From Actinoplanes sp. TBRC 11911 (lineage in GTDB: Bacteria; Actinomycetota; Actinomycetes; Mycobacteriales; Micromonosporaceae), in contig NZ_JABBNC010000008.1 in assembly GCF_012933445.1 (NCBI RefSeq), forward strand, positions 62,001-126,000: a stretch of DNA of 64,000 nt. Direction: 5' to 3'. The first letter of the stretch is position 1. Every line of letters starts with the position of its first letter. Positions 1-64,000 of this stretch are shown here, piece by piece. Made by a program: the position numbers and the translations under genes. The notes beneath the pieces were generated by a model that did not search any database, was not told the origin of the DNA, and saw only the letters and a list, made by a program, of their open reading frames with translations.

Positions 1-386
1 GGCTGGCCGGGGCCGCCGAGAGCCTCACCGACGCCGAGCGGGCGCTGGCGCTGGCCGAGCGCCGCGGCACGGCCGTCCACTTCGAACACGACTGGCTGCT
101 GGCGACGTTGCTGCCGCAAGCTTCGCGGCTGCGGCCGCTGGCCGAGGCCACCGCGGCCGAGAACCACCCACACCTGGCCGAGGCCGTACGCGCGTACGCC
201 GGCCATCATTTCTCCATCACCGCGAGCGCCGAGGCCCTGCACGTGCACGCCAACACGGTCAAGTACCGCCTGACCCGCTGGCAGGAGATCACCGGCTGGG
301 ATCCGCGCACTCTCGACGGCCTGATGCGCTCGCTGGTCAGCCTGGACGGCTGCGAGGCCGGCCGCGCGGACGTCGCCAGGCCGTGA
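1..386 (+). CDS. PucR/CdaR-type transcriptional regulator, C-terminal part (cut by window edge)
   Basis: Only the last ~127 residues are inside the window; the frame is open from base 3. The C-terminus carries the PucR-type helix-turn-helix, with HANTVKYRLTRWQEITGWD as the recognition region, which is typical of the HTH_30 domain ending PucR/CdaR regulators. The preceding stretch (AERRGTAVHFEHDWLLATLLP) fits the GGDEF-related linker found upstream of that HTH. Such proteins usually activate catabolic or transport genes. The regulated genes cannot be told from here: the ABC exporter begins 63 bases after the stop, on the same strand, and could be a target. The family call is solid, the ligand unknown. 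Confidence 0.75.
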   Translation, partial: LAGAAESLTDAERALALAERRGTAVHFEHDWLLATLLPQASRLRPLAEATAAENHPHLAEAVRAYAGHHFSITASAEALHVHANTVKYRLTRWQEITGWDPRTLDGLMRSLVSLDGCEAGRADVARP

Positions 387-449
387 AACCGCGGTGAAAC
401 CGGCCGCTCGCATGCTCGCCGTATCACCAGGATGCGGAAGGGGATGGAG

Positions 450-1379
450 ATGGCGGCGATCGCGGTGTCCGGGCTACGCAAGTCGTTCGGGGACACGGTG
501 GTGCTCGGCGGCATCGACCTGCAGGTTCCGGAGGGGACGACGTTCTCCCTGCTGGGGCCCAACGGGGCGGGCAAGACGACGGTGGTGCGGATTCTCTCTA
601 CATTGATCGGTTTCGACGGCGGGGAGGCCCGGATCGCCGGGCACGACCTCGCCGCCGAGCCGGACGCGGTGCGCGCCGCGATCGGTGTCACCGGGCAGTT
701 CTCGGCGGTGGACGACCTGCTCACCGGCGCGGAGAACCTGGCGCTGATGGCCGACCTGCATCACCTGGGCCGGCCCGAGGGCCGGCGGCGGGCGGCGGAT
801 CTGCTGGAGCGCTTCGATCTCACGGGCGCCGCCGGCAAGCTGGCCGGGGCGTACTCGGGCGGCATGCGGCGTCGTCTGGACCTGGCGATGACCCTCGTCG
901 GCGACCCTCGGGTGATCTTCCTGGACGAGCCGACCACCGGCCTGGATCCGCGCAGCCGGCGCGAGGTGTGGGCGACGATCCGCGCGCTGGTGGCCGGCGG
1001 CGTCACCATCTTCCTGACCACTCAATACCTGGACGAGGCCGACGAGCTCGCGGACCGCATCGCCGTGCTCGACCACGGCGAGGTGGTCGCGTCCGGCACC
1101 GCCGACGAGCTCAAGAGCAAAATTCCCGGCGCCCACGTACGCCTCCGCTTCGCTGCCGTGGCAACCCTGGACGCCGCCGCGCGGGCCCTGGGCGACGTGA
1201 CCCGCGATGACGAGGCGCTCACGCTGCGGGTGCCGAGTGACGGGAGCGTCCCGGCGTTGCGCGCCCTGCTGGATCGTTTGGCCCGCGACGGGATCGAGGT
1301 GGCGGAGTTGTCCGTGCACAAGCCCGACCTGGACGACGTGTTCTTCGCGCTGACCTCGCGGACGGGAGCGGACCGATGA
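450..1379 (+). CDS. ABC transporter ATP-binding protein, DrrA-like (drug resistance) family
   Basis: Nucleotide-binding subunit of an ABC-2 exporter at the inner face of the membrane. Visible motifs are Walker A GPNGAGKTT, signature YSGGMRRRLD, Walker B VIFLDEPTTGLDP and the switch region TTQYLDEADELADR. The C-terminal extension (VHKPDLDDVFFALT) is the one seen in DrrA-type proteins of daunorubicin/doxorubicin exporters. ATG 450 is preferred because AAGGGG at 438-443 lies 6 bases before it; upstream in-frame ATGs at 432 and 444 are also possible. The stop overlaps the permease start as ATGA (1376-1379), so the two are translationally coupled. The substrate is unknown. Confidence 0.9.
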   Translation: MAAIAVSGLRKSFGDTVVLGGIDLQVPEGTTFSLLGPNGAGKTTVVRILSTLIGFDGGEARIAGHDLAAEPDAVRAAIGVTGQFSAVDDLLTGAENLALMADLHHLGRPEGRRRAADLLERFDLTGAAGKLAGAYSGGMRRRLDLAMTLVGDPRVIFLDEPTTGLDPRSRREVWATIRALVAGGVTIFLTTQYLDEADELADRIAVLDHGEVVASGTADELKSKIPGAHVRLRFAAVATLDAAARALGDVTRDDEALTLRVPSDGSVPALRALLDRLARDGIEVAELSVHKPDLDDVFFALTSRTGADR

Positions 1380-2125
1380 GCGACGCGATGACGATGCTGC
1401 GGCGCAACCTGCGGCACACGCGGCGCAACCCCGGCGCGGTGATCATGACGATCGGGTTGCCGGTGCTGCTGCTGTTGCTGTTCGTCGGCGTGTTCGGGGG
1501 CGCGTTGCGCACCGGTTCCGGCGGCGACTACATCGACTACCTGGTGCCCGGAATTCTGCTGATGACCGTGGGCTACGGGGCGACCACGACGGCGATGGCG
1601 GTGAACCGGGACATCACGACCGGTGTCATCGCCCGCTTCCGCACCATGGCGATCGCCCGGACCTCGGTGCTGACCGGGCACGTGCTCGGCTCCACGATCC
1701 GGACGCTGCTCAGCGCCGTCCTCGTGGTGGCTGTCGCGGTGTCGCTGGGTTTCCGGCCGGCCGCCGATCCGGCCCGCTGGCTCGCAACGGTCGGTCTGCT
1801 GGCGTTGCTCACGCTGGCGCTCACCTGGCTGGGTGTCGCCGTCGGGCTGGCCGCGAAGACGGCCGAGGGTGTCGCGCCGTTCACTCTCGTGGTGCAGGTG
1901 CTGCCGTTCCTCAGCAGCGCGTTCGTCCCGCCGGAGTCGATGTCGGGGCCGGTGCGCTGGTTCGCCGGGCACGAGCCGTTCACCCCGATCATCGACACGC
2001 TGCGCGGGTTGTTGCTGGCGACCCCGGTCGGCGTCGACGGCATCCTCGCGGTCGCCTGGTGTGCCGGGCTCGTGGTGGCCGGTTACCTGTGGGCGCGGGC
2101 GTTGTTCAGGCGTGATCCGAGCTGA
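1376..2125 (+). CDS. ABC-2 type transporter permease, DrrB-like
   Basis: Membrane subunit pairing with the ATPase just upstream (4-base overlap). 249 residues with about six hydrophobic segments, starting with an arginine-rich cytosolic N-terminus (RRNLRHTRRNPGAV) followed by IMTIGLPVLLLLLFVGVFG. The later segment ending SSAFVPPESMSGPVRWFAGHEP is typical of DrrB/ABC-2 permeases. Together the two genes encode a likely drug or lipid exporter. The 3' end overlaps the end of the convergent SARP-like regulator gene by 20 bases, which makes antisense interference between the two transcripts possible. Confidence 0.88.
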   Translation: MSDAMTMLRRNLRHTRRNPGAVIMTIGLPVLLLLLFVGVFGGALRTGSGGDYIDYLVPGILLMTVGYGATTTAMAVNRDITTGVIARFRTMAIARTSVLTGHVLGSTIRTLLSAVLVVAVAVSLGFRPAADPARWLATVGLLALLTLALTWLGVAVGLAAKTAEGVAPFTLVVQVLPFLSSAFVPPESMSGPVRWFAGHEPFTPIIDTLRGLLLATPVGVDGILAVAWCAGLVVAGYLWARALFRRDPS

Positions 2126-5111
2126 TCCGGGTGCGCAGCAGCACCGGCACCGCGGCCCGCAGGTCGTCGTGTCCCAAGCCGGCGTATGTCGCTTTCGCCG
2201 CGGCGTACGCCGGCCGGTCGGCCGTTTCGGCGAGGTGCCGCAGCAGTTCGTCGTCCAGGTCCGGGAGGAATCCGCGCAGCACGCCGAACCGTTGCGCCAG
2301 CGCGATCATCCGCGTGGCCGGCGCCGCCGCGCCGCGTTCCAGGTCCGCCATGGCCAGCGCCAGCAGCAGCGTGCCGCACACCGGGAACGCCAGCACCGGC
2401 AGCGTGGCGACCGCCTCGGAAAGCAGGCCCGGCAACGTGCCGGCGACGTCGCGGACCAGCTCGATCCGGCCGTGGCGGGCGTGCACGATGACCGCGCCCG
2501 CCTCGACCTCGTACGGCCAGAGCCCGACCGGGTCGGGCGGCCGGGCGACCGCCGCCCGCCACATCCGCAGGCCGCCCTCGACATCACCGCGCCCGCGCAG
2601 GATCTCGGCGCGCACGCACATGCCGAACCGCTCCACGGCGATCGCGTCGTCGCCCCGCCCCCGGACCGCCGCGTCGAGTTCGCGTTCCGCCTCGTCGTAC
2701 GCGCCCCGCTGAATGTCGGCGAGCATCAACGCCCACGGCCCCCGCTCATTCGACCAGCCCAGTTCCTCCACAAGGGACAATGCCCGGCTCAGATACCGGA
2801 ACGCCGGTTCGCCCGGGTCGCTCTGCAGGCTCAGCTCGCCGACCCGCCCGTACGCCAAGGCTCTGATCATCAGCATGTCGCCCGGGCCGAGAGACGCGAG
2901 CATGCGGTGGGCCGAGCGCAGCGCCTTCTCGCGTTCGTTCGCGCATTCGAACGTGTAGCTCAGCACGTAGTTAGCGACGGCGGCCAGCAACCGGTCGTCG
3001 CTTGTGGACAATGCGGCGACATCGGGCGCGCACAACACGATGTGGGTGGCCCGGATCAGGGTGTCCGGCGCGGCCCGCGGCAGCCGGCGCAGAACGGCCA
3101 GGGGCCGCAGCGGGCTGACGTCCGGCGTGACGAAGCCGACGAGCGCGCCGAGCACGGCCGCGGTCCGCGTCGCCTCGACCAGTTCGGGACCGGGCCGGAA
3201 ATGCGACAGCACCCACGCGGTGTCCTGGGCGAGCGCGGCCAGGCGGCTGAAGTTCGACTCGGCCACCCACAGGCCGCCGAGCAGGGCCGCGGTCGACGCC
3301 ACGGTCGCGCCGTCGTGCCGGTCCAGCCCGTAGCGCAGGGCCTGCAGCAGGTTGTCCCGCTCGTCCCCGATCGCCGGGAGGTTCGTCAGGTCCGCGTCGA
3401 AATCCCGGGCCCACCGCAGGAAACGGTCGATGACGGCGTCGGTCTCGGCGGCAGCCTCGCGTTGCGCGACGCTGAACTCGCGGACCGACTCGAGCATCCG
3501 GAAACGGGTGCCGGCCGCGCCTTCGACCACGCGCAGCAGAGACTGGTCGACGAGCTGTTCGACAATCTCGGCGGAGCCGAGCAGCTGCGCCGAGGCGTAC
3601 GGGGAAAAGCCGCCGGGGAAGACGGAAAGCGCGCGCATCGCCGCCTGAGCGGCCGGGTCCAGCAGGTGCCAGCTCCAGTCGATGACGGCGTGCAGCGTGC
3701 GATGCCGCGGCGGCGCGTCCCGGGCCTGCCCGCGCAGCAGCTCGAACCGGTCGTCGAGGCGTCGCGCGAGCTCGGTCACCGACATCACCCGGACGCGGGC
3801 GGCGGCGAGCTCGACGGCGAGGGGCAGCCCGTCGAGGCGGCCGCACAGCTCCCGCACCACCGCCGGGGGCAGCTCGATGCCCGGGCGGACGGCCCGCGCA
3901 CGCTGCGCGAACAGCTCGGCCATCGCCGCCCGGTCCAGCTCGGGCAGCTGGTAGACGGCTTCGGAGGAGAGCCGCAGCGGCGCCCGGCCGGTGGTCAGCA
4001 CCCGCACGTCGGGGCTCACCGCGATCAGCGCCCGCACCAGCTCGGCCGCACCCCGGATCACGTGCTCGCAGTTGTCCAGCACCAGCAGGCCGGGCCCGAG
4101 AAGCTCGGCGATCCGGGCGACGTGGAATCCCGGGCGGGTGACCTCTTCCCGCACGCCGAGGGCCGAGGCGGCCGCGCGGACCACGTCGTCGTCGGCGGTG
4201 ACCCCGGCGAGCTCGACGACGTGCACCACCTTCTGCTCGGCGGTGCGGGCGACCGCGTGCGCGAGCCGGGTCTTGCCCAGGCCGCCGACGCCGACGATCG
4301 AGGTCACCCGGGAGGTGCGCAGCAGGCCGGCCACCGCGGCGGCGTCCCGGTCGCGGCCGAGCATCGGGTTCGGTTCCTGCCTTACCCCGTGCCGGACCGG
4401 TGGCGTGTCGCTGAGCAGCAGCGCCCGATGGAGGTCCTGCAGCGCCGGACCGGGGTTGCTGCCCAGCTCGTCGCGCACCGCCCGCCGGTACGTGTCGTAC
4501 CTGGCCAGGGCCGTGGCGGCGCCGGCCGTGGCGGCTTCGCAGCGCAACAGCTCGGCCAGGATCTCCTCGTCGAACCGGTGGTCGCGGGCGAGGTCGCCGA
4601 GCGGTCCGGCGGCCTCGGCGTGGCGGCCCAGCCGGGAGAGGGCCAGCGCGCGGGTACGGGTCAGCGAACGGTGCGTCCGGGCCCGTGCGGCGCGCAATGT
4701 GGACAGTGGATCGCCGGAGATGGTGTCCCCGGCCCCGGCGAAGAGCGCCAGTCCGGCCTCGGCGTGCCGCAGTGCCACGGAAGGGTCGTCGTCGCGCTCG
4801 GCCGCGGACGCCGCTTCCACGACGGCGGAGGAGTCGACTTGCTCCGCGGTCAGTCCCAGGCGGTAGCCGGTCGGTGTGCTGACGATGACCTCGGGGGCGA
4901 GCCGCGCGCGTACCCGGGAAACCAGAATCTGCAGCGCCTTGCCGGGATGCGCGGGTTTTTCCGCGGGCCACAGCTCGTCGATCAGCCGGGCGGTGCCGCA
5001 GCCGGTACGCAGGTCGCCGGCGAGCAGCGCGAGCAGATTGCCCGGCCCGGAGCCGGTGATCTCCTGACCGCGGTAGGCCACGCGGGACAGCAGGACCAGC
5101 TCGATCGTCAC
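2106..5111 (-). CDS. SARP/AfsR-like transcriptional regulator with NTPase and TPR-like C-terminus
   Basis: About 1001 residues. Order of domains: winged-helix DNA-binding region (1-90, including LIDELWPAEKPAHPGKALQI), bacterial transcriptional activator domain (about 95-240), NB-ARC/STAND-like ATPase with Walker A GVGGLGKTR near residue 280 and Walker B LLVLDNCEH, then a long alpha-helical TPR-like half. This is the architecture of AfsR-type regulators of secondary metabolism. GTG 5111 is the likely start: its GTGA overlaps the stop of the FMN-binding protein gene upstream (5108-5110), and the family's N-terminus begins here. The frame stays open further upstream, but that part lies inside the neighbouring gene and looks non-homologous. 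Targets are not evident; the convergent DrrAB-like exporter is a candidate. Confidence 0.85.
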   Translation of the reverse strand: MTIELVLLSRVAYRGQEITGSGPGNLLALLAGDLRTGCGTARLIDELWPAEKPAHPGKALQILVSRVRARLAPEVIVSTPTGYRLGLTAEQVDSSAVVEAASAAERDDDPSVALRHAEAGLALFAGAGDTISGDPLSTLRAARARTHRSLTRTRALALSRLGRHAEAAGPLGDLARDHRFDEEILAELLRCEAATAGAATALARYDTYRRAVRDELGSNPGPALQDLHRALLLSDTPPVRHGVRQEPNPMLGRDRDAAAVAGLLRTSRVTSIVGVGGLGKTRLAHAVARTAEQKVVHVVELAGVTADDDVVRAAASALGVREEVTRPGFHVARIAELLGPGLLVLDNCEHVIRGAAELVRALIAVSPDVRVLTTGRAPLRLSSEAVYQLPELDRAAMAELFAQRARAVRPGIELPPAVVRELCGRLDGLPLAVELAAARVRVMSVTELARRLDDRFELLRGQARDAPPRHRTLHAVIDWSWHLLDPAAQAAMRALSVFPGGFSPYASAQLLGSAEIVEQLVDQSLLRVVEGAAGTRFRMLESVREFSVAQREAAAETDAVIDRFLRWARDFDADLTNLPAIGDERDNLLQALRYGLDRHDGATVASTAALLGGLWVAESNFSRLAALAQDTAWVLSHFRPGPELVEATRTAAVLGALVGFVTPDVSPLRPLAVLRRLPRAAPDTLIRATHIVLCAPDVAALSTSDDRLLAAVANYVLSYTFECANEREKALRSAHRMLASLGPGDMLMIRALAYGRVGELSLQSDPGEPAFRYLSRALSLVEELGWSNERGPWALMLADIQRGAYDEAERELDAAVRGRGDDAIAVERFGMCVRAEILRGRGDVEGGLRMWRAAVARPPDPVGLWPYEVEAGAVIVHARHGRIELVRDVAGTLPGLLSEAVATLPVLAFPVCGTLLLALAMADLERGAAAPATRMIALAQRFGVLRGFLPDLDDELLRHLAETADRPAYAAAKATYAGLGHDDLRAAVPVLLRTRISSDHA

Positions 5112-5572
5112 TCCCCGGACTTTAGCTCCGCGCCCGGCTGCACCGGGATCCGGTTGTCGTGCGGACCGAGCAGGTAGAACGCCGATCCGCGGGCGCGATA
5201 CAGCCGGAACTGGGCCGCTCCGCTGACGTCCGCCACCTGCCAGGGGTTGCCGCCGTCGGTCGCCAGAACCGCGGAGAAGGTCGCGATCGCGGACTCCACC
5301 TCGGCCTCGGGAACCTGCGCGGCGCGTGCCTCGACGTACATGGCCTCGGCCCCGCCGATCGGCACCGTCGAGTCGAAGATGACGATGCTGACCTCCGGCC
5401 GGACGGCGATGTTGGTCGAATGCCGGGTGCCGGGCCGCGACACCCAGAGGAAATCGGCGTCTCCGTCGGCGGCGAACCAGACCGGGGTGGTCCACGGCCG
5501 GCCGTCGGCGTCCGCGGTCCCGAGAATCATGTAGCTGTTGGCGTCGATGATCCGTCTGGCGTCGTCAGTCAT
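5108..5572 (-). CDS. Pyridoxamine 5'-phosphate oxidase family (FMN-binding split-barrel) protein
   Basis: 154 residues matching the small PNPOx-like split-barrel fold: an N-terminal IDANSYMILGTADADGRPWTTPVWFAADG, the DFLWVSRPGTRHSTNIAVRPEVSIVIF strand region, and a C-terminal basic FRLYRARGSAFYLLG. Proteins of this type bind FMN, F420 or heme and are often small oxidoreductases. GGAG lies 2 bases before ATG 5572. It sits 8 bases after the diguanylate cyclase gene, and its stop overlaps the SARP-like regulator start, so all three are probably one transcript. The cofactor cannot be decided by eye. Confidence 0.8.
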   Translation of the reverse strand: MTDDARRIIDANSYMILGTADADGRPWTTPVWFAADGDADFLWVSRPGTRHSTNIAVRPEVSIVIFDSTVPIGGAEAMYVEARAAQVPEAEVESAIATFSAVLATDGGNPWQVADVSGAAQFRLYRARGSAFYLLGPHDNRIPVQPGAELKSGE

Positions 5573-5580
5573 GACTCCAT

Positions 5581-7104
5581 CTATCCCTGGACGCCGGCCG
5601 GAGACAACCCCTTACGGCCGGCGGCGTACAGCACCCGGTCGTTCTTGCCGCCCCGTTTCGCCGTGTACATGGCCACGTCCGCCCGGCGCAGCAGCTCGTC
5701 CGGCTCGCACGGCTCCGAGCTGACGGCCACGCCGATACTCGCGGACAGGCGTACGGTGTGGTCGCCGAGCGTCACCTCGCTGCGGCATTCGTCCAGGATG
5801 CGCTGGGCCACCGCGAGCGCCTCGCCGGCACTCTCGACCCGCGGCAGCACCACGGCGAACTCGTCGCCGCCGAGCCGGGCCGGCAGATCCGAGGCCCGTA
5901 CGCTTCGGCGCAGCACATCGCCGAAGCTGACCAGCAGCCGGTCGCCGACATCGTGCCCGTACACGTCGTTGATCTGCTTGAACTCGTCCAGGTCGATCAG
6001 CAGCACGCCGACGGGCGTACCGGCGCGGCGGTTGCGCTCGACGGCGTCGGCCAGCGCGGCGCGCAGCTGCAGACGGTTCGCCAGGCCGGTGAGGCTGTCG
6101 GTGATGACCAGCGAATAGTTCTCCCGCGAGGCGAGGATCTGACGAGCCGCCACACCCAGCGTGATGAGCAGCGCGCCGATGACGAGTCCCAGCCACGGAT
6201 AGATGTCGGTGCGGATCGCGACCACGATGAGCAGGCCGTGCCCGGCCGCTACGGCGAGGTACGGCAGGTGGCGGCTACGCCGGATGCGGTGCGGCTCCGG
6301 GTTGCCGGCCTCGCCGCGCTGTTCGATGGCGGCCAGCATGATGAGGAAGATCGGCACCTGCAGCAGGCCCGGTACGAGCGCGTCCGACCCGGTGTGGTGC
6401 ACCGACTGGTACAGGAAGAGGCAGTCGACCAGCAGGTAGCCGAGGGTTCCGCCCAGCAGCAGCGTCAGCGGCCGTCGGTTCGAGGCGGTCGATCCGCGGG
6501 TGAGGGCGGTCCAGACGCCGATCAGCAGGACCACGTCGCCGACGGCGAACAACACCGACCCCAGCCGAAGCGGATCTAACAGGCCGCCCTGCTCGAGCAC
6601 CGGGCCCAGCACCAGGTACCACATCAGCATCAGCCCGGCGCCCAGCACGGTGATGACGTCCGCGCCCAGCATCCGGCGGGCCTGCCGGTCCCCGGGCGCG
6701 GCACCGAGCGACAGCAGGGCCGCCAGCAGCAGCGGAACGAGCGCGAGCCGTCCGGCGATCGCCAGCACCATGGCCGGCGACCACGTCTTGTCGCCCGAGG
6801 TGAACACCACCATGAACCCGACCCCGGCGGCGATCAGCACGGCCAGGGCGGCGGCGACCAGCCACCACGGCCGCCGGGCGGCGCGCGGCCTCCCGCGCCG
6901 CGTCGCCGCCCGCACGTGGTAGCCGAGGGCGAACAGCTGCAGCAGCATGAGCTCCGCGCCGGCGGCCGCGGTGTTGAACGGGTCGCTCAGCCGGAGCGCG
7001 GCCAGGATGCCGAAGACCACGCACGGCAGCGCGACGACCCACCTCAGCTTTACCACGGCCCCACGATCGGCCGCGCCGCCCCGGACATGAGCATCCCGGA
7101 CCAC
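5581..7104 (-). CDS. Membrane-bound diguanylate cyclase (GGDEF)
   Basis: Makes c-di-GMP from two GTP. The N-terminal ~320 residues are hydrophobic with roughly eight to nine membrane segments and no recognised extracellular sensor. The C-terminal GGDEF domain has an intact active site (ARLGGDEFAVVLPR) and an intact inhibitory I-site RASD five residues before it, so product inhibition is likely. GTG 7104 is the longest start; a GTG at 7056 (product beginning VVKLRWVVALPC, directly at the first membrane segment) is an equally good choice. First gene of a probable operon with the FMN-binding protein and the SARP-like regulator. Confidence 0.88.
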   Translation of the reverse strand: MVRDAHVRGGAADRGAVVKLRWVVALPCVVFGILAALRLSDPFNTAAAGAELMLLQLFALGYHVRAATRRGRPRAARRPWWLVAAALAVLIAAGVGFMVVFTSGDKTWSPAMVLAIAGRLALVPLLLAALLSLGAAPGDRQARRMLGADVITVLGAGLMLMWYLVLGPVLEQGGLLDPLRLGSVLFAVGDVVLLIGVWTALTRGSTASNRRPLTLLLGGTLGYLLVDCLFLYQSVHHTGSDALVPGLLQVPIFLIMLAAIEQRGEAGNPEPHRIRRSRHLPYLAVAAGHGLLIVVAIRTDIYPWLGLVIGALLITLGVAARQILASRENYSLVITDSLTGLANRLQLRAALADAVERNRRAGTPVGVLLIDLDEFKQINDVYGHDVGDRLLVSFGDVLRRSVRASDLPARLGGDEFAVVLPRVESAGEALAVAQRILDECRSEVTLGDHTVRLSASIGVAVSSEPCEPDELLRRADVAMYTAKRGGKNDRVLYAAGRKGLSPAGVQG

Positions 7105-7176
7105 CCGATCACCCCGCTCGGGTGACGCCCCGGCCGGCGGCGTGCCGGAGCATGGCCCGCAGACGAAGGAGGAGCC

Positions 7177-9054
7177 ATGCCCTGGACCAGCGCCGTTCCC
7201 GAGATCATCGCGGCCGCCAAGATGATGCAGGACGATCTTCCGTTCTCCGACGAGGCGGATTTCGCCGACGCGCGTCGAGGCTTCCTCGGCGCCCGTTCCC
7301 CGGCCGCCGTGTCCGCGGCCGACGGGCGGGTCGTGTGGGACGCCGACGCGTGGGCGGGCGTGCTGGACGGCCCGCGTCCCGACACGGTCAACCCGAGCCT
7401 ATGGCGGCAGAGCCAGTTGGTCGCGATGCACGGGCTCTACGAGGTGACCGAGGGCGTCTATCAGGTCCGCGGGATGGACCTGTCCAACATCACGATCGTT
7501 GAGGGACGCGACGGGGTCCTCGTGATCGACCCGCTGATCTCGACGGAGACCGCGGCCGCCGCGATGGAGTTGTACCGCGCGCACCGCGGCGACCGGCCGG
7601 TGACCGGCATGATCTACACGCACAGTCACGTCGACCATTTCGGCGGCGTCCGCGGCGTCCTCACCGACGACGACGTCGCCCGCGGCGTCCCGGTGATCGC
7701 CCCGGCGGGCTTCCTGGAGGCCGCCATCTCCGAGAACGTCTACGCCGGCACCGCGATGGCCCGCCGGGCCGCCTACATGTACGGCGCCGCGCTGCCCGCG
7801 GGCGTCACCGGCCAGATGGGTGCCGGGCTGGGCATGACCACCTCCACCGGCACGGTCAGCCTGATCCCGCCCAGCCTGGACATCACCCGGACCGGTCAGC
7901 AGGAGACCGTCGACGGCGTCCGCATCGTCTTCCAGCTCACCCCGGGCACCGAGGCGCCCGCCGAGATGAACTTCCTGTTCCCGGACCGGCGGGCGCTGTG
8001 CATGGCCGAGAACGCCACGCACAACCTGCACAACCTGCTGACCCTGCGCGGGGCCGTGGTCCGCGACCCGCACGTCTGGGCGAACCACCTGACCGAGGCG
8101 ATCGAGCTGTTCGCCGACGCGACCGACGTCGAGTTCGCCTCGCACCACTGGCCGACCTGGGGCCGGGACCGCATCGAACGGCTGCTGTCCGAACAGCGCG
8201 ACCTCTACGCCTACCAGCACGACCAGACCTTGCGGCTGCTCAACCAGGGCTACACCGGCCCGGAGATCGCCGAGATGCTCACGCTGCCGCCGGGGCTCGA
8301 GTCGGCCTGGCACACGCACGGCTACTACGGCTCGATCAGCCACAACGTCAAGGCGGTCTACCAGCGGTACATGGGCTGGTTCGACGGGAACCCGGCGCAC
8401 CTGTGGCAGCATCCGCCGGAGGCGGCGGGCCGCCGCTACGTCGACGCCATCGGCGGCCCCGACGCCCTGCTGGCCGCCGCCCGGCGCGCCTACGACGCGG
8501 GCGACTTCCGCTGGGTCGCCGAGCTCGTCAACCACCTCATCTTCGCCGACCCATCGCACGCGGACGCTCGCGCCCTGCAGTCGGCGGCCCTCGAGCAGAT
8601 GGCTTTCGGCGCGGAGAACGGCACCTGGCGCAACTTCTTCCTCACCGGGGCAACCGAACTGCGAACCGGATCCACCGGCACCCCGACCACCCCGGCGTCG
8701 CCCGACGTGATGGCCCAGCTGACCCTCGGGCAGCTGTTCGACAGCATGGCCATCCGGGTCGACGGCCCCCGTGCGGCGACCTTGCGCTCGGCAGTCGACT
8801 GGACCGTGACCGGCGCGGGAGGCGATGAGCGGCACTGGTCCCGGCTGGCCAACGGGGTCCTCGTGCACGGCGCCGGCACCGGCCGCGGCACCGCCGACGC
8901 CCGCGTCACCATCGGCCGAAGCGCCCTGCTCGCCCTCGCCGGCGGCGCCGGCATCCCGGACGACCTCGCGATCGCCGGCGACGCCGCGGCACTGGACACC
9001 TTGCTGGGCGCCCTCGACCAGCCGGACCCCGCCTTCGCCGTCGTCACCCCCTGA
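7177..9054 (+). CDS. Alkyl sulfatase, SdsA1-like metallo-beta-lactamase-fold hydrolase
   Basis: 625 residues. Hydrolyses the sulfate ester of alkyl sulfates such as SDS in characterised relatives. The zinc-binding motif THSHVDHFGG lies at residues 148-157; further metal-site regions are AENATHNLHNLLTLRG (about 280) and FASHHWPTWGRD (about 316). A helical dimerisation region follows, then a C-terminal SCP2-like domain (about 500-625), so all three domains of SdsA1-type enzymes are present. No signal peptide is obvious. A strong AGGAGG lies just before ATG 7177. Monocistronic; a 536-base gene-free stretch follows. Confidence 0.88.
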   Translation: MPWTSAVPEIIAAAKMMQDDLPFSDEADFADARRGFLGARSPAAVSAADGRVVWDADAWAGVLDGPRPDTVNPSLWRQSQLVAMHGLYEVTEGVYQVRGMDLSNITIVEGRDGVLVIDPLISTETAAAAMELYRAHRGDRPVTGMIYTHSHVDHFGGVRGVLTDDDVARGVPVIAPAGFLEAAISENVYAGTAMARRAAYMYGAALPAGVTGQMGAGLGMTTSTGTVSLIPPSLDITRTGQQETVDGVRIVFQLTPGTEAPAEMNFLFPDRRALCMAENATHNLHNLLTLRGAVVRDPHVWANHLTEAIELFADATDVEFASHHWPTWGRDRIERLLSEQRDLYAYQHDQTLRLLNQGYTGPEIAEMLTLPPGLESAWHTHGYYGSISHNVKAVYQRYMGWFDGNPAHLWQHPPEAAGRRYVDAIGGPDALLAAARRAYDAGDFRWVAELVNHLIFADPSHADARALQSAALEQMAFGAENGTWRNFFLTGATELRTGSTGTPTTPASPDVMAQLTLGQLFDSMAIRVDGPRAATLRSAVDWTVTGAGGDERHWSRLANGVLVHGAGTGRGTADARVTIGRSALLALAGGAGIPDDLAIAGDAAALDTLLGALDQPDPAFAVVTP

Positions 9055-9590
9055 ATCGCCCGAGTAAGTCCTAACCGTGGTGGTAGGCGGCGAGTGACCT
9101 GTGGCCGGTGGCGTGGTGGTGCCGGAGCTGAGGCGCTGTGGCGATCCGTTCCTGGCCGGGCGGTCCCGCTATGTGGACGCCGCGGTCACATCGTGGATTT
9201 TTGTGAACCTTGGAGAGTTGTGCCCACATACGAGCCATAACTCTCCAAGGTTCACATTCGGCCGGAGAAAGCTGTCGGGCGAAAGCCTCGTTACGTGACA
9301 AAGACACACTCTACAATGGACGTCGGTCTCATATCGCGGACGGTAGGTCCCATGATGCGGGCGCGGGTCTCAGCAGGTGGTCGCCCATCTCACGGAATCG
9401 AAGCGCCGCGCGCCGAGCCCACCTGTCCAGCGGCCCAGCCGATCCGATAAATCTCGGGAAATGTCGGATATGCGAGAGGGCTGGCGGACGGACGGTGATT
9501 AGATCGCTGACTCGCCTACGGCCACTGACTCGGCTCAGGACCTACTCGTCTGGACCGACTTCCGCTGCGACGGTTCATGATTGCCGGGTG
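9055..9590. other. Gene-free stretch holding repeat copy A
   Basis: No protein gene is supported. Reading frames run through the stretch in continuity with the next gene, but they cross the repeat element and their translation resembles no protein. It contains repeat element copy A (about 9185-9475), described separately. The ~110 bases before the next start (9480-9590) presumably hold its promoter. Confidence 0.6.
9185..9475 (+). repeat. Dispersed structured repeat, copy A
   Basis: Begins near CATCGTGG and a T-run. It has a perfect 17-base inverted repeat, GTGAACCTTGGAGAGTT at 9203-9219 and its complement at 9239-9255, enclosing the 19-base loop GTGCCCACATACGAGCCAT. About 170 bases of shared sequence follow, ending in a second hairpin with arms TCCGA (9443-9447) and TCGGA (9464-9468). 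Related copies lie at 26647-26940 (opposite strand) and about 56750-56960. No open reading frame is conserved between copies (copy C has an in-frame stop). It could be a non-autonomous mobile element, a remnant of an insertion sequence end or a structured RNA. Confidence 0.8.
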
Positions 9591-10652
9591 ATGGTGTTGT
9601 TCGACGCGGCCGTTCCGGTCCACTACGGCTTCATTTTCCTGTCCGGCGACGAGGATCAGCCCGATCTCATCGACGCGCGGGCCGGGCAGCGCAACGGGTT
9701 GTGCGGTGCGAACGCCGCCGGAGTGCTGTCCATGGTCACCGGCCTGCACACCGGCCGGGTCCCGTTCGTCGTCGAGTGGCACGACACCGAGCCCGTCCTC
9801 GGCGACGAATGGGAAGACGTCGTGGAGGTGCCCTTCCAGCCCGCCCAGCCCGACCTGTTTCTCTCGTCGTTCCAACACTTCTTCCCCGTACGCCTCCCCA
9901 CCGTCACCGCCGTGCGAGCCCGATACTGCGCGACCGCCATGGACGCGGCGCGCAAAGCCGACACCGTCCTCGCCGAGCAGGCGACCATCGACCGATACCT
10001 GCTGGCGTTGTGGCCCGCCGCGCCCGCCCCCGACGCCATCGTGCGGCTGACCAGCGAAGCGGCGCAGTCTTGGCATCACGTGGCGCAGACCCGGCGGCGT
10101 CGTCCGGCGGCCGTCGAGCCACCGCCGGTCGAGGAGGCGGTCGAGACATACGACAACGTTGCGGCCTGGGGCGGCCGCCCTCCGTCCGAACGGCTCCGCG
10201 GATTGGGCGGCAACGTGCGCGGTGTCGCCCGGAACCACCGTGACCTGCTGGATGTCTTCGAGTCCTGGGACGCCGACGTCCAGCGCGATGCCGCCCGCTG
10301 GCTGGCCCGGCGCGCCTTCGAGGTCGCCGGCCTCGACCGGCTCGACTGGGCCCGGGCCGCCCTGGACGCTCTCGATCGGGGACTCCCGCTGCCCACCCCG
10401 TTCACCTCGCCGCAGGACGTGTTCAAGCTGGTCAGACCAGGTGGAAAGAAAATCGGTGTCGTCGAGGTGAGTGCGGGCGCCGCGACGCCCGCCCGACCGA
10501 TCCATCGGCCTTCGTTCGCCGTGCCGGCCATCTTCAGCGCCGCCGATCCCGACCCGCTTCAGGCGTTGGTCGACACGTTCAGGCACGCCGAGGCCACGTT
10601 TAACGAGCAGAGCGCCGAACTGCTCACCGAGCTCCGGCAGCGATACCGCTGA
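9591..10652 (+). CDS. Hypothetical protein
   Basis: 353 residues from ATG 9591; GTG 9588 directly before it is also possible. The frame is open back to 9210, but that part is the repeat element. The N-terminal ~125 residues (FDAAVPVHYGFIFLSGDED, then VVEWHDTEPVLGDEWEDVVEV, then VRARYCATAMDAAR) resemble a beta-rich module recurring in actinobacterial hypothetical proteins. The middle (residues ~210-290) is helical and charged, and the end is a helix rich in Glu and Arg. No catalytic motif, signal peptide or membrane segment. I do not recognise a function. Confidence 0.7.
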   Translation: MVLFDAAVPVHYGFIFLSGDEDQPDLIDARAGQRNGLCGANAAGVLSMVTGLHTGRVPFVVEWHDTEPVLGDEWEDVVEVPFQPAQPDLFLSSFQHFFPVRLPTVTAVRARYCATAMDAARKADTVLAEQATIDRYLLALWPAAPAPDAIVRLTSEAAQSWHHVAQTRRRRPAAVEPPPVEEAVETYDNVAAWGGRPPSERLRGLGGNVRGVARNHRDLLDVFESWDADVQRDAARWLARRAFEVAGLDRLDWARAALDALDRGLPLPTPFTSPQDVFKLVRPGGKKIGVVEVSAGAATPARPIHRPSFAVPAIFSAADPDPLQALVDTFRHAEATFNEQSAELLTELRQRYR

Positions 10653-10807
10653 CCGCGAGCGATCATCGGCCGGTGACCGTCATCGACCTTGACAAGGCCC
10701 CTGAGCGGCGCACCCGGACGCGCCGCCCTCGCCGCCCCCGGTGGCGGCCTCTCACGCGAACTCCCTGGAGGCGCTTCGGGGCAAAACTGCCCACGGTGGG
10801 TGGCCCC

Positions 10808-11824
10808 TCAGCCGAGCGGGTATGGCGACTGAGCCCACGGCGGGCGGGCCGCGGGCTCGATCGACGCGACCCATTTGACCCACCAGAAGCCCCGCCGCCC
10901 CGGAGCGACGATGCGCGCCGGAAACCCGTGACCGTACGTGAGCGGGGCACCGCCCACCGCGGTCGCGAGCCAGACGTCGTCGAGGGTGTCCAGGCCGAAC
11001 CAGCGCGCGTACCCGGTGGTCGAGCTGATCTCGACGCTTCGGCTGCCGGTCAGCGCGACGCCCGCGTGGCTCAGCAGGCTGCTCAGGCGGATGCCGTCCC
11101 ATTGCTGGGTGCTGTACCACCCGCTGGTGCAGTCCAAGGTGGCGGTGAAACGCTCGTGCTGCAGGGCCCGGACGGCGGCCAGGTCGTACTTGGTCTTACC
11201 AACGCGCAGCGTCCACTGTGCTGGGTCGACGCGCTGGACGCCGTCGTCGAACCAGGAGGTGACCTCGAGCGCCGGCTTGGGCACCGAGCCCGTGAAGCGA
11301 CGGCGCGTAGCACCCCACGAATCCCACGCGGCGGTCGTCACGGCGGCACCGGCGGCTAGCACGGTCAAGCGCAGCAAGGCACGGCGGTCGACGTCGGCGG
11401 ACCGAGGGCGTACGGCGTGACCCACGAAATGCGCGGTGAGCGCAAGCAAGGCGCCGACCGCGGCACCCACGTGGATCTGCATGAGGGTGAGCGGGCCGAC
11501 GAACTCGACGCGGCCGGTCGAGTGGAGCAGGCCGCTGCCGATGGTGATCAGCACGAACCCGAGCAGGCTGAGCGACAACGCCTTCATCGGCCGGCCTCGG
11601 CGGGGCCTGCGCAGTCCCCGGCGAATCACCACATACTTCCACGGCGCCAGGAGGAGGATCGCGAGCGCGACGGCGGCATGTAACTGGATCAGGTCGAGCC
11701 ACCAGTTCACCCCGATGGTGTTGGCGGCGAGGCCGGTGAGCGCGCCGAGCGACAACAGCAGGCCGAGCACGAGATCGACGCGCCGCCCGGCCCGCCGGCT
11801 CCGGAGAAGAGCGCGAACCTGCAC
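10808..11824 (-). CDS. Membrane-anchored molybdopterin-dependent oxidoreductase
   Basis: 338 residues. The N-terminal half has four membrane helices (about 17-37, 45-62, 82-100, 113-133) with histidines (H49, H118, H132, H136) suited to heme binding, like a small YedZ/cytochrome b module. A Tat-like RR segment (DRRALLRLTVLAAGA, about 146-160) is followed by a sulfite-oxidase-fold molybdopterin domain; Cys232 in LDCTSGW is the expected molybdenum ligand. The architecture suggests a fused YedYZ-like oxidoreductase facing outward. The GTG start at 11824 has no clear ribosome site. The electron donor and substrate are unknown. Confidence 0.82.
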   Translation of the reverse strand: MQVRALLRSRRAGRRVDLVLGLLLSLGALTGLAANTIGVNWWLDLIQLHAAVALAILLLAPWKYVVIRRGLRRPRRGRPMKALSLSLLGFVLITIGSGLLHSTGRVEFVGPLTLMQIHVGAAVGALLALTAHFVGHAVRPRSADVDRRALLRLTVLAAGAAVTTAAWDSWGATRRRFTGSVPKPALEVTSWFDDGVQRVDPAQWTLRVGKTKYDLAAVRALQHERFTATLDCTSGWYSTQQWDGIRLSSLLSHAGVALTGSRSVEISSTTGYARWFGLDTLDDVWLATAVGGAPLTYGHGFPARIVAPGRRGFWWVKWVASIEPAARPPWAQSPYPLG

Positions 11825-11870
11825 AGGCCAAACGCTAGACCAGTCATGCGCCGCGCACGAGGCGCCCCGA

Positions 11871-12518
11871 ATGTGTGATGGTTACCGGGTGGCCCAGCCG
11901 ATTCTGCGAACGCCTCGCCTGCTCCTGATCCCCCTGGCCGATCGGCATTTCGAGCTGGAGGTTCAGCTCGACTCCGACCCCGAGGTGCTGCGCTACATCT
12001 GGGGCCGGGCGCTGGAGAGGGATGAGGTGCTCACCTCGCACACGTCGCGCATGGCCCGGGCCGCACAGGTGGACGGCCTCGGCTATTGGATCGCGTTCGG
12101 CGCACGGCACGACGCAGCGGCACCCGAGCGCGCACGGCACGGCACGGCGGCACCCGAGCGCGAGGAGGACGGCGAGTTCGTCGGGCTCATGATGCTCCCA
12201 CCGGCGCACGGCCCCGACCAGCCCGACGACCCCGAGGTCAGCGACCTGGGCTACCGCCTCCTCCGCCGTCATTGGCGGCAGGGCTTAGCCAGCGAAGCGG
12301 CACGTGAACTGCTGCGGCACGCCTTCGAGACCATCGGCCAGAGCCGGGTCATCGCCCAGACCATGGCGGTCAATCGCGGCTCGCGGGGCGTCATGGAGGC
12401 GATCGGTATGCGCTATGTCCGCACGTTTCATTCGTCATGGAACGACCCGCTTCCCGACGCCGAACTGGGCGAGGTCGAATACGAGATGACCAGGGCGATG
12501 TGGGCCGGGCCCCGATGA
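11871..12518 (+). CDS. GNAT family N-acetyltransferase
   Basis: 215 residues of the RimJ/RimL-like GNAT type: TPRLLLIPLADRHFE at the N-terminus, the acetyl-CoA loop LLRRHWRQGLASEAARELL and the C-terminal VNRGSRGVMEAIGMRYV. ATG 11871 is chosen because GAGG lies about 9 bases upstream; GTG 11889 is possible. Odd point: an in-frame 30-base tandem duplication at 12101-12160 encodes ARHDAAAPER then ARHGTAAPER inside a surface loop. The acyl acceptor is unknown. Confidence 0.85.
   Translation: MCDGYRVAQPILRTPRLLLIPLADRHFELEVQLDSDPEVLRYIWGRALERDEVLTSHTSRMARAAQVDGLGYWIAFGARHDAAAPERARHGTAAPEREEDGEFVGLMMLPPAHGPDQPDDPEVSDLGYRLLRRHWRQGLASEAARELLRHAFETIGQSRVIAQTMAVNRGSRGVMEAIGMRYVRTFHSSWNDPLPDAELGEVEYEMTRAMWAGPR
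12101..12160 (+). repeat. 30-base in-frame tandem duplication in the GNAT gene
   Basis: Two adjacent 30-base units (12101-12130 and 12131-12160) match at 27 positions and code for two ten-residue blocks ending in APER. They lie between the N-terminal part and the QEDG-like core of the acetyltransferase, likely in a loop. The high identity suggests a recent slippage or unequal-exchange event. Confidence 0.85.
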
Positions 12519-12528
12519 GGCCCGGCCG
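12504..12528. terminator. Hairpin between convergent genes
   Basis: GGCCGGGCC (12504-12512) and its complement (12520-12528) form a 9-pair GC stem with a 7-base loop. It lies across the stop of the acetyltransferase gene (12516-12518) and just before the convergent peptidase stop (12537). No T-run follows on either strand, so it is only a likely bidirectional 3' end. Confidence 0.5.
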
Positions 12529-12536
12529 CATCGGCG

Positions 12537-14336
12537 TCAGCTCAGTTTCATGACGACCTTCGACGAGCCGGGGTCGATTTTCACGACGGTTCCGGCCGGG
12601 TAGCGCAGCGTGTGGTCGCGTTCGGTCGAGATGACCACGATGCCGATCCGGTGGCCGGCCGCGAACACGTGGTCATTGGGCTGCAGGTTCCAGTTGAACG
12701 TGTACGAGCGGCCCGCCTTGATCGGTGTCGTGCGCGACAGCGAAACCCGGTTCCGCACGTCCAGCCAGCCCTTGGTGACGATTTCGTACGGGGTTTCCGC
12801 CGTCACGTATTGACGCTGGTTGAAGCACCCCGGGTCGCCGGTGATGCCCGGCCCGATGCAATCCTGCGTGGCCAGCGTGCGCGTTCCCGCGTAGCGCGTC
12901 GCCGTCCCGTAGTCCACCAGCATCGCCGTCAGATAGGGGGAATCGCCGTCCAGTGACGCCCGCACCGTGACGTCGATACCGCCGGACAGCCGGGTCTCCT
13001 TTTTCAGCGGCGCGGTCTGATAGACGAAACGGTTCGGATCGGCCACGTCGGGGCTTTCGGCCAGCGACGACGCCGTACGGGCCGGGTTGTCCACGAATGT
13101 CTGCGCGGGACCGTGCCCGAGCCTCAACGTCGTGGTGCGGGCCTGCGGAACCGGCCAGTTCGACGAGGTCACCCACTGGTTCGGGGCGACCTCCACATCC
13201 GCCGTCGGCTCCCGCATGACCCCGTTGTCGATGCCGTACAGCCAGTAGTCGAACCAGCGGTGCAGCGTGTCGAGCCAGACGTCGCGGCGCAGGTTGAACG
13301 GGTCGGCGTGCTCACCCTGGTGCAGCCAGATCTTGCGGGGCACGTGGTTCTTCGCCAGCGCGTCCCACCACTGACCCATCTGCTGGGTGCGCACATTGTC
13401 GTCGTGCAGGCCGTGCACCAGGAAGACGCTCGCCTTCACCTTGTCGGCGTCGTGCAAATAGGAACGCTCGTCCCAGAAGGCGCTGTAATCGCCGGTTTCC
13501 CGGTCCTGTTCACGCTCTATCGTCGCCATCACATCGGCGCACACTTCCGGATTCTGCCGGGTGAGCACGGCCTTCGCGAGAACGTCGAGATCCTCACCCT
13601 GGAATCCGCCGGGCGCGACCACCCCGCCATTCGCGCGGTAATAGTCGTACCAGCTGGAAATCGCGGCGATCGGCACGATCGTGTCCAGACCCCGTACGCC
13701 GGTGGCGGCCACCGCATTCGGCAGGGTGCCGTTGTACGAGACACCGATCATTCCGGTGTGCCCGGTCGACCATTTCGCTTTGGCCGGAGCACCCGCCGCG
13801 TCGAATCCGGGGGCGCGGCCGTTCAGCCAGTCGACGACCGCTTTCATGCCGAGCGTCTCGTTGCGGCCGCCGGAGGTCGGGCAGCCGGTCGAGCCGCCGG
13901 TGCCGAGGCTGTCCGCGAAGACGACGGCGTAGCCGCGCGGCACGAAATAGTTGTCGAGATAGCCGGAGAAAGTGATCGTCTCGTCGGCCCGGTTCGTGGC
14001 CGCGGACCGCAGCGCCGAGGCACCGTCGCGGTCGATGTCGGTGTGGTTCGGCACGTCGTTCAGGCCCGCGTAGTACGGGCTGGGCTGGAAGATGATCGGT
14101 ACGCGCTTGGTGGTGGCGGGCCGGATGATCCGGACGGCGACCCGGTCGGGCTGACCGTCGGAGTCGCTGTCGACCGGGGTCTGCACCCAGACCTGCTCCC
14201 GGATGGCGGACGCGTAATCGTAGACGGGTTGAGTGCCTTTGTCGGGCTTGGGCACCGCGGTGGCGGCGGCCGGCACGGAGGTGACCGTGCCCGCCGCGAT
14301 CACGCCGGCGGCAAGAATCCGCAATGCGATTCGCAT
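12537..14336 (-). CDS. Secreted Xaa-Pro dipeptidyl-peptidase (S15/CocE family)
   Basis: About 599 residues. A signal peptide (MRIALRILAAGVIAAGTVTSVPAAATA) is followed by an alpha/beta-hydrolase core. The nucleophile elbow is GVSYNGTLP; the acid is probably within LVHGLHDDNV and the histidine in HQGEHADPF. The C-terminal ~200 residues form the jelly-roll domain of X-Pro dipeptidyl-peptidases and CocE-like esterases. It should release X-Pro dipeptides or hydrolyse acyl esters outside the cell. ATG 14336 is preferred; GTG 14342 two codons upstream is possible. It is divergent from the TIR-NTPase gene, with about 110 bases between starts. Confidence 0.88.
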   Translation of the reverse strand: MRIALRILAAGVIAAGTVTSVPAAATAVPKPDKGTQPVYDYASAIREQVWVQTPVDSDSDGQPDRVAVRIIRPATTKRVPIIFQPSPYYAGLNDVPNHTDIDRDGASALRSAATNRADETITFSGYLDNYFVPRGYAVVFADSLGTGGSTGCPTSGGRNETLGMKAVVDWLNGRAPGFDAAGAPAKAKWSTGHTGMIGVSYNGTLPNAVAATGVRGLDTIVPIAAISSWYDYYRANGGVVAPGGFQGEDLDVLAKAVLTRQNPEVCADVMATIEREQDRETGDYSAFWDERSYLHDADKVKASVFLVHGLHDDNVRTQQMGQWWDALAKNHVPRKIWLHQGEHADPFNLRRDVWLDTLHRWFDYWLYGIDNGVMREPTADVEVAPNQWVTSSNWPVPQARTTTLRLGHGPAQTFVDNPARTASSLAESPDVADPNRFVYQTAPLKKETRLSGGIDVTVRASLDGDSPYLTAMLVDYGTATRYAGTRTLATQDCIGPGITGDPGCFNQRQYVTAETPYEIVTKGWLDVRNRVSLSRTTPIKAGRSYTFNWNLQPNDHVFAAGHRIGIVVISTERDHTLRYPAGTVVKIDPGSSKVVMKLS

Positions 14337-14445
14337 CCGCACACAGTATCGTCAATCTTCGATGCCAAGGGCCCGCTTCGGGCAACTAGCCGACAGAGAT
14401 TCGCACTGTCGGGCACTGATGACCGTCGACCTCCGCCGGTAGCAT

Positions 14446-15588
14446 GTGGTCGTGGCTCGCGACGTCCCTGACCGATTCGCCGTGGCGTTCTCACTTGCGG
14501 GAGAGCAACGACAAATCGTGCTCGCGATCGCTCAGGAGGTCGAGGACATCCTGGGCCGATCCGCCGTGTTCTACGACGATTGGTATGCACACTGGATCGC
14601 CGGCCAAGACTCCGATCTGCTGCTGCAGAGCATCTATGCGCAACAGGCCGACCTCGTCGTGGTCTGCGTGTCCGAGGCCTACGGCGACAAGCCGTGGACG
14701 CGCACCGAGCACCGGGCGGTGCGCGCCCGGCTCCAGCAGGGGGGCACGGCGCGGGATCGTCTCGGGGTCCTGCCGATCCGGGTCGGCGACGGTGAGGTCG
14801 AGGGCGTCCTGTTCAACCAGATCGTGCCGGACGTCCGCGGCATGACGCCGGCCGAGGCGGCCGAGCTCATCGTCGCGCGCCTCAATCTCGCCCGGGGGAC
14901 CGCCGGTGACGTGAAACCGGCCGTCGCGCAATGGCCGGACGACGCCCCCGAGTTGCATTGGCCGATGGCCGATCACAGCGCGGCCCGGGCGGCTTTCGCG
15001 CGGCTGTTGTGCGAGGGAAGCACCGAGCGCGCGTTGCTCGTGCGCGGCGTGTCGGAGACCGGCAAGTCACACATGTCCAAGCAGATGGTCCGCAATGCCG
15101 GGCTCCTGCCGGGCGTGATCTCGGGACGGTTCGACTTCAAAGGCACCACCAACATCGGCATCGAGGCCTTCGCGCAGCCGCTGGGGATCGAGGAGCCGGC
15201 CGGCCGGTCGTTGAACGAACAGCTCGCCGCGATCTTCACCGAGCTGCGCCGCCGCGCACAGCCGACCCTGCTGGTCTTCGACACGTACGAGGCCGCCGCC
15301 GGCGAGGTGAAGGATCGGATCGAGAGCGTCCTGCTGCCCCAGCTCGTCGCGGCCCGGTGGCTACGCGTCGTCATCACCGGCCAGTCCGTGCCCAAGCGTG
15401 GCGGGTCCACATGGGAATCCGTCGCGGCGGGCACGCTCACCCTGCAGCTGCCCGCGCCGGAGGACTGGCTGGCGTACGGCCGGGCCAACCGCGACGAGCT
15501 GCTGACCCTCGAGTTCGTGACGCAGGTCCACCAGCTCGGCGAGGGACGCGCGAGTGTGCTCGCCAGCCTGCTGGGTCCGAGGTCCTGA
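14446..15588 (+). CDS. TIR-like domain plus P-loop NTPase (N-terminal half of a split STAND-type protein)
   Basis: 380 residues. Residues ~10-130 form a TIR/SEFIR-like domain: DRFAVAFSLAGEQR, VFYDDWYAHWIAGQDSDLLL, ADLVVVCVSEAYG and KPWTRTEHRAV. Residues ~165-375 are a P-loop ATPase with Walker A GVSETGKS (201-208), Walker B TLLVFD (274-279) and a sensor-like VVITGQ. The protein stops just where a STAND NTPase would continue into its winged helix. That part is encoded by the next gene, 22 bases downstream with its own ribosome site. By-eye alignment to SARM1-type TIRs puts Ser56 at the catalytic glutamate position, so NADase activity is doubtful. Start GTG 14446 or GTG 14452, with a weak ribosome site. 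Possibly a defence or signalling protein. Confidence 0.75.
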   Translation: MVVARDVPDRFAVAFSLAGEQRQIVLAIAQEVEDILGRSAVFYDDWYAHWIAGQDSDLLLQSIYAQQADLVVVCVSEAYGDKPWTRTEHRAVRARLQQGGTARDRLGVLPIRVGDGEVEGVLFNQIVPDVRGMTPAEAAELIVARLNLARGTAGDVKPAVAQWPDDAPELHWPMADHSAARAAFARLLCEGSTERALLVRGVSETGKSHMSKQMVRNAGLLPGVISGRFDFKGTTNIGIEAFAQPLGIEEPAGRSLNEQLAAIFTELRRRAQPTLLVFDTYEAAAGEVKDRIESVLLPQLVAARWLRVVITGQSVPKRGGSTWESVAAGTLTLQLPAPEDWLAYGRANRDELLTLEFVTQVHQLGEGRASVLASLLGPRS

Positions 15589-15610
15589 CCGATGATCGGG
15601 AGGCCCGGCG

Positions 15611-17212
15611 TTGGACAGCGATGACCAGCTCCGGCTGATCCGGGACGCCCGTGGTGACCGCGCCCTTCTCGCCCTGGCCACGGTGGATCTGACCTTTCCC
15701 GGCCTGCCCGCCGCGGACCGTGCGGCGCTTCGGTCGGCGCTGGCCGCGGCGGCCGTCCCGCATTGGTGTGACGCGGCCGTCCTGACCGCGCTGACCGGCT
15801 CGGACGACCGGGGTTCCGGCTGGTGGGCCCGGCTCCAGAAGGTGCCGGTCGTCGAGCCGTTCCCGGCGCGCGGAGCCGACGCCGGAAACGTGCACGAGGC
15901 CAGCCGGCTCGCCGTCCGCAAGCATCTGGCCGAGAAACAGCGGGACAGGTTCGTGGAGCTGAGTTCCCGGGCGGCACGCCTGTTCGAGGCCGACGACCGG
16001 CCCAGCGGCCGCATCGAGTGGGTCTACCACCTGATGGTGGCCGACCCGGAGCGCGGCACGGACGAGGTGGAGGCTCTGGGGCGGTCGTTGTGGCTCACGG
16101 CGCGCCACGAAGACCTCGCGGCACTCACCGCGGCGATGGCGGAGCTCGACGTTTCCGAGGTGCTCAGCGGACGCGCGTCGGTGCAGGCTCGTCTCATCGT
16201 GGCCCAACGTCGTGCGTACCTCGCGGGCGCCACCAGCATCGGTGAGCTGGGGGATGAGCTTCTCCGCGCGGCCGAGGCAACCGGCGATGCCCGGCTCACC
16301 GGGGACGCGTATTCGCTGGTCGGTGATGTGGCGCGGGCCCGCGGCGACCTGCCGGCCGCGGAATGGGCCCATCGCCAGGACCTGGCCATCTCGCAACGGC
16401 TGGCCGACCTGAATCCCACCGACGCGAGCCGGCAACAGGACCTCGGGCAGGTCCACTTGATGGTCGGTGATGTCGCCAAAGCGCGCGGCAACCTCACGGC
16501 AGCGGAACAGGCGTACGCGCGGTGCCGCGACATCGCGCAACGGCTGGCCGACGGCGATCCCGCCAACCTGGCCTCGCAGCATGACCTCGCGGTGGCGCAC
16601 AGCCGGCTCGGCGACGTGGCGGACGCGCGCAACGACCTGGCCGCCGCGGAACAGGCCTACACGCGGTACCGGGCGATCTTCCACCGGCTGAGCGAGCTCG
16701 ATCCGGCCAACACCAACTGGCAGCGCGAACTCGCCGTGGCGTACACGCAGGTCGGTGATGTGGCTTCGGCGCGCGGCGACCTGGCGGCGGCGGACGAGGC
16801 GTACCGCCAGGACCTGGCCATCTCGCAACGGCTGGCCGACCTGGATCCCACCAACACGGGCTGGCAGCGGGACCTCGCGATCACGCTGGGCCGACTCGGC
16901 GGCGTGGCCCTCAAACGCGGCGACCTCCCGGCGGCCGCACAGGCGTACGGGCAATTCCAGGCCATCACGCAGCGGCTCGCCACGCGCGATCCCACCAACA
17001 CCGACTGGCAGTGGGATCTCGCGATCGCGACCTACCGGCTCGGCACCGTGGCGCGGGAGCAGGGTGACCAGGCGGCCGCGGAGCAGGCGTTCCGGCGGTA
17101 CCAGGCCATGATCCACGGGCTGGTCGAGCTGGACGCCTCCAACACCGCCTGGCAGCGGGAGCTGACGTTCGCGGACTCGCTCGTCGCCGACATCACGGGC
17201 GACACCGGCTAG
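15611..17212 (+). CDS. Winged-helix plus TPR repeat protein (C-terminal half of a split STAND-type protein)
   Basis: 533 residues starting at TTG 15611, supported by GGGAGG at 15598-15603; an in-frame stop at 15593-15595 excludes a longer form. The N-terminal ~120 residues resemble the winged-helix region following STAND ATPase domains. From about residue 235 there are six 48-residue repeats, each with (V/L)GDVAxxRGDLxAAExAY, then a helix and LxxxDPxNxxWQRDLA, as in TPR sensor arrays. With the TIR-NTPase gene 22 bases upstream it makes an effector-ATPase-sensor set divided over two polypeptides. The stop TAG overlaps the convergent TrpB2 stop by 4 bases. Confidence 0.75.
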
Positions 17213-18570
17213 ACCCGGGGCAGTGCCGCCATCGCCGCCGCGATCGCCTCGCCGGACAGCTCGTGGTCCTCCATCTCACCCCCCAAGAATTTCCCGTACG
17301 CCGGGAGGTCGAGCAGTCCGTGCCCACAGAGCGCGGTCAGGATCGTCTTCTCCTCCCCCGTCTCCCGGCAGCGCAACGCCTCCTCGACGCAGGCCGCGAG
17401 CGCGTGGGTCGGCTCCGGCGCCGGGATGATGCCCTCGGACCGCGCGAACGTCACACCCGCCTCGAAGCACTCCTTCTGCGACTTCGCGACCGCCTCGATC
17501 AGACCCAGCTCGTACACGTGCGAGATGAGCGGCGACATGCCGTGGTACCGCAGGCCGCCCGCGTGGATCGGGTCGGGGATGAAGTCGTGCCCGAGGGTGT
17601 GCATCTTCATCAGCGGCGTCATCCCGGCGGTGTCACCGAAGTCGTAGGCGTAGACGCCCTTCGTGAGCGACGGGCACGACGCGGGCTCCACCGCCCGGAT
17701 CACCGGCGACATCCGGCCGGCCAGCTTCTCCCGCAGGAACGGGAACGCCAGCCCGGCGAAGTTCGACCCGCCGCCGGTGCACCCCACGATCACATCCGGT
17801 ACGGCGTCCACCTTGGCGAGCTGTGCCAGGGCTTCCTCGCCGATGATCGTCTGATGCAGCAGTACGTGGTTGAGGACGCTGCCCAGCGCATAGTTCGTGT
17901 CCGGATGCTGGGCGGCCACCTCGACCGCCTCACTGATCGCGATGCCGAGCGAGCCCGGCGAATCCGGGTCGGCCGCCAGGATCGCGCGGCCCGCCTCGGT
18001 CGGCTCGGACGGCGACGGGTGCACGGTCCCGCCGAACGTCTCGATCATCATCTTCCGGTACGGCTTCTGGTCGTACGAGGCGCGCACCTGCCACACCTCG
18101 CACGCCAGCCCGAACTGCGCGCAGGCGAACGCCAGAGCCGTTCCCCACTGCCCCGCGCCCGTCTCGGTGGTCAGCCGCCGCACCCCGGCCTGGGCGTTGT
18201 AGAACGCTTGCGGCACCGCGGTGTTCGGCTTGTGCGACCCGGCGGGCGACACCCCCTCGTACTTGTAATAGATCTTCGCCGGGGTGCCGAGGGCCTTCTC
18301 CAGGCGGTGCGCCCGGTATAACGGCGAGGGCCGCCAGAGCCGGTAGACGTCGAGCACCTCCTCGGGGATGGCGACATAGGGTTCGGTGGTCACCTCCTGC
18401 TGGATGAGCGCCATCGGGAACAGCGGCGCGAGGTCCTGCGGGCCGACCGGTTGCAGCGTGCCCGGGTGCAGGACCGGCGGCGGCGGGCTGGGCAGGTCCG
18501 GGACGATGTTGTACCAGCGGCGCGGCATCTCGGCCTCGGACAGCAGAATCTTCGTTTCGGGTGTCGTCAT
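17209..18570 (-). CDS. trpB2: TrpB2-type tryptophan synthase beta-like protein
   Basis: 453 residues, a PLP enzyme of the TrpB2 branch, longer than TrpB1, with the N-terminal [14 protein letters not shown] typical of TrpB2. The PLP lysine is K114 in [10 protein letters not shown], and the phosphate-binding glycine loop is [12 protein letters not shown]. It should join indole and L-serine (or phosphoserine) to make tryptophan. No trpA or other trp gene is near, so it probably acts as a stand-alone indole-salvage enzyme. ATG 18570 is chosen as the homologous start; the open frame extends further without family resemblance. Confidence 0.9.
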
Positions 18571-18663
18571 GCCCCGATCATCGCCCGCCGCGCCGCCTCG
18601 TGGAGACTTCTCGGGGCTTCGGCCCCTCGTCGTAGTGACAAAAGCGGATGGCATGATGCTCGC

Positions 18664-19263
18664 GTGTCTCCGCCACCGGTCGCCGACGAAAAGCCGGGGG
18701 TTTCCGGTGTGGACAGGGTGGCGCTGCTGGGTGTCGTCGCCGCGCTCCTCGGCATCGTCGTGAGTCTCGTGGCGTGGCTCGTGCCCGATGGGGCGGCGCC
18801 GACCGGATCGCCGGGGGTCGGCACGACCGGTGCCGTCGGGGCCCCGCCGGGGACGGGGACGGTCGTCCGTCTGGGCGAGCTGCCGCGGGTCAACACCGAC
18901 AACCCGTTCGTCACGGTCGGATCGGCTTCCCTCGGCGGCCGGGCGTTTCCGGAGTCGATCACCCTCCAGATCGTCGACGCCGCCGGGTCCGCGTACGCCG
19001 AATTCGATGTGGGTGGGCAGTTCCGCGAGCTCACCGCCACGCTGGGGATGTCGGACACCGCGGTGGCGAAGACCGCTCAGTTCGTCATCAGCGGCGACGG
19101 AAAGTCGTTGGTCACCGTGACGGCTCGGCCCGGGGCGTCCCGTGCCGTCAAGCTCGACCTCGCCGGGGTGTCGCGATTACGCGTCACGGTCAGCGTCTTC
19201 CCGGGCGGCGCCGCGCCCTGCTGCGCGTCCGGGGTTGTCGGTTCTCCGGTCTTGCGGGGATAG
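18664..19263 (+). CDS. Membrane-anchored protein with NPCBM-like beta-sandwich domain
   Basis: 199 residues from GTG 18664. There is a short cytosolic N-terminus, one membrane helix ([20 protein letters not shown]), a Gly/Pro/Thr linker, then an external domain of about 110 residues. That domain ([44 protein letters not shown]) matches the pattern of the NPCBM carbohydrate-binding family. It ends [14 protein letters not shown], with two adjacent cysteines. The downstream membrane protein starts 6 bases after its stop, so the two are probably co-transcribed and may act together at the cell surface. Binding target unknown. Confidence 0.68.
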
Positions 19264-19269
19264 GCCGCG

Positions 19270-20139
19270 TTGGACACCGAAACACCCACGCCGGTCAAGA
19301 GCCTGGTGGATTTCCTGACGTCCGTCGCCGGGCCCATCGGCCTGGTCGGCGGCCTGCTGTACTACATCGGGGTGGTGGACGCCCGCGAGTACTTCGGCTA
19401 TTTCGGCGTCGACTACGGCCTGCTCGGCTTCAGCACCGCCGACTACATCTCGCGCAGTGCCGACGCCATTCTGCCGTCCTCGGTGGTGGCCGTCGCCGCG
19501 ATCATGACGCTGTTCTTCCTGCAGGTGCTGGCGCGTCAATTCCCGCGCCTGCTGCGGTTGGGTCGCGGCGGCCCGTGGATGCGGCGGGGCCTGCTGGTGG
19601 TGGCCGCGGTGACCCTCGCGGTCGGTGCCGTCGGCTTCGCCACCACCAGCGCGGACGCCGCGTGGCGGCTGGCCTTCCCCGTTCTGATCATGGTCGCGGT
19701 GCTGTTGATCGAATCGGTCGGGAGCCGGACCGACAAGCCGCACGCCGGGCTGGCCGCGGCGCGCCGCCTGACCGTCGCGGTGACCGTGATGCTGGTGGGC
19801 CTGGTTCTGATCGCCGGCAACTCCGGTGAGCGCGCACAGCAGCGGGCCGCGGCGGACGCTCACGCCGCGGCGGTGCTCCCGGCCGTGGTGGTGTTCAGCG
19901 AGAAGGACCTGGCCATCAGCGGAAGCGGCGTCGAGGCGCTGAAGCTCACCGTGGTCGGCGGCCAGTACAACTTCCGATACAGCGGCCTTCGCCTGCTGGG
20001 CCGCGGCAACAGCGGCGTCCTGCTGCTCCCGGCCGGCTGGCGCGCCGACGCCGGCAACGCCATCCTGCTCCGCGAGGACGCGAGCATGCGCATCGACTTC
20101 ACGTCACCGGCGGCCGGCGGCGGCGCGGGCGACGACTAG
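19270..20139 (+). CDS. Multi-pass membrane protein of unknown function
   Basis: 289 residues from TTG 19270, preceded by GGGGATAGG. Four to five hydrophobic segments occupy residues ~20-180 (for example LPSSVVAVAAIMTLFFLQVLA and LLVVAAVTLAVGAVGFA). A C-terminal soluble part of about 100 residues begins VFSEKDLAISGSGVEALKLTVVGG. YFGYFGVDYGLLGFSTADY near the N-terminus is a recognisable pattern in actinobacterial membrane proteins of unknown role. Likely an operon with the NPCBM-like protein. The stop overlaps the convergent methyltransferase stop by 4 bases. Confidence 0.68.
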   Translation: MDTETPTPVKSLVDFLTSVAGPIGLVGGLLYYIGVVDAREYFGYFGVDYGLLGFSTADYISRSADAILPSSVVAVAAIMTLFFLQVLARQFPRLLRLGRGGPWMRRGLLVVAAVTLAVGAVGFATTSADAAWRLAFPVLIMVAVLLIESVGSRTDKPHAGLAAARRLTVAVTVMLVGLVLIAGNSGERAQQRAAADAHAAAVLPAVVVFSEKDLAISGSGVEALKLTVVGGQYNFRYSGLRLLGRGNSGVLLLPAGWRADAGNAILLREDASMRIDFTSPAAGGGAGDD

Positions 20140-20867
20140 CGTGAACGCAGCACCAGCAGATCGAGCGCATCGACCACCGGGCCGGTCTCGCTCGCTGCCG
20201 CCTCGCGCATGCGAGCGACACCCGCCGCGTACGCCTCGTCGCTGATCAGTTGCAGCGGAGTGTGCGCCGACCGGCGCAGCGACGCGGCCGCCTCGGCCAA
20301 CGACGACGCGGTCACCTGCGCGACCGGTTCGAAGCCCACCGTGTCGAAGCCGTCGAACGCGGTGCCGACCCGATCCACGCTCGGGAAGCGGTCCAGCACC
20401 CCGACCGCCTCCGGGAAGAACCGGAACAGCGTGATCGCCTCGTGCCGACCGGCGAATGCCGACCGGATCAGCACGACCCCACCGGGCTTGAGGACCCGGC
20501 CGATCTCGCGAGCCGCCGCCTCCAGGTCGGGGATGTGATGAATGACGGTGGACAGCCAGACCGCGTCGAGGCTCGCATCCTCGGCCGGGATGTGCCCCGC
20601 GTCTCCGGCGAGCACCGGGACGAACACCGCCCGCTCCCGCATCGCCGCCGCGGGTTCCACCGCGACGACCTCGATCTCGGGCCACCACGTGTGAAACGCG
20701 CGAGCCCAGCTTCCGGTCCCGCAGCCGAGGTCGAGCAGACGCATGCCCGGGCGCGGGCCGAAATACCGGAGGATCGCCGCCCGCCAGTTGTCCAGAGCGT
20801 CCTCGCGCAGGTGGCGGGTGGCCTCGAAGGCGGCCGCATCCGTGCTGTCGTAGGCGATGAGGGCCAT
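20136..20867 (-). CDS. Class I SAM-dependent methyltransferase
   Basis: 243 residues with a clear Rossmann methyltransferase core: motif I LLDLGCGTGSWA, acidic motif II IEVVAVEPAAAM, motif III LAGDAGHIPAEDASLDAVWLSTVIHHI and GRVLKPGGVVLIRS. It is of the small-molecule methyltransferase (ubiE/type 11) kind. The C-terminal ~100 residues are helical and presumably bind the substrate, which cannot be deduced. Next to an aldo/keto reductase on the same strand, with a 58-base gap. Confidence 0.87.
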   Translation of the reverse strand: MALIAYDSTDAAAFEATRHLREDALDNWRAAILRYFGPRPGMRLLDLGCGTGSWARAFHTWWPEIEVVAVEPAAAMRERAVFVPVLAGDAGHIPAEDASLDAVWLSTVIHHIPDLEAAAREIGRVLKPGGVVLIRSAFAGRHEAITLFRFFPEAVGVLDRFPSVDRVGTAFDGFDTVGFEPVAQVTASSLAEAAASLRRSAHTPLQLISDEAYAAGVARMREAAASETGPVVDALDLLVLRSR

Positions 20868-20925
20868 GCCGCCAACCCAACCCCTCGCGGCGTGGCGGCG
20901 GCAAGCCGGAGTGCAGCAGATAACA

Positions 20926-21819
20926 TCAGTCCTCGGGGATGACCCGGTCGAACATCGCCGGGCGCGGCACGTCCGGGTCCGGCCCGTTGCGAACGCCCCG
21001 GTCGAGGGCGTCGATCATCGACATCTCGTCCGCCGTCAGCTCGAAGTCGAAGACGCCGAAGTTCTCCGCGATGCGGGCCGGGTTGGTCGACTTCGGGATC
21101 GCCGAGCGCCCGTGCTGCAGCTGCCAGCGCAGCATCACCTGCGCAGCGGTCTTGCCGTGCCCGGCCGCGACGGCGCCGATCGTGCCGTCGCCGAGGATGC
21201 TCCGGCGCCCCTCACCGTAACCGGGGTAGAACGTGATGCCGCCGATCGGCGACCACGCCTGAGTCAGAATTCCGTGCTCGGCGTTCGTCTTGCGCACGTC
21301 CGGCTGGGTGAAGTACGGGTGCAGCTCGATCTGGTTCACGGCCGGCACGACCTCGGTGCGTTCGAGCAGGTCGGCGAGGTGGTGCGGCATGAAGTTGCTG
21401 ACCCCGATCGCCCGCACCCGCCCGTCGGCCAGCAAGGTCTCCAGCCCTCGGTACGCGGCGACCGTACGGTCGAACCGGTCGGTGGCCGGCTGATGCAGCA
21501 GGAGCAGGTCTAATCGGTCGACGCCGAGCTTGCGGGTCGCCTTCTCGAACGCGCGCAGCGTCTCGTCGTGGCCGTAGTCGCTCACCCACACCTTGGTCTC
21601 GATGAACACGTCGTCCCGTCGCAGCCCGGAGCGGCGGATACCCTCCCCGACCTGCCGCTCGTTGTTGTAGGCGGCCGCCGTGTCGACGTGCCGGTACCCC
21701 ACGTTCAGCGCCGTCTCGACAGCGGCGGAGGTCTCCTCGGGCGGGCTCTGGAAGACACCGAACCCGAGTGCGGGCATCGTGACGCCGTTGTTCAGGACAA
21801 GCTCATTCTCGTTCGCCAT
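20926..21819 (-). CDS. Aldo/keto reductase (2,5-diketo-gluconate reductase-like)
   Basis: 297 residues, an NADPH-dependent TIM-barrel oxidoreductase. The catalytic tetrad is visible: Asp and Tyr in DTAAAYNNE, Lys in ETKVW and His in LLLLHQP. The cofactor region IPKSTNPARIAENFGVFDFEL is typical of the AKR5 group. ATG 21819 is the family start; an upstream extension in frame is not homologous. Substrate unknown. No neighbour gives a pathway. Confidence 0.9.
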   Translation of the reverse strand: MANENELVLNNGVTMPALGFGVFQSPPEETSAAVETALNVGYRHVDTAAAYNNERQVGEGIRRSGLRRDDVFIETKVWVSDYGHDETLRAFEKATRKLGVDRLDLLLLHQPATDRFDRTVAAYRGLETLLADGRVRAIGVSNFMPHHLADLLERTEVVPAVNQIELHPYFTQPDVRKTNAEHGILTQAWSPIGGITFYPGYGEGRRSILGDGTIGAVAAGHGKTAAQVMLRWQLQHGRSAIPKSTNPARIAENFGVFDFELTADEMSMIDALDRGVRNGPDPDVPRPAMFDRVIPED

Positions 21820-21996
21820 GCAAACAAGCAAACACCCGCCGGTACGCCCGGGCCCAGTCCCAGCCAAAACCGGTACCGCCAATACCCCCCATCCGGCCGG
21901 TCCTCCGATGTAAACGGTCGGCGGCCGGAGCGGACATGGCGGGCGTCACACGGTCCTCATCTCTTCAGTTCAAGCTTATCAGTCTACGTTTACTAC

Positions 21997-22080
21997 ATGG
22001 AGATCGAGAACACGGCCGCCGCGCTGCAGATCGCGGTGGGGCGGCTGGCCCGGCGGTTACGGCAGACGCGACAGCTGTGA
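21997..22080 (+). pseudogene. MarR-family regulator remnant, 27 residues
   Basis: ATG 21997 opens a 27-residue frame, AALQIAVGRLARRLRQTRQL being its end, which matches the first helix of MarR regulators. It then stops at TGA 22078-22080 with the dimerisation and winged-helix parts absent. The stop overlaps the GTG start of the MFS gene, the usual coupling of a marR-efflux pair, so an internal deletion has probably removed most of the regulator while keeping the leader. The 40 bases upstream (21955-21996) are AT-richer than the surroundings and probably hold the old promoter/operator. Confidence 0.65.
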
Positions 22081-23756
22081 CCGCGACACTCACCGACACC
22101 ACGCACGACGACCGGTACAAGTGGGTGGCGCTGTCCAACACCACTCTCGGCGTGCTGATGGCCACCATCGACGCCTCCATCGTGATCATCTCGCTGCCGG
22201 CCATCTTCCGCGGCATCGGGCTGGACCCGCTGGCGCCGGGCAACATCGGCTACCTGCTGTGGATGATCATGGGCTATCTGCTCGTGTCCGCGGTCCTGGT
22301 GGTGGCCCTCGGGCGCCTCGGCGACATCTTCGGCCGCGTGCGGCTGTACAACCTGGGCTTCCTGATCTTCTCGATCGCGTCCGTGGCACTGTCCGTCGAT
22401 CCGTTCCACGCCCAGAGGGCCGCCCTGTGGCTGATCGGCTGGCGCATCGTGCAGGCGTTCGGCGGCGCGATGCTGACCGCGAACTCGGCCGCGATCCTCA
22501 CCGACGCGTTCCCCGCCCGCCAGCGCGGCATGGCGCTCGGAATCAACCAGATCACCGCGCTCGCCGGGCAGTTCCTCGGCCTGCTGCTGGGCGGCGTGCT
22601 CGCCGCTGTCGACTGGCGATTGGTGTTCTGGGTCAACGTGCCGATCGGCATCGTCGGCACCATCTGGTCGTACCGCAGCCTGCGCGAGACCGGCGTACGC
22701 CACCGCGCCCCGATCGACTGGGCCGGCAACGTGACCTTCGCGGCCGGTACGGCGCTGGTGCTGGCCGCCATGACGTACGGGATCCAGCCGTACGGCGGGC
22801 ACCCGACCGGCTGGACCAACCCGAAGGTGCTCGGCGGCATCGTCCTCGGGATCCTGCTGCTGATCGCGTTCGTCGTCATCGAGGCCCGCAGCGCCCATCC
22901 GATGTTCCGGCTGGCCCTGTTCCGCATCCGCGCCTTCGCGGCCGGCAACCTCGCGGCGCTGCTCATCGCGGTCGCCCGCGGCGGGCTGCAGTTCATGCTC
23001 ATCATCTGGCTGCAGGGCATCTGGCTGCCGCTGCACGGCTACAACTTCGAGGACACCCCGCTGTGGGCCGGCATCTTCATGCTGCCGCTCACCGCCGGAT
23101 TCCTGATCGCGGGGCCGATCAGCGGCTATTTCTCGGACCGGTACGGCGCGCGGGTGTTCTCCACGACCGGGCTGCTGCTGCTGGCGCTGTCGTTCGCCGG
23201 CCTGCTGGTCATCCCGGTGGACTTCCACTACTGGATGTTCGCGGGGCTGCTGCTGCTCAGCGGGCTCGGGCAGGGCATGTTCTCGGCGCCGAACACATCG
23301 TCCATCATGGGCAGTGTGCCGGCCGACCAGCGTGGCGTCGCCTCCGGCATGCGGTCCACCTTCCAGAACGCGGGCACGTCGCTGTCCATCGGGGTGTTCT
23401 TCGCGCTGATGGTGGCCGGCCTCGCCGGTTCGCTGCCGGCGACGCTCTCGACCGGCCTGACCGGGCAGGGCGTGCCGCACGACGTCGCCGCGTCGATCGC
23501 GTCCCTGCCGCCGGTGAGCACGCTGTTCGCCGCGTTCCTGGGCAGCAACCCGGTCGCGCATCTGGTGGGCGACAAGGTGCTCGGCACGCTGCCCCCGCAC
23601 AACGTCGCCACGCTCACCGGTCACGAGTTCTTCCCGAACCTCATCGCCCAGCCCTTCCACAACGGGCTGATGGTGGTCTTCGGCACCGCGATCGCGATGA
23701 GCCTGCTGGCCGCGCTGGCCTCGGTGCTGCGGGGCCGGCCGTCCCGGGATCGCTGA
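22077..23756 (+). CDS. MFS drug efflux transporter, DHA2 (14-TM) family
   Basis: 559 residues. It starts at GTG 22077, overlapping the MarR remnant stop as GTGA. Motif A is present as ALGRLGDIFGRVRLYNLG and motif C-like glycines as LGINQITALAGQFLGLLLGG. About 14 membrane helices are apparent, with the characteristic periplasmic stretch between the last two. Members export drugs or antiseptics using the proton gradient. With its regulator reduced to a fragment, expression may be constitutive. The DUF1304 gene begins 74 bases later. Confidence 0.88.
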   Translation: MTATLTDTTHDDRYKWVALSNTTLGVLMATIDASIVIISLPAIFRGIGLDPLAPGNIGYLLWMIMGYLLVSAVLVVALGRLGDIFGRVRLYNLGFLIFSIASVALSVDPFHAQRAALWLIGWRIVQAFGGAMLTANSAAILTDAFPARQRGMALGINQITALAGQFLGLLLGGVLAAVDWRLVFWVNVPIGIVGTIWSYRSLRETGVRHRAPIDWAGNVTFAAGTALVLAAMTYGIQPYGGHPTGWTNPKVLGGIVLGILLLIAFVVIEARSAHPMFRLALFRIRAFAAGNLAALLIAVARGGLQFMLIIWLQGIWLPLHGYNFEDTPLWAGIFMLPLTAGFLIAGPISGYFSDRYGARVFSTTGLLLLALSFAGLLVIPVDFHYWMFAGLLLLSGLGQGMFSAPNTSSIMGSVPADQRGVASGMRSTFQNAGTSLSIGVFFALMVAGLAGSLPATLSTGLTGQGVPHDVAASIASLPPVSTLFAAFLGSNPVAHLVGDKVLGTLPPHNVATLTGHEFFPNLIAQPFHNGLMVVFGTAIAMSLLAALASVLRGRPSRDR

Positions 23757-23830
23757 GGCAGCTGGAGCACACCACGATGGCGAAGCCTCGACTGCTCGGC
23801 ACGGGGCCACCCTCGTGCACAATCTCGATC

Positions 23831-24208
23831 ATGACTTATGTCGGGCAGGTCGCCGCGCTGATCGCCGCGCTCATCCACGTCTACATCTTTGTGATCGAGG
23901 CGGTGCTGTTCGGCCGGCCGGACGTGCAGGCCAGGACGTTCCGGGTGCCGCCGGAGGATCTGGCGGCCGCCCGGCCGTGGGCGTTCAACCAAGGGTTCTA
24001 CAACCTGTTCCTCGCGGTGGGCGCGGTCGCCGGGGTGATCGTGCTGCACGCCGGCAGCCGGGATGCCGGGCTGGCCCTGGTGGGGCTCGCCTGTGGCTGC
24101 ATGCTCGGCGCGGCGTTGGTGCTGGTCGCCGCCAACCCGAAGCTGGTGCGGTCCGCGGCGGTTCAGGGGGCGGCGCCGCTGATCGCGCTCGTCTTCGTTT
24201 TCATGTGA
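23831..24208 (+). CDS. DUF1304 family membrane protein
   Basis: 125 residues with four membrane helices (for example GQVAALIAALIHVYIFVIEAV). HVYIFVIEAVLFGRP and WAFNQGFYNLFLA are the conserved blocks of the DUF1304 family, whose role is unknown. The 3' end overlaps the convergent uracil-DNA-glycosylase-like gene by 8 bases. It may be co-transcribed with the MFS pump upstream. Confidence 0.85.
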   Translation: MTYVGQVAALIAALIHVYIFVIEAVLFGRPDVQARTFRVPPEDLAAARPWAFNQGFYNLFLAVGAVAGVIVLHAGSRDAGLALVGLACGCMLGAALVLVAANPKLVRSAAVQGAAPLIALVFVFM

Positions 24209-25028
24209 GGGGTGGCCACGTCCGGGCGGCCGACGGGATCGTCACGGTGATCGTGGCGCGTTTGAGCTGTGCGTCGGTGCCGGTGCGCCGGGCCCAGCCG
24301 TCCAAGGACGTCCACCACGACGGGCTTCCGGCCGGGAGGTCGGCCACCGGGATGGCCTGCAGGTCGCCGTCCTGCCAGGTGTCGCCGTAGAGGCGCTCCG
24401 GCACCGGCTCGTCCGGCTCGACATGCGCGCGCAGGTCGGGCAGGTGCTTGTTCCAGTCCTGCAGCAGGTTCGCGGTGGCGTCGGCCAGCGTGACGCCGCC
24501 CGCGGCCGAGGCGCTCTCCGGGAAGGTGGGATGCCGGATCGCGGCCAGATGCAGCCGGGCGGCCGCGGCCGGCTGCGTGTCCGCCCAGTCCCGGTAGGCG
24601 GTCTTGGCCAGCGTGCCGAGCGCGATCACCGCGGTCACCGTCTCCGGGAGCAGGAGGGCGTCGAGCCAGCGGTGCCGGTACGCGGCGATGGCCGGGTCGT
24701 GCGTGTGCCGGGTGCCGCCGCCCTGACCGAACACGCTGAACACGAACGTGTTCACCATGGTGTAGCTCGACGTGATGCCGAGCCGGGCGAGCAGTCCCTG
24801 CACGCGTTGCCCGGCCTCGCCGACCAGGATGCGGCGGGTGATGGTCTCATGGGTGGCCGGGTCCTGGCCGAGGACCAGCACCCGGGCCGTGCCGTCGAGC
24901 CGGCCGCGGTGGAAGATCGGTCCCCATTCGACGCGGAAGTCGCGCGGTGGGTAGACGTCCGGGCCGGGATAGCCGGACGCGAGGCTCCGGAAGGGTTCCC
25001 GGTCGTAGCCGGGACAGAATGGATGCAT
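24201..25028 (-). CDS. Uracil-DNA glycosylase superfamily protein
   Basis: 275 residues. The catalytic-type motif VLGQDPATHE resembles the GQDP motif of UDG-fold enzymes, and IRHPTFPESAS fits the C-terminal HP(S/T) motif. IALGTLAKTAYRDW lies between them as expected. The active-site region differs from classical Ung (GQDPYH), so the substrate may be another base lesion or the enzyme may belong to an uncharacterised branch. ATG 25028. Stands alone on its strand. Confidence 0.75.
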   Translation of the reverse strand: MHPFCPGYDREPFRSLASGYPGPDVYPPRDFRVEWGPIFHRGRLDGTARVLVLGQDPATHETITRRILVGEAGQRVQGLLARLGITSSYTMVNTFVFSVFGQGGGTRHTHDPAIAAYRHRWLDALLLPETVTAVIALGTLAKTAYRDWADTQPAAAARLHLAAIRHPTFPESASAAGGVTLADATANLLQDWNKHLPDLRAHVEPDEPVPERLYGDTWQDGDLQAIPVADLPAGSPSWWTSLDGWARRTGTDAQLKRATITVTIPSAARTWPPLT

Positions 25029-25117
25029 CAGTCATGCCTAGCCGGTCTCCGGCGGCCGTCGTGTCGGCCGGGTGACACCCCGGCGGAAAAGGCCCGACCA
25101 GCCGATACGCTCGGACG

Positions 25118-26536
25118 ATGGCCATGGACGGCGCTCGTTTGTTCGGTCGGGCCTACCGGCGCGGCGTGCTCGACGCACTCCCGCCACCGCGCCGGTCGGT
25201 CGAGGGCTTCCGCATGCGCCGGGGCTCGCGCGGGCTGACCGCGGCGGCCGCGGCGGGCGAGGCGTTCGCCTTACGCGGTGCGGTCATCACCCCGGACGCC
25301 GCGTTCGACGACGGCTTCGTGGTGGTGCACGGCGACACCATCGCCGAGGTGCGCCGGGACGCGCCGGCCGGCGTCGCGACCGTGCTCGACACCGGCGGCG
25401 TCATCCTGCCCGGGCTCATCGACCTGCACGGCCATCCCGAGTTCAACGTCTTCGCCGCGTGGGAGCCGCCGCGCCGGTTCGGCAACCGATACCAGTGGCG
25501 GTCCAGCGACATCTACCGCAAGCTCGTCCGCGACCCGCAGAACAAGCTGCTGACCGAGGTGCCCGCGCACACCCAGCTGCGGTACGCGGAGATCCGGGCG
25601 CTGACCGGCGGGGTCACCGCGATCCAGGGTGCCACCGGCGCGACGCGTCAGGAGCCGCTGGTCCGCAACGTGGACCTGTTCGTCCTCGGCCGGCAGGTGG
25701 CCCGCGCCATGATCGACCTGCCGTCCTCGAAGAACAGCCGCGACTTCCCCCGGCTGCAGCGGATCCTGACCGGCCTCGGGACCGGTGACATCAAAGCCTT
25801 CTACCTGCATCTGTGCGAGGGCGTCCGCGGCGACAAGCGCAGCACGAGCGAGTTCGAGCGCTTCCTGTCGTTCGGCGCGGCGGTCCCCGGCACCGTGCTC
25901 ATCCACGCCAGCGCCTGCGACGCCGACCAGATCCGCCAGCTCGCCGCGGCCGGCTGCAAACTGGTCTGGTCCCCACAATCCAATTTGCGCCTGTACGCCG
26001 ATACGACGCTCGCCGCCGAGGCGTTGCGCGCGGGCATGCCGGTGGCCCTGGGCGCCGACTGGCTGCCGTCCGGTTCCACCAGCCTGCTCGCCGAGATGAA
26101 GGTCGCCCGCCGTGAGCTGGCGCGGCAAGGGTTCCCGCTCGCCGCCGCCGATCTGGTCCGCATGGTGACCGCGGGCGCGGCCGAGGTCGCCGGGCTCGCC
26201 GACGATCTGGGCAGCCTGCTTCCCGGCCGGCCCGCGGACATCCTCGTCCTGGAACGGCACCACCCCGACCCGTACGAGAATGTCGCTCTTGCCGATCCGT
26301 CGTGGGTCGAGCTGGTGCTGATCGGCGGTGACCTTTCCTACGCGCGTACGGACTGGTATCGAGATCTTGCCCTGGCCGGCGGCGCCGCGACGGTGGAAAG
26401 CGTGCGCGCGTGGGGCAAGGAGATGACCCTCGACACCGGCTTCCGATCCACGCCGCAGCAGCCGTCGCCCTCGTTGTCCGCCATCCGGGGCCTGCTCACC
26501 GCCGCCTATCCGCCGGTGGGCCCGATCTACGCCTGA
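25118..26536 (+). CDS. Amidohydrolase family protein
   Basis: 472 residues of the metal-dependent amidohydrolase (imidazolonepropionase/TRZ-ATZ-like) type. The first metal site is HGHPEFN in PGLIDLHGHPEF; later ligand candidates are HLCEG, HASACD and the aspartate of GADWLPSG. The C-terminal strand region GSLLPGRPADILVLE is characteristic. Substrate unknown; the extra ~45 residues at the N-terminus before GEAFALRGAVITPD are unusual, so the start could be further in. A 696-base gene-free stretch follows. Confidence 0.85.
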   Translation: MAMDGARLFGRAYRRGVLDALPPPRRSVEGFRMRRGSRGLTAAAAAGEAFALRGAVITPDAAFDDGFVVVHGDTIAEVRRDAPAGVATVLDTGGVILPGLIDLHGHPEFNVFAAWEPPRRFGNRYQWRSSDIYRKLVRDPQNKLLTEVPAHTQLRYAEIRALTGGVTAIQGATGATRQEPLVRNVDLFVLGRQVARAMIDLPSSKNSRDFPRLQRILTGLGTGDIKAFYLHLCEGVRGDKRSTSEFERFLSFGAAVPGTVLIHASACDADQIRQLAAAGCKLVWSPQSNLRLYADTTLAAEALRAGMPVALGADWLPSGSTSLLAEMKVARRELARQGFPLAAADLVRMVTAGAAEVAGLADDLGSLLPGRPADILVLERHHPDPYENVALADPSWVELVLIGGDLSYARTDWYRDLALAGGAATVESVRAWGKEMTLDTGFRSTPQQPSPSLSAIRGLLTAAYPPVGPIYA

Positions 26537-26646
26537 CCGCGTCCGCTGGCTGCCCCTCGACGGTCGGTGTCTGTCGCCCGGTCCGGGTCCGGGAGGCGGT
26601 CGGCGCAATGGCTAGAAGCGCCATGCCCTCAAATCCCGTCGATCAT

Positions 26647-26940
26647 ATCCGATATTTCGGGTTATCGGCGTAGCCTGGATGGGCCGATGCACCGTCGGGC
26701 TGAGCGAGTGACCCCGGGCGCTCCCATCTTGTGGGACCAGCGACCGCATACTGAGACAGGCGACCAAGTCCTGGACCCAGCTTCCGCAATGTGAGACCCG
26801 CGTCCATTATGGAGTGAGTTTTGCCCGGTGATGCGGCCTTTGCGCGGCAGGCTTTCCCGGCCAGACGTGAACCTTGGAGAGTTATGGCTCGTATGTGGGC
26901 ACAACTCTCCAAGGTCCGCGAAAAGCCCACGATGTGGCTG
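26647..26940 (-). repeat. Dispersed structured repeat, copy B
   Basis: Inverted relative to copy A. GTGAACCTTGGAGAGTT at 26867-26883 pairs with 26903-26919 (15 of 17 matching), and the 19-base loop is identical to that of copy A once reversed. The body matches copy A and especially copy C. The far end has the hairpin CCGATA (26649-26654) / TATCGG (26663-26668), corresponding to the distal hairpin of copy A. Located between convergent genes. Confidence 0.8.
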
Positions 26941-26963
26941 CGATGTCCCACCCAGCGGGAAGG

Positions 26964-28501
<1,538 letters not shown>

Positions 28502-28520
28502 TTAGTGACGAGAAGGACGG

Positions 28521-28555
28521 ACGCCGTGCGAACCGGGGGGCGGCTCGCACGGCGT
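28521..28555 (-). terminator. Hairpin terminator after katG
   Basis: ACGCCGTGCGA (28521-28531) and its exact complement (28545-28555) form an 11-pair stem with a 13-base loop. On the minus strand the hairpin begins 13 bases after the katG stop at 28568. The following bases are only weakly T-rich. It probably ends the furA-katG transcript before the dialkylglycine decarboxylase gene. Confidence 0.65.
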
Positions 28556-28567
28556 GTCTCTTCTGGG

Positions 28568-31187
<2,620 letters not shown>

Positions 31188-31193
31188 TCGGGC

Positions 31194-31222
31194 AAGTGTG
31201 CCACTTTTCTGGAACGAGTCAA
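31194..31222 (-). promoter_or_regulatory. furA-katG promoter and FurA operator
   Basis: Minus strand. TTGACT (31217-31222) is followed by CGTTCCAGAAAAGTGG, which matches the conserved actinobacterial FurA box (ACTnATTCCAGAAAAG type) as I remember it. Counting 17 bases on, ACACTT (31194-31199) is the only -10 candidate, placing the transcription start at or next to the GTG at 31187. Confidence 0.75.
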
Positions 31223-31459
31223 GAAAAGGATCGGGGCCGGTGCGTCGCGTCTCAGCATCTGGGACGGCGGGGGGCTGACCAGGCCCTACCGAAGGTGATC
31301 ACCGCGAATACCGGTTCTGCAAACGCCAGGATCTGCGACCGGTTCACTTTCGGTGAGCCAATTCACGGTCGAGCGCGCTATTCCGGGCGACAAATCCGAT
31401 GCCGCTTATCCGGTGCACTGCATCGACGGAGGTCGCAGCAATGATTGAGCGGGCGAAGC

Positions 31460-31573
31460 ATGCCCGGCGAGAAACCGCAGGCCTGGGAGCATGTCCAGCT
31501 TTCAGACATCGACCCCGGCCGGGGTGATCGCACCACCGTCGTGATCGATGACTACGGCCTAGCCGTCGTTTAG
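31460..31573 (+). CDS. Possible 37-residue small protein or gene remnant
   Basis: ATG 31460 to TAG 31573 encodes a 37-residue peptide containing WEHVQLSDIDPGRGDRTTVV and ending DDYGLAVV. An in-frame stop lies 16 bases upstream (31442-31444). GGAGG at about 31430 is better placed for an overlapping ATG at 31441 in another frame (28 codons). Codon use is actinobacterial (mostly G/C at third positions). It lies before an intrinsic terminator. I do not recognise it; it may be a fragment of a longer gene. Confidence 0.3.
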   Translation: MPGEKPQAWEHVQLSDIDPGRGDRTTVVIDDYGLAVV

Positions 31574-31648
31574 TTCCAAGTTGCGACGGTCCTCACAAAG
31601 CCTTGGAATGCCGGGGTGGCGAGCGTCAAATGGTGACCGGGCAGGGGG

Positions 31649-31676
31649 AAAGGGTTTGGTATTCCGAACCTTTTTT
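31649..31676 (+). terminator. Classical intrinsic terminator (plus strand)
   Basis: GGTTTGG (31653-31659), loop TATT, CCGAACC (31664-31670), then six T (31671-31676); an A-run before the stem can pair with the T-run. Such a textbook Rho-independent terminator is uncommon in DNA this GC-rich. No recognised plus-strand gene precedes it. Confidence 0.75.
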
Positions 31677-31717
31677 GGCCGGTGGTGTGCCGGGGGGCAA
31701 CACAACGCCGGCCCCGT

Positions 31718-31790
31718 GCTTCGCCTACCGGCCGACCGGTTCCCTTACGCCATGGGGGGATCATTCGGCCGGTAGGCGAAGCGCCTTTTT
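31718..31790 (+). terminator. Long hairpin followed by T-run
   Basis: A perfect 18-base inverted repeat (31718-31735, beginning GCTTCGCCTACC; complement at 31765-31782) with a 29-base loop, followed by TTTTT at 31786-31790. It works as a plus-strand terminator by form, and lies 3 bases past the end of the minus-strand aldo/keto reductase gene, whose transcript it may also end. Confidence 0.7.
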
Positions 31791-31792
31791 CC

Positions 31793-32647
31793 TCAGTTAC
31801 CGGCGGAGAGCGCGGCCACCTCGGCCGCCGTCAGCTTGATGGCCGCCGCCTTCGTGTTCTCCTCGACGTGCGCGACCGAGCCGGTGCCCGGGATCGGGAG
31901 GATCGCCGGCGAGCGCGCCAGCATCCACGCCAGCACGATCTGATGCGGCGTGGCCTCGTACTTCTGGGCCAGGTCCTGGATCGCCGGGTTGCCCTCGACG
32001 TTCGAGATCGGCGCCCACGGAATGAACGCGATCTGCTCCTGCTCGCAGAGATCCACGATGGACTCCGACTGGCGGTCGTCGATGTTGAAGCGGTTCTGGA
32101 TCGACACGATCGGGGTGATTCGCTGCGCGATCCGGAGCTGCTCCTCGGTGAAGTTGGAGACACCGATGTGCCGGATCTTGCCCTGCTCCTTGAATTCGAG
32201 CAGCGTCCCGATGGAATCCTCCAGCGGAACGTTCTCGTCCGGCGCGTGCAGCTGGTAGAGCGGGATCTGCTCCATCCGCAGCTTGCGCAGGCTGCCCTCG
32301 AGCACCTCGCGGAGGTGCTCCGGGCGCCCGTCCTCCGGCCAGCGCACGAAGGGCCCCGGCCTTAATTTGCCGCCCTTGGTGGCGATGATCAGGTCTTCCG
32401 GGTACGGGTGCAGGGCCTCGGCGATCAGGATCTCACTGACATCCGGGCCGTACGAGTCGGCGGTGTCGATGAAGTTGACCCCCATCTCGACCGCGCGCCG
32501 CAGTGTCGCTTTAGCCTCTTCCCGATCTTTGGGATAGCCCCAGATCCCGTCGCCGGTGATCCGCATGGCGCCGAACCCGAGCCGGTTGACCGTCAGATCG
32601 CCACCGAGATCGATGGTGCCCGCGGCGGCTGCCACATTTTCGCTCAA
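31793..32647 (-). CDS. Aldo/keto reductase
   Basis: 284 residues, a TIM-barrel NADPH oxidoreductase of the AKR13/Tas-like type. Catalytic residues: Asp/Tyr in FIDTADSYGPD, Lys in IIATKGG, His in LYQLHAPDE. The cofactor loop IPGTGSVAHVEENTKAAAI is typical. Start TTG 32647, supported by AGGGAG 7 bases upstream. It is divergent from a decayed MerR-PP2C gene and may have been one of its targets. Substrate unknown. Confidence 0.88.
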   Translation of the reverse strand: MSENVAAAAGTIDLGGDLTVNRLGFGAMRITGDGIWGYPKDREEAKATLRRAVEMGVNFIDTADSYGPDVSEILIAEALHPYPEDLIIATKGGKLRPGPFVRWPEDGRPEHLREVLEGSLRKLRMEQIPLYQLHAPDENVPLEDSIGTLLEFKEQGKIRHIGVSNFTEEQLRIAQRITPIVSIQNRFNIDDRQSESIVDLCEQEQIAFIPWAPISNVEGNPAIQDLAQKYEATPHQIVLAWMLARSPAILPIPGTGSVAHVEENTKAAAIKLTAAEVAALSAGN

Positions 32648-32726
32648 CGTACTGCTCCCTAGGTGCTTGCCTGCACAACAGTTGAGAGGCTACGCCGTTC
32701 CACCCCGGTCGCATCTTGTGATGCTC

Positions 32727-32757
32727 TTGACTCTGCCCCTGGGGCAAGGCCCAGCGT
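32727..32757 (+). promoter_or_regulatory. MerR-type promoter with 19-base spacer and central dyad
   Basis: TTGACT (32727-32732), a spacer of 19 bases and CAGCGT (32752-32757). The overlong spacer contains the perfect dyad TGCCCC-T-GGGGCA (32734-32746), the classic geometry of MerR-activated promoters. It reads into the MerR-PP2C remnant, consistent with former autoregulation. Confidence 0.7.
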
Positions 32758-33471
32758 GGTGCTGCGACGGCTCGGCATGCCGCTCGCGTCGATCCGGACG
32801 GTGTGCGCGCTGCCACCCTCCGAAGCGGCCGAGGCGGTCACCGCGTACTGGCAGCAGGTCACCGCCGAGACGGCGGAACGGGCGCGGCTGGCCACCTTCC
32901 TCGTTTCCGATCTGTCCGGAAGGGACACCAGCATGGCCACACTTCAGGTACGTTTCGCCGCGGCCGCCGAGATCGGTTCGGTACGCAAGACCAACCAGGA
33001 CGTCGCGTACGCCAGTGAGTCGCTGTTCGCGGTGGCGGACGGCGGCGGCTGACAGCACTGTCCCGCGACGACGGCCGGCTGACCCTGGTGCACATCGGCG
33101 ACACCCGGGCGTATCTGCTGCGCGACGGCGACCTGACCACGCTCACCCGGGACCACACCTGGGTTCGCCGGGAGGTCGACGCCGGCCGCCTCTCCCCCGC
33201 CGAGGCCGCGGCGCACCCGCGGCGGGCCGTGCTCACCCACGCCCTGGGCGGCGGCGACGTGGCGGCCGACCTGTCGGTGCGCACCGCCGCGGCCGGCGAC
33301 CGATATCTGTTGTGCTCGGACGGCCTGTACGCGGTCGTCGGCCAGGACGCGCTGCGGTCCGTGCTCGGCGACGCGGAGACGCCCGAGGACGCCGTCCAGC
33401 GGCTGGTGACGGCCGCCACCGAGGCGGGCGCGCCGGACAACATCGCCTGTGTCGTGGCCGACTTCCGGTGA
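32756..33471 (+). pseudogene. Decayed MerR regulator-PP2C phosphatase fusion gene
   Basis: The first part encodes the end of a MerR-type regulator (VVLRRLGMPLASIRTVCALP, then AYWQQVTAETAERARLATFL) without its DNA-binding domain. It runs into the N-terminus of a PP2C phosphatase (VRFAAAAEIGSVRKTNQDVA, FAVADGGG) and stops at ~33052. In another frame, starting about there, the PP2C sequence resumes (LTALSRDDGRLTLVHIGDTRAYLLRDG to APDNIACVVADF, ending 33471). A deletion of roughly 65-70 codons at ~33047-33052 plus a frame change removed metal-binding residues. MerR-PP2C fusions are known in actinomycetes. Not functional as a phosphatase. Confidence 0.75.
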
Positions 33472-33480
33472 CCAAGTTAA

Positions 33481-33516
33481 TAGTCACTGAACTTGATAGT
33501 CACTAATTGGTGACTA
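33481..33516. promoter_or_regulatory. Operator-like inverted repeat before the NmrA-like gene
   Basis: TAGTCAC (33497-33503), spacer TAATTG, GTGACTA (33510-33516) is a perfect 7-base inverted repeat 14 bases before the start codon, with a third TAGTCAC half-site at 33481-33487. The stretch is AT-rich and overlaps where the promoter must lie. It suits a MarR- or HxlR-type repressor; a MarR gene lies convergent just downstream. Confidence 0.65.
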
Positions 33517-33529
33517 TATCGTTCGGGGC

Positions 33530-34468
33530 ATGACTGAGCGGAAGATCATCTCTGTTTTGGGTGCCACCGGAGTGCAGGGCGGCTCGGTGGTGCGCGCCCT
33601 GCTCGCCGACGGCGAGTTCGCCGTCCGGGCCATCACCCGGGCGGCGGACTCGGCCAAGGACCTCGCGGATCTCGGCGCCGAGATCGTCGTCGCCGACCTC
33701 TACGACACCGGGAGCCTGCGCCGGGTGTTCGACGGCGCGTACGGCATCTACATGGTCACGCCGTTCTTCAACCACCTGTCGCCGGCGAAGGAGCTCGAGG
33801 AGGTCCGCAACCTCATCGCCGCCGCGAAGGAGACCGGCCCGCGGCACGTGATCTGGTCGACGCTGGAGGACAGCCGCGAGGACATCCCGGACGACTACCA
33901 CCGGCTGCCCAAGTTCGACGACGGCTACAACGTCCCGCACTTCGACGTGAAGGGTGGCGTGGCCGACCGGCTCTTCGCCGAGTCCGGGCTACCGACGACC
34001 TACCTGCGGCTGTCCAACTACTTCTCGAACCTGCTGCTGTTCGACCCGCCGATCCGCAAGGCGGACGGGAGCATCATCGTGCCGCTGCCGATCGGCGACG
34101 CGACCATGTCCAGCATGGCTCCCGAGGACGTCGGCAAGGCGGTCGCCGCCATCTTCCGACGCCCCGCCGAGACCATCGGGCACACCCTCGGGCTCAGCGG
34201 CCAGTACCTCACCGGCAAGGACATCGCCGAGGCGTTCAGCGAGGTCCTCGGCGTCCCGGTCACCTACGAGCCGCTGTCCCACGACGAGTACCGCAAGCTG
34301 GACTTCGCGTCGGCCAAGGAGATGGGCAACATGTTCCAGTACTACGCCGACTTCGCCCATAAGATCCTGCCCCGGCGCGATCGTGAGCTCACCCGCTCGC
34401 TGGTGCCGAACCCGATCACCCTCAAGGAGTACCTCACCCGGCACCGCGCCGACATCAAGATCGGCTGA
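33530..34468 (+). CDS. NmrA family NAD(P)-binding protein
   Basis: 312 residues, an atypical short-chain dehydrogenase fold. The glycine motif is VLGATGVQGGSVV; ITRAADSAKDLADLGAEIVVADLYD follows, then GIYMVTPFFNHLSP and HVIWSTLEDS. NmrA-like proteins bind NAD(P) and act as redox sensors or quinone/flavin-type reductases; the catalytic YxxxK is not evident. Its promoter region carries a strong palindrome, and the convergent MarR gene (14-base 3' overlap) is a likely regulator. Confidence 0.85.
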   Translation: MTERKIISVLGATGVQGGSVVRALLADGEFAVRAITRAADSAKDLADLGAEIVVADLYDTGSLRRVFDGAYGIYMVTPFFNHLSPAKELEEVRNLIAAAKETGPRHVIWSTLEDSREDIPDDYHRLPKFDDGYNVPHFDVKGGVADRLFAESGLPTTYLRLSNYFSNLLLFDPPIRKADGSIIVPLPIGDATMSSMAPEDVGKAVAAIFRRPAETIGHTLGLSGQYLTGKDIAEAFSEVLGVPVTYEPLSHDEYRKLDFASAKEMGNMFQYYADFAHKILPRRDRELTRSLVPNPITLKEYLTRHRADIKIG

Positions 34469-34901
34469 CGGTGGTCGCCCGCGCCTGCCGGTAGTCGCGG
34501 GCGACCTCCTCGAACACCGCGCGGAACTCGGCGAACCGATCCGCGCCCACCTTCCGGGCGAACCGCCGCTCGATGTCCGCGATGATCCGCCCGGCCTCGG
34601 TGATCTCGTCGCGGCCGCGCTCGGTCGGCACGATGAGCTTGGCCCGCCGGTCCGCCGGATCGGGCTGCCGCGTCACATACCCCAGGTGCTCCAGCTCGTC
34701 GATCAGCGTGCCGATCACCTGCTTGTGCTGACCCGAACGCTCGGACAGCTCGCTGGCCCGGGTGCCGGTCAGCGCCAGATAGGCCATGACGGCGCCGTGC
34801 CGCGGCCGGAGCCCCTCGTGCCCCAGCTGGGCCAGCCGGGTGAACAGTTCCCGCTGAAACCCGTCCAGCAGCTGCGCGGCAAGCACCCCCAGGTCAGTCA
34901 T
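34455..34901 (-). CDS. MarR family transcriptional regulator
   Basis: 148 residues. The winged helix is plain: LRPRHGAVMAYLALTGTRASELSERSGQHKQVIGTLIDELEHLGYVTRQPDPADRRAKLI, with the wing DPADRRAK. It lies 27 bases downstream of the prenyl diphosphate synthase gene on the same strand, so it may be read from the ebo operon or its own promoter. It is convergent with the NmrA-like gene, whose promoter palindrome it may bind. The ligand is unknown. Confidence 0.85.
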   Translation of the reverse strand: MTDLGVLAAQLLDGFQRELFTRLAQLGHEGLRPRHGAVMAYLALTGTRASELSERSGQHKQVIGTLIDELEHLGYVTRQPDPADRRAKLIVPTERGRDEITEAGRIIADIERRFARKVGADRFAEFRAVFEEVARDYRQARATTVSRS

Positions 34902-34928
34902 GCGTCGATGTTATCCCGGCCATGATCG

Positions 34929-35972
34929 TCAGAGCTGGCGCTCCACCGCGGCGTTGGCCAGCACGGACAGCTCCTTCCGGGTCGTCTCGGGCAGCGGGGC
35001 CTCGGCCAGCGCCGCCATCGCCGCGTCCGCGCGCACCCGGATCATCTGCTCGATCTTCTCCAGGGCCCGGGTGTCCACGATGATCGCGCGCAGCTCCTGC
35101 GCCCCGGACTCGTCCAGGTCCGGGTTGCCGAACAACGCGGCCAGGCGCGCCGACTGGGCCCGGTCCGCCGCGCCCCGGGCCAGCGCCATCATCACCGTCG
35201 GCTTGCCCTCACGCAGGTCGTCGAGGACCGACTTGCCGGTCACCGCCGGATCACCGAAGACGCCGAGCACGTCGTCGCGCAACTGGAAGGCGTCGCCCAG
35301 CGGGTCGCCGAACTCGATGAACGCCTTGCACAGCTGCGAACTCGCCCCGGCGAGCTGCGCGCCGATCTGCAGCGGCCGGGTCACCGTGTACCGCGCCGCC
35401 TTCATCCGGATCACGGTCAGCGCGCTCGCCACCGACCCGTCGCCGACGCTGGACACCAGGTCCAGGTACTGCCCGGCGATCACCTCGGTGCGCATCTGGG
35501 CGAACATCCCGTACGCCTGATGGATGCGCCCCGGCGACAGCCCGCACTCGTGGAACATCTTGTCCGCCCACGCCGCACAGAGGTCGCCGCAGAGCAGTGC
35601 CGTGTGCAGCCCGAACGCGTGGTGGTCGCCGCGCCAGGCCGACCGGGCGTGCAGGTCGGCGAACAACTCGTGCATGGACGGCTGGCCGCGCCGCAGGTCG
35701 CTGCCGTCGATGATGTCGTCGTGGATCAGCGCGAACGCGTGGAACAGTTCCAGCGCCGCCGCCGCGATGATGACCCCCTCGGCGTCGTCGGCGCCGGCCG
35801 CCCGCCAGCCCCAGTAGCAGAACGTGGGCCGGATGCGCTTGCCGCCGTCCAGGACGAAGCGCCGCAACGTGTTGGTGACGCCGCGCGGCGCGCCGTCCGG
35901 CCACTGTGGATCCTGCCGGTCGATGAACGAGGCGAGCGCGGCGTCGAACCGGTCCCGCAGTTCCACCGTCAT
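34929..35972 (-). CDS. Polyprenyl diphosphate synthase (probably geranylgeranyl type)
   Basis: 347 residues. First aspartate-rich motif HDDIID with a Phe at position -5 (ELFHAFALIHDD) and no insertion, which suggests a C20 product; second motif LRDDVLG; GGKRIRP and QYLDL as expected. It should condense IPP with allylic diphosphates. It overlaps the EboF start/stop as ATGA, so it belongs to the ebo operon and may supply the prenyl donor for the UbiA-like EboC. Product length is an inference from the -5 rule. Confidence 0.87.
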   Translation of the reverse strand: MTVELRDRFDAALASFIDRQDPQWPDGAPRGVTNTLRRFVLDGGKRIRPTFCYWGWRAAGADDAEGVIIAAAALELFHAFALIHDDIIDGSDLRRGQPSMHELFADLHARSAWRGDHHAFGLHTALLCGDLCAAWADKMFHECGLSPGRIHQAYGMFAQMRTEVIAGQYLDLVSSVGDGSVASALTVIRMKAARYTVTRPLQIGAQLAGASSQLCKAFIEFGDPLGDAFQLRDDVLGVFGDPAVTGKSVLDDLREGKPTVMMALARGAADRAQSARLAALFGNPDLDESGAQELRAIIVDTRALEKIEQMIRVRADAAMAALAEAPLPETTRKELSVLANAAVERQL

Positions 35973-37345
35973 CGAGCGAGCCCCAGCAGCAGATCCTTGA
36001 CCTCGGTGGCCGCGATCTCCGGCCGGACGGCGGACGGATCGGAACACAACAGCATCGGCGCGTCGTCCGGGTCCGAGGGCAGCCGCCCGTGCGACCCGCG
36101 CACCGCCCGGGCACCGGCGTCCAGTCCGACCACGCTCATCATGTATCGCATCCCCGTTTTCTTGCGGGCCAGCGCGACCGCCGCCCGCCGTTTGGCCGCG
36201 GCCGGCGCGGCCGGGTCGAAGAACAGCTCGGCCGGGTCGTAGCCCGGCTTGCGATGGATCTCCACGAGCCGCGCGAAGTCCGGCGCCACCGCGTCGTCGA
36301 GCCAGTAGTAATAGGTGAACCAGGCGTCCGGTTCGGAAACCAGCACCAACTCGCCGGACCGGGCATGATTCAGCCCGTACGCCTGCTTCCCGCCCTCGTC
36401 GAGCACGAGGTCCACACCGGGCACCGCGGCACAGATCTTCGCGACCGCGGCCACGTCGGCGGGATCGCGGACGTACACGTGCGCCACCTGATGGTCGGCG
36501 ACCGCGAACGCCCGCGACGTCCACGGGTCGAGATACTCCATGCCGTCCTGGGTGTAGACCTCCAGCAGGCCCTCGGACCGCAGCACCCGGTTGATGTCGA
36601 CCGGCCGGCTGACCGGCGTGATGCCGTACTCGGACAGCGCCACCACCGTCGCGCCGCGTGAGGCCGCCGCGGCCAGCAGCGGCGCGAGGACGCGGTCGAG
36701 CTCGGCCGCCGCGGCCGCCGCCCGCGGGTCGGACGGGCCGAACCGCTGCAGGTCGTAGTCCAGGTGCGGCACGTAGACCAGCGTCAGATCCGGGTTGTGC
36801 GTCTCCATCACCCGCTGGGCGGCCCGGCAGATCCACCGGGACGACGGCATCCCGGCGCCCGGCCCCCAATAGGTGAACAGCGGGAACTCGCCCAGCGCGC
36901 CGGTCAGCTCGTCGTGCAGCGACGGCGGGTACGTGTAGCAGTCGGGTTCCTTGCGCCCGTCCGCGTAGTAGATGGGCCGCGGCGTCACCGTCCAGTCCAC
37001 GTCCATGCCCATGGCGTACCACCAGCAGATGTTCGCCACCGTGTAGCCCGGCTTGTGGCGGCGCGCGGCCTCCCACAGCTTCTCCCCGCCGACCAGCGCG
37101 TTGTGCTGCCGCCACAGCAGCACCTCGCCCAGCTCGCGGAAGTACCAGCCGTTGCCGACCACGCCGTGCTCGGCCGGGGTCGCACCGGTCAGGAAGGTGG
37201 ACTGCACCGAGCAGGTGACCGCGGGCAACACGGTCCGCAGCGGCGCCTGGAAGCCGGTCTCCGCCACCGCCCGCAGATGCGGCATGTGCGCCAGCATCCG
37301 CGGCGTCAGCCCGACCACGTCGAGAACCACCAGCGGCGTCGTCAT
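35969..37345 (-). CDS. eboF: EboF-like alkaline phosphatase superfamily protein (nucleotide pyrophosphatase/phosphodiesterase type)
   Basis: 458 residues of the type I phosphodiesterase/nucleotide pyrophosphatase fold. Metal and nucleophile region: VVLDVVGLTPRML and LPAVTCSVQSTFLTGATPAEHGVVGNGW (Thr/Ser nucleophile); later ligands in YVPHLDYDLQRFGP, LSEYGITPV and the His near VRGSHGRLP. Last of the recognised ebo proteins in the operon; ATGA overlaps with both neighbours. Presumably removes a phosphate or diphosphate from an intermediate of the pathway; no signal peptide. Confidence 0.85.
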   Translation of the reverse strand: MTTPLVVLDVVGLTPRMLAHMPHLRAVAETGFQAPLRTVLPAVTCSVQSTFLTGATPAEHGVVGNGWYFRELGEVLLWRQHNALVGGEKLWEAARRHKPGYTVANICWWYAMGMDVDWTVTPRPIYYADGRKEPDCYTYPPSLHDELTGALGEFPLFTYWGPGAGMPSSRWICRAAQRVMETHNPDLTLVYVPHLDYDLQRFGPSDPRAAAAAAELDRVLAPLLAAAASRGATVVALSEYGITPVSRPVDINRVLRSEGLLEVYTQDGMEYLDPWTSRAFAVADHQVAHVYVRDPADVAAVAKICAAVPGVDLVLDEGGKQAYGLNHARSGELVLVSEPDAWFTYYYWLDDAVAPDFARLVEIHRKPGYDPAELFFDPAAPAAAKRRAAVALARKKTGMRYMMSVVGLDAGARAVRGSHGRLPSDPDDAPMLLCSDPSAVRPEIAATEVKDLLLGLAR

Positions 37346-38412
37346 CGGGTCTCCTCCAGCAGGTCGCGGGCGAACGCCAGTTCGGCCGCGATGCCGGCTG
37401 CGAGCCCGGCGTCGTCACGCGGCCGCTGATCCTCCGGCAACACCCCCCACGTGTACGTCTCGACGTCGAAATGGTCGCAGCCGGACCCGATCTCCCGTAC
37501 GGCCTCGCGCAGCACCGGCACGGTCGAGGTGAGCGGCGCGGCCGGTGCGGCGTGCAACGGCACGTGGTAGTGCACCCGCCAGGCGTCGCCCGGCAGGTCC
37601 CGGTCCAGGGCCTCGTCCAGGTCGTCGGCGTAGGCGTTAGTCGACGTCCGCGTCTGGTGCAGGAACCGTGGCTCCACGTACGGCCGCAGCGCCGGATCGC
37701 CCGCCGGTCCTTCGAGAGCGGCCGACACCTGCACCTTGACGATCGGGATCCCGGCCGTGCGCAGCCGGCCCACCGCGGCCGCCGGGTCCTCCCAGGCGAC
37801 CGCGAGATGTGCGAGGTCGAGGCACACGCCCAGCACCGAGGTGTCCATCCGGCTCACGTACTCGACCGCCTGCGTGGTGTTCTCGATGAGGCAGCCCGGC
37901 TCGGGTTCGAAGCCGACCCGGATCGGCCGGTCCAGCGCGGCCAGCTCCTTGGCCAGCGTGTCGACGTTGCGGTACGCGGCGTCGGCGGCGGCCGGCGGCC
38001 ACGGTTCCCGCCAGGCCAGCGGCAGCGTCGAGATGGACCCGCGATCCGCGTCGTCCGGCAGCAGATCGACGAGCACGCGGGCCAGATCGAGGGTGTAGGC
38101 CAGCCGCTCCGGCGTGGTCCAGTCCGGGTGGTAGACGGCCTGTTTCACCACGGGCGCTTGGAACGCCTCGTACGGGAATCCGTTGAGGGTGACCACCTCC
38201 AGGCCGCGAGCGTCGAGTTCGCGCCGCAATCTCCGGCGTTGCTCGGGGGACGCCGCCAGTTCGGCCGCCACCGGTGCCGCCAGCCACAACCCGAGACCGA
38301 GAACGTCGGCGTCCAGTTGCCGCCGGATCGGCACGGCGTACGTGTCGAGCTGCGCCACGATGCCGCTGAGGTCCTCGGCCGGGTGCACGTTGGTGCAGTA
38401 GCTCAGATGCAT
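37342..38412 (-). CDS. eboE: EboE-like TIM-barrel protein (xylose isomerase-like)
   Basis: 356 residues opening MHLSYCTNVHPAEDLSGI, the hallmark N-terminus of EboE proteins. Metal-site candidates are Glu in GFEPEPGCLIE, Asp/His in CLDLAHLAV, then VKVQVSAALE, HYHVPLH and FDVETYTW near the end. The fold is that of xylose-isomerase-like sugar epimerases. Its start ATG overlaps the EboB stop by one base. Catalytic reaction unknown in the family. Confidence 0.87.
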   Translation of the reverse strand: MHLSYCTNVHPAEDLSGIVAQLDTYAVPIRRQLDADVLGLGLWLAAPVAAELAASPEQRRRLRRELDARGLEVVTLNGFPYEAFQAPVVKQAVYHPDWTTPERLAYTLDLARVLVDLLPDDADRGSISTLPLAWREPWPPAAADAAYRNVDTLAKELAALDRPIRVGFEPEPGCLIENTTQAVEYVSRMDTSVLGVCLDLAHLAVAWEDPAAAVGRLRTAGIPIVKVQVSAALEGPAGDPALRPYVEPRFLHQTRTSTNAYADDLDEALDRDLPGDAWRVHYHVPLHAAPAAPLTSTVPVLREAVREIGSGCDHFDVETYTWGVLPEDQRPRDDAGLAAGIAAELAFARDLLEETR

Positions 38413-39263
38413 CAGCTGCCTCCGCGCAGGATGGAGTTGCCGGCGAAGGTCGCCGCGCCGGATTCCGGGCCGTCCAGCAGCAGCCGCCCGGACTGCCCGT
38501 AGAACGCGACCGGGTTACGCCAGAAGAGACGGTCCACGTCGTCCTCGCTGAACCCGCCGTCCAGCATCGCCTCGGCGGTGCGCACGGTGAGCAGCGGATC
38601 GGACCGGCCCCAGTCGGCGGCCGAGTTCACCAGCATCCGTTCCAGCCCGTACTCCCGCAGGATGTCCACCATCCGCGGCGGCGACATCTTCGTGTCCGGG
38701 TAGATGGAGAAGCCCGCCCACACCCCGGCGTCCAGCGCGGGCCCGACGGTCACCTCGTTGAGATGGTCGAGCACGACGCGGCCCGCGTCGATGCCGGATT
38801 CCTTGATGACGTCGACGCTGCGGAGCGTTCCGCGCGCCTTGTCCCGGTGCGGGGTGTGCACGAGCGCGGGCAGGTCGTGCGAGACGGCGAGGGCGAGCTG
38901 CGCGGCGAACGCGGCGTCCTCCTCGGGCGTCATCGAGTCGTAGCCGATCTCGCCGACCGCGACCACGCCGTCCTTCGCCAGGTATCGGGGAAGCAGGTCG
39001 AGCACCGGCCGGCAACGCGGGTCGTTGGCCTCCTTGGGGTTGAGCGCGATGGTGGCGTGGTGCCGGATGCCGAACTGGGCGGCCCTAAACGGTTCCCAGC
39101 CGACCAGCGAGTCGAAGTAGTCGGTGAACGACGAGGGCCCGGTGCGCGGCTGGCCGAGCCAGAACGCGGGCTCGACGATCGCGCGCACCCCGGCCGCGGC
39201 CATCTTCTCGTAGTCGTCGGTGGTGCGCGAGGTCATGTGGATGTGGGGGTCGAAGATGCGCAT
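38412..39263 (-). CDS. eboB: EboB-like TatD family metal-dependent hydrolase
   Basis: 283 residues. MRIFDPHIHMTSR holds the metal motif HxH; the other ligands are in IVEP, AVGEIGYDS, LPALVHTPHRDK, VVLDHLNE and NSAADWGRSDP, the TatD/amidohydrolase pattern. In characterised ebo clusters this gene is the TatD-like member. Two adjacent ATGs (39266 and 39263) are possible; AAGGAGG upstream is 4 bases from the second, which is preferred. The EboA stop overlaps the first. Confidence 0.85.
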   Translation of the reverse strand: MRIFDPHIHMTSRTTDDYEKMAAAGVRAIVEPAFWLGQPRTGPSSFTDYFDSLVGWEPFRAAQFGIRHHATIALNPKEANDPRCRPVLDLLPRYLAKDGVVAVGEIGYDSMTPEEDAAFAAQLALAVSHDLPALVHTPHRDKARGTLRSVDVIKESGIDAGRVVLDHLNEVTVGPALDAGVWAGFSIYPDTKMSPPRMVDILREYGLERMLVNSAADWGRSDPLLTVRTAEAMLDGGFSEDDVDRLFWRNPVAFYGQSGRLLLDGPESGAATFAGNSILRGGS

Positions 39264-39805
39264 CATGCCTCCTTGTGAGCGACCAGCAGGGCCAGGGCGT
39301 CGGCCGGGACCTCCCGTCCGGCCGCGGTTCTCTCCTGCGCGAAGGCGGCGAGCATGGCGGCCAGCTCGTCGTCGGCGCGCTCGGTCAGCCCATGCACCGT
39401 GGCCAGCGGAACACCCATGAACACACACTTGAGTACGCCCTGCCGCCAGGCCGCGTCGTCGAGGTGCTCGGCGTACGGCCCGAGCGCGGCCGCCACCAGC
39501 CGGGTGTCGTTGGTGCGCAACGCGTCGTGCAGCAGCGGCACCCCCTCGCTGCCGATGGCGAGCAGGGGCAGCGCCTTGAGCACCGCCCGTTTCTCGTCCG
39601 CGTCCCCGTACCGGTAGGCGGCCTCGGCCTCGGCGAACGGCGCGCTCGCGAGCAACAGCGCCCGGGCGGCCTCGTCGGCGGTCCAGCCGGGCAGACCGGG
39701 AAGCGGGTCCCGCCCCCAGCGGCGGCCGGCGGCCGGGAACTGGGTCGCGACGTCGCCGGACGGGTCGTCGCCGAGGGCTTTCCGTAGTTCGTTCAATGTG
39801 GTCAT
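39263..39805 (-). CDS. eboA: EboA domain protein
   Basis: 180 residues, all helical. The C-terminal block DAAWRQGVLKCVFMGVPLATVHGL followed by LAAMLAAFAQERTAAGREVPAD is the conserved signature of EboA, the family that defines the ebo gene set. Role unknown; no membrane segment. Overlaps the upstream TIM-barrel gene by ATGA and the EboB start on the other side. Confidence 0.85.
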   Translation of the reverse strand: MTTLNELRKALGDDPSGDVATQFPAAGRRWGRDPLPGLPGWTADEAARALLLASAPFAEAEAAYRYGDADEKRAVLKALPLLAIGSEGVPLLHDALRTNDTRLVAAALGPYAEHLDDAAWRQGVLKCVFMGVPLATVHGLTERADDELAAMLAAFAQERTAAGREVPADALALLVAHKEA

Positions 39806-40629
39806 GGTGCCGCCTTCCGGAGGAACTCGATCGATTGCGCGGCCACCGTTGGCGCGGCGTGCGAGTGCCGGGGCAGTTCCACCGCGACCAGGCCGCGGTA
39901 TCCGGTGTCGCGCAGGGCCGCCAGCACCGGCGGGAAGTCGATCTCCCCGGTGCCGAACTCGAGGTGCTCGTGCACGCCGCGCCGCATGTCGTCGATCTGC
40001 ACGTTGACCAGGTGGGGACCGGCGTCGCGGACCACCGCCGGGACCGGCTGCGGTTCCAGGCACCGGCAGTGTCCGATGTCGAGGGTGAGGCCGAAGCCGG
40101 GCGGCCGGCCCAGGTCGGCGTAGAGCCGGTGCCAGGCCGCGATGTCCGGCACCAGCATCCCCGGCTCGGGTTCGAAGCCCAGCGTCACGCCCGCGGCGGC
40201 CGCGACCGAGACCATCCGGGCGCAGCCGTCGACCAGCCGGTCCCAGGCGTCCGGCGTGTCCGGTGGCCGGATCCCGGCCCAGAACGAGACGGCCTCGGCC
40301 CCCAGGTCGGCGCCGATCTGAACGGCCCGCCGCAGGTATTCGAGGCGGGCGGTGCGGTCGTCGTGCATCAGCGTCGGCGAGTGCTTGTGCCACGGGTCCA
40401 GCAGGTAGCGGGCACCGGTCTCGATCACCACGGCCAGGCCGAGCCGGTCGAGGTCGGCCGCGACCGCCGCGGTGCGCGCCGCCAGGCCGGCACCGAACGG
40501 GTCGAGGTGATTGGTGTCCAGGGTCAGCGCCACCCCGTCGTAGCCGAGGTCCGCGATGACCCGCAGCGCCTCCGGCAGCCGATGGTTGCCGAAGCCGTTG
40601 GTCCCGTAGCCGAATCGAAGGGCGTTCAT
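39802..40629 (-). CDS. Sugar phosphate isomerase/epimerase-like TIM-barrel protein
   Basis: 275 residues of the xylose-isomerase-like TIM-barrel fold, distinct from EboE. Likely metal ligands are Glu in VTLGFEPEPGML, Asp/His in LTLDIGHCRC, His/Asp in VQIDDMRRGVHEH and Glu in VAVELPRHSH. This is an extra isomerase compared with the six-gene ebo set. ATGA overlaps link it to the UbiA-like and EboA genes. Substrate unknown, perhaps a polyol phosphate made by the neighbouring inositol-phosphate-synthase-like protein. Confidence 0.8.
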   Translation of the reverse strand: MNALRFGYGTNGFGNHRLPEALRVIADLGYDGVALTLDTNHLDPFGAGLAARTAAVAADLDRLGLAVVIETGARYLLDPWHKHSPTLMHDDRTARLEYLRRAVQIGADLGAEAVSFWAGIRPPDTPDAWDRLVDGCARMVSVAAAAGVTLGFEPEPGMLVPDIAAWHRLYADLGRPPGFGLTLDIGHCRCLEPQPVPAVVRDAGPHLVNVQIDDMRRGVHEHLEFGTGEIDFPPVLAALRDTGYRGLVAVELPRHSHAAPTVAAQSIEFLRKAAP

Positions 40630-41468
40630 GTTGGCGACACCACCTTGGCCAGGCGCCGGGCGAGCGGTGCCGCGGCGGCCACCGCCATCCCGGCGACCGG
40701 GGCGCCGGCACGGGCCGCGAGCGCCCCCTGCAGCGGCGGCATCTCGGTGATCCCGGTGCCGACCGCCGCCCGCAGGCGGGCGGGCGACGGTTCCTCGGCC
40801 GCCCGGATCTGCGCCGCGCCGTACCGGGCCGCGTACCAGGCGGCCAGCGCACCGGACAGCCCCGGCCGCCGGCCCGCGGCGGCGGCCGCCACAGCGATCG
40901 TGCCGGCCAGCGTGACCCGCGGCAGGACCTTGTCCGAGCCGGACACCTCGTGCCGCGACAGGGCGGTGACGGTGTAGGTGTGCGCGGCCACCGTCAGCGC
41001 CGCCGGCACGGCACGCCCCAACGAGCCGCCGCTGGCGCCGAGCAGCACGTCCAGCCCCCGGCACGCGGCCATCACGAGCGGGCCGGCGGCCGTGTTCTTC
41101 GCCTTCAGGTCGTACGCCCAGATCGCCGTGACCAGCGGAACCGCGACCGCCGTCGCGCGACGCCCGCCGGACAACGCCGCCAGCGCGAGCCCCGCCACGG
41201 TGAGGCCGCCCGCGGTGAGCACGGCCTGCCGCGGCGTGATCCGCCCGGACGGGATGGGACGCTCCGGCCGCTCCTTCGCGTCCAGTTCCCGGTCGGCCCA
41301 GTCGTTGGCGGCCATCCCACCCCAGTAGAGGCTCACCGACGCGACGGCCAGCCCGGCCGTGCGCGGGCCCAGCGTCCCGGCCGCCGCCGCCCCGGCGATG
41401 GTGTCGCCGGGCACGGACAGGGCCGCCGGAGCGCGGACCAGGGCGACCAGCGCGCGCCAGTCAGCCAT
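40626..41468 (-). CDS. eboC: EboC/SCO3242-like UbiA family prenyltransferase
   Basis: 280 residues, about eight membrane helices. First Asp-rich motif NDWADRELDAKERPERPIPSG, second region YDLKAKNTAAGP, as in UbiA enzymes that move a prenyl chain to an acceptor inside the membrane. Overlaps the inositol-phosphate-synthase-like gene by 8 bases and the TIM-barrel gene by 4. The co-operonic prenyl diphosphate synthase probably supplies the donor. The acceptor is unknown. Confidence 0.88.
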   Translation of the reverse strand: MADWRALVALVRAPAALSVPGDTIAGAAAAGTLGPRTAGLAVASVSLYWGGMAANDWADRELDAKERPERPIPSGRITPRQAVLTAGGLTVAGLALAALSGGRRATAVAVPLVTAIWAYDLKAKNTAAGPLVMAACRGLDVLLGASGGSLGRAVPAALTVAAHTYTVTALSRHEVSGSDKVLPRVTLAGTIAVAAAAAGRRPGLSGALAAWYAARYGAAQIRAAEEPSPARLRAAVGTGITEMPPLQGALAARAGAPVAGMAVAAAAPLARRLAKVVSPT

Positions 41469-42588
41469 CGGCTAACTCCCGGGCGAACCGGGACAGCAGC
41501 GCCCACTGCTCGGACAGGGCGTGCGGGACGTCGCCGATCGGGTCCTTGAAGAAGAACGCCAGCTCGGTGAGCGGCCCGCTACGCCCGGCCGCGTGCGCGG
41601 CCGCGGTGAGCCGCGCGATGTCGATCACGAGCGGCGCGGCCAGCGCCGAGTCGCAGCCGTGCCAGCTGAACTCCATCCGCATCCCGATGCCGAGGAACCC
41701 GGTGAAGGTGATCAGATCCCACGCCGTCTTGAAGTCGCCGATGTCGTCCACGAACTCGATGTGGCTGCTGCCCTGCGGCTGGTAGCCCAGGGTCTCGGCG
41801 AGCACCCGCTGCTTGCTGCCGGCCTTCGCGGCGTTGGCGGCCGGGTCGGCCAGGTTCGCGCCGTCGCCGCCGCCCAGCAGGTTGGTGCCGGCCCAGGTGC
41901 GCACCCGCAGGTTCCGCATCGCGAACATCGGCGCCAGCACGGACTTGACCAGGGTCTCCCCGGTCTTGCCGTCCCGGCCGCCGTACGGCAGCCCGCGTTG
42001 CAGCGCCATCTCGTGCAGCGCCGGCAGCCGGGCGCCCGTCGACGGCGTGAAGTCGACGAACGGGCACCCGGCCAGGAACGCCGCGTACGCGTTGAGCGCG
42101 CTGGACGGCAGCACCTGGCCGGACAGCGCATCCTCCAGCGCGTCGAGGCTGTCGAAGGCCGGGTGCGGGGCCGGAACCGGTTCGGTGGACGACACGTTGA
42201 TCACCACCACGCGGTCCAGGCCGAATTCATCCCGAAATTTCGTGATGTCTTGTGCTATGAGGTCAGCGGTCTCGCGTTGCGTGGCCGCCGTGGGCACCGG
42301 CTTGATCCGGTCCTGCAAGGCGGTGATCTCGGTGCCGAGCGCATGGCTGATCCGCGCGGGCATCACCCCGGCGGCGACCAGCGATTCCACCTTCTTCTCC
42401 AAGGGGACACAAACCACGTCGTGCCCGCCGAACACGAGGTCGCCGAAGGCGGGCAGGGACGGGTTGTCCAGCAGATGGGTCACGCTGCCGAACGGTTCGG
42501 TCAGGCCGGCCCGCAGAGCGGCCGCCCCGACAGCGCTGGTCACGGCCACCGAGCCGCGCGCGCCGATCAGCCATACGCCAGTCGTCAT
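41461..42588 (-). CDS. eboD: Inositol-3-phosphate synthase-like protein (EboD position)
   Basis: 375 residues of the myo-inositol-phosphate synthase family: NAD-binding GVWLIGARGSVAVTSAVGAAALRAGL, VVVINVSSTEP, SALNAYAAFLAGCPFVDFTPS, the catalytic-lysine block GRDGKTGETLVKSVLAPMFA and GTNLLGGGDGANL, then SSHIEFVDDIGD. The family isomerises glucose-6-phosphate to inositol-3-phosphate. Here it takes the place of the dehydroquinate-synthase-like EboD of cyanobacteria. A dedicated paralogue in this operon suggests a prenylated polyol product (inference). ATGA overlap with the ThuA gene. Confidence 0.85.
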   Translation of the reverse strand: MTTGVWLIGARGSVAVTSAVGAAALRAGLTEPFGSVTHLLDNPSLPAFGDLVFGGHDVVCVPLEKKVESLVAAGVMPARISHALGTEITALQDRIKPVPTAATQRETADLIAQDITKFRDEFGLDRVVVINVSSTEPVPAPHPAFDSLDALEDALSGQVLPSSALNAYAAFLAGCPFVDFTPSTGARLPALHEMALQRGLPYGGRDGKTGETLVKSVLAPMFAMRNLRVRTWAGTNLLGGGDGANLADPAANAAKAGSKQRVLAETLGYQPQGSSHIEFVDDIGDFKTAWDLITFTGFLGIGMRMEFSWHGCDSALAAPLVIDIARLTAAAHAAGRSGPLTELAFFFKDPIGDVPHALSEQWALLSRFARELADG

Positions 42589-44288
42589 ACTCCGTATACC
42601 TCCAGTCCGAACAGGGAGTAACCCCACGGCGTACCGCGCGTCGTTCCGTAGATGCGCACGTATCTGCCCTGGGCGGTGAGCCCGGTGATGTCGTCCTCGC
42701 CGCCGTTGCCCCCGGTCACCGACCGCGCGGTGGTCCAGGTGTTGCCATCGGCCGAGGTCTGGATCTGGTAGGCCGACCCGTACGCGGCCTCCCACACCAG
42801 CCGGACCCGGTTGATCGTCGCGGTCGCGCCGAGGTCGACGCGGATCCACTGCGGATCGGAGAAAGCACTCGACCATCGGGTGGTCGCCGACGAGTCGACG
42901 GCCGCCGAGGCCGGGTAGGCGGCCGACTCCACGCTGGACGCGGTGGCCGGCTTACCCAGAGCCAGGTTGGTCGGATTGGGCACGCCGAGCTCTTTGACGC
43001 GCACGTTCCGGAACGCCACCTGATCGGCGGCGCTGTGGTTCTGGATCCCGATGTAGCCGTCCAGGTCGCGCGCCGGGTCGGTGTTGGTGAAATCGTTGAC
43101 GAGCGACCCGTTCAGATAGACCCGGATCCGCTGGCCCTCGACCAGGATCTCGTAGGTGTTCCATTGGCCGGGCGGATTCAGCGCCGCATCGCGGGCCGCG
43201 ATGTCGGCCGACTTGAACGTATAGATCGATCCGGTGGTGCGGTCCGCCGCGTCGGTCGCGTCGATCTGGATCTCGTAGCCCTGGTTGACCGCGACCCACG
43301 GATCGTTGCCGGGGTTGGGGAAGCCGACGAAGATGCCGGAGTTGCTGTCCCCGGTGAGCTTCCAGTCGGCCTTCAGCGAGTAGGACGTGAACTGCTTGGC
43401 GTTGTACCAGAGCAGCCCCATGCCACCGGTCGAGGCGAGCGTGGCGTCGGTGTTGGTGAAGCTGCCCGGCCCGGCCTGCTGCCAGCCGGTGGTGGATCCG
43501 TTGTACAGCGCGGTGTAGCCGGTCTCCGGGCGGCAGTCGGCGTGTGCGCGCTTGGCCGAGTACCGAATCCCGCCGAGTAACTGACTACGGAAGTTCGTCT
43601 CGGCGTACGACTGCTGGGTGTGCCCGAAGCCGGTGTAGAAGGACCGGCCGGAATCAATCGTCTTGCACCAGGTGATCGGGTGGTCGCCGCCCATCGTGCC
43701 GCCGGAGTAGGACGACTCGTCCAGCGTGGCGAGCACCCGGGCGGTGTCGCGCGGGTTGGTGCGGTAGTTGTAGAGCTCGTCGGTCCGCGTCCAGGTCTGC
43801 GGCAGGTGCGCGGTCGCCGGATGCGCCCGGTTCTCGGTCTTCGAGTTGACCTGCTGGATCGCCGGGTGCGAGGCGAAGTACGCGCCGACCAGCTGACCGT
43901 AGAAGGGCCAGTCGTATTCGGTGTCGGCGGCCGCGTGTACGCCGACAAAACCCCCACCCCCTCTGATGTACGCCTCGAAGGCCGTCTGCTGGGCCGCGTT
44001 GAGCACGTCCCCGGTGGTGCTGAGGAACACGACCGCCTCGTACTGCGCGAGGTTGGCCGTGGTGAACGCTGCGGCGTCCTCGGTCGCGGTCACCGTGAAG
44101 TTGTTGGCGGCGCCCAGATCCCGGATCGTCTGGATGCCCACCGGGATGGCGTCGTGCCGGAACCCGGCGGTCTTCGAGAAGACCAGCACGTCATAGGGCG
44201 CGTCGGCGGCGGATGCCGGCCCGGCGTGCAGCGTGCATGCGGCGAGGGCGATCCCGGCGACCGCACTCGCGAGAAGTCTGCGCATCAT
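42585..44288 (-). CDS. Secreted ThuA-DUF1080-F5/8C multidomain protein
   Basis: 567 residues. Signal peptide (RRLLASAVAGIALAACTLHAGPASAA), ThuA-like glutamine-amidotransferase fold (about 30-245: VLVFSKTAGFRHDAI, GGGGFVGVHAAADTEYDWPFYGQ), a 3-keto-disaccharide-hydrolase-like DUF1080 jelly roll (about 255-425: TALYNGSTTGWQQAG, NSGIFVGFPNP, YEILVEGQRIRVYLNG), and a C-terminal F5/8 type C discoidin domain (about 430-567: LALGKPATASSVE, RWSSAFSDPQWIRVDLG). Acts outside the cell on carbohydrate. Its stop overlaps the inositol-phosphate-synthase-like start by ATGA, and its start overlaps the preceding secreted protein's stop. Confidence 0.87.
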   Translation of the reverse strand: MMRRLLASAVAGIALAACTLHAGPASAADAPYDVLVFSKTAGFRHDAIPVGIQTIRDLGAANNFTVTATEDAAAFTTANLAQYEAVVFLSTTGDVLNAAQQTAFEAYIRGGGGFVGVHAAADTEYDWPFYGQLVGAYFASHPAIQQVNSKTENRAHPATAHLPQTWTRTDELYNYRTNPRDTARVLATLDESSYSGGTMGGDHPITWCKTIDSGRSFYTGFGHTQQSYAETNFRSQLLGGIRYSAKRAHADCRPETGYTALYNGSTTGWQQAGPGSFTNTDATLASTGGMGLLWYNAKQFTSYSLKADWKLTGDSNSGIFVGFPNPGNDPWVAVNQGYEIQIDATDAADRTTGSIYTFKSADIAARDAALNPPGQWNTYEILVEGQRIRVYLNGSLVNDFTNTDPARDLDGYIGIQNHSAADQVAFRNVRVKELGVPNPTNLALGKPATASSVESAAYPASAAVDSSATTRWSSAFSDPQWIRVDLGATATINRVRLVWEAAYGSAYQIQTSADGNTWTTARSVTGGNGGEDDITGLTAQGRYVRIYGTTRGTPWGYSLFGLEVYGV

Positions 44289-47113
44289 GGGAGAGTCCAC
44301 TTCTGGTTGGCTGCCGTGGCGGAGCAGGTCGCGAGCTGCACGACGGTGCTGTCCGCGGATCCGGTGCCGGCCACCGCGAGACACTTGCCGGAGGCCGGGT
44401 TGCGCAGCGTGCCGTCGCTCTGGGCGGCCCAGTTCTGCGCGCCCGTCGCGTTACAGGTGTAGAGCTGGATCTTCGTGCCGTCGGTGGTGCCGGCGCCCGC
44501 AACGTCCAGGCACTTCCCCAGTGCCCGCAGGGTCTGGCCGGACTTGCTCCAGGTCTGCGCCGCACTGCCGTTGCACGTGTAGAGCTGGATCTGGGTGCCG
44601 TCCAGGGTGGCCGCGCCCCGCACGTCCAGACACTTGCCGGCGAGCCCCTTGACCGGACCCGCACCGCCGGAGGCCGTGCCGGTCACGAACGTGAAACTGT
44701 CCACATCAAACAGTGCAGCGGTCCCGGTGCCGGCGAACGTCAGGTACAGCGAGGTCGTCCCGGCCGGCGCGCCGGAGATCGCTCCGCTCACCGTCGCGAA
44801 CGTCTCCCAGCTTCCGGTCGACGTGACCGCGGCCGAGCCGATGACCGTGCCGGTCGGCGAGCCGGTGCGGATCTGCAGCGTGCCACCGGACCCGCCGGAC
44901 GAGACGCGGGCCGTGAACGACGTGGCGTTCGAGAGCTTGTACGGATCGAACTGGATCCAGTCACCGTTGTTGATGTCACCGACGGTCTGGCCACCCTCGG
45001 CCGTGGTCTTGCTGAACTTGTTGACCCCGGACGCGGTCTTGTAATGCTCGGCCTGCCGGTGCTTGGGCGCCAGCAGGTTCTGCGCGTGCGTGGTCAGCCC
45101 GCCGTTGTCCGTGTAGGAAGCGTCGAAGATCGGGAAGATGTTCGCCGCGTCGTCGTGCTCGCCGTCGACCGGGATCGTGATGGTCCCGGAGCAGCCGGTC
45201 TGCGCGGTGATCTGGTGCGCGTGCTGGTCGTGGCCGAGCACGTAGGCCATCGTCACCCGCGAGCAGTCGATGGCCCCGTCCTCCGGGTCGGTGACCGTGA
45301 CGCTCCACGGCACGCTGTCGCCGAAGGCCGCGAGCTGCCCCGCCGCCGGGCTGTTGATGGTCACCGTCGGCGCGGTGTTGCCGACGCTCACGATGACGCT
45401 GGACGTGCCGGTCGCGCCTAGCGGGTCGCGGACCGTCAGCGTGGCCGTGTACGTCCCGTTCCCGGTGTACGTCTTGGTGGGGTTCGCCGCGGTCGAGGTG
45501 GTGCCGTCGCCGAACGCCCACGAGTAGGTCAGCGCGCCACCCTCCGGATCGCTGCTGCCCGCCGACGAGAACGCCACCGTCAGCGGCGCCGCGCCGGAGG
45601 TCTTGTTCGCGCTCGCCACCGCGGTCGGCGCCCGGTTGCCGCCGCCCACGTAGTCGTAGCGGTACAGCGCCGAGTTCGCGTCGCCGTTGAAATACCCGGT
45701 GCCGTAGTCGAGGACGTAGAGCGAGCCGTCCCCCCCGAACGCCATGTCCATGACCTGCTTGCCGTTCCACGGGAACGTCTCGATCGTGCCGGGTGTGCCG
45801 TCCGCGTTCACGGTGACCGGCTTGATCCAGCCGCGGCCGAACTCGCCGGCGAAGAACTTGCCGGACATCGACTGCGGGAACTTCGTGGTGGACGGGTTGG
45901 CCGCGTCGTAGCGGTAGACCGGGCCGCCCATCGGCGACTCGGAACCGCCACCGAACTCGGGCGGGGACCCGGCGTCACCCGCGTACCGGATCCAGGCCGG
46001 CCGGGCCGCGGGAAGCGTGCCCAGACCGGTGTTGTGCGCCGAGTTGTTGGTGGCGCCGGCCGCACAGCCGAACTTCGGCCCGGTCGCGTTGGTGGCGAAG
46101 TTCCACTCGTTGTACGTCTCGGTGCTCGTGTTGGTGCCGGTGCAGTACGGCCAGCCGTAGTTGCCGGCCGAGGTGATCCGGTTGAACTCGACCTGCCCGG
46201 AGGGTCCGCGGTCGGCCTGCGTGGTGCCCGCGTCCGGCCCGTAGTCACCGAGGTAGACCACGCCGGTGGCCTTGTCCACGCTCATCCGGAACGGGTTGCG
46301 GAACCCCATCGCGTAGATCTCCGGACGCGTACCGGCGGTGCCCGGCGCGAACAGGTTGCCGCCCGGGATCCCGTACGAGCCGTCGGGGTTGACCTTGATC
46401 CGCAGCACCTTGCCGCGCAGGTCGTTGGTGTTGCCCGCGGAGCGCTGCGCGTCATACGCCGGATTGCGGTCGGCACGCTCGTCGAGCGGCGAGTATCCGG
46501 CCGACTCGAACGGGTTGGTGTCGTCGCCGGTGGACAGGTAGAGGTTGCCGGCCGCGTCGAAGTCCATGTCGCCGCCGACGTGGCAGCACATGCCCCGGCT
46601 GGTCGGCACGTCCAGGACGCGCACCTCGCTGGCCGTGTTCAGCGTGAAGTCGGCGTTGAGCGTGAACCGGGAGAGCCGGTTGACGCCGGCCCAGGTCTGC
46701 CAGGTCGCCGCCGTGCCGGACGCCGGAGCGTCACCGGCGGGCGTCGAAAGCGGCGGCGCGTAGTAGAGGTAGACGTAGCGGTTGGTGGCGAACCCGGGGT
46801 CGGCCGCCACGCCCTGCAACCCCTCCTCGTCGTGGGTGTAGACCGGGATGGTCGCGATCACCGAGGTGTTGCCGGCGGCGTCGGTACGCCGGAGCCGGCC
46901 GTCGCGGGCGGTGTGCAGGACCGATCGGTCGGGCAGCACGGTCATCGCCATCGGCTCGCCGGTCTCGGCGACCCCCTTGGCGAGGGTGACCTGCTGGTAG
47001 TCCGCGGGATTGACGTCCGCTGCGGCCGGGGACGCCGGCACGGACACGAGCACGCCGGTGAGCAGCGCGAACAACATCGACCAAGATCGATGTCTGGAGA
47101 ATGGTCTGGTCAC
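44285..47113 (-). CDS. Secreted sorbosone/glucose-dehydrogenase-like protein with PKD, CBM6 and ricin-lectin domains
   Basis: 942 residues. Signal peptide (MLFALLTGVLVSVPASPAAA), six-bladed quinoprotein-like propeller (about 40-485; GLQGVAADPGF, EIYAMGFRNPFRMSVD, GGPVYRYD, FAGEFGRGWIKP), PKD domain (about 495-575; WAFGDGTTSTAANP), a CBM6-like domain (about 690-815) and a C-terminal ricin B-type trefoil (about 820-942) with three QxW-type repeats (QTW, QNW, QKW). An exported sugar oxidoreductase or sugar-binding scaffold. GTG 47113 is backed by GGAAGGG five bases upstream. First gene of the ten-gene operon reaching 34929. Confidence 0.87.
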   Translation of the reverse strand: MTRPFSRHRSWSMLFALLTGVLVSVPASPAAADVNPADYQQVTLAKGVAETGEPMAMTVLPDRSVLHTARDGRLRRTDAAGNTSVIATIPVYTHDEEGLQGVAADPGFATNRYVYLYYAPPLSTPAGDAPASGTAATWQTWAGVNRLSRFTLNADFTLNTASEVRVLDVPTSRGMCCHVGGDMDFDAAGNLYLSTGDDTNPFESAGYSPLDERADRNPAYDAQRSAGNTNDLRGKVLRIKVNPDGSYGIPGGNLFAPGTAGTRPEIYAMGFRNPFRMSVDKATGVVYLGDYGPDAGTTQADRGPSGQVEFNRITSAGNYGWPYCTGTNTSTETYNEWNFATNATGPKFGCAAGATNNSAHNTGLGTLPAARPAWIRYAGDAGSPPEFGGGSESPMGGPVYRYDAANPSTTKFPQSMSGKFFAGEFGRGWIKPVTVNADGTPGTIETFPWNGKQVMDMAFGGDGSLYVLDYGTGYFNGDANSALYRYDYVGGGNRAPTAVASANKTSGAAPLTVAFSSAGSSDPEGGALTYSWAFGDGTTSTAANPTKTYTGNGTYTATLTVRDPLGATGTSSVIVSVGNTAPTVTINSPAAGQLAAFGDSVPWSVTVTDPEDGAIDCSRVTMAYVLGHDQHAHQITAQTGCSGTITIPVDGEHDDAANIFPIFDASYTDNGGLTTHAQNLLAPKHRQAEHYKTASGVNKFSKTTAEGGQTVGDINNGDWIQFDPYKLSNATSFTARVSSGGSGGTLQIRTGSPTGTVIGSAAVTSTGSWETFATVSGAISGAPAGTTSLYLTFAGTGTAALFDVDSFTFVTGTASGGAGPVKGLAGKCLDVRGAATLDGTQIQLYTCNGSAAQTWSKSGQTLRALGKCLDVAGAGTTDGTKIQLYTCNATGAQNWAAQSDGTLRNPASGKCLAVAGTGSADSTVVQLATCSATAANQKWTLP

Positions 47114-47176
47114 TGGATCCCTTCCTGACGTCGGGGTGTAGCCAGGCGGGCACCGCGGCCGGGGAATGCCGCGGCG

Positions 47177-47198
47177 GAGCGTTTCGCGGGAAACGCTC
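47177..47198. promoter_or_regulatory. 22-base inverted repeat before the ebo operon
   Basis: GAGCGTTTC (47177-47185), spacer GCGG, GAAACGCTC (47190-47198) is a perfect 9-base inverted repeat 64-85 bases upstream of the first start codon. The CGTTTC/GAAACG half-sites resemble LacI/GalR-type operators of actinomycete sugar genes. A sugar-responsive repressor is therefore a reasonable guess; none is encoded nearby. Confidence 0.6.
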
Positions 47199-47345
47199 GC
47201 GTTGCAGTGACGTTAAGGACTAACGGTTCTCGATGTCCATACTTTCATGACTCAATGACGAAACTTTCTCTTCATACGTCAAAAGCTGCCGGTACCTACA
47301 TCACACCTGCGAACCATTCGAGACGGTAACGCGTTGTAGAGAATC

Positions 47346-47555
47346 ATGAAGCGCTGGACCAGGTTTGTGCTGCAAGCATTGGTAGCACTCGGTGACGCAG
47401 AGTATCCGTACGTGACCCGGCATCCCTTCCTGATCCCCCGGCCCAGCCGGAAGCTCGTGGACGACGCCTTCTGGGCGATCGTCACACGGCAGTGGGAGAC
47501 CGCGGTGCGACCGCCGCGGGGCCGGCTCTCTCAGTCGCCGAGCGAAGCGATCTGA
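47346..47555 (+). CDS. Small hypothetical protein
   Basis: 69 residues starting MKRWTRFVLQALVALGDAEYPYV, with the C-terminal half rich in Arg, Pro and Ser. No ribosome site is clear, and early codons are less biased than usual (CAA, GCA, TTG, GTA). It is divergent from the ebo operon. I do not recognise it; it could be real or chance. Confidence 0.4.
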   Translation: MKRWTRFVLQALVALGDAEYPYVTRHPFLIPRPSRKLVDDAFWAIVTRQWETAVRPPRGRLSQSPSEAI

Positions 47556-47607
47556 GGGCGTAGTTCGCCCGGGACCCCATCCGACAACGGCGTCGGCTGG
47601 GGTTCGG

Positions 47608-48237
47608 TCAGTCCCCCAGTTCGCGGGCGATGAGCGCGTCGAAATCCGGGGCGTCGGCGAACGGGTCGAACGCCTTGGCCGGGTCCCGCCGGTGCACCTC
47701 GGCGCTCAGCTCGCCGGCCGCGCGGTCGAGCCGCCGGCGCAGGGTTCCCTCGGCGGTGTTGCCCGCGCCCCAGTCCTCGGGGGCGGCGAAGACCGCGGTC
47801 GGCATGACGGCGGCGCGCAGGTAGGTGAACATCGGCCGCATCGCGTGTTCCAGCATCAGCGAGTGCCGGCCGGTGCCGCCGGAGGCCGCGATCAGCACCG
47901 GCTTACCGACCAGCGCCTCCTCGTCCAGCACGTCGATGAACATCTTGATCAGGCTGCTGTAGGTACCGGCGAACGTGGGCGTCACGACGATCAGACCGTC
48001 GGCGGCCGATACCTCGTCGAGCACCTCGCGGAACTCCCCGGACGGGAAGCCCACCAGCAGGTGGTTCAGCGCCGCACGGGCGTACTCGCGTACCTCAAGG
48101 GTGTTGACCTGTGGTTTCTCGCCCAGCGCCTCGAGCTCGCGCGCCGTGGCCTCGGCAAGGCGGTCGGCCAGCAGGCGGGTGGACGACGGGATGCGCAGCC
48201 CCGCCGACAGCACGACGATCCGCTTGGCCTCGCTCAC
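47608..48237 (-). CDS. NADPH-dependent FMN reductase (CE1759 type)
   Basis: 209 residues of the flavodoxin-like fold: VVLSAGLRIPSSTRLLADRL binds FMN phosphate, then LIVVTPTFAGTYSSLIKMFIDVLDE and PVLIAASGGTGRHSLMLEHAM. It supplies reduced FMN and follows the LLM monooxygenase-like gene with an ATGA overlap (48234-48237), so the two make a probable two-component flavin monooxygenase. Likely under the HxlR palindromes at 49323-49364. Confidence 0.85.
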   Translation of the reverse strand: MSEAKRIVVLSAGLRIPSSTRLLADRLAEATARELEALGEKPQVNTLEVREYARAALNHLLVGFPSGEFREVLDEVSAADGLIVVTPTFAGTYSSLIKMFIDVLDEEALVGKPVLIAASGGTGRHSLMLEHAMRPMFTYLRAAVMPTAVFAAPEDWGAGNTAEGTLRRRLDRAAGELSAEVHRRDPAKAFDPFADAPDFDALIARELGD

Positions 48238-49304
48238 CTCGCGGCCGCCTTGAGCGACTCGTGGGTGGGCGCGTCCGGGACGTGGCCGGGCCGCCCGACC
48301 GCGAACTCCTTGCGCAGCACCTGGACGATCTCGCCGAGCGTGTCGAGCTGCTCGAGGACGCTCTGGTGCGGGATGCCCATGCCGTCGACGTTGAACAACT
48401 GCCGCTGGTAGTCGCCGGCGTACCCCCGAAAGCCGAGGATCTGGTCGATGACCTGCTGCGGGCTGCCCACCGACAACGGCGTCTCCCGGATCATCTCCTC
48501 CAGCGACGGGCCGCCGCCGTAAACCGGGGAACGATCGAAGTAGGGCCGGAACTCGCGCCGCGCGTCCTGCGACTTCTCCCGCACGTAGATCTGGCCGCCC
48601 AGCCCGACGATGGCCTGGTCGGCGGGCCCGTGCCCGTAGTGCTCGAAGCGCTCGCGGTAGTGCCCGATCATGCGCCCGGTGTGCGACGCCGGCCAGAAGA
48701 TGTTGTTGTGGAAGAAGCCGTCGCCGTAGTAGGCGGCCTGCTCGGCGACCTCCATGCTGCGGATCGAGCCGTGCCAGACGAACGGCGGGATCCCGTCGAG
48801 CGGGCGCGGCGTCGAGGTGAACGACTGCAGCGGCGTGCGGTATTTACCCTCCCAGTCCACCACGTCCTCGCGCCACAACCGCCGGACCAGCGCGTAGTTC
48901 TCCAGCGTCAGCGGGATGCCGGCGCGGATGTCCTGGCCGAACCATGGATAGACGGCCCCCGTGTTGCCCCGTCCGAGCATGAGATCGACGCGGCCGTCCG
49001 CGAGGTGCTGCAGCATCGCGTAGTCCTCGGCGATCTTCACCGGATCATTCGTGGTGATCAGCGTGGTCGACGTGGACAGGATGATCCGGCTGGTCCGGGC
49101 CGCGATGTGGCCCAGCACGGTGGTGGGTGACGACGGGATGAACGGCGGGTTGTGGTGCTCGCCCAGCGCGAAGACGTCCAGACCGATCTCCTCGGCCTTG
49201 ATCGCGTACTCGATGATCCGCTTCAGCCGCTCGTGCTCGGTCGGCGTGTTCCCCGAGATGGGGTCGCGCGCGAGGTCGCCGACTCCGAAGATCCCGAACT
49301 GCAT
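48234..49304 (-). CDS. LLM class flavin-dependent oxidoreductase (CE1758 type)
   Basis: 356 residues of the luciferase-like TIM barrel: MQFGIFGVGDLARDP, LDVFALGEHHNPPFIPSSP, RTSRIILSTSTTLITTNDPVKIAEDYAMLQHLADGRVDLMLGRGN, and VGSPQQVIDQIL near the end. It uses reduced flavin from the overlapping FMN reductase. Divergent from HxlR-1, with two perfect TTGACNNGTCAA palindromes 20-60 bases upstream of its start, so it is probably induced by electrophiles or quinones (inference from the regulator family). Confidence 0.87.
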   Translation of the reverse strand: MQFGIFGVGDLARDPISGNTPTEHERLKRIIEYAIKAEEIGLDVFALGEHHNPPFIPSSPTTVLGHIAARTSRIILSTSTTLITTNDPVKIAEDYAMLQHLADGRVDLMLGRGNTGAVYPWFGQDIRAGIPLTLENYALVRRLWREDVVDWEGKYRTPLQSFTSTPRPLDGIPPFVWHGSIRSMEVAEQAAYYGDGFFHNNIFWPASHTGRMIGHYRERFEHYGHGPADQAIVGLGGQIYVREKSQDARREFRPYFDRSPVYGGGPSLEEMIRETPLSVGSPQQVIDQILGFRGYAGDYQRQLFNVDGMGIPHQSVLEQLDTLGEIVQVLRKEFAVGRPGHVPDAPTHESLKAAAR

Positions 49305-49322
49305 CTCGTCACCTCTCAGGTA

Positions 49323-49364
49323 ATTGACGCGTCAATACTGGCTCGCATCCGATTGACATGTCAA
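49323..49364. promoter_or_regulatory. Paired HxlR-type operators
   Basis: Two perfect palindromes, TTGACGCGTCAA (49324-49335, extendable by one base each side) and TTGACATGTCAA (49353-49364), with centres 29 bases apart, lie between the divergent LLM oxidoreductase and HxlR-1 genes. The second recurs exactly at 51380-51391 before HxlR-2. Geometry and context indicate binding sites for the HxlR proteins. Confidence 0.75.
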
Positions 49365-49398
49365 CTACAGCGAGATTTCTCACGTTACGCTTCAGCCC

Positions 49399-49725
49399 GT
49401 GATCGAGGAGAAGTGCTTGCAGGTCCACGAGGTCATGCGCGAGAAGGTGCAGACCGCACTGGACACCCTCGGTCGCCGCTGGACGGGGGAGGTGCTCGCA
49501 GCCGGGATTCTCGGCGCGCGGCGTTACGGCGAGTACCGGCGCGCGATCGGCGGCGTCTCCGACCGGATGCTCACCGTGCGGCTCCGCGAGCTGGAGACCC
49601 TCGGCCTGCTCACCCGCACCGTGGTGCCGACCTCGCCGGTGCAGGTGCTCTACACACCCACCCGGCGCGGCATCGAGCTGATGTCCGCGATCAAGCCGCT
49701 GGTCGCGTGGGGTAAGCAGGCCTAG
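49399..49725 (+). CDS. HxlR family transcriptional regulator 1
   Basis: 108 residues, winged helix typical of HxlR: LDTLGRRWTGEVLAAGI, RRYGEYRRAIGGVSDRMLTVRLRELETLGLLTRTV and PVQVLYTPTRRG. Cys6 sits where YodB-type members have their redox-sensing cysteine. GTG 49399 without a clear ribosome site, possibly leaderless. It is convergent with the adjacent MFS pump and divergent from the LLM oxidoreductase; probably represses these and itself through the palindromes. Confidence 0.88.
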   Translation: MIEEKCLQVHEVMREKVQTALDTLGRRWTGEVLAAGILGARRYGEYRRAIGGVSDRMLTVRLRELETLGLLTRTVVPTSPVQVLYTPTRRGIELMSAIKPLVAWGKQA

Positions 49726-49728
49726 GCC

Positions 49729-51186
49729 TCAGTCGCCCAACACGGGCTCCAAGTTCGTCACCTCGGCCCTGACCGGTGCCGGCACGCGACGGCCGTCCGA
49801 GGAGCGCAACCCGATCAGCGCCACCAGCGCCGCCGCCACCATGATCACCGCGGCGATCCCGAACCCGCGGTCGAATCCCTTGGTCAGCGCCTCGGCCGCG
49901 CCGGTGCCGTGTGCCACCAGATCACCCGTGTACGCCGCGGCGATCGAGCTCAGCACGGCCAGGCCGATGGCCGCGCCCAGTTGCTGCGAGGTGTTGATGA
50001 GGCCGGACGCGAGCCCGCTCTCGGCCGGTCGCACCCCGGCCGACGCGACCAGGAACAGCGCCGCGAAGGCGAAGCCGGCACCGATCGCGGTCAGCAGCAG
50101 GCCCGGCAGCACGCCCGCCAGGTACGAGCTGTCCGGTCCGAGGAAGCTCAGCGCGAGCAGCCCGGCCGCCTCGATGAGCAGCCCGAGCCAGATCGCGAGC
50201 TTCGGCCCCCGCGATACGATGATCTTCTGGGCGACCTTGCCCGCCACGAACATCGCGGCCGGCCAGGGCAGGTAGGACAGCCCGTTCTTGATCGGGCTGT
50301 AGTCCTTGACCTCGGCCAGATACAGCGTCGGGAAGAACATCATCACCCAGAGGCCGCCCCGCATCCCGAACATGGACAGGTTCGCCACCGACAGCGACCG
50401 CAGCCGGAACAGGCCGAGCCGCACCAGCGGCTGCCGGGACACCACCTCGATCACGAAGAACAGCGCGATCAGGACGACCGCGGCGGCCAGGATGCCCAGC
50501 ACCTTGCCCGAGCCCCAGCCCCACGCCTCGGCGTTCACGATGCCGTACACCAGGGGCAGCAGTCCGGCCGTGATGGTGACCGCGCCCGGCAGGTCCACCC
50601 GGTTCTTCTGCCCTTCCAGGCGGTACCGGCTGTTCGGCACCACGCGCAGCGCCCCGATGATCGCGACGGCCGCGATCGGCACGTTCACCAGGAAGACGGC
50701 GCGCCAGTCGAGCCACTCGGTGAGCACCCCGCCGGCCAGGATGCCGGCCGCGCTGCCGGACGCGGTGATCGCACTGAACGAGCCGAGCGCCTTGGCCCGC
50801 TCGCCGACGTTCTCGAAGGTGACGATGATGATCGACAGCACCGCGGGTGAGACCAGGGCGCCGCCGAGGCCCTGCACCGCGCGGCCGACGATCAACGTGG
50901 ACGGGTTCTGTGCCAGCCCGTTGACCAGCGACGACAGCCCGAACAACAGCAGCCCGGCGATGAACAGCCGCTGCCTGCCGAACAGGTCACCGGCCCGGCC
51001 GCCGAACAGCAGAAAACCCCCGAACAGCAGGATGTACGCGTTGATCACCCACTGCAGCTGGGTCTGGCTGCCGAAGCCCAGATTCGTGGAGATCGACGGT
51101 AGTGCCACCGTCACGATCGTCGCGTCCAGCACGACCATGAACTGTCCGATGAGAACGATCCAAAGAATCGCTTTCGACCTTGCCAT
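49729..51186 (-). CDS. MFS drug efflux transporter 1 (DHA2 family)
   Basis: 485 residues, about 14 membrane helices. MARSKAILWIVLIGQFMVVL opens it, motif LFGGRAGDLFGRQRLF is motif A, and VQGLGGALVSPAVLSII is motif C. ATG 51186 is preceded by GGGGGAG. Closely similar to the second MFS protein at 51834-53312, in the same order and orientation relative to an HxlR gene. It stops 4 bases after the convergent HxlR-1 stop. Confidence 0.9.
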   Translation of the reverse strand: MARSKAILWIVLIGQFMVVLDATIVTVALPSISTNLGFGSQTQLQWVINAYILLFGGFLLFGGRAGDLFGRQRLFIAGLLLFGLSSLVNGLAQNPSTLIVGRAVQGLGGALVSPAVLSIIIVTFENVGERAKALGSFSAITASGSAAGILAGGVLTEWLDWRAVFLVNVPIAAVAIIGALRVVPNSRYRLEGQKNRVDLPGAVTITAGLLPLVYGIVNAEAWGWGSGKVLGILAAAVVLIALFFVIEVVSRQPLVRLGLFRLRSLSVANLSMFGMRGGLWVMMFFPTLYLAEVKDYSPIKNGLSYLPWPAAMFVAGKVAQKIIVSRGPKLAIWLGLLIEAAGLLALSFLGPDSSYLAGVLPGLLLTAIGAGFAFAALFLVASAGVRPAESGLASGLINTSQQLGAAIGLAVLSSIAAAYTGDLVAHGTGAAEALTKGFDRGFGIAAVIMVAAALVALIGLRSSDGRRVPAPVRAEVTNLEPVLGD

Positions 51187-51262
51187 TGACTCCCCCAGAA
51201 ACGATTTCTCGTGCCGTTCGAGGGTTGGCGATCGACGGTCCGGCGGCAAACCGCTCATACGC

Positions 51263-51299
51263 TACGTACCGCCGGCGCCGGTCCGGTACGTACCGCCGG
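51263..51299. promoter_or_regulatory. Direct repeat and palindrome upstream of MFS transporter 1
   Basis: TACGTACCGCCGG occurs at 51263-51275 and again at 51287-51299 (24-base period). The second copy overlaps the perfect palindrome GGTACGTACC (51285-51294). It lies 75-115 bases upstream of the pump start and may bind another regulator in addition to HxlR. Confidence 0.45.
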
Positions 51300-51379
51300 G
51301 CGGGTTTCGGTAAGTGACTTCACTTTTTGCCATAACCAGAAACTTGCCGATTGGGCACGTCAGAGCTGCTGTCGCCAGG

Positions 51380-51391
51380 TTGACATGTCAA
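51380..51391. promoter_or_regulatory. HxlR-type operator before HxlR-2
   Basis: TTGACATGTCAA, identical to the palindrome at 49353-49364. The following ~25 bases (AxxxAGCGA then TCACGT) are also alike, so the two promoters are duplicates. It lies between the divergent MFS-1 and HxlR-2 genes. Confidence 0.75.
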
Positions 51392-51462
51392 TCATAGCGA
51401 CGTTCGTCACGTGAACCTTGTGGATCAGCCGCTCGGTGGGGACTCTTTGTCCCGTGACCGTG

Positions 51463-51819
51463 ATGGATGAGTGCGTTGAAGCCCAGGACGTCATGCAGAG
51501 CGTGCAGGGCGTCCTCGATACGCTCGCCCGCCGCTGGACCGGAGAACTACTGATGGCCGGGACGGAGGGGGCGCGGCGGTTCCGTGAATACCGGCGTGCT
51601 GTCCCCGGCATCTCCGACCGGATGCTGACCTTGCGTCTTCGGGAACTCGAGACGCTGGGCCTGCTGTCCCGGACGGTGGTGCCGAGCACGCCGGTGCAAG
51701 TGTTGTACGCACCCACCAAGCACGCCGCCGAACTCCTGGAGGCCGTGCGGCCGCTGGTCCGGTGGGGCACGCAACACATGGCAAAGGCGGGGGCACAAGT
51801 AGTCGCCCCCGCCTCCTGA
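51463..51819 (+). CDS. HxlR family transcriptional regulator 2
   Basis: 118 residues from ATG 51463; in-frame GTGs at 51454 and 51460 are alternatives. Paralogue of HxlR-1: LDTLARRWTGELLMAGTEGAR, REYRRAVPGISDRMLTLRLRELETLGLLSRTV. A cysteine near the N-terminus (MDECVEAQDVM) aligns with Cys6 of HxlR-1, suggesting redox or electrophile sensing. Convergent with MFS-2. The C-terminal tail (MAKAGAQVVAPAS) is longer than in HxlR-1. Confidence 0.85.
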   Translation: MDECVEAQDVMQSVQGVLDTLARRWTGELLMAGTEGARRFREYRRAVPGISDRMLTLRLRELETLGLLSRTVVPSTPVQVLYAPTKHAAELLEAVRPLVRWGTQHMAKAGAQVVAPAS

Positions 51820-51833
51820 CCACTTCCGTTGCC

Positions 51834-53312
51834 CTAGTCGCCCATCGCGGGCTCGAGAGCGACGGACGGCACCTCGTCGGGCGACGGCTCCACCGGCGTC
51901 TCCTCGGGGGTATGCCGGCCGTCGCGAGCCCGAAGCCCGAGGAAGGCGACGAGCGCCGAGGCCACCAGAACGGCCGCGCCGATCATGAAGCCGCGGTCGA
52001 AGCCCTTGACCAAGGCGTCGTTCGCCGGGGTGCCATCGGCGACCAGGCTGCTGGTGTACGCCGCCGCGACCGAGGCCAGGATGGCCAGGCCGATCGCGCT
52101 ACCCAGCTGCTGCGAGGTGTTGATGAGACCGGAGGCGAGTCCGCTCTCCTCCGGCTTCACGCCGACCGACGCCACCAAGAACAGCGACGCCCAGGCGAAG
52201 CCCGCGCCGATCGCGGTCAGCAGCATGCCGGGCAGGAAGTCGCCGGCGTAGTTGCTCGTCGGGTGGACGAAGCCCAGCCAGAAAAGACCGCCCGCGATGA
52301 TGAGCAGACCGGGCCACAGCGCCGCCTTCGGTCCCGCCTTTCCGATGAGCTTCTGAGCGAACGTGCTGGCCACCGCCATCGCGGCCGGCCACGGCAGGAA
52401 CGCCAGGCCCACCTTGATCGGGCTGTAGCCCTTGATCTCCGCCCAGTACAGCACCGGGAAGAACATCATCACGAAGACGCCGCCGGTCATCAGGAGCATC
52501 GAGCCGTTCGAGACCGCCAGCGCCCGGTGCCGGAAAATGCCCAGCCGGACCAGCGGCTGCTTGGACACCGACTCGATCACGAAGAACGCCACGATCAGAG
52601 CGGCCGCCCCGGCCACGAAGCCGATGAACTTGCCCGAACCCCAGCCCCAGTCGTCCGCGTTCACGATGGCGTACACCAGGAGCATCAGACCGGCCGTGAT
52701 GGTGACCGCGCCCGGCAGGTCCATCCGGTTCTTCTGTCCTTCGATACGGTGCCGGCTGTTCGCGACCACCTTGATCGCGCCGATGATGGCGATCGCCGCG
52801 ATCGGCACGTTCACCAGGAAGATGGCGCGCCAGTCGACCCACTCGGTGAGGATGCCTCCGGCCAGCATGCCGGCGCCGCTGCCGGATGCGGTGACCGCGC
52901 TGAAGGCGCCCAGCGCCTTGGTGCGATCCTTCACGCTCTCGAACGTGACCAGGATGATCGACAGCACGGCGGGCGAGGTGAGCGCGCCACCGAGGCCCTG
53001 CACCGCGCGGCCGACGATCAGCGTCTCGGAGTTCTGCGCGAGGCCGTTGACCAAGGACGACAGGCCGAAAAGCGCCAACCCGATGATGAACAGGCGCTGA
53101 CGGCCCAGGAGGTCACCGGCCCGGCCGCCGAACAACAGGAAGCCGCCGAACAGCAGAATGTAGGCATTGATGACCCACTGCAGCTGCGTCTGGCTGTCGA
53201 AATGCAAACCGGATTGGATGGACGGCAATGCCACCGTCACGATGGTCGCGTCGAGCACGACCATGAACTGAGCGATGAGGACGATCCAAAGGACCGCCTT
53301 GGATCTCGCCAT
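51834..53312 (-). CDS. MFS drug efflux transporter 2 (DHA2 family)
   Basis: 492 residues, about 14 membrane helices, paralogue of MFS-1 throughout (MARSKAVLWIVLIAQFMVVL, LFGGRAGDLLGRQRLF, VQGLGGALTSPAVLSII). ATG 53312 is preceded by GGGGGGA at 7 bases. Differences gather in the C-terminal tail and periplasmic loops, so the two pumps may export different compounds. Confidence 0.9.
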   Translation of the reverse strand: MARSKAVLWIVLIAQFMVVLDATIVTVALPSIQSGLHFDSQTQLQWVINAYILLFGGFLLFGGRAGDLLGRQRLFIIGLALFGLSSLVNGLAQNSETLIVGRAVQGLGGALTSPAVLSIILVTFESVKDRTKALGAFSAVTASGSGAGMLAGGILTEWVDWRAIFLVNVPIAAIAIIGAIKVVANSRHRIEGQKNRMDLPGAVTITAGLMLLVYAIVNADDWGWGSGKFIGFVAGAAALIVAFFVIESVSKQPLVRLGIFRHRALAVSNGSMLLMTGGVFVMMFFPVLYWAEIKGYSPIKVGLAFLPWPAAMAVASTFAQKLIGKAGPKAALWPGLLIIAGGLFWLGFVHPTSNYAGDFLPGMLLTAIGAGFAWASLFLVASVGVKPEESGLASGLINTSQQLGSAIGLAILASVAAAYTSSLVADGTPANDALVKGFDRGFMIGAAVLVASALVAFLGLRARDGRHTPEETPVEPSPDEVPSVALEPAMGD

Positions 53313-53463
53313 TTTGGTTCCCCCCATAAGGATGAACGCCGGCCGGATCCCCCACCGGCCGTGCGATCCCAGGGTTCGCGATCTCCAAGGCGTTAACAAA
53401 CTGCCCTTTAGTTACTTACCGAACCGGGGCTTTCGTTTAGTGGCCTCGATTGCTCCGCAGTAG

Positions 53464-54216
53464 TCAGCGGGCGATGAAGACCGGGCAGTCCGACCTGTCG
53501 AGCAGGCGGGAACCGACCGATCCGAGCATGACTCCCTCGTAGCCGTGCCGGCGAGGCGCGACCACGACGAGCTGCGCGTCGCGCGAGCGCTGCACCAGCA
53601 CCTTGTCCGGGCGCCCGGAGATGACCTCGCTTTCGACGGCGACCTGCGGGTACTTGCCGCGCCACACGTCCAGGCCGGGCACCGCCGGCTCCCGCCCGTC
53701 GGTCTTGGCGGTGACCGTCACGACGGGCACTCCGCGCAGCGCCGCCATCTCGAAGGCGCGGCCGAGGACGGCGTCCGCCGCGCCCTCGTCGATCCCGGCG
53801 ATCACCGGCCCGGCGTCCGCGCCGGAGCGGCCGCGGACCACCACGACGCAACACTTGGCCTGGGTGGCGACCTGGGTCTGGACCGACCCGGCGTGCAGCC
53901 CCGGGAAGCGCCCGGCCCGGCGCTCGCCGACGACCAGCATGGCCGAGTCCTCGGCGGCGTGCAGCAGGATCGGCACCGCGTACCCGTGCATGCCCATCGT
54001 GATCATCTCGACCTCGGGGGCGGCGCTGCGGGCATGCGCGGCGGCGTCGTGCACCACGGCCGCGGGCTGATCCTCGTCGGCGCTGGGCGTCCGCGGGTAG
54101 GCGGTGAGGATGCGCAGCTCGACGCCGCGCCGCTGGGCTTCCGCGGCGGCCCATCGCACCGCGGCGACCGCGCTCGGCGATCCGTCGGCACCCACCACGA
54201 TCCGAGTCTTCTCCAT
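53464..54216 (-). CDS. Universal stress protein, two Usp domains
   Basis: 250 residues made of two tandem UspA domains (VVGADGSPSAVAAVRWAAAEA; second starting GPVIAGIDEGAADAVLGRAF). The ATP-type motif appears in the second as HGYEGVMLGSVGSRLLDRSDCPV. Tandem-Usp proteins in actinobacteria respond to hypoxia or stationary phase. Divergent from the copper ATPase, about 170 bases between starts. Function in the cell not deducible further. Confidence 0.88.
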   Translation of the reverse strand: MEKTRIVVGADGSPSAVAAVRWAAAEAQRRGVELRILTAYPRTPSADEDQPAAVVHDAAAHARSAAPEVEMITMGMHGYAVPILLHAAEDSAMLVVGERRAGRFPGLHAGSVQTQVATQAKCCVVVVRGRSGADAGPVIAGIDEGAADAVLGRAFEMAALRGVPVVTVTAKTDGREPAVPGLDVWRGKYPQVAVESEVISGRPDKVLVQRSRDAQLVVVAPRRHGYEGVMLGSVGSRLLDRSDCPVFIAR

Positions 54217-54361
54217 GGCCGCCTCCCAGCCGGGTTGTGCTCGACAACACTTCCAATGTCTTCCTCGCCACTGCCAAATGACAAGGCGAATCCACCTCCG
54301 GCCCGACCTTGTCCCCAGGTGAAATTTCCGACACCCGGAAGGCGGCTCGGCTTCCGTCCGG

Positions 54362-54376
54362 TACCCCCAGGGGGTA
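54362..54376. promoter_or_regulatory. CsoR-like copper operator
   Basis: TACCCCCAGGGGGTA is a perfect 15-base palindrome with a C-run and G-run, as in CsoR sites of actinobacteria. TATATG follows at once (54375-54380) and could serve as the -10, 10 bases before the chosen start of the copper ATPase. Confidence 0.7.
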
Positions 54377-54389
54377 TATGTTGGTCGGC

Positions 54390-56582
54390 ATGAGCGACGG
54401 AATGGGCAACGGAGGCCACGCGGGCCATCACAGCGCCGCGTCGCCGAACGACGCGGCGGCCGAGCACGCCGAGCACGGGATGGCCGAGCACGCGGACCAC
54501 GGGATGGCCGGGCACGCGGACCACGGGATGGCGGGGCACGGCGGCCATGGCGCGCACGCCGGGCACGACCCCGCCGTGTTTCGGCGAAAGCTCTGGCTCA
54601 GCCTCGTCCTGACCATTCCCATCGTGCTGACCAGCGACATGGTCATGGGCTGGTTCGGCTACTCGCTCGACTTCCCGGGCGTCTCCTGGATCGCCCCGGT
54701 CCTCGGCACCGCCGTCTTCTTCTACGGCGGCTGGCCCTTCCTGAGCGGCGCGGCCGCCGAGATCCGCAGTCGCGCACCCGGCATGATGATGCTGATCTCG
54801 ATGGCGATCACGGTCGCCTACGTGGCCTCCATCCTCACCGCCTTCGACGTGTTCGCCCTGGACTTCTGGTGGGAGCTCGCGGCCCTGGTCACGGTCATGC
54901 TCTTCGGCCACTGGCAGGAGATGAAGGCGGTCGTCCAGGCACAGGGCGCCCTCTCCGCGCTGGCCGCCCTGCTCCCCGACGAGGCCGAGCGCCTCACCGC
55001 CGACGGCACCACCGAACGCGTACGGCTGGACGCCTTGGTTGTCGGCGATCGCGTGCTGGTGCGATCGGGCGCCCGGGTCCCCGCGGACGGCCACATCGTC
55101 GACGGCGCCGCCGAGATGGACGAGTCGATGATCACCGGCGAGTCGCGCCCGGTGTCGCGGCAGATCGACGACCGTGTCGTGGCCGGCACGGTGGCCACCG
55201 ACTCGGCGATCCGCGTGCGGGTGGACGCGGTCGGCGAGGACACCGCGCTCGCCGGCATCGGCCGCCTGGTCGCCGAGGCGCAGGCGGCCGGCTCCCGCGC
55301 TCAGGTGCTGGCCGACCGCTTCGCCGCCTGGTTGTTCTTCGTCGCCACCGGGGTCGGCCTCATCACCTTCATCACCTGGGCGGCGCTGGGCGAGGTCGGG
55401 CAGGGCGTCGAACGCACCGTGACGGTCCTGGTCATCGCCTGCCCGCACGCCTTGGGCCTGGCCATCCCGCTGGTGATCGCGCTGTCCACGGCGATCTCCG
55501 CGCGAGCCGGCATCCTGGTCAAGGACCGGCTGGCGCTGGAGCGGATGCGCACGGTCCAGGCCGTCCTCTTCGACAAGACCGGCACCCTCACCAAGGGCGA
55601 GCACTCTTTACGGGCGGTGGCCGCGGCCCCGGGCCACCCCGAGGACGAGGTGCTCCGCCTCGCCGCGGCGGTCGAGGCCGACAGCGAGCACCCGCTCGCC
55701 AAGGCCTTGGTGGCAGCAAGGAAGCGCAGCGTCGCCAACGACCTGGTGGCGGGCGTGCCGGAGCATCCGGTGGCCACCGGCTTTCGCTCGCTGACCGGGC
55801 GCGGCGTGCAGGCCAGCGTCGCCGGCCACCCGTACGCCGTCGGCGGCCCGGCCCTGCTGCGCGAGCTCGGCGTGACGGCTCCCAACGATCTGGCCGATTG
55901 GTCACGGCGAGGCGCGGTGCTCCTGCATCTGGTCGATCTTTCCGGTACGCCCGAGGTGGTCGGCGCCTTCGCCCTGGAGGACGCGGTACGCCCGGAGGCC
56001 CGCGCGGCGATCGCCGAACTGCGCTCGGAAGGCGTCGCCAAGATCGTGATGATCACCGGTGACGCCCGCCCGGTGGCCGAGGCCGTGGCCGCCGACCTGG
56101 GTTTCCGGCCGGGCGTGGACGAGGTCTTCGCCGAGGTGCTCCCCGCCGACAAGGACCGCGCGGTCGCCGACCTGCAGTCCCGCGGCCTGACCGTGGCGAT
56201 GGTCGGCGACGGCGTGAACGACGCACCCGCGCTGGCCCGCGCCGACGTCGGCCTGGCCATCGGCGCCGGCACCGACGTCGCCATCGAGTCGGCCGGCGTC
56301 GTCCTGGCCTCCTCGGACCCGCGCGGGGTGGCCAGCGTCATCAGGCTGTCCCGAGCCTCGTACCGCAAAATGATCCAGAACCTGGCCTGGGCCACCGGCT
56401 ACAACGTCATCGCCATCCCGCTGGCCGCCGGCGTGCTGGCCGCGGTCGGCTTCACCCTGAGCCCGGCGATCGGCGCCCTGCTGATGAGTGGCTCCACGAT
56501 CGTGGTCGCCCTGAACGCCCAGCTCCTCCGCCGCCTCCACCTCACACCCAGGTCGCCGGTCGAGGCGCCGCCACAAGATTGA
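54390..56582 (+). CDS. copB: CopB-type copper-translocating P-type ATPase
   Basis: 730 residues. A His-rich N-terminus built of HADHGMAG-like repeats (about 10-55) takes the place of CxxC metal domains. Transmembrane motif CPH (VLVIACPHALGLAIP) marks the P1B-3/CopB group. Phosphorylation site FDKTGTLTKG, TGES actuator motif, HP motif DSEHPLAKAL and hinge GDGVNDAPALARAD are all intact. It exports copper (or silver). ATG 54390 is preferred because the possible -10 overlaps the earlier ATG 54378. A CsoR-like operator lies just upstream. No csoR gene is in the window. Confidence 0.9.
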   Translation: MSDGMGNGGHAGHHSAASPNDAAAEHAEHGMAEHADHGMAGHADHGMAGHGGHGAHAGHDPAVFRRKLWLSLVLTIPIVLTSDMVMGWFGYSLDFPGVSWIAPVLGTAVFFYGGWPFLSGAAAEIRSRAPGMMMLISMAITVAYVASILTAFDVFALDFWWELAALVTVMLFGHWQEMKAVVQAQGALSALAALLPDEAERLTADGTTERVRLDALVVGDRVLVRSGARVPADGHIVDGAAEMDESMITGESRPVSRQIDDRVVAGTVATDSAIRVRVDAVGEDTALAGIGRLVAEAQAAGSRAQVLADRFAAWLFFVATGVGLITFITWAALGEVGQGVERTVTVLVIACPHALGLAIPLVIALSTAISARAGILVKDRLALERMRTVQAVLFDKTGTLTKGEHSLRAVAAAPGHPEDEVLRLAAAVEADSEHPLAKALVAARKRSVANDLVAGVPEHPVATGFRSLTGRGVQASVAGHPYAVGGPALLRELGVTAPNDLADWSRRGAVLLHLVDLSGTPEVVGAFALEDAVRPEARAAIAELRSEGVAKIVMITGDARPVAEAVAADLGFRPGVDEVFAEVLPADKDRAVADLQSRGLTVAMVGDGVNDAPALARADVGLAIGAGTDVAIESAGVVLASSDPRGVASVIRLSRASYRKMIQNLAWATGYNVIAIPLAAGVLAAVGFTLSPAIGALLMSGSTIVVALNAQLLRRLHLTPRSPVEAPPQD

Positions 56583-57300
56583 CAAGCGCCCGGTCAACCT
56601 TCCCACCAGATCGCGGCCGCCGTCGTGGCGCGCCGAGGAGACCATTGGCCGAGTCGGTTTAGTGGCAGCCGCACGTGCCGCACAAGCACGGCGACCGGGC
56701 TGCTCGACGCGCCGGGCCATCCCACTGACTGGGACCACGCCGTCGCATCGTGGGCTTTCGGTGAATCTTGGAAACTTGCGCCCACATGCGAGCCCCAACT
56801 CTCCAAGGTTCACTTCAGGCCCGAGAAAGCCGCCGGGCGAAAGCCTCATAGCGCGACAATTGCTCTCTCCACAATGGACGCCAGTCTCACATGACGGACG
56901 TCGGGTCCACGACGTGGTCGCCGGTCTCGGTATGCGGCCGCCAGTCCCACATGATGGAACACCACGCGCCACCTGCCCGGTGTAGCGGGCCGGAGGCCGG
57001 ATCGCCGCGATGCCTGGGGTCACCGGCATGAAACTGGCGGCACGGCAACCCGGCGGCGCGGCGCTGCACGGCAACGTGGTGGCCCAGCTGGTCACCAAAA
57101 ATGGGCCATGCGGGGGCGGCGCCTAGCCTCCGATGCCCGTGGTGTGACCCGGTGTGCCACTTGCTTCGGGGTGTCGCGGTGGGCGCTACGCGCGCGCCGC
57201 GGTGGGCACCGGCCGCCGAAGGGCCTTCGCGCGTCGTTCAGCGCTCCGACCCGCGTCGCCGATCCCGCTGAGCCCCGCTACCCGGGCGTCGCCGTCGGCG
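56583..57300. other. Gene-free stretch with repeat copy C
   Basis: Between the 3' ends of the copper ATPase gene and the convergent DUF4126 gene. No coding sequence is supported. It contains repeat element copy C (about 56750-56960). In the remaining ~340 bases (56960-57300), very GC-rich, I see nothing. Confidence 0.55.
56750..56960 (+). repeat. Dispersed structured repeat, copy C
   Basis: Same orientation as copy A. Left arm GTGAATCTTGGAAACTT (56761-56777) against right arm AACTCTCCAAGGTTCAC (56797-56813), 14 of 17 pairing, with a loop differing at a few places. The following ~150 bases match copy B closely (CACAATGGACG, GTCTCACAT, GGTCGCCGGTCTCGGTATGC). The distal hairpin of copies A and B was not found. 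The translation corresponding to copy A is interrupted by a stop, so the element is not a conserved gene. Confidence 0.75.
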
Positions 57301-57705
57301 CTATCCGCGTGTCACTGCCCACGCCACGCCCACCGCGGCGGCGTCCTCGGCCAGCGCCGCCGGGATCCCCGGCCGGTATTTACGCCAGGCCGCCCCCGCA
57401 TAGCTCGCCCCCAGTGCGGCGGCGCCGGCTGCGAGCGCGGACGGCAACACCGGCCGGCCATGACGGCGGGCCAGCAGAGCACCGGCCAGCGCCCCGGCCG
57501 CGACCCGGCCGGTCAGTTCGGGCTGGTGCAGGCGGCTGGGCGTACCGGGAAGCTTGTCGCCGATCAGCTCGCCCAGCGCGCCGGCCGCGGTGACCGCCCG
57601 GAGCCAGCCGCCGCGGCGCAGGGCCAGCATGGCCAAGGGGGTGAGGCTGCGCGCGCCGGACGCGGCGCCCAGGGCCGCCGAGCGGACCAGGAAGCTATCG
57701 ACCAT
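57301..57705 (-). CDS. DUF4126-like membrane protein
   Basis: 134 residues, Ala/Gly-rich with three to four hydrophobic segments: SGARSLTPLAMLAL, AAGALGELIGDKLPGTPSRLHQPELTGRVAAGALAGALLARR. The GELIGDKLP...PSRL...LTGR pattern is that of the DUF4126 family. ATG 57705 is preferred; TTG 57714 gives three more residues. Function unknown. Divergent from the GGDEF-EAL gene, with 60 bases between starts. Confidence 0.72.
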   Translation of the reverse strand: MVDSFLVRSAALGAASGARSLTPLAMLALRRGGWLRAVTAAGALGELIGDKLPGTPSRLHQPELTGRVAAGALAGALLARRHGRPVLPSALAAGAAALGASYAGAAWRKYRPGIPAALAEDAAAVGVAWAVTRG

Positions 57706-57765
57706 GATCGCCAAGCTACCCGCGCCCGGCTCAGCCCGAGAGGCCGGTGTGCCGATAGTGGCGAC

Positions 57766-59748
57766 GTGCGGACTTTTCTCGCCCGGCGGCGCCCGGGTGG
57801 CCCCGAGGCGCCGGTCGGGGGTGCCTCACGGTGGCGGCTGGGCCTGCTGTGGCTGATGATCATCAGCGCGATCACGGTGACCGGGGTGAGCGCCGTGGCG
57901 ATCACCGAGCTGCAGCGCAAGGCCGAGCGCGCCGGCGAACTGCAGGATCTCCTGAACGACATGAAGGTCGCCGCCTGGCAGCAGAGCACGCTCACCTCGC
58001 AGGCCGTCATGGCGCACGCGCTGACGCCGGCCGCGGAGCGCCGCCGCGACGAGATCGACGAGGCCGTCGACGCGATCGGGAACGAGTTCGAGGACCGCGA
58101 CCCGGGCAGTGCCCAGGCCCGTGCGGTGCAAGCGGCGTACATCGTCTACGACACCGCGGTCGACGAGGAGTTCGACCTCTTCGCCGAGAACGACATCGCG
58201 GGCGCGCAACGCATCCAGGCCGAGCGGTCCGATCCGGCCTTCCAGGCGCTGACCGCCGAGCTCGAAAGGGCCGACCGGCATTATCAGGAGGCGGCCGACC
58301 GGGCCGGCACCCGCGCCCAGGTCGGGACCGCGCTGATCCTGGCCGCCGCCGCCCTGATCATGGTCGTCCTGGTGGGACAGTCGCACCGGGTGCGCTCCCG
58401 TGCTTTCCGGCGGGCCACCTTCCAGGCGTCGCACGATGCGCTGACCGGTCTGCCGAACCGCGTGATGCTGCACGAGCGCATCGCGGCCGCCGCGGATCCG
58501 GCCGGCGAGCAGATCGGCGCGGCGCTGCTGCTCATCGACCTGGACCGGTTCAAGGAGGTCAACGACACCCTCGGGCACCATTACGGCGATCAGCTCCTGA
58601 TCCAGGTCGCCCGCCGGATGCAGGGGGTGCTGCGCCGCGACGAGATGGTCGCCCGGCTCGGCGGCGACGAGTTCGCCATCCTGCTACCGGGCGTGACCGA
58701 GAGCAAGGACGTCGCGTCGGTCGCGGACCGGCTGCACGACGCGCTGGACCAGCCGTTCCCGCTCGACGGGATCAACCTGACCGTGGGCGGCAGTATCGGC
58801 GCGGCCCTGTGCCCCGAGCACGGCAACACCGCCGACGAGCTGCTGCAGCGCGCGGACATCGCGATGTACGCCGCGAAGACGAACCGCACCGGCTACATGC
58901 TGTTCAACGCGAGCCAGGACAGCAGCGACCCGCGCAAGCTCACCCTCGCCAGCGAACTGCGCCGCGGCATCGAACAGGGCGAACTCGTGCTGCACTACCA
59001 GCCCAAGGTGGACGCCCAGACCAGCGAGGTGCTCGGCGCCGAGGCCCTGGTCCGCTGGCAGCACCCGGAGCACGGCATGATCCCGCCGGACGAGTTCATC
59101 CCGCTCGCCGAGCACACCGGCCTGATCACCCCGCTGACCCGTTTCGTCCTGGACGCCGCGATACAGCAGTGCCGGTCCTGGCGATTGGGCGGCCACGAGA
59201 TCCCGGTCGCCGTCAACGTGTCCACCCACCGGCTGCTGGACCTCGCGTTCCCGGCCGAGGTCGCCAACCTGCTCGCCCGCTGGGAGTTGCCGGCCCGTCT
59301 GCTCACGCTCGAGATCACCGAGAGCGCCATCATGGCCGACCCGGACCGGGCGCTGGAGGTCGTCCAGCAACTGCACGCGCTGGGTGTCAGCCTCTCGATC
59401 GACGACTTCGGCACCGGCTACAGCTCGATGGCGTACCTGAAGAATCTGCCGGTCGACGAGTTGAAGATCGACCGCTCGTTCGTCAGCAGCATGACCACCA
59501 ACGAGCGGGACGCGGTGATCGTGCGGTCCACCGTCGAGCTCGGCCGCAACCTGGGCCTGCACGTCATCGCGGAGGGCGTGGAGGACATCGCCACCTGGAA
59601 CGAGCTGGACGCGGTCGGCTGCCATGCCATCCAGGGCTACTACGTCTCCCGCCCGGTGACGCCTGGCCAGCTGGAGGAGTGGCTGAACCGGCAGCCGACC
59701 ACCGCCCCGGGGTCAGCCGTTGGGGCGGGAGGCGAGCGCCTGCAGTGA
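57766..59748 (+). CDS. GGDEF-EAL c-di-GMP signalling protein with extracytoplasmic helical sensor
   Basis: 660 residues from GTG 57766. A membrane helix (LGLLWLMIISAITVTGVSAVAI), a ~160-residue outside helical region resembling four-helix-bundle sensors, a second helix (VGTALILAAAALIMVVLVGQ), then GGDEF (ARLGGDEFAILLPG intact) and EAL (GAEALVRWQHPEHG, ITESAIM, DDFGTGYSSMAYLKNLPVDELKIDRSFV). Both active sites look intact, so it could make or degrade c-di-GMP. The I-site position reads RRDE instead of RxxD, so feedback inhibition may be lost. The 3' end overlaps the VOC gene by 36 bases. Confidence 0.88.
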   Translation: MRTFLARRRPGGPEAPVGGASRWRLGLLWLMIISAITVTGVSAVAITELQRKAERAGELQDLLNDMKVAAWQQSTLTSQAVMAHALTPAAERRRDEIDEAVDAIGNEFEDRDPGSAQARAVQAAYIVYDTAVDEEFDLFAENDIAGAQRIQAERSDPAFQALTAELERADRHYQEAADRAGTRAQVGTALILAAAALIMVVLVGQSHRVRSRAFRRATFQASHDALTGLPNRVMLHERIAAAADPAGEQIGAALLLIDLDRFKEVNDTLGHHYGDQLLIQVARRMQGVLRRDEMVARLGGDEFAILLPGVTESKDVASVADRLHDALDQPFPLDGINLTVGGSIGAALCPEHGNTADELLQRADIAMYAAKTNRTGYMLFNASQDSSDPRKLTLASELRRGIEQGELVLHYQPKVDAQTSEVLGAEALVRWQHPEHGMIPPDEFIPLAEHTGLITPLTRFVLDAAIQQCRSWRLGGHEIPVAVNVSTHRLLDLAFPAEVANLLARWELPARLLTLEITESAIMADPDRALEVVQQLHALGVSLSIDDFGTGYSSMAYLKNLPVDELKIDRSFVSSMTTNERDAVIVRSTVELGRNLGLHVIAEGVEDIATWNELDAVGCHAIQGYYVSRPVTPGQLEEWLNRQPTTAPGSAVGAGGERLQ

Positions 59749-60084
59749 CCACTTGTTGCCGTCCGGGTCACTGAAGTAGACGAAGTTGCCCCACGGCTGT
59801 ACGTCCACGTCGCTGGCCTGGACGCCGGCGTCGAGCAGCTGCTTGCGGGCCACCTCGGCGTCGGCGACCACCACCTGGATCTGCTGCGTGCCCGGGGTCA
59901 TGTCGGTGACGCCCTCGCCGACGACGATCGAGCACGCCGAGCCTGGCGGCGTGAGCTGCACGAACCGTAAGCCCTCCTGCACCTGGTGGTCGTGGTCGGC
60001 GTTGAAGCCCACGCTCTGATAGAAGTCCTTCGCCCGATCGACATCGGTCACGGGCACCGGGATGAGTTCGATTTTCCAGTCCAT
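59713..60084 (-). CDS. VOC family (glyoxalase-like) protein
   Basis: 123 residues with the paired beta-alpha-beta-beta-beta units of the vicinal-oxygen-chelate fold: IPVPVTDVDRAKDFYQSVGF, RFVQLTPPGSACSIV, then IQVVVADAEVARKQLLDAGV and NFVYFSDPDGNKWSLQ. Single-subunit members act as lyases, dioxygenases or resistance proteins. Function unspecified. Nine bases separate it from the TetR gene stop, so they may be one transcript. Confidence 0.85.
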   Translation of the reverse strand: MDWKIELIPVPVTDVDRAKDFYQSVGFNADHDHQVQEGLRFVQLTPPGSACSIVVGEGVTDMTPGTQQIQVVVADAEVARKQLLDAGVQASDVDVQPWGNFVYFSDPDGNKWSLQALASRPNG

Positions 60085-60093
60085 CCGCTCACC

Positions 60094-60660
60094 CTAAGTG
60101 CGGCGGCAGCCGACGAGGAGCCGCGCGACCATCTCCTTCGCGTCGCCGCGCTCGTACCCACCGCCGAGAATGCTCAAATTCCCCACGGCCCGCATCAACG
60201 TGTACGCCTTGACGTCCGCGTCCAGCTCGCCGGCCGCGACACCGGCCTCGATCAGCGTGGCGCACGCGGGCACCAGTTTGTCGAGCATGAGCGTGTGCAG
60301 ATTCTGCAGACTCGGGTCCTCGGACCGCAGCGCGGCGCCGAGCCCGTGCTTGGTGACCAGGAACTCGACGAACGCGTCGATCCACCGGCTCAGCGCCTCG
60401 GCCGGCGAGTCGAGTTCGCGCAGCAGCTTCGGGGCCAGCACGGCGCACTCGTCGAGCTGGTGCCGGTACACCGCGGTGACGAGGTCGGCCCGGGTCGGGA
60501 AGTGCCGGTAGACGGTGCCGAGACCGACGCCCGCCCGTCCGGCGATGTCGCGGATCGGTGCGTGCACGCCCTGTTCCACGAACGCCGCCGCGGCCGCCGC
60601 GAGCAGGCCCTCACGGTTGCGTCGCGCGGCCGCCCGCCGTGCCCCGGTGGGCTCCGTCAC
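60094..60660 (-). CDS. TetR family transcriptional regulator
   Basis: 188 residues. The N-terminal helix-turn-helix is RDIAGRAGVGLGTVYRHFPTRADLVTAVY; the C-terminal helical ligand domain ends LMRAVGNLSILGG...MVARLLVGC. GTG 60660 has AGGAGG five bases upstream. That ribosome site lies inside the first codons of the divergent hydrolase gene, whose ATG is at 60661. It probably controls the hydrolase and the VOC gene. Confidence 0.87.
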   Translation of the reverse strand: MTEPTGARRAAARRNREGLLAAAAAAFVEQGVHAPIRDIAGRAGVGLGTVYRHFPTRADLVTAVYRHQLDECAVLAPKLLRELDSPAEALSRWIDAFVEFLVTKHGLGAALRSEDPSLQNLHTLMLDKLVPACATLIEAGVAAGELDADVKAYTLMRAVGNLSILGGGYERGDAKEMVARLLVGCRRT

Positions 60661-61467
60661 ATGATCCTCCTGCCGGTCATCGTCTTCTCGCACGGCAACG
60701 CGTGGTCGATGGACGGCTACGGGCCGCTCGCCGACCGGTGGGCCGCGGCCGGGTTCGTCGTCGTGCAGCCGACCCACCTGGACTGGCGCCGCAACGGCAT
60801 CGGATTCGAGGATCCCCGGTACGCGACCATCTGGCGCGTCCGCATCGCCGACCTGCACGCGATCCTCGACCACCTCGACGCGATCCTCGCCCAGGCCGGC
60901 GGCTTGGACGCCCGGATCGACCACGACCGGATCGCCGCGGCCGGGCACTCCTGGGGCGCCCAGACGGCCGGGCACTCCTGGGGCGCTCAGACGGTCGGCA
61001 CCCTCCTCGGCGCGCGGGTCCTCGGCACCGACGGCGAGGACTTCACCCACCCCGCGGTCCGGGCCGGCGTGCTGATCGCGGCAACCGGGACCGGCGACTC
61101 GCTCACCCCGTTCGCGGCCGAGCACCTGCCGTTCATGAAACCGGACTACGCCACCATGACCACCCCGGCGCTGGTCATCGCCGGCGGCAACGACCAGTCC
61201 GCGCTGTCCACCCGCGGGCCGGACTGGTTCACCGACGCCTACCACCTCAGCCCGGCACCGAAGAGCCTGCTCACCATCGCGGGCGGCGAGCACACCCTCG
61301 GCGGCCTGGCGGGCGAGAAGGTCGCCGAGACCACCGACGAGGACCCGTCCCGCGTCGCCCTGGTCGCCGACGCGGTCGCCGCCTACCTCCTGGACGCGTT
61401 CAAGCTCGACGGCACCGCCTGGACGGCTCTCGCCGGCGAAGGCGGCGTGCAGAGCAAACTCAGCTAG
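60661..61467 (+). CDS. Alpha/beta hydrolase (chlorophyllase/PAF-acetylhydrolase-like) with duplicated nucleophile motif
   Basis: 268 residues. Oxyanion region VIVFSHGNAWSMDGYGPLADRWAAAGFVVVQPTH, nucleophile elbow GHSWGAQT and acid/His regions ALVIAGGNDQSAL and AGGEHTLGG. A 27-base tandem duplication (60939-60992) doubles the elbow to AGHSWGAQTAGHSWGAQT, inserting nine residues at the catalytic turn, so folding or activity may be affected. The start abuts the divergent TetR start with no intergenic space. Relatives often have about 30-50 more residues before this point, so the 5' end may be lost or the gene leaderless. Confidence 0.8.
   Translation: MILLPVIVFSHGNAWSMDGYGPLADRWAAAGFVVVQPTHLDWRRNGIGFEDPRYATIWRVRIADLHAILDHLDAILAQAGGLDARIDHDRIAAAGHSWGAQTAGHSWGAQTVGTLLGARVLGTDGEDFTHPAVRAGVLIAATGTGDSLTPFAAEHLPFMKPDYATMTTPALVIAGGNDQSALSTRGPDWFTDAYHLSPAPKSLLTIAGGEHTLGGLAGEKVAETTDEDPSRVALVADAVAAYLLDAFKLDGTAWTALAGEGGVQSKLS
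60939..60992 (+). repeat. 27-base tandem duplication in hydrolase gene
   Basis: Two adjacent 27-base units (60939-60965, 60966-60992) differ by one base (GCC/GCT, silent) and keep the reading frame. Each encodes a complete GHSWGAQT nucleophile elbow. Confidence 0.9.
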
Positions 61468-62605
61468 GGAGTGGCCCGCCCGCCAGGGCGATGACGACCC
61501 CGACCGCGGCGGCGGACAGCAGCGTCAGGACCGGCCCGCGGCGCAGCGCCAGCAGCAGCACGGCGGCGCCGGCCAGCACCGCGAACTGCCACGGCTCGGT
61601 CAGCGCCCGGGCCAGCGGGATCGCGGACCCCAGAATGGCGCCGACCGCGCCCGGGCCCGCGCCGTCCAGGAAGGCCCGCACGCCCAGGTTGCCGCGCAAG
61701 CGATCGAAGCGGTGCGCGCCCAGCAGGATGAAGGCGAACGACGGGCTGAACGCGACCGCCGAGGCCAGCACGCCGCCCCCCACGCCCGCCGCCGCGTAAC
61801 CGACCACCGCCACCGTCTGCACCACCGGGCCGGGCGTGATCTGACCCAGCGCCACCGCGTTCAGGAACTGAGCGGCGGTCATCCAGTGATAGTGACCGAC
61901 CGCGTCGGCCTGCATGAGCGGGATGATGACGAAGCCGCCGCCGTACGACAGGGCGCCCACCTTGATCGCCACCCAGGCGACCGAGAGCAGCACTCCCCCG
62001 CCGGCCCCGGCCAGCAGCACCGGCACCGCGGTCAGCCGGCGCGCCGACACCGGGACGCGCTGGGCGATCGCCTCGGCGATGCCGCACGCGATCAGCAGCA
62101 GCACCAGCCAGGGTCCGATGGTGGCGGCGGCCGCCCCGCCCAGCGCGAGATACAGCAGCCAGCGGGCCCGGTTGCTCTGCTCGGGAGCTCGCCGCCACCC
62201 GGGCCGCACCAGGCTCCACCCGGCCTGCACGGCCACGCCCGCCACGGCGGCGCCCGCACCGGCGCCGGCGGCCTTCACCCACAGCGGCGGATCGCCGCGC
62301 AGGAACAACGCCGCGAGCGCCAGGATCAGAACCAGGCCGGGCAGGACGAACGCGGCACCGCCCGCCAGAGCGCCGGCCCGGCCACGCACCCGCCAGGCGC
62401 AGAAGATGGCCAGTTGCGTGGAGGCCGGGCCGGGCAACAGGTTGCACACGGCGATCGCGTCCTCGAACTCTCGCGCGTCCAGCCACCGGCGATCGTCGAC
62501 GCAGAGCTTGCGCAGCAGGGCGATGTGCGCGGGCGGCCCGCCGAAGCCGACGCACCCGATCCGGCCCCACTCCCGGAGGACGGTAACCAGCGAGACGTCG
62601 CTCAT
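61460..62605 (-). CDS. chrA: Chromate transporter ChrA (CHR family)
   Basis: 381 residues, two homologous CHR halves with 10-12 membrane helices. First half: GCVGFGGPPAHIALL, FEDAIAVCNLLPGPASTQLAIFCAW; second: VGALSYGGGFVIIPLMQADAV, FLNAVALGQITPGPVVQTVAVVGY. These paired FGGP/PGP motifs define the family, which exports chromate. Full length for the two-domain type. The 3' end overlaps the convergent hydrolase gene by 8 bases. No chromate reductase or chrB is near. Confidence 0.9.
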   Translation of the reverse strand: MSDVSLVTVLREWGRIGCVGFGGPPAHIALLRKLCVDDRRWLDAREFEDAIAVCNLLPGPASTQLAIFCAWRVRGRAGALAGGAAFVLPGLVLILALAALFLRGDPPLWVKAAGAGAGAAVAGVAVQAGWSLVRPGWRRAPEQSNRARWLLYLALGGAAAATIGPWLVLLLIACGIAEAIAQRVPVSARRLTAVPVLLAGAGGGVLLSVAWVAIKVGALSYGGGFVIIPLMQADAVGHYHWMTAAQFLNAVALGQITPGPVVQTVAVVGYAAAGVGGGVLASAVAFSPSFAFILLGAHRFDRLRGNLGVRAFLDGAGPGAVGAILGSAIPLARALTEPWQFAVLAGAAVLLLALRRGPVLTLLSAAAVGVVIALAGGPLPS

Positions 62606-62698
62606 GCCCGATTACATCAAGACCCCTCCCAGTTGTCGGCCCCGTCCAGGTGAAACTTCGGTTGTGATCTATATCTCTCTCGACTTTGCGTGAGCAAG

Positions 62699-62726
62699 TG
62701 ATCACGATGAGTTCGGCACGTGATCA
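62699..62726. promoter_or_regulatory. Long inverted repeat before the prenyltransferase gene
   Basis: TGATCACG (62699-62706) and CGTGATCA (62719-62726) are perfect 8-base arms with a 12-base spacer, centres 20 bases (two helical turns) apart. It lies 30-57 bases upstream of TTG 62756, downstream of an AT-rich stretch at 62660-62690 that may hold the promoter. A dimeric regulator could bind here. Confidence 0.55.
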
Positions 62727-62755
62727 ACACGGGGGCCGGCACGGGAGGAACATCG

Positions 62756-63847
62756 TTGACGCAGGACCATTCGCTCATCGACCGGCTCGGCGGACCCTTG
62801 GCAGGACTGTGCGAGGTCGTCGGGATGCCACCGGAGCAACCCGTCGAGCTCCTCACCGGACTGCTCGGCCCGCACGGCGCACGGCCCGCGAACGCCGGCC
62901 CGGTCTGGCCCTCGGACATCGCGGACGACCACTCGCCGGCCGAGTTCTCGCTGGCCTACAACGACAACGAGCCGCCGGCTCTGCGCATTCTGGCGGAGGC
63001 GCTGGCCTTGACGCCGAGCCTTCGGTCCAATATGGACGCTGCGGAGAGTTTCCTGCAGGCGCACGCCGACCGATTAGGCATCTCGTTCCGGCACCTGGAC
63101 CGGATCCGCGACCTGTTCGCCGCCGAGCAGCCGCACGGACCGTTCGTTCTCTGGCTCTCCCTGGTCTTCCGCAGCGACCGGCGCCCCGAGTTCAAGGTGT
63201 ATCTGAACCCCGAGGTGCACGGCGCGGACAACTCGAGCGAGGTGGTGGCCGAGGCGCTGCACCGGCTCGGCCTCGGCGAGACCTACCAGAAAATGCTGGA
63301 CCACGCCGTACGCCCGGGCGAGCTCGGCAAACGCGACCGGCTCACGTTCCTGGCCCTCGATCTGTACGACGAGCCGCAGGCGCGGGTGAAGCTGTACCTG
63401 AGTCATCACGAGGCCCGGGCCCGCGACGTGGCCCGGGCATCGTCCATCGTGGACGGCGTGGACGCGGACGAGGTCGCGGCGTTCTGCTCCGCGGCCGGCT
63501 TCCGCGGACGTTTCGACAGGCGGCCGCTGGTCGGCAGCTACACGTTCACCGGCGACGCGGACCGCCCGGTCGGGTACAGCGTCTACGTCCCGATCCGGGA
63601 CTACGTCGGCGACGACCTGGAGGCCCGCTTCCGGGTCCAGGCCCTGCTCGCCTGGCACGGCTTCGACACCACCCTGTTCGACCGGGCGCTCGGCGCGATC
63701 AGCACCCGGCCCCTCGCCGACGGCGTCGGCCTCATCCCGCACGTCTCGCTGCGGCTCGGCCCACCCCGGCCGGGCGTCACCGTCTATCTCTCGGCCGAGG
63801 CGTACGGGGTCATCCCGCCCCGCACGGTCCGTGCAAAAGTTGCTTGA
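62756..63847 (+). CDS. DMATS-type (ABBA fold) aromatic prenyltransferase, probably indole/tryptophan
   Basis: 363 residues from TTG 62756; GGGAGG at 62743-62748 fixes the start. It resembles bacterial tryptophan/indole dimethylallyltransferases: PAEFSLAYNDNEPPALRILAEAL, EFKVYLNPEVHG, VKLYLSHHEARARD, VGYSVYVPIRDY and PGVTVYLSAEAYGV, the repeated KxYL/VYL strands lining the diphosphate site. It moves a dimethylallyl group onto an indole carbon without metal. Tryptophanase starts 14 bases downstream, as in streptomycete prenylindole loci, so a prenylated indole is the expected product. Regiochemistry cannot be told. Confidence 0.8.
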   Translation: MTQDHSLIDRLGGPLAGLCEVVGMPPEQPVELLTGLLGPHGARPANAGPVWPSDIADDHSPAEFSLAYNDNEPPALRILAEALALTPSLRSNMDAAESFLQAHADRLGISFRHLDRIRDLFAAEQPHGPFVLWLSLVFRSDRRPEFKVYLNPEVHGADNSSEVVAEALHRLGLGETYQKMLDHAVRPGELGKRDRLTFLALDLYDEPQARVKLYLSHHEARARDVARASSIVDGVDADEVAAFCSAAGFRGRFDRRPLVGSYTFTGDADRPVGYSVYVPIRDYVGDDLEARFRVQALLAWHGFDTTLFDRALGAISTRPLADGVGLIPHVSLRLGPPRPGVTVYLSAEAYGVIPPRTVRAKVA

Positions 63848-63861
63848 AGCGAGGACTAAAG

Positions 63862-64000
63862 ATGCCCATCACCCCTCCCCCGTACCGGATCAAGGTCGTC
63901 GAGCCGATCCCCTTTCTCAGCGCCGGCGAACGCCGCGGCGCCCTGGCCGAGGCCGGGTACAACCCGTTCAACCTGCGGGCCGACCAGATCACCATCGACC
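63862..64000 (+). CDS. tnaA: Tryptophanase/tyrosine phenol-lyase family protein, N-terminal part (cut by window edge)
   Basis: The first 46 residues are visible: MPITPPPYRIKVVEPIPFLS, then ERRGALAEAGYNPFNLRADQITID, matching the opening of the beta-eliminating lyase family (tryptophanase). GAGG lies 9 bases before ATG 63862. The enzyme releases indole from tryptophan, or from prenyl-tryptophan made by the gene just upstream; they form one operon. Tyrosine phenol-lyase is the alternative on sequence alone, less likely by context. Confidence 0.75.
   Translation, partial: MPITPPPYRIKVVEPIPFLSAGERRGALAEAGYNPFNLRADQITID

What the first reader, a model, noticed from the sequence alone, without database searches (positions are those of the whole stretch)
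9185..9475. Three dispersed copies of an undescribed hairpin-bounded element
Copies at ~9185-9475, 26647-26940 (inverted) and ~56750-56960 share ~200-290 bases with no conserved reading frame. Each starts with a 17-base inverted repeat (perfect in copy A) around a 19-base loop that is identical in two copies. Copies A and B end in a second hairpin (9443-9468 and 26649-26668). All lie between genes, two of them between convergent 3' ends. Terminal hairpins, both orientations and no transposase suggest a non-autonomous mobile element, an IS-end remnant or a repeated structured RNA.
Basis: seen in the sequence. Interest (0 to 1): 0.72.

Follow-up and report, generated by a model that had tools for sequence, protein, structure and literature searches.

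The report
Orphan MITE family with conserved palindrome
The three repeats belong to a large family of small non-coding jumping-DNA elements in this bacterium; the enzyme that probably moved them is no longer found in its genome, and in four copies a second small element has landed exactly in the middle of their conserved hairpin.

Summary
Copy A is a 498-bp unit (9056-9553); B and C are older, eroded copies. A hairpin pattern hits 172 places in this genome and none in the other 353 family genomes searched. Complete copies end in terminal inverted repeats ACGAGTAAGTCCTAACC next to CTAG. One copy interrupts another repeat family, whose uninterrupted members give a natural empty site with a 4-bp duplication. 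The same ends bound ~1-kb elements coding an IS982-family transposase in relatives; no IS982 gene was found in this genome. So it is an orphan MITE family, in a younger and an older class. It differs 4-6 times less than the rest of the core, without covariation; function unknown, a DNA-protein site being my best guess. All four full copies of a separate 197-bp element lie at the exact centre of this hairpin loop, in both orientations, with a 3-bp repeat, in hosts 74-90% alike. That geometry is known for REP-targeting ISs. New member of a known kind.

The parts
9056..9553 (+). Element A, full unit including degenerate CTAG-like target duplications (TCGC 9056-9059, CTGG 9550-9553); one base separates it from the stop codon of the alkyl-sulfatase-like gene 7177-9054
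   Evidence: TIR matches with 5 and 4 mismatches in 21, the only two with 6 or fewer in the whole window; alignment with 30 genomic copies; Pfam of the neighbour gene
9060..9076 (+). Left terminal inverted repeat (family consensus ACGAGTAAGTCCTAACC)
9533..9549 (-). Right terminal inverted repeat
9163..9476 (+). Conserved non-coding core of copy A
   Evidence: profile positions 2-322 of 322, E 2e-108
9202..9256 (+). Conserved palindrome: 21-nt arms, 13-nt loop CCCACATACGAGC (9223-9235); the 197-bp element M2 sits at the central ATA (9228-9230 here) in other copies
   Evidence: conservation; M2
9163..9401 (+). Six copies of a degenerate ~20-bp motif (GGTCYCACATNGCGG-like), read by eye at about 9163, 9184, 9325, 9345, 9366, 9387 (steps of 20-21 bp within each group, two before and four after the hairpin)
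   Evidence: direct repeats D1-D3; spacing and number read by eye, not tested against chance
26644..26960 (-). Copy B, old class, core only; no TIR found
   Evidence: profile E 7e-58; 23.6% from consensus; TIR scan at background level
26866..26920 (-). Palindrome of copy B, loop identical to A
   Evidence: sequence, alignment A2
56732..56964 (+). Copy C, old class, partial core (profile positions 14-246); no TIR found
   Evidence: profile E 4e-50; TIR scan
56760..56814 (+). Palindrome of copy C; left arm decayed, right arm and most of the loop kept
   Evidence: sequence, alignment A2

Best explanation
A non-autonomous TIR transposon (MITE), about 490 bp plus target duplication. It was mobilised in trans by an IS982-family transposase that cuts at its ACGAGTAAGTCC ends and duplicates a CTAG-like target. 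It amplified in this lineage in a younger and an older class of copies and is now an orphan, because no IS982 transposase is found in the genome. Shown: the TIRs, the dispersal, one empty site with a 4-bp duplication, identity of ends with IS982-bearing elements in relatives, no detectable IS982 gene in this assembly, strong conservation of the internal palindrome. Inferred: that an IS982 transposase moved it, that it was lost after the last wave, and that the palindrome is kept as a sequence-specific DNA site, needed in cis for propagation or bound by a host protein.
For: 172 hairpin-pattern hits in the genome, 87 forward and 85 reverse, 0 for the reversed-pattern control; 138 catalogued copies in fetched stretches, 24 rows with both TIRs (two rows are one element), shortest 498 bp. 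Natural empty site: the copy at G000 C9:101921 interrupts a member of another repeat family (M3); of 21 uninterrupted M3 alignments across the junction, 18 have one 4-base gap there (CCAG in 15, CTAG in 2, CCCG in 1), while the filled site has CCAG on the left and CTAG on the right. The same TIRs with CTAG flanks bound 984-1053-bp elements in relatives; seven such TIR pairs in G071, G025 and G217 enclose IS982 (NF033520) matches over the curated cut-off (coordinates compared); the G071 protein scores 183 bits against a cut-off of 130. NF033520: 0 matches in G000, with matches over the cut-off in three of the four other genomes of the same call. Intergenic bias: of 119 copies with both neighbours, 55 convergent, 57 tandem, 7 divergent; none inside a predicted ORF.
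Against: Similarity to the IS982 elements is limited to about 17-21 bp of TIR; the core has no match in the 57 loci from other genomes then held, so it is not a simple internal-deletion derivative. 74 of 138 catalogued copies have neither TIR at 6 or fewer mismatches in 21. There is only one clean empty site; its two duplication copies differ by one base, and 3 of the 21 alignments there are irregular. Some TIR pairs in relatives are 291, 738, 790 or 1257 bp and were not examined for genes. The protein search (0 in G000) had no positive genome in the same call. The assembly is a draft of 97 contigs, so an unassembled transposase copy is possible.
Confidence: 0.87

Rival explanations
1. A repeated structured RNA or transcript-level regulatory element that the TIRs merely carry: the hairpin is transcribed and works at the RNA level (for example 3'-end protection or termination).
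For: The whole unit folds better than shuffles as RNA (z -5.1); hairpin very conserved; 55 of 119 copies between convergent genes; one terminator-like stem with a T-run at 9180-9196, just upstream of the hairpin (1 found, 0.4 in shuffles).
Against: Hardly any covariation: 26 predicted pairs, 2 with any double change. No Rfam family at threshold; the one weak hit, a microRNA model on the hairpin at 25 bits against a threshold of 83 (E 0.002), I take as chance likeness of a long hairpin. No sigma-70-like promoter in the A region (other promoter types not covered). No orientation bias in tandem regions: 29 of 57 on the genes' strand.
Confidence: 0.1
2. A hairpin-dependent single-strand element (REP/RAYT or IS200/IS605-like, PATE-like) in which the hairpin is the transposase-recognised end.
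For: Long palindrome in most copies; many intergenic copies.
Against: Ends are long TIRs with a 4-bp target duplication, which those families lack (recalled). The palindrome is internal and its loop is conserved as sequence.
Confidence: 0.03
3. The palindrome is conserved without selection, by gene conversion between copies or by low mutability.
For: Many near-identical targets exist for conversion; in young copies unique variants in the hairpin are only mildly reduced (17 seen, 27 expected), and over all 86 copies 19 seen against 26 expected, P 0.09.
Against: Conversion would have to stop at the hairpin borders (inference); old copies keep the loop as well as the arms, with 11 unique variants against 32 expected. 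The young singleton rate is lower in the hairpin for all four bases, so base composition does not explain it.
Confidence: 0.25
4. Moved by a transposase of another family that happens to share these ends.
For: No IS982 gene in the genome; only TIR-level similarity to the IS982 elements; TIR pairs of other lengths in relatives were not examined.
Against: In the seven TIR pairs of three genomes that I could check against the family search, IS982 was the enzyme inside.
Confidence: 0.1

Closest known systems
MITECca01, IS982-derived MITE of Cardinium cOegib (PMC9769881; passages seen)
   Same: IS982-type ends, no transposase gene, mostly intergenic or in other mobile elements, very high copy number (169 copies reported), lineage-specific spread
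   Different: About 240 bp, and its parent IS is still present there in intact copies; here about 500 bp, parent not found, internal conserved palindrome, nested insertions by other small elements
REP palindromes hit by ISs at a fixed point, e.g. ISPsy8 at the symmetry axis with a 3-base repeat; also IS1397, ISKpn1, IS621 (PMC1525189; Results section read and passages seen)
   Same: A second element (M2) sits at the dyad centre of a dispersed palindrome, 3-bp repeat, all full copies at the same point, either orientation relative to the palindrome
   Different: The target here is the internal palindrome of a MITE, not a REP; M2 is a 197-bp element without a transposase gene
Bacterial MITEs with internal motifs such as Correia elements, RUP, ERIC (PMC2229807; abstract and section list seen)
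   Same: Small, non-autonomous, dispersed, with secondary structure and possible protein-binding motifs
   Different: Described in other hosts; their sequences and ends were not compared here

Membership tests
MITE (miniature inverted-repeat transposable element) | Terminal inverted repeats | tested here: met
   23 distinct copies with both TIRs at 6 or fewer mismatches in 21 (24 rows, one element twice); a left TIR in 44 and a right TIR in 44 of 138; neither in 74 of 138
MITE (miniature inverted-repeat transposable element) | Target-site duplication / empty site | tested here: met
   One natural empty site, 18 of 21 alignments with a single 4-base gap, CCAG/CTAG; one insertion only
MITE (miniature inverted-repeat transposable element) | Short and without a transposase gene | tested here: met
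   Complete copies 498-1322 bp; of the long ones read, two (L105, L117) carry nested elements and one (L106) expanded arms
MITE (miniature inverted-repeat transposable element) | Many dispersed copies | tested here: met
   172 hits of the hairpin pattern; 97 hits of an independent 3' pattern
IS982-derived MITE | Same ends as an IS982-family element | tested here: met
IS982-derived MITE | Parent IS in the same genome | tested here: not met
   NF033520: 0 in G000, over the cut-off in three of four other genomes of the same call; protein search 0, without a positive genome in that call
IS982-derived MITE | Mobilised by that transposase | not testable with these tools
   needs a transposition assay
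Structured ncRNA family (Rfam) | Match to a known family or covarying stems | tested here: not met
   0 at gathering threshold; 2 of 26 pairs with a double change
REP / IS200-IS605-type element | Hairpin at the element end, no TIR, no target duplication (recalled definition) | tested here: not met
   TIRs and 4-bp duplication; hairpin internal

The most novel reading that the evidence does not exclude
The 55-bp palindrome inside this MITE is a sequence-specific protein site that stays under selection after insertion, so the family has become a scattered set of binding sites in the chromosome, rich between convergent genes. The same palindrome is a landing pad for a second, hairpin-centre-specific mobile element (M2).
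Probability: 0.25. Interest if true: 0.65.

Novelty: new member of a known kind. Interest (0 to 1): 0.5.

Why it matters
It shows a bacterial MITE at very high copy number without a detectable transposase, in two age classes and with its own guild of nested elements. M2 at the exact dyad centre in four diverged copies extends palindrome-targeted insertion, known for REP sequences, to the internal palindrome of a MITE. The hairpin, 4-6 times less changed than its surroundings, is a concrete, testable case for telling a cis-requirement of transposition from domestication as a host binding site.

Tried and rejected
Tc1/IS630-type element: considered because CTAG targets are recalled for IS630; the three DDE_3 matches over the cut-off in this genome were not examined further once the shared ends proved to belong to IS982 elements. 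Intrinsic terminator at the palindrome: not found; the only terminator-like site in the A region is a small stem at 9180-9196 upstream of it, left as support for the RNA rival. RNA family: no support. Core as part of an IS: no match of the core profile up to E 10 in the 57 loci from other genomes then held. Plasmid, phage and viral relatives: none (by blastn with 321 bases of A; by an exact pattern). The 60-genome BLAST gave two matches of 35-40 bp outside the own genome, taken as chance; it scored at most 12 candidates per genome.

When the constraint acted: from the first singleton counts I leaned to constraint during amplification only; fuller counts show reduced change on terminal branches too, clearly in old copies, so I do not claim that separation. 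Age classes: with 85 copies no copy lies between 12% and 15% from the consensus; with 114 copies and a slightly different consensus four do. Literature: only search listings were seen, apart from three papers opened; no title or abstract start in these listings names this repeat, and no paper in the library holds both 'miniature inverted-repeat' and 'Micromonospora'.

Full report
What was claimed. Three dispersed copies of a hairpin-bounded, non-coding repeat at 9185-9475, 26647-26940 (inverted) and 56750-56960.

The repeat is real and is a large family. BLAST with copy A in the window's own genome (G000, 9.66 Mb, 97 contigs) scored 40 of 346 first-look candidates and gave 40 places at 85% identity or more, besides short hairpin self-matches. 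A 32-base pattern from loop and right arm, up to 3 mismatches, hits 172 places (87 forward, 85 reverse), control 0. The same pattern is in 1 of 354 genomes of the family, the own one. An independent pattern from the 3' part of the core hits 97 places. From the fetched stretches I catalogued 138 copies; a few rows may be pieces of one copy (two rows are).

The true unit. Aligning 30 oriented copies shows a conserved core of about 320 bp, GC-rich variable arms with tandem repeats, and terminal inverted repeats CTAG-ACGAGTAAGTCCTAA. The TIR pattern (2 mismatches allowed) has 58 hits in G000, control 0. In the catalogue 44 copies have a left TIR and 44 a right one at 6 or fewer mismatches in 21; 24 rows have both and 74 neither. 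Complete copies run from 498 to 1322 bp. Of the long ones that I read, L105 and L117 carry nested elements, L107 an insert in the loop, L106 and L121 expanded arms. In the window A is complete (9056-9553), and its TIRs are the only two TIR-like sites with 6 or fewer mismatches in 64 kb; B and C lack TIRs.

It moved. Copy C9:101921 interrupts another repeat (M3, ends AACTGTTCAGCTG). Of 21 alignments of its joined flanks to uninterrupted M3 copies across the junction, 18 have one 4-base gap there (CCAG in 15, CTAG in 2, CCCG in 1); one has two 2-base gaps and two are irregular. The filled site has CCAG on the left and CTAG on the right. So the target duplication is 4 bp and CTAG-like, and CTAG is not part of the element. 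This is one insertion; no second clean empty site was found among the 24 rows tested.

The likely engine. The TIR with CTAG is found in 72 of 354 family genomes. It bounds elements of 984-1053 bp in several of them, and of 291, 738, 790 and 1257 bp in others that I did not examine for genes. In G071, G025 and G217 seven pairs enclose an IS982 transposase over the NF033520 cut-off (coordinates compared); the G071 protein scores 183 bits, cut-off 130. G000 has 0 matches to NF033520, while three of the four other genomes in that call have matches over the cut-off; the protein search also gave 0, without a positive genome in that call. The mobilising enzyme is therefore inferred, and absent from this assembly.

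History. Distances from the consensus fall into two classes: of 85 full single-piece copies 46 lie at or below 12% and 39 at 15-32%. With 114 copies the dip remains but four copies lie in it. Old copies have eroded arms; a few keep a readable right TIR. B is 23.6% from the consensus.

Context. With my own crude gene caller, 119 of 138 catalogued copies have both neighbours: 55 convergent, 57 tandem, 7 divergent, 0 inside a predicted ORF; the 51 gaps between genes in the window are 12, 27 and 12. In tandem regions 29 of 57 copies lie on the genes' strand. This fits loss of insertions near promoters and gives no hint of strand-specific function.

The hairpin. To avoid picking copies by their hairpin, I used those found by the independent 3' pattern. 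Of its 97 hits, 90 have the loop and right arm with 5 or fewer mismatches in 32; of the other seven, two have only a one-base shift in the loop, three are cut by contig ends and two have lost it. 86 copies were usable as single aligned pieces. In 36 old ones the 53 hairpin columns differ from the old consensus in 92 of 1838 cells (5.0%), the rest of the core (pattern columns left out) in 1494 of 7717 (19.4%); in 50 young ones 41 of 2591 (1.6%) against 1079 of 11617 (9.3%). Arms and loop are both conserved and changes are rarely compensated (2 of 26 predicted pairs with a double change), so the sequence rather than a fold is kept. Variants unique to one copy are 17 against 27 expected in young copies, 11 against 32 in old ones and 19 against 26 over all 86 (P 0.09); shared variant types are 0.15 per column against 0.62 in young copies and 0.40 against 1.23 in old ones. 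On trees built without the hairpin columns both internal and terminal changes are reduced, internal more. So constraint acted during amplification and probably afterwards; gene conversion is not excluded.

A second element targets the palindrome. A 197-bp non-coding element (M2) has 4 full copies in G000 (99-100% identical over the 195 bases searched) and one partial copy; five further matches are short (17-32 bp) and at chance level. All four full copies lie in the hairpin loop at the central ATA, which is repeated on both sides; three are in one orientation and one in the other. Host cores are 74-90% identical while the M2 copies differ by 0-2 of 197 bases, so these are independent insertions or later exchanges, not one composite copied around. 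The partial copy abuts a hairpin arm of a damaged core (read by eye). A different ~150-bp insert sits in the same loop of another copy. ISPsy8 has the same geometry in REP sequences, symmetry axis and 3-base repeat (PMC1525189, Results section read). The left end of M2 has a distant match in G013 (78% over 59 bp, which scored 2 candidates per genome); no transposase-bearing parent was found.

Known or new. An IS982-derived MITE at similar copy number, MITECca01, is in print (PMC9769881, passages seen), with its parent present. I found this family in none of the collections searched and named in none of the paper listings, which are keyword searches. It is a new member of a known kind; the unexplained part is why the internal palindrome is so well kept.

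Noticed in passing
L288, L289, L290, L291 (full copies) and L292 (partial, about 1505-1590), G000: M2, a 197-bp non-coding element whose four full copies all sit at the dyad centre (ATA) of the repeat's hairpin loop, in both orientations; a related short element may lie in G013 (L299, about 1365-1565, by eye). No transposase parent found.
   Followed up: partly
L105 2468-3054, L117 1592-2055, L108 1713-2422, L124 680-1205 and others: M3, a third repeat family (ends AACTGTTCAGCTG; 22 with both ends, about 330-710 bp when not interrupted; 11-bp flanking repeats in 8 of 22). Its target looks like CCRCNNNGYGG by eye, like the ~21-bp-spaced motif of the core; 14 of 22 lie in cores, but the stretches were chosen around cores.
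   Followed up: partly
L107, 808-958: A ~150-bp insert with AGAAGACT-type ends in the same hairpin loop, flanked by the direct repeat CATACGAG.
   Followed up: no
L164 (G006), 959-1249: A 291-bp element with the same IS982-type TIRs but without the core; G006 has no IS982 match over the cut-off, so it may be another orphan MITE.
   Followed up: no
Contig ends of G000: C46, C24, C26, C52, C68: Copies or TIRs lie at contig ends, so the assembly seems to break in or near these repeats and the copy count is probably a lower bound.
   Followed up: no
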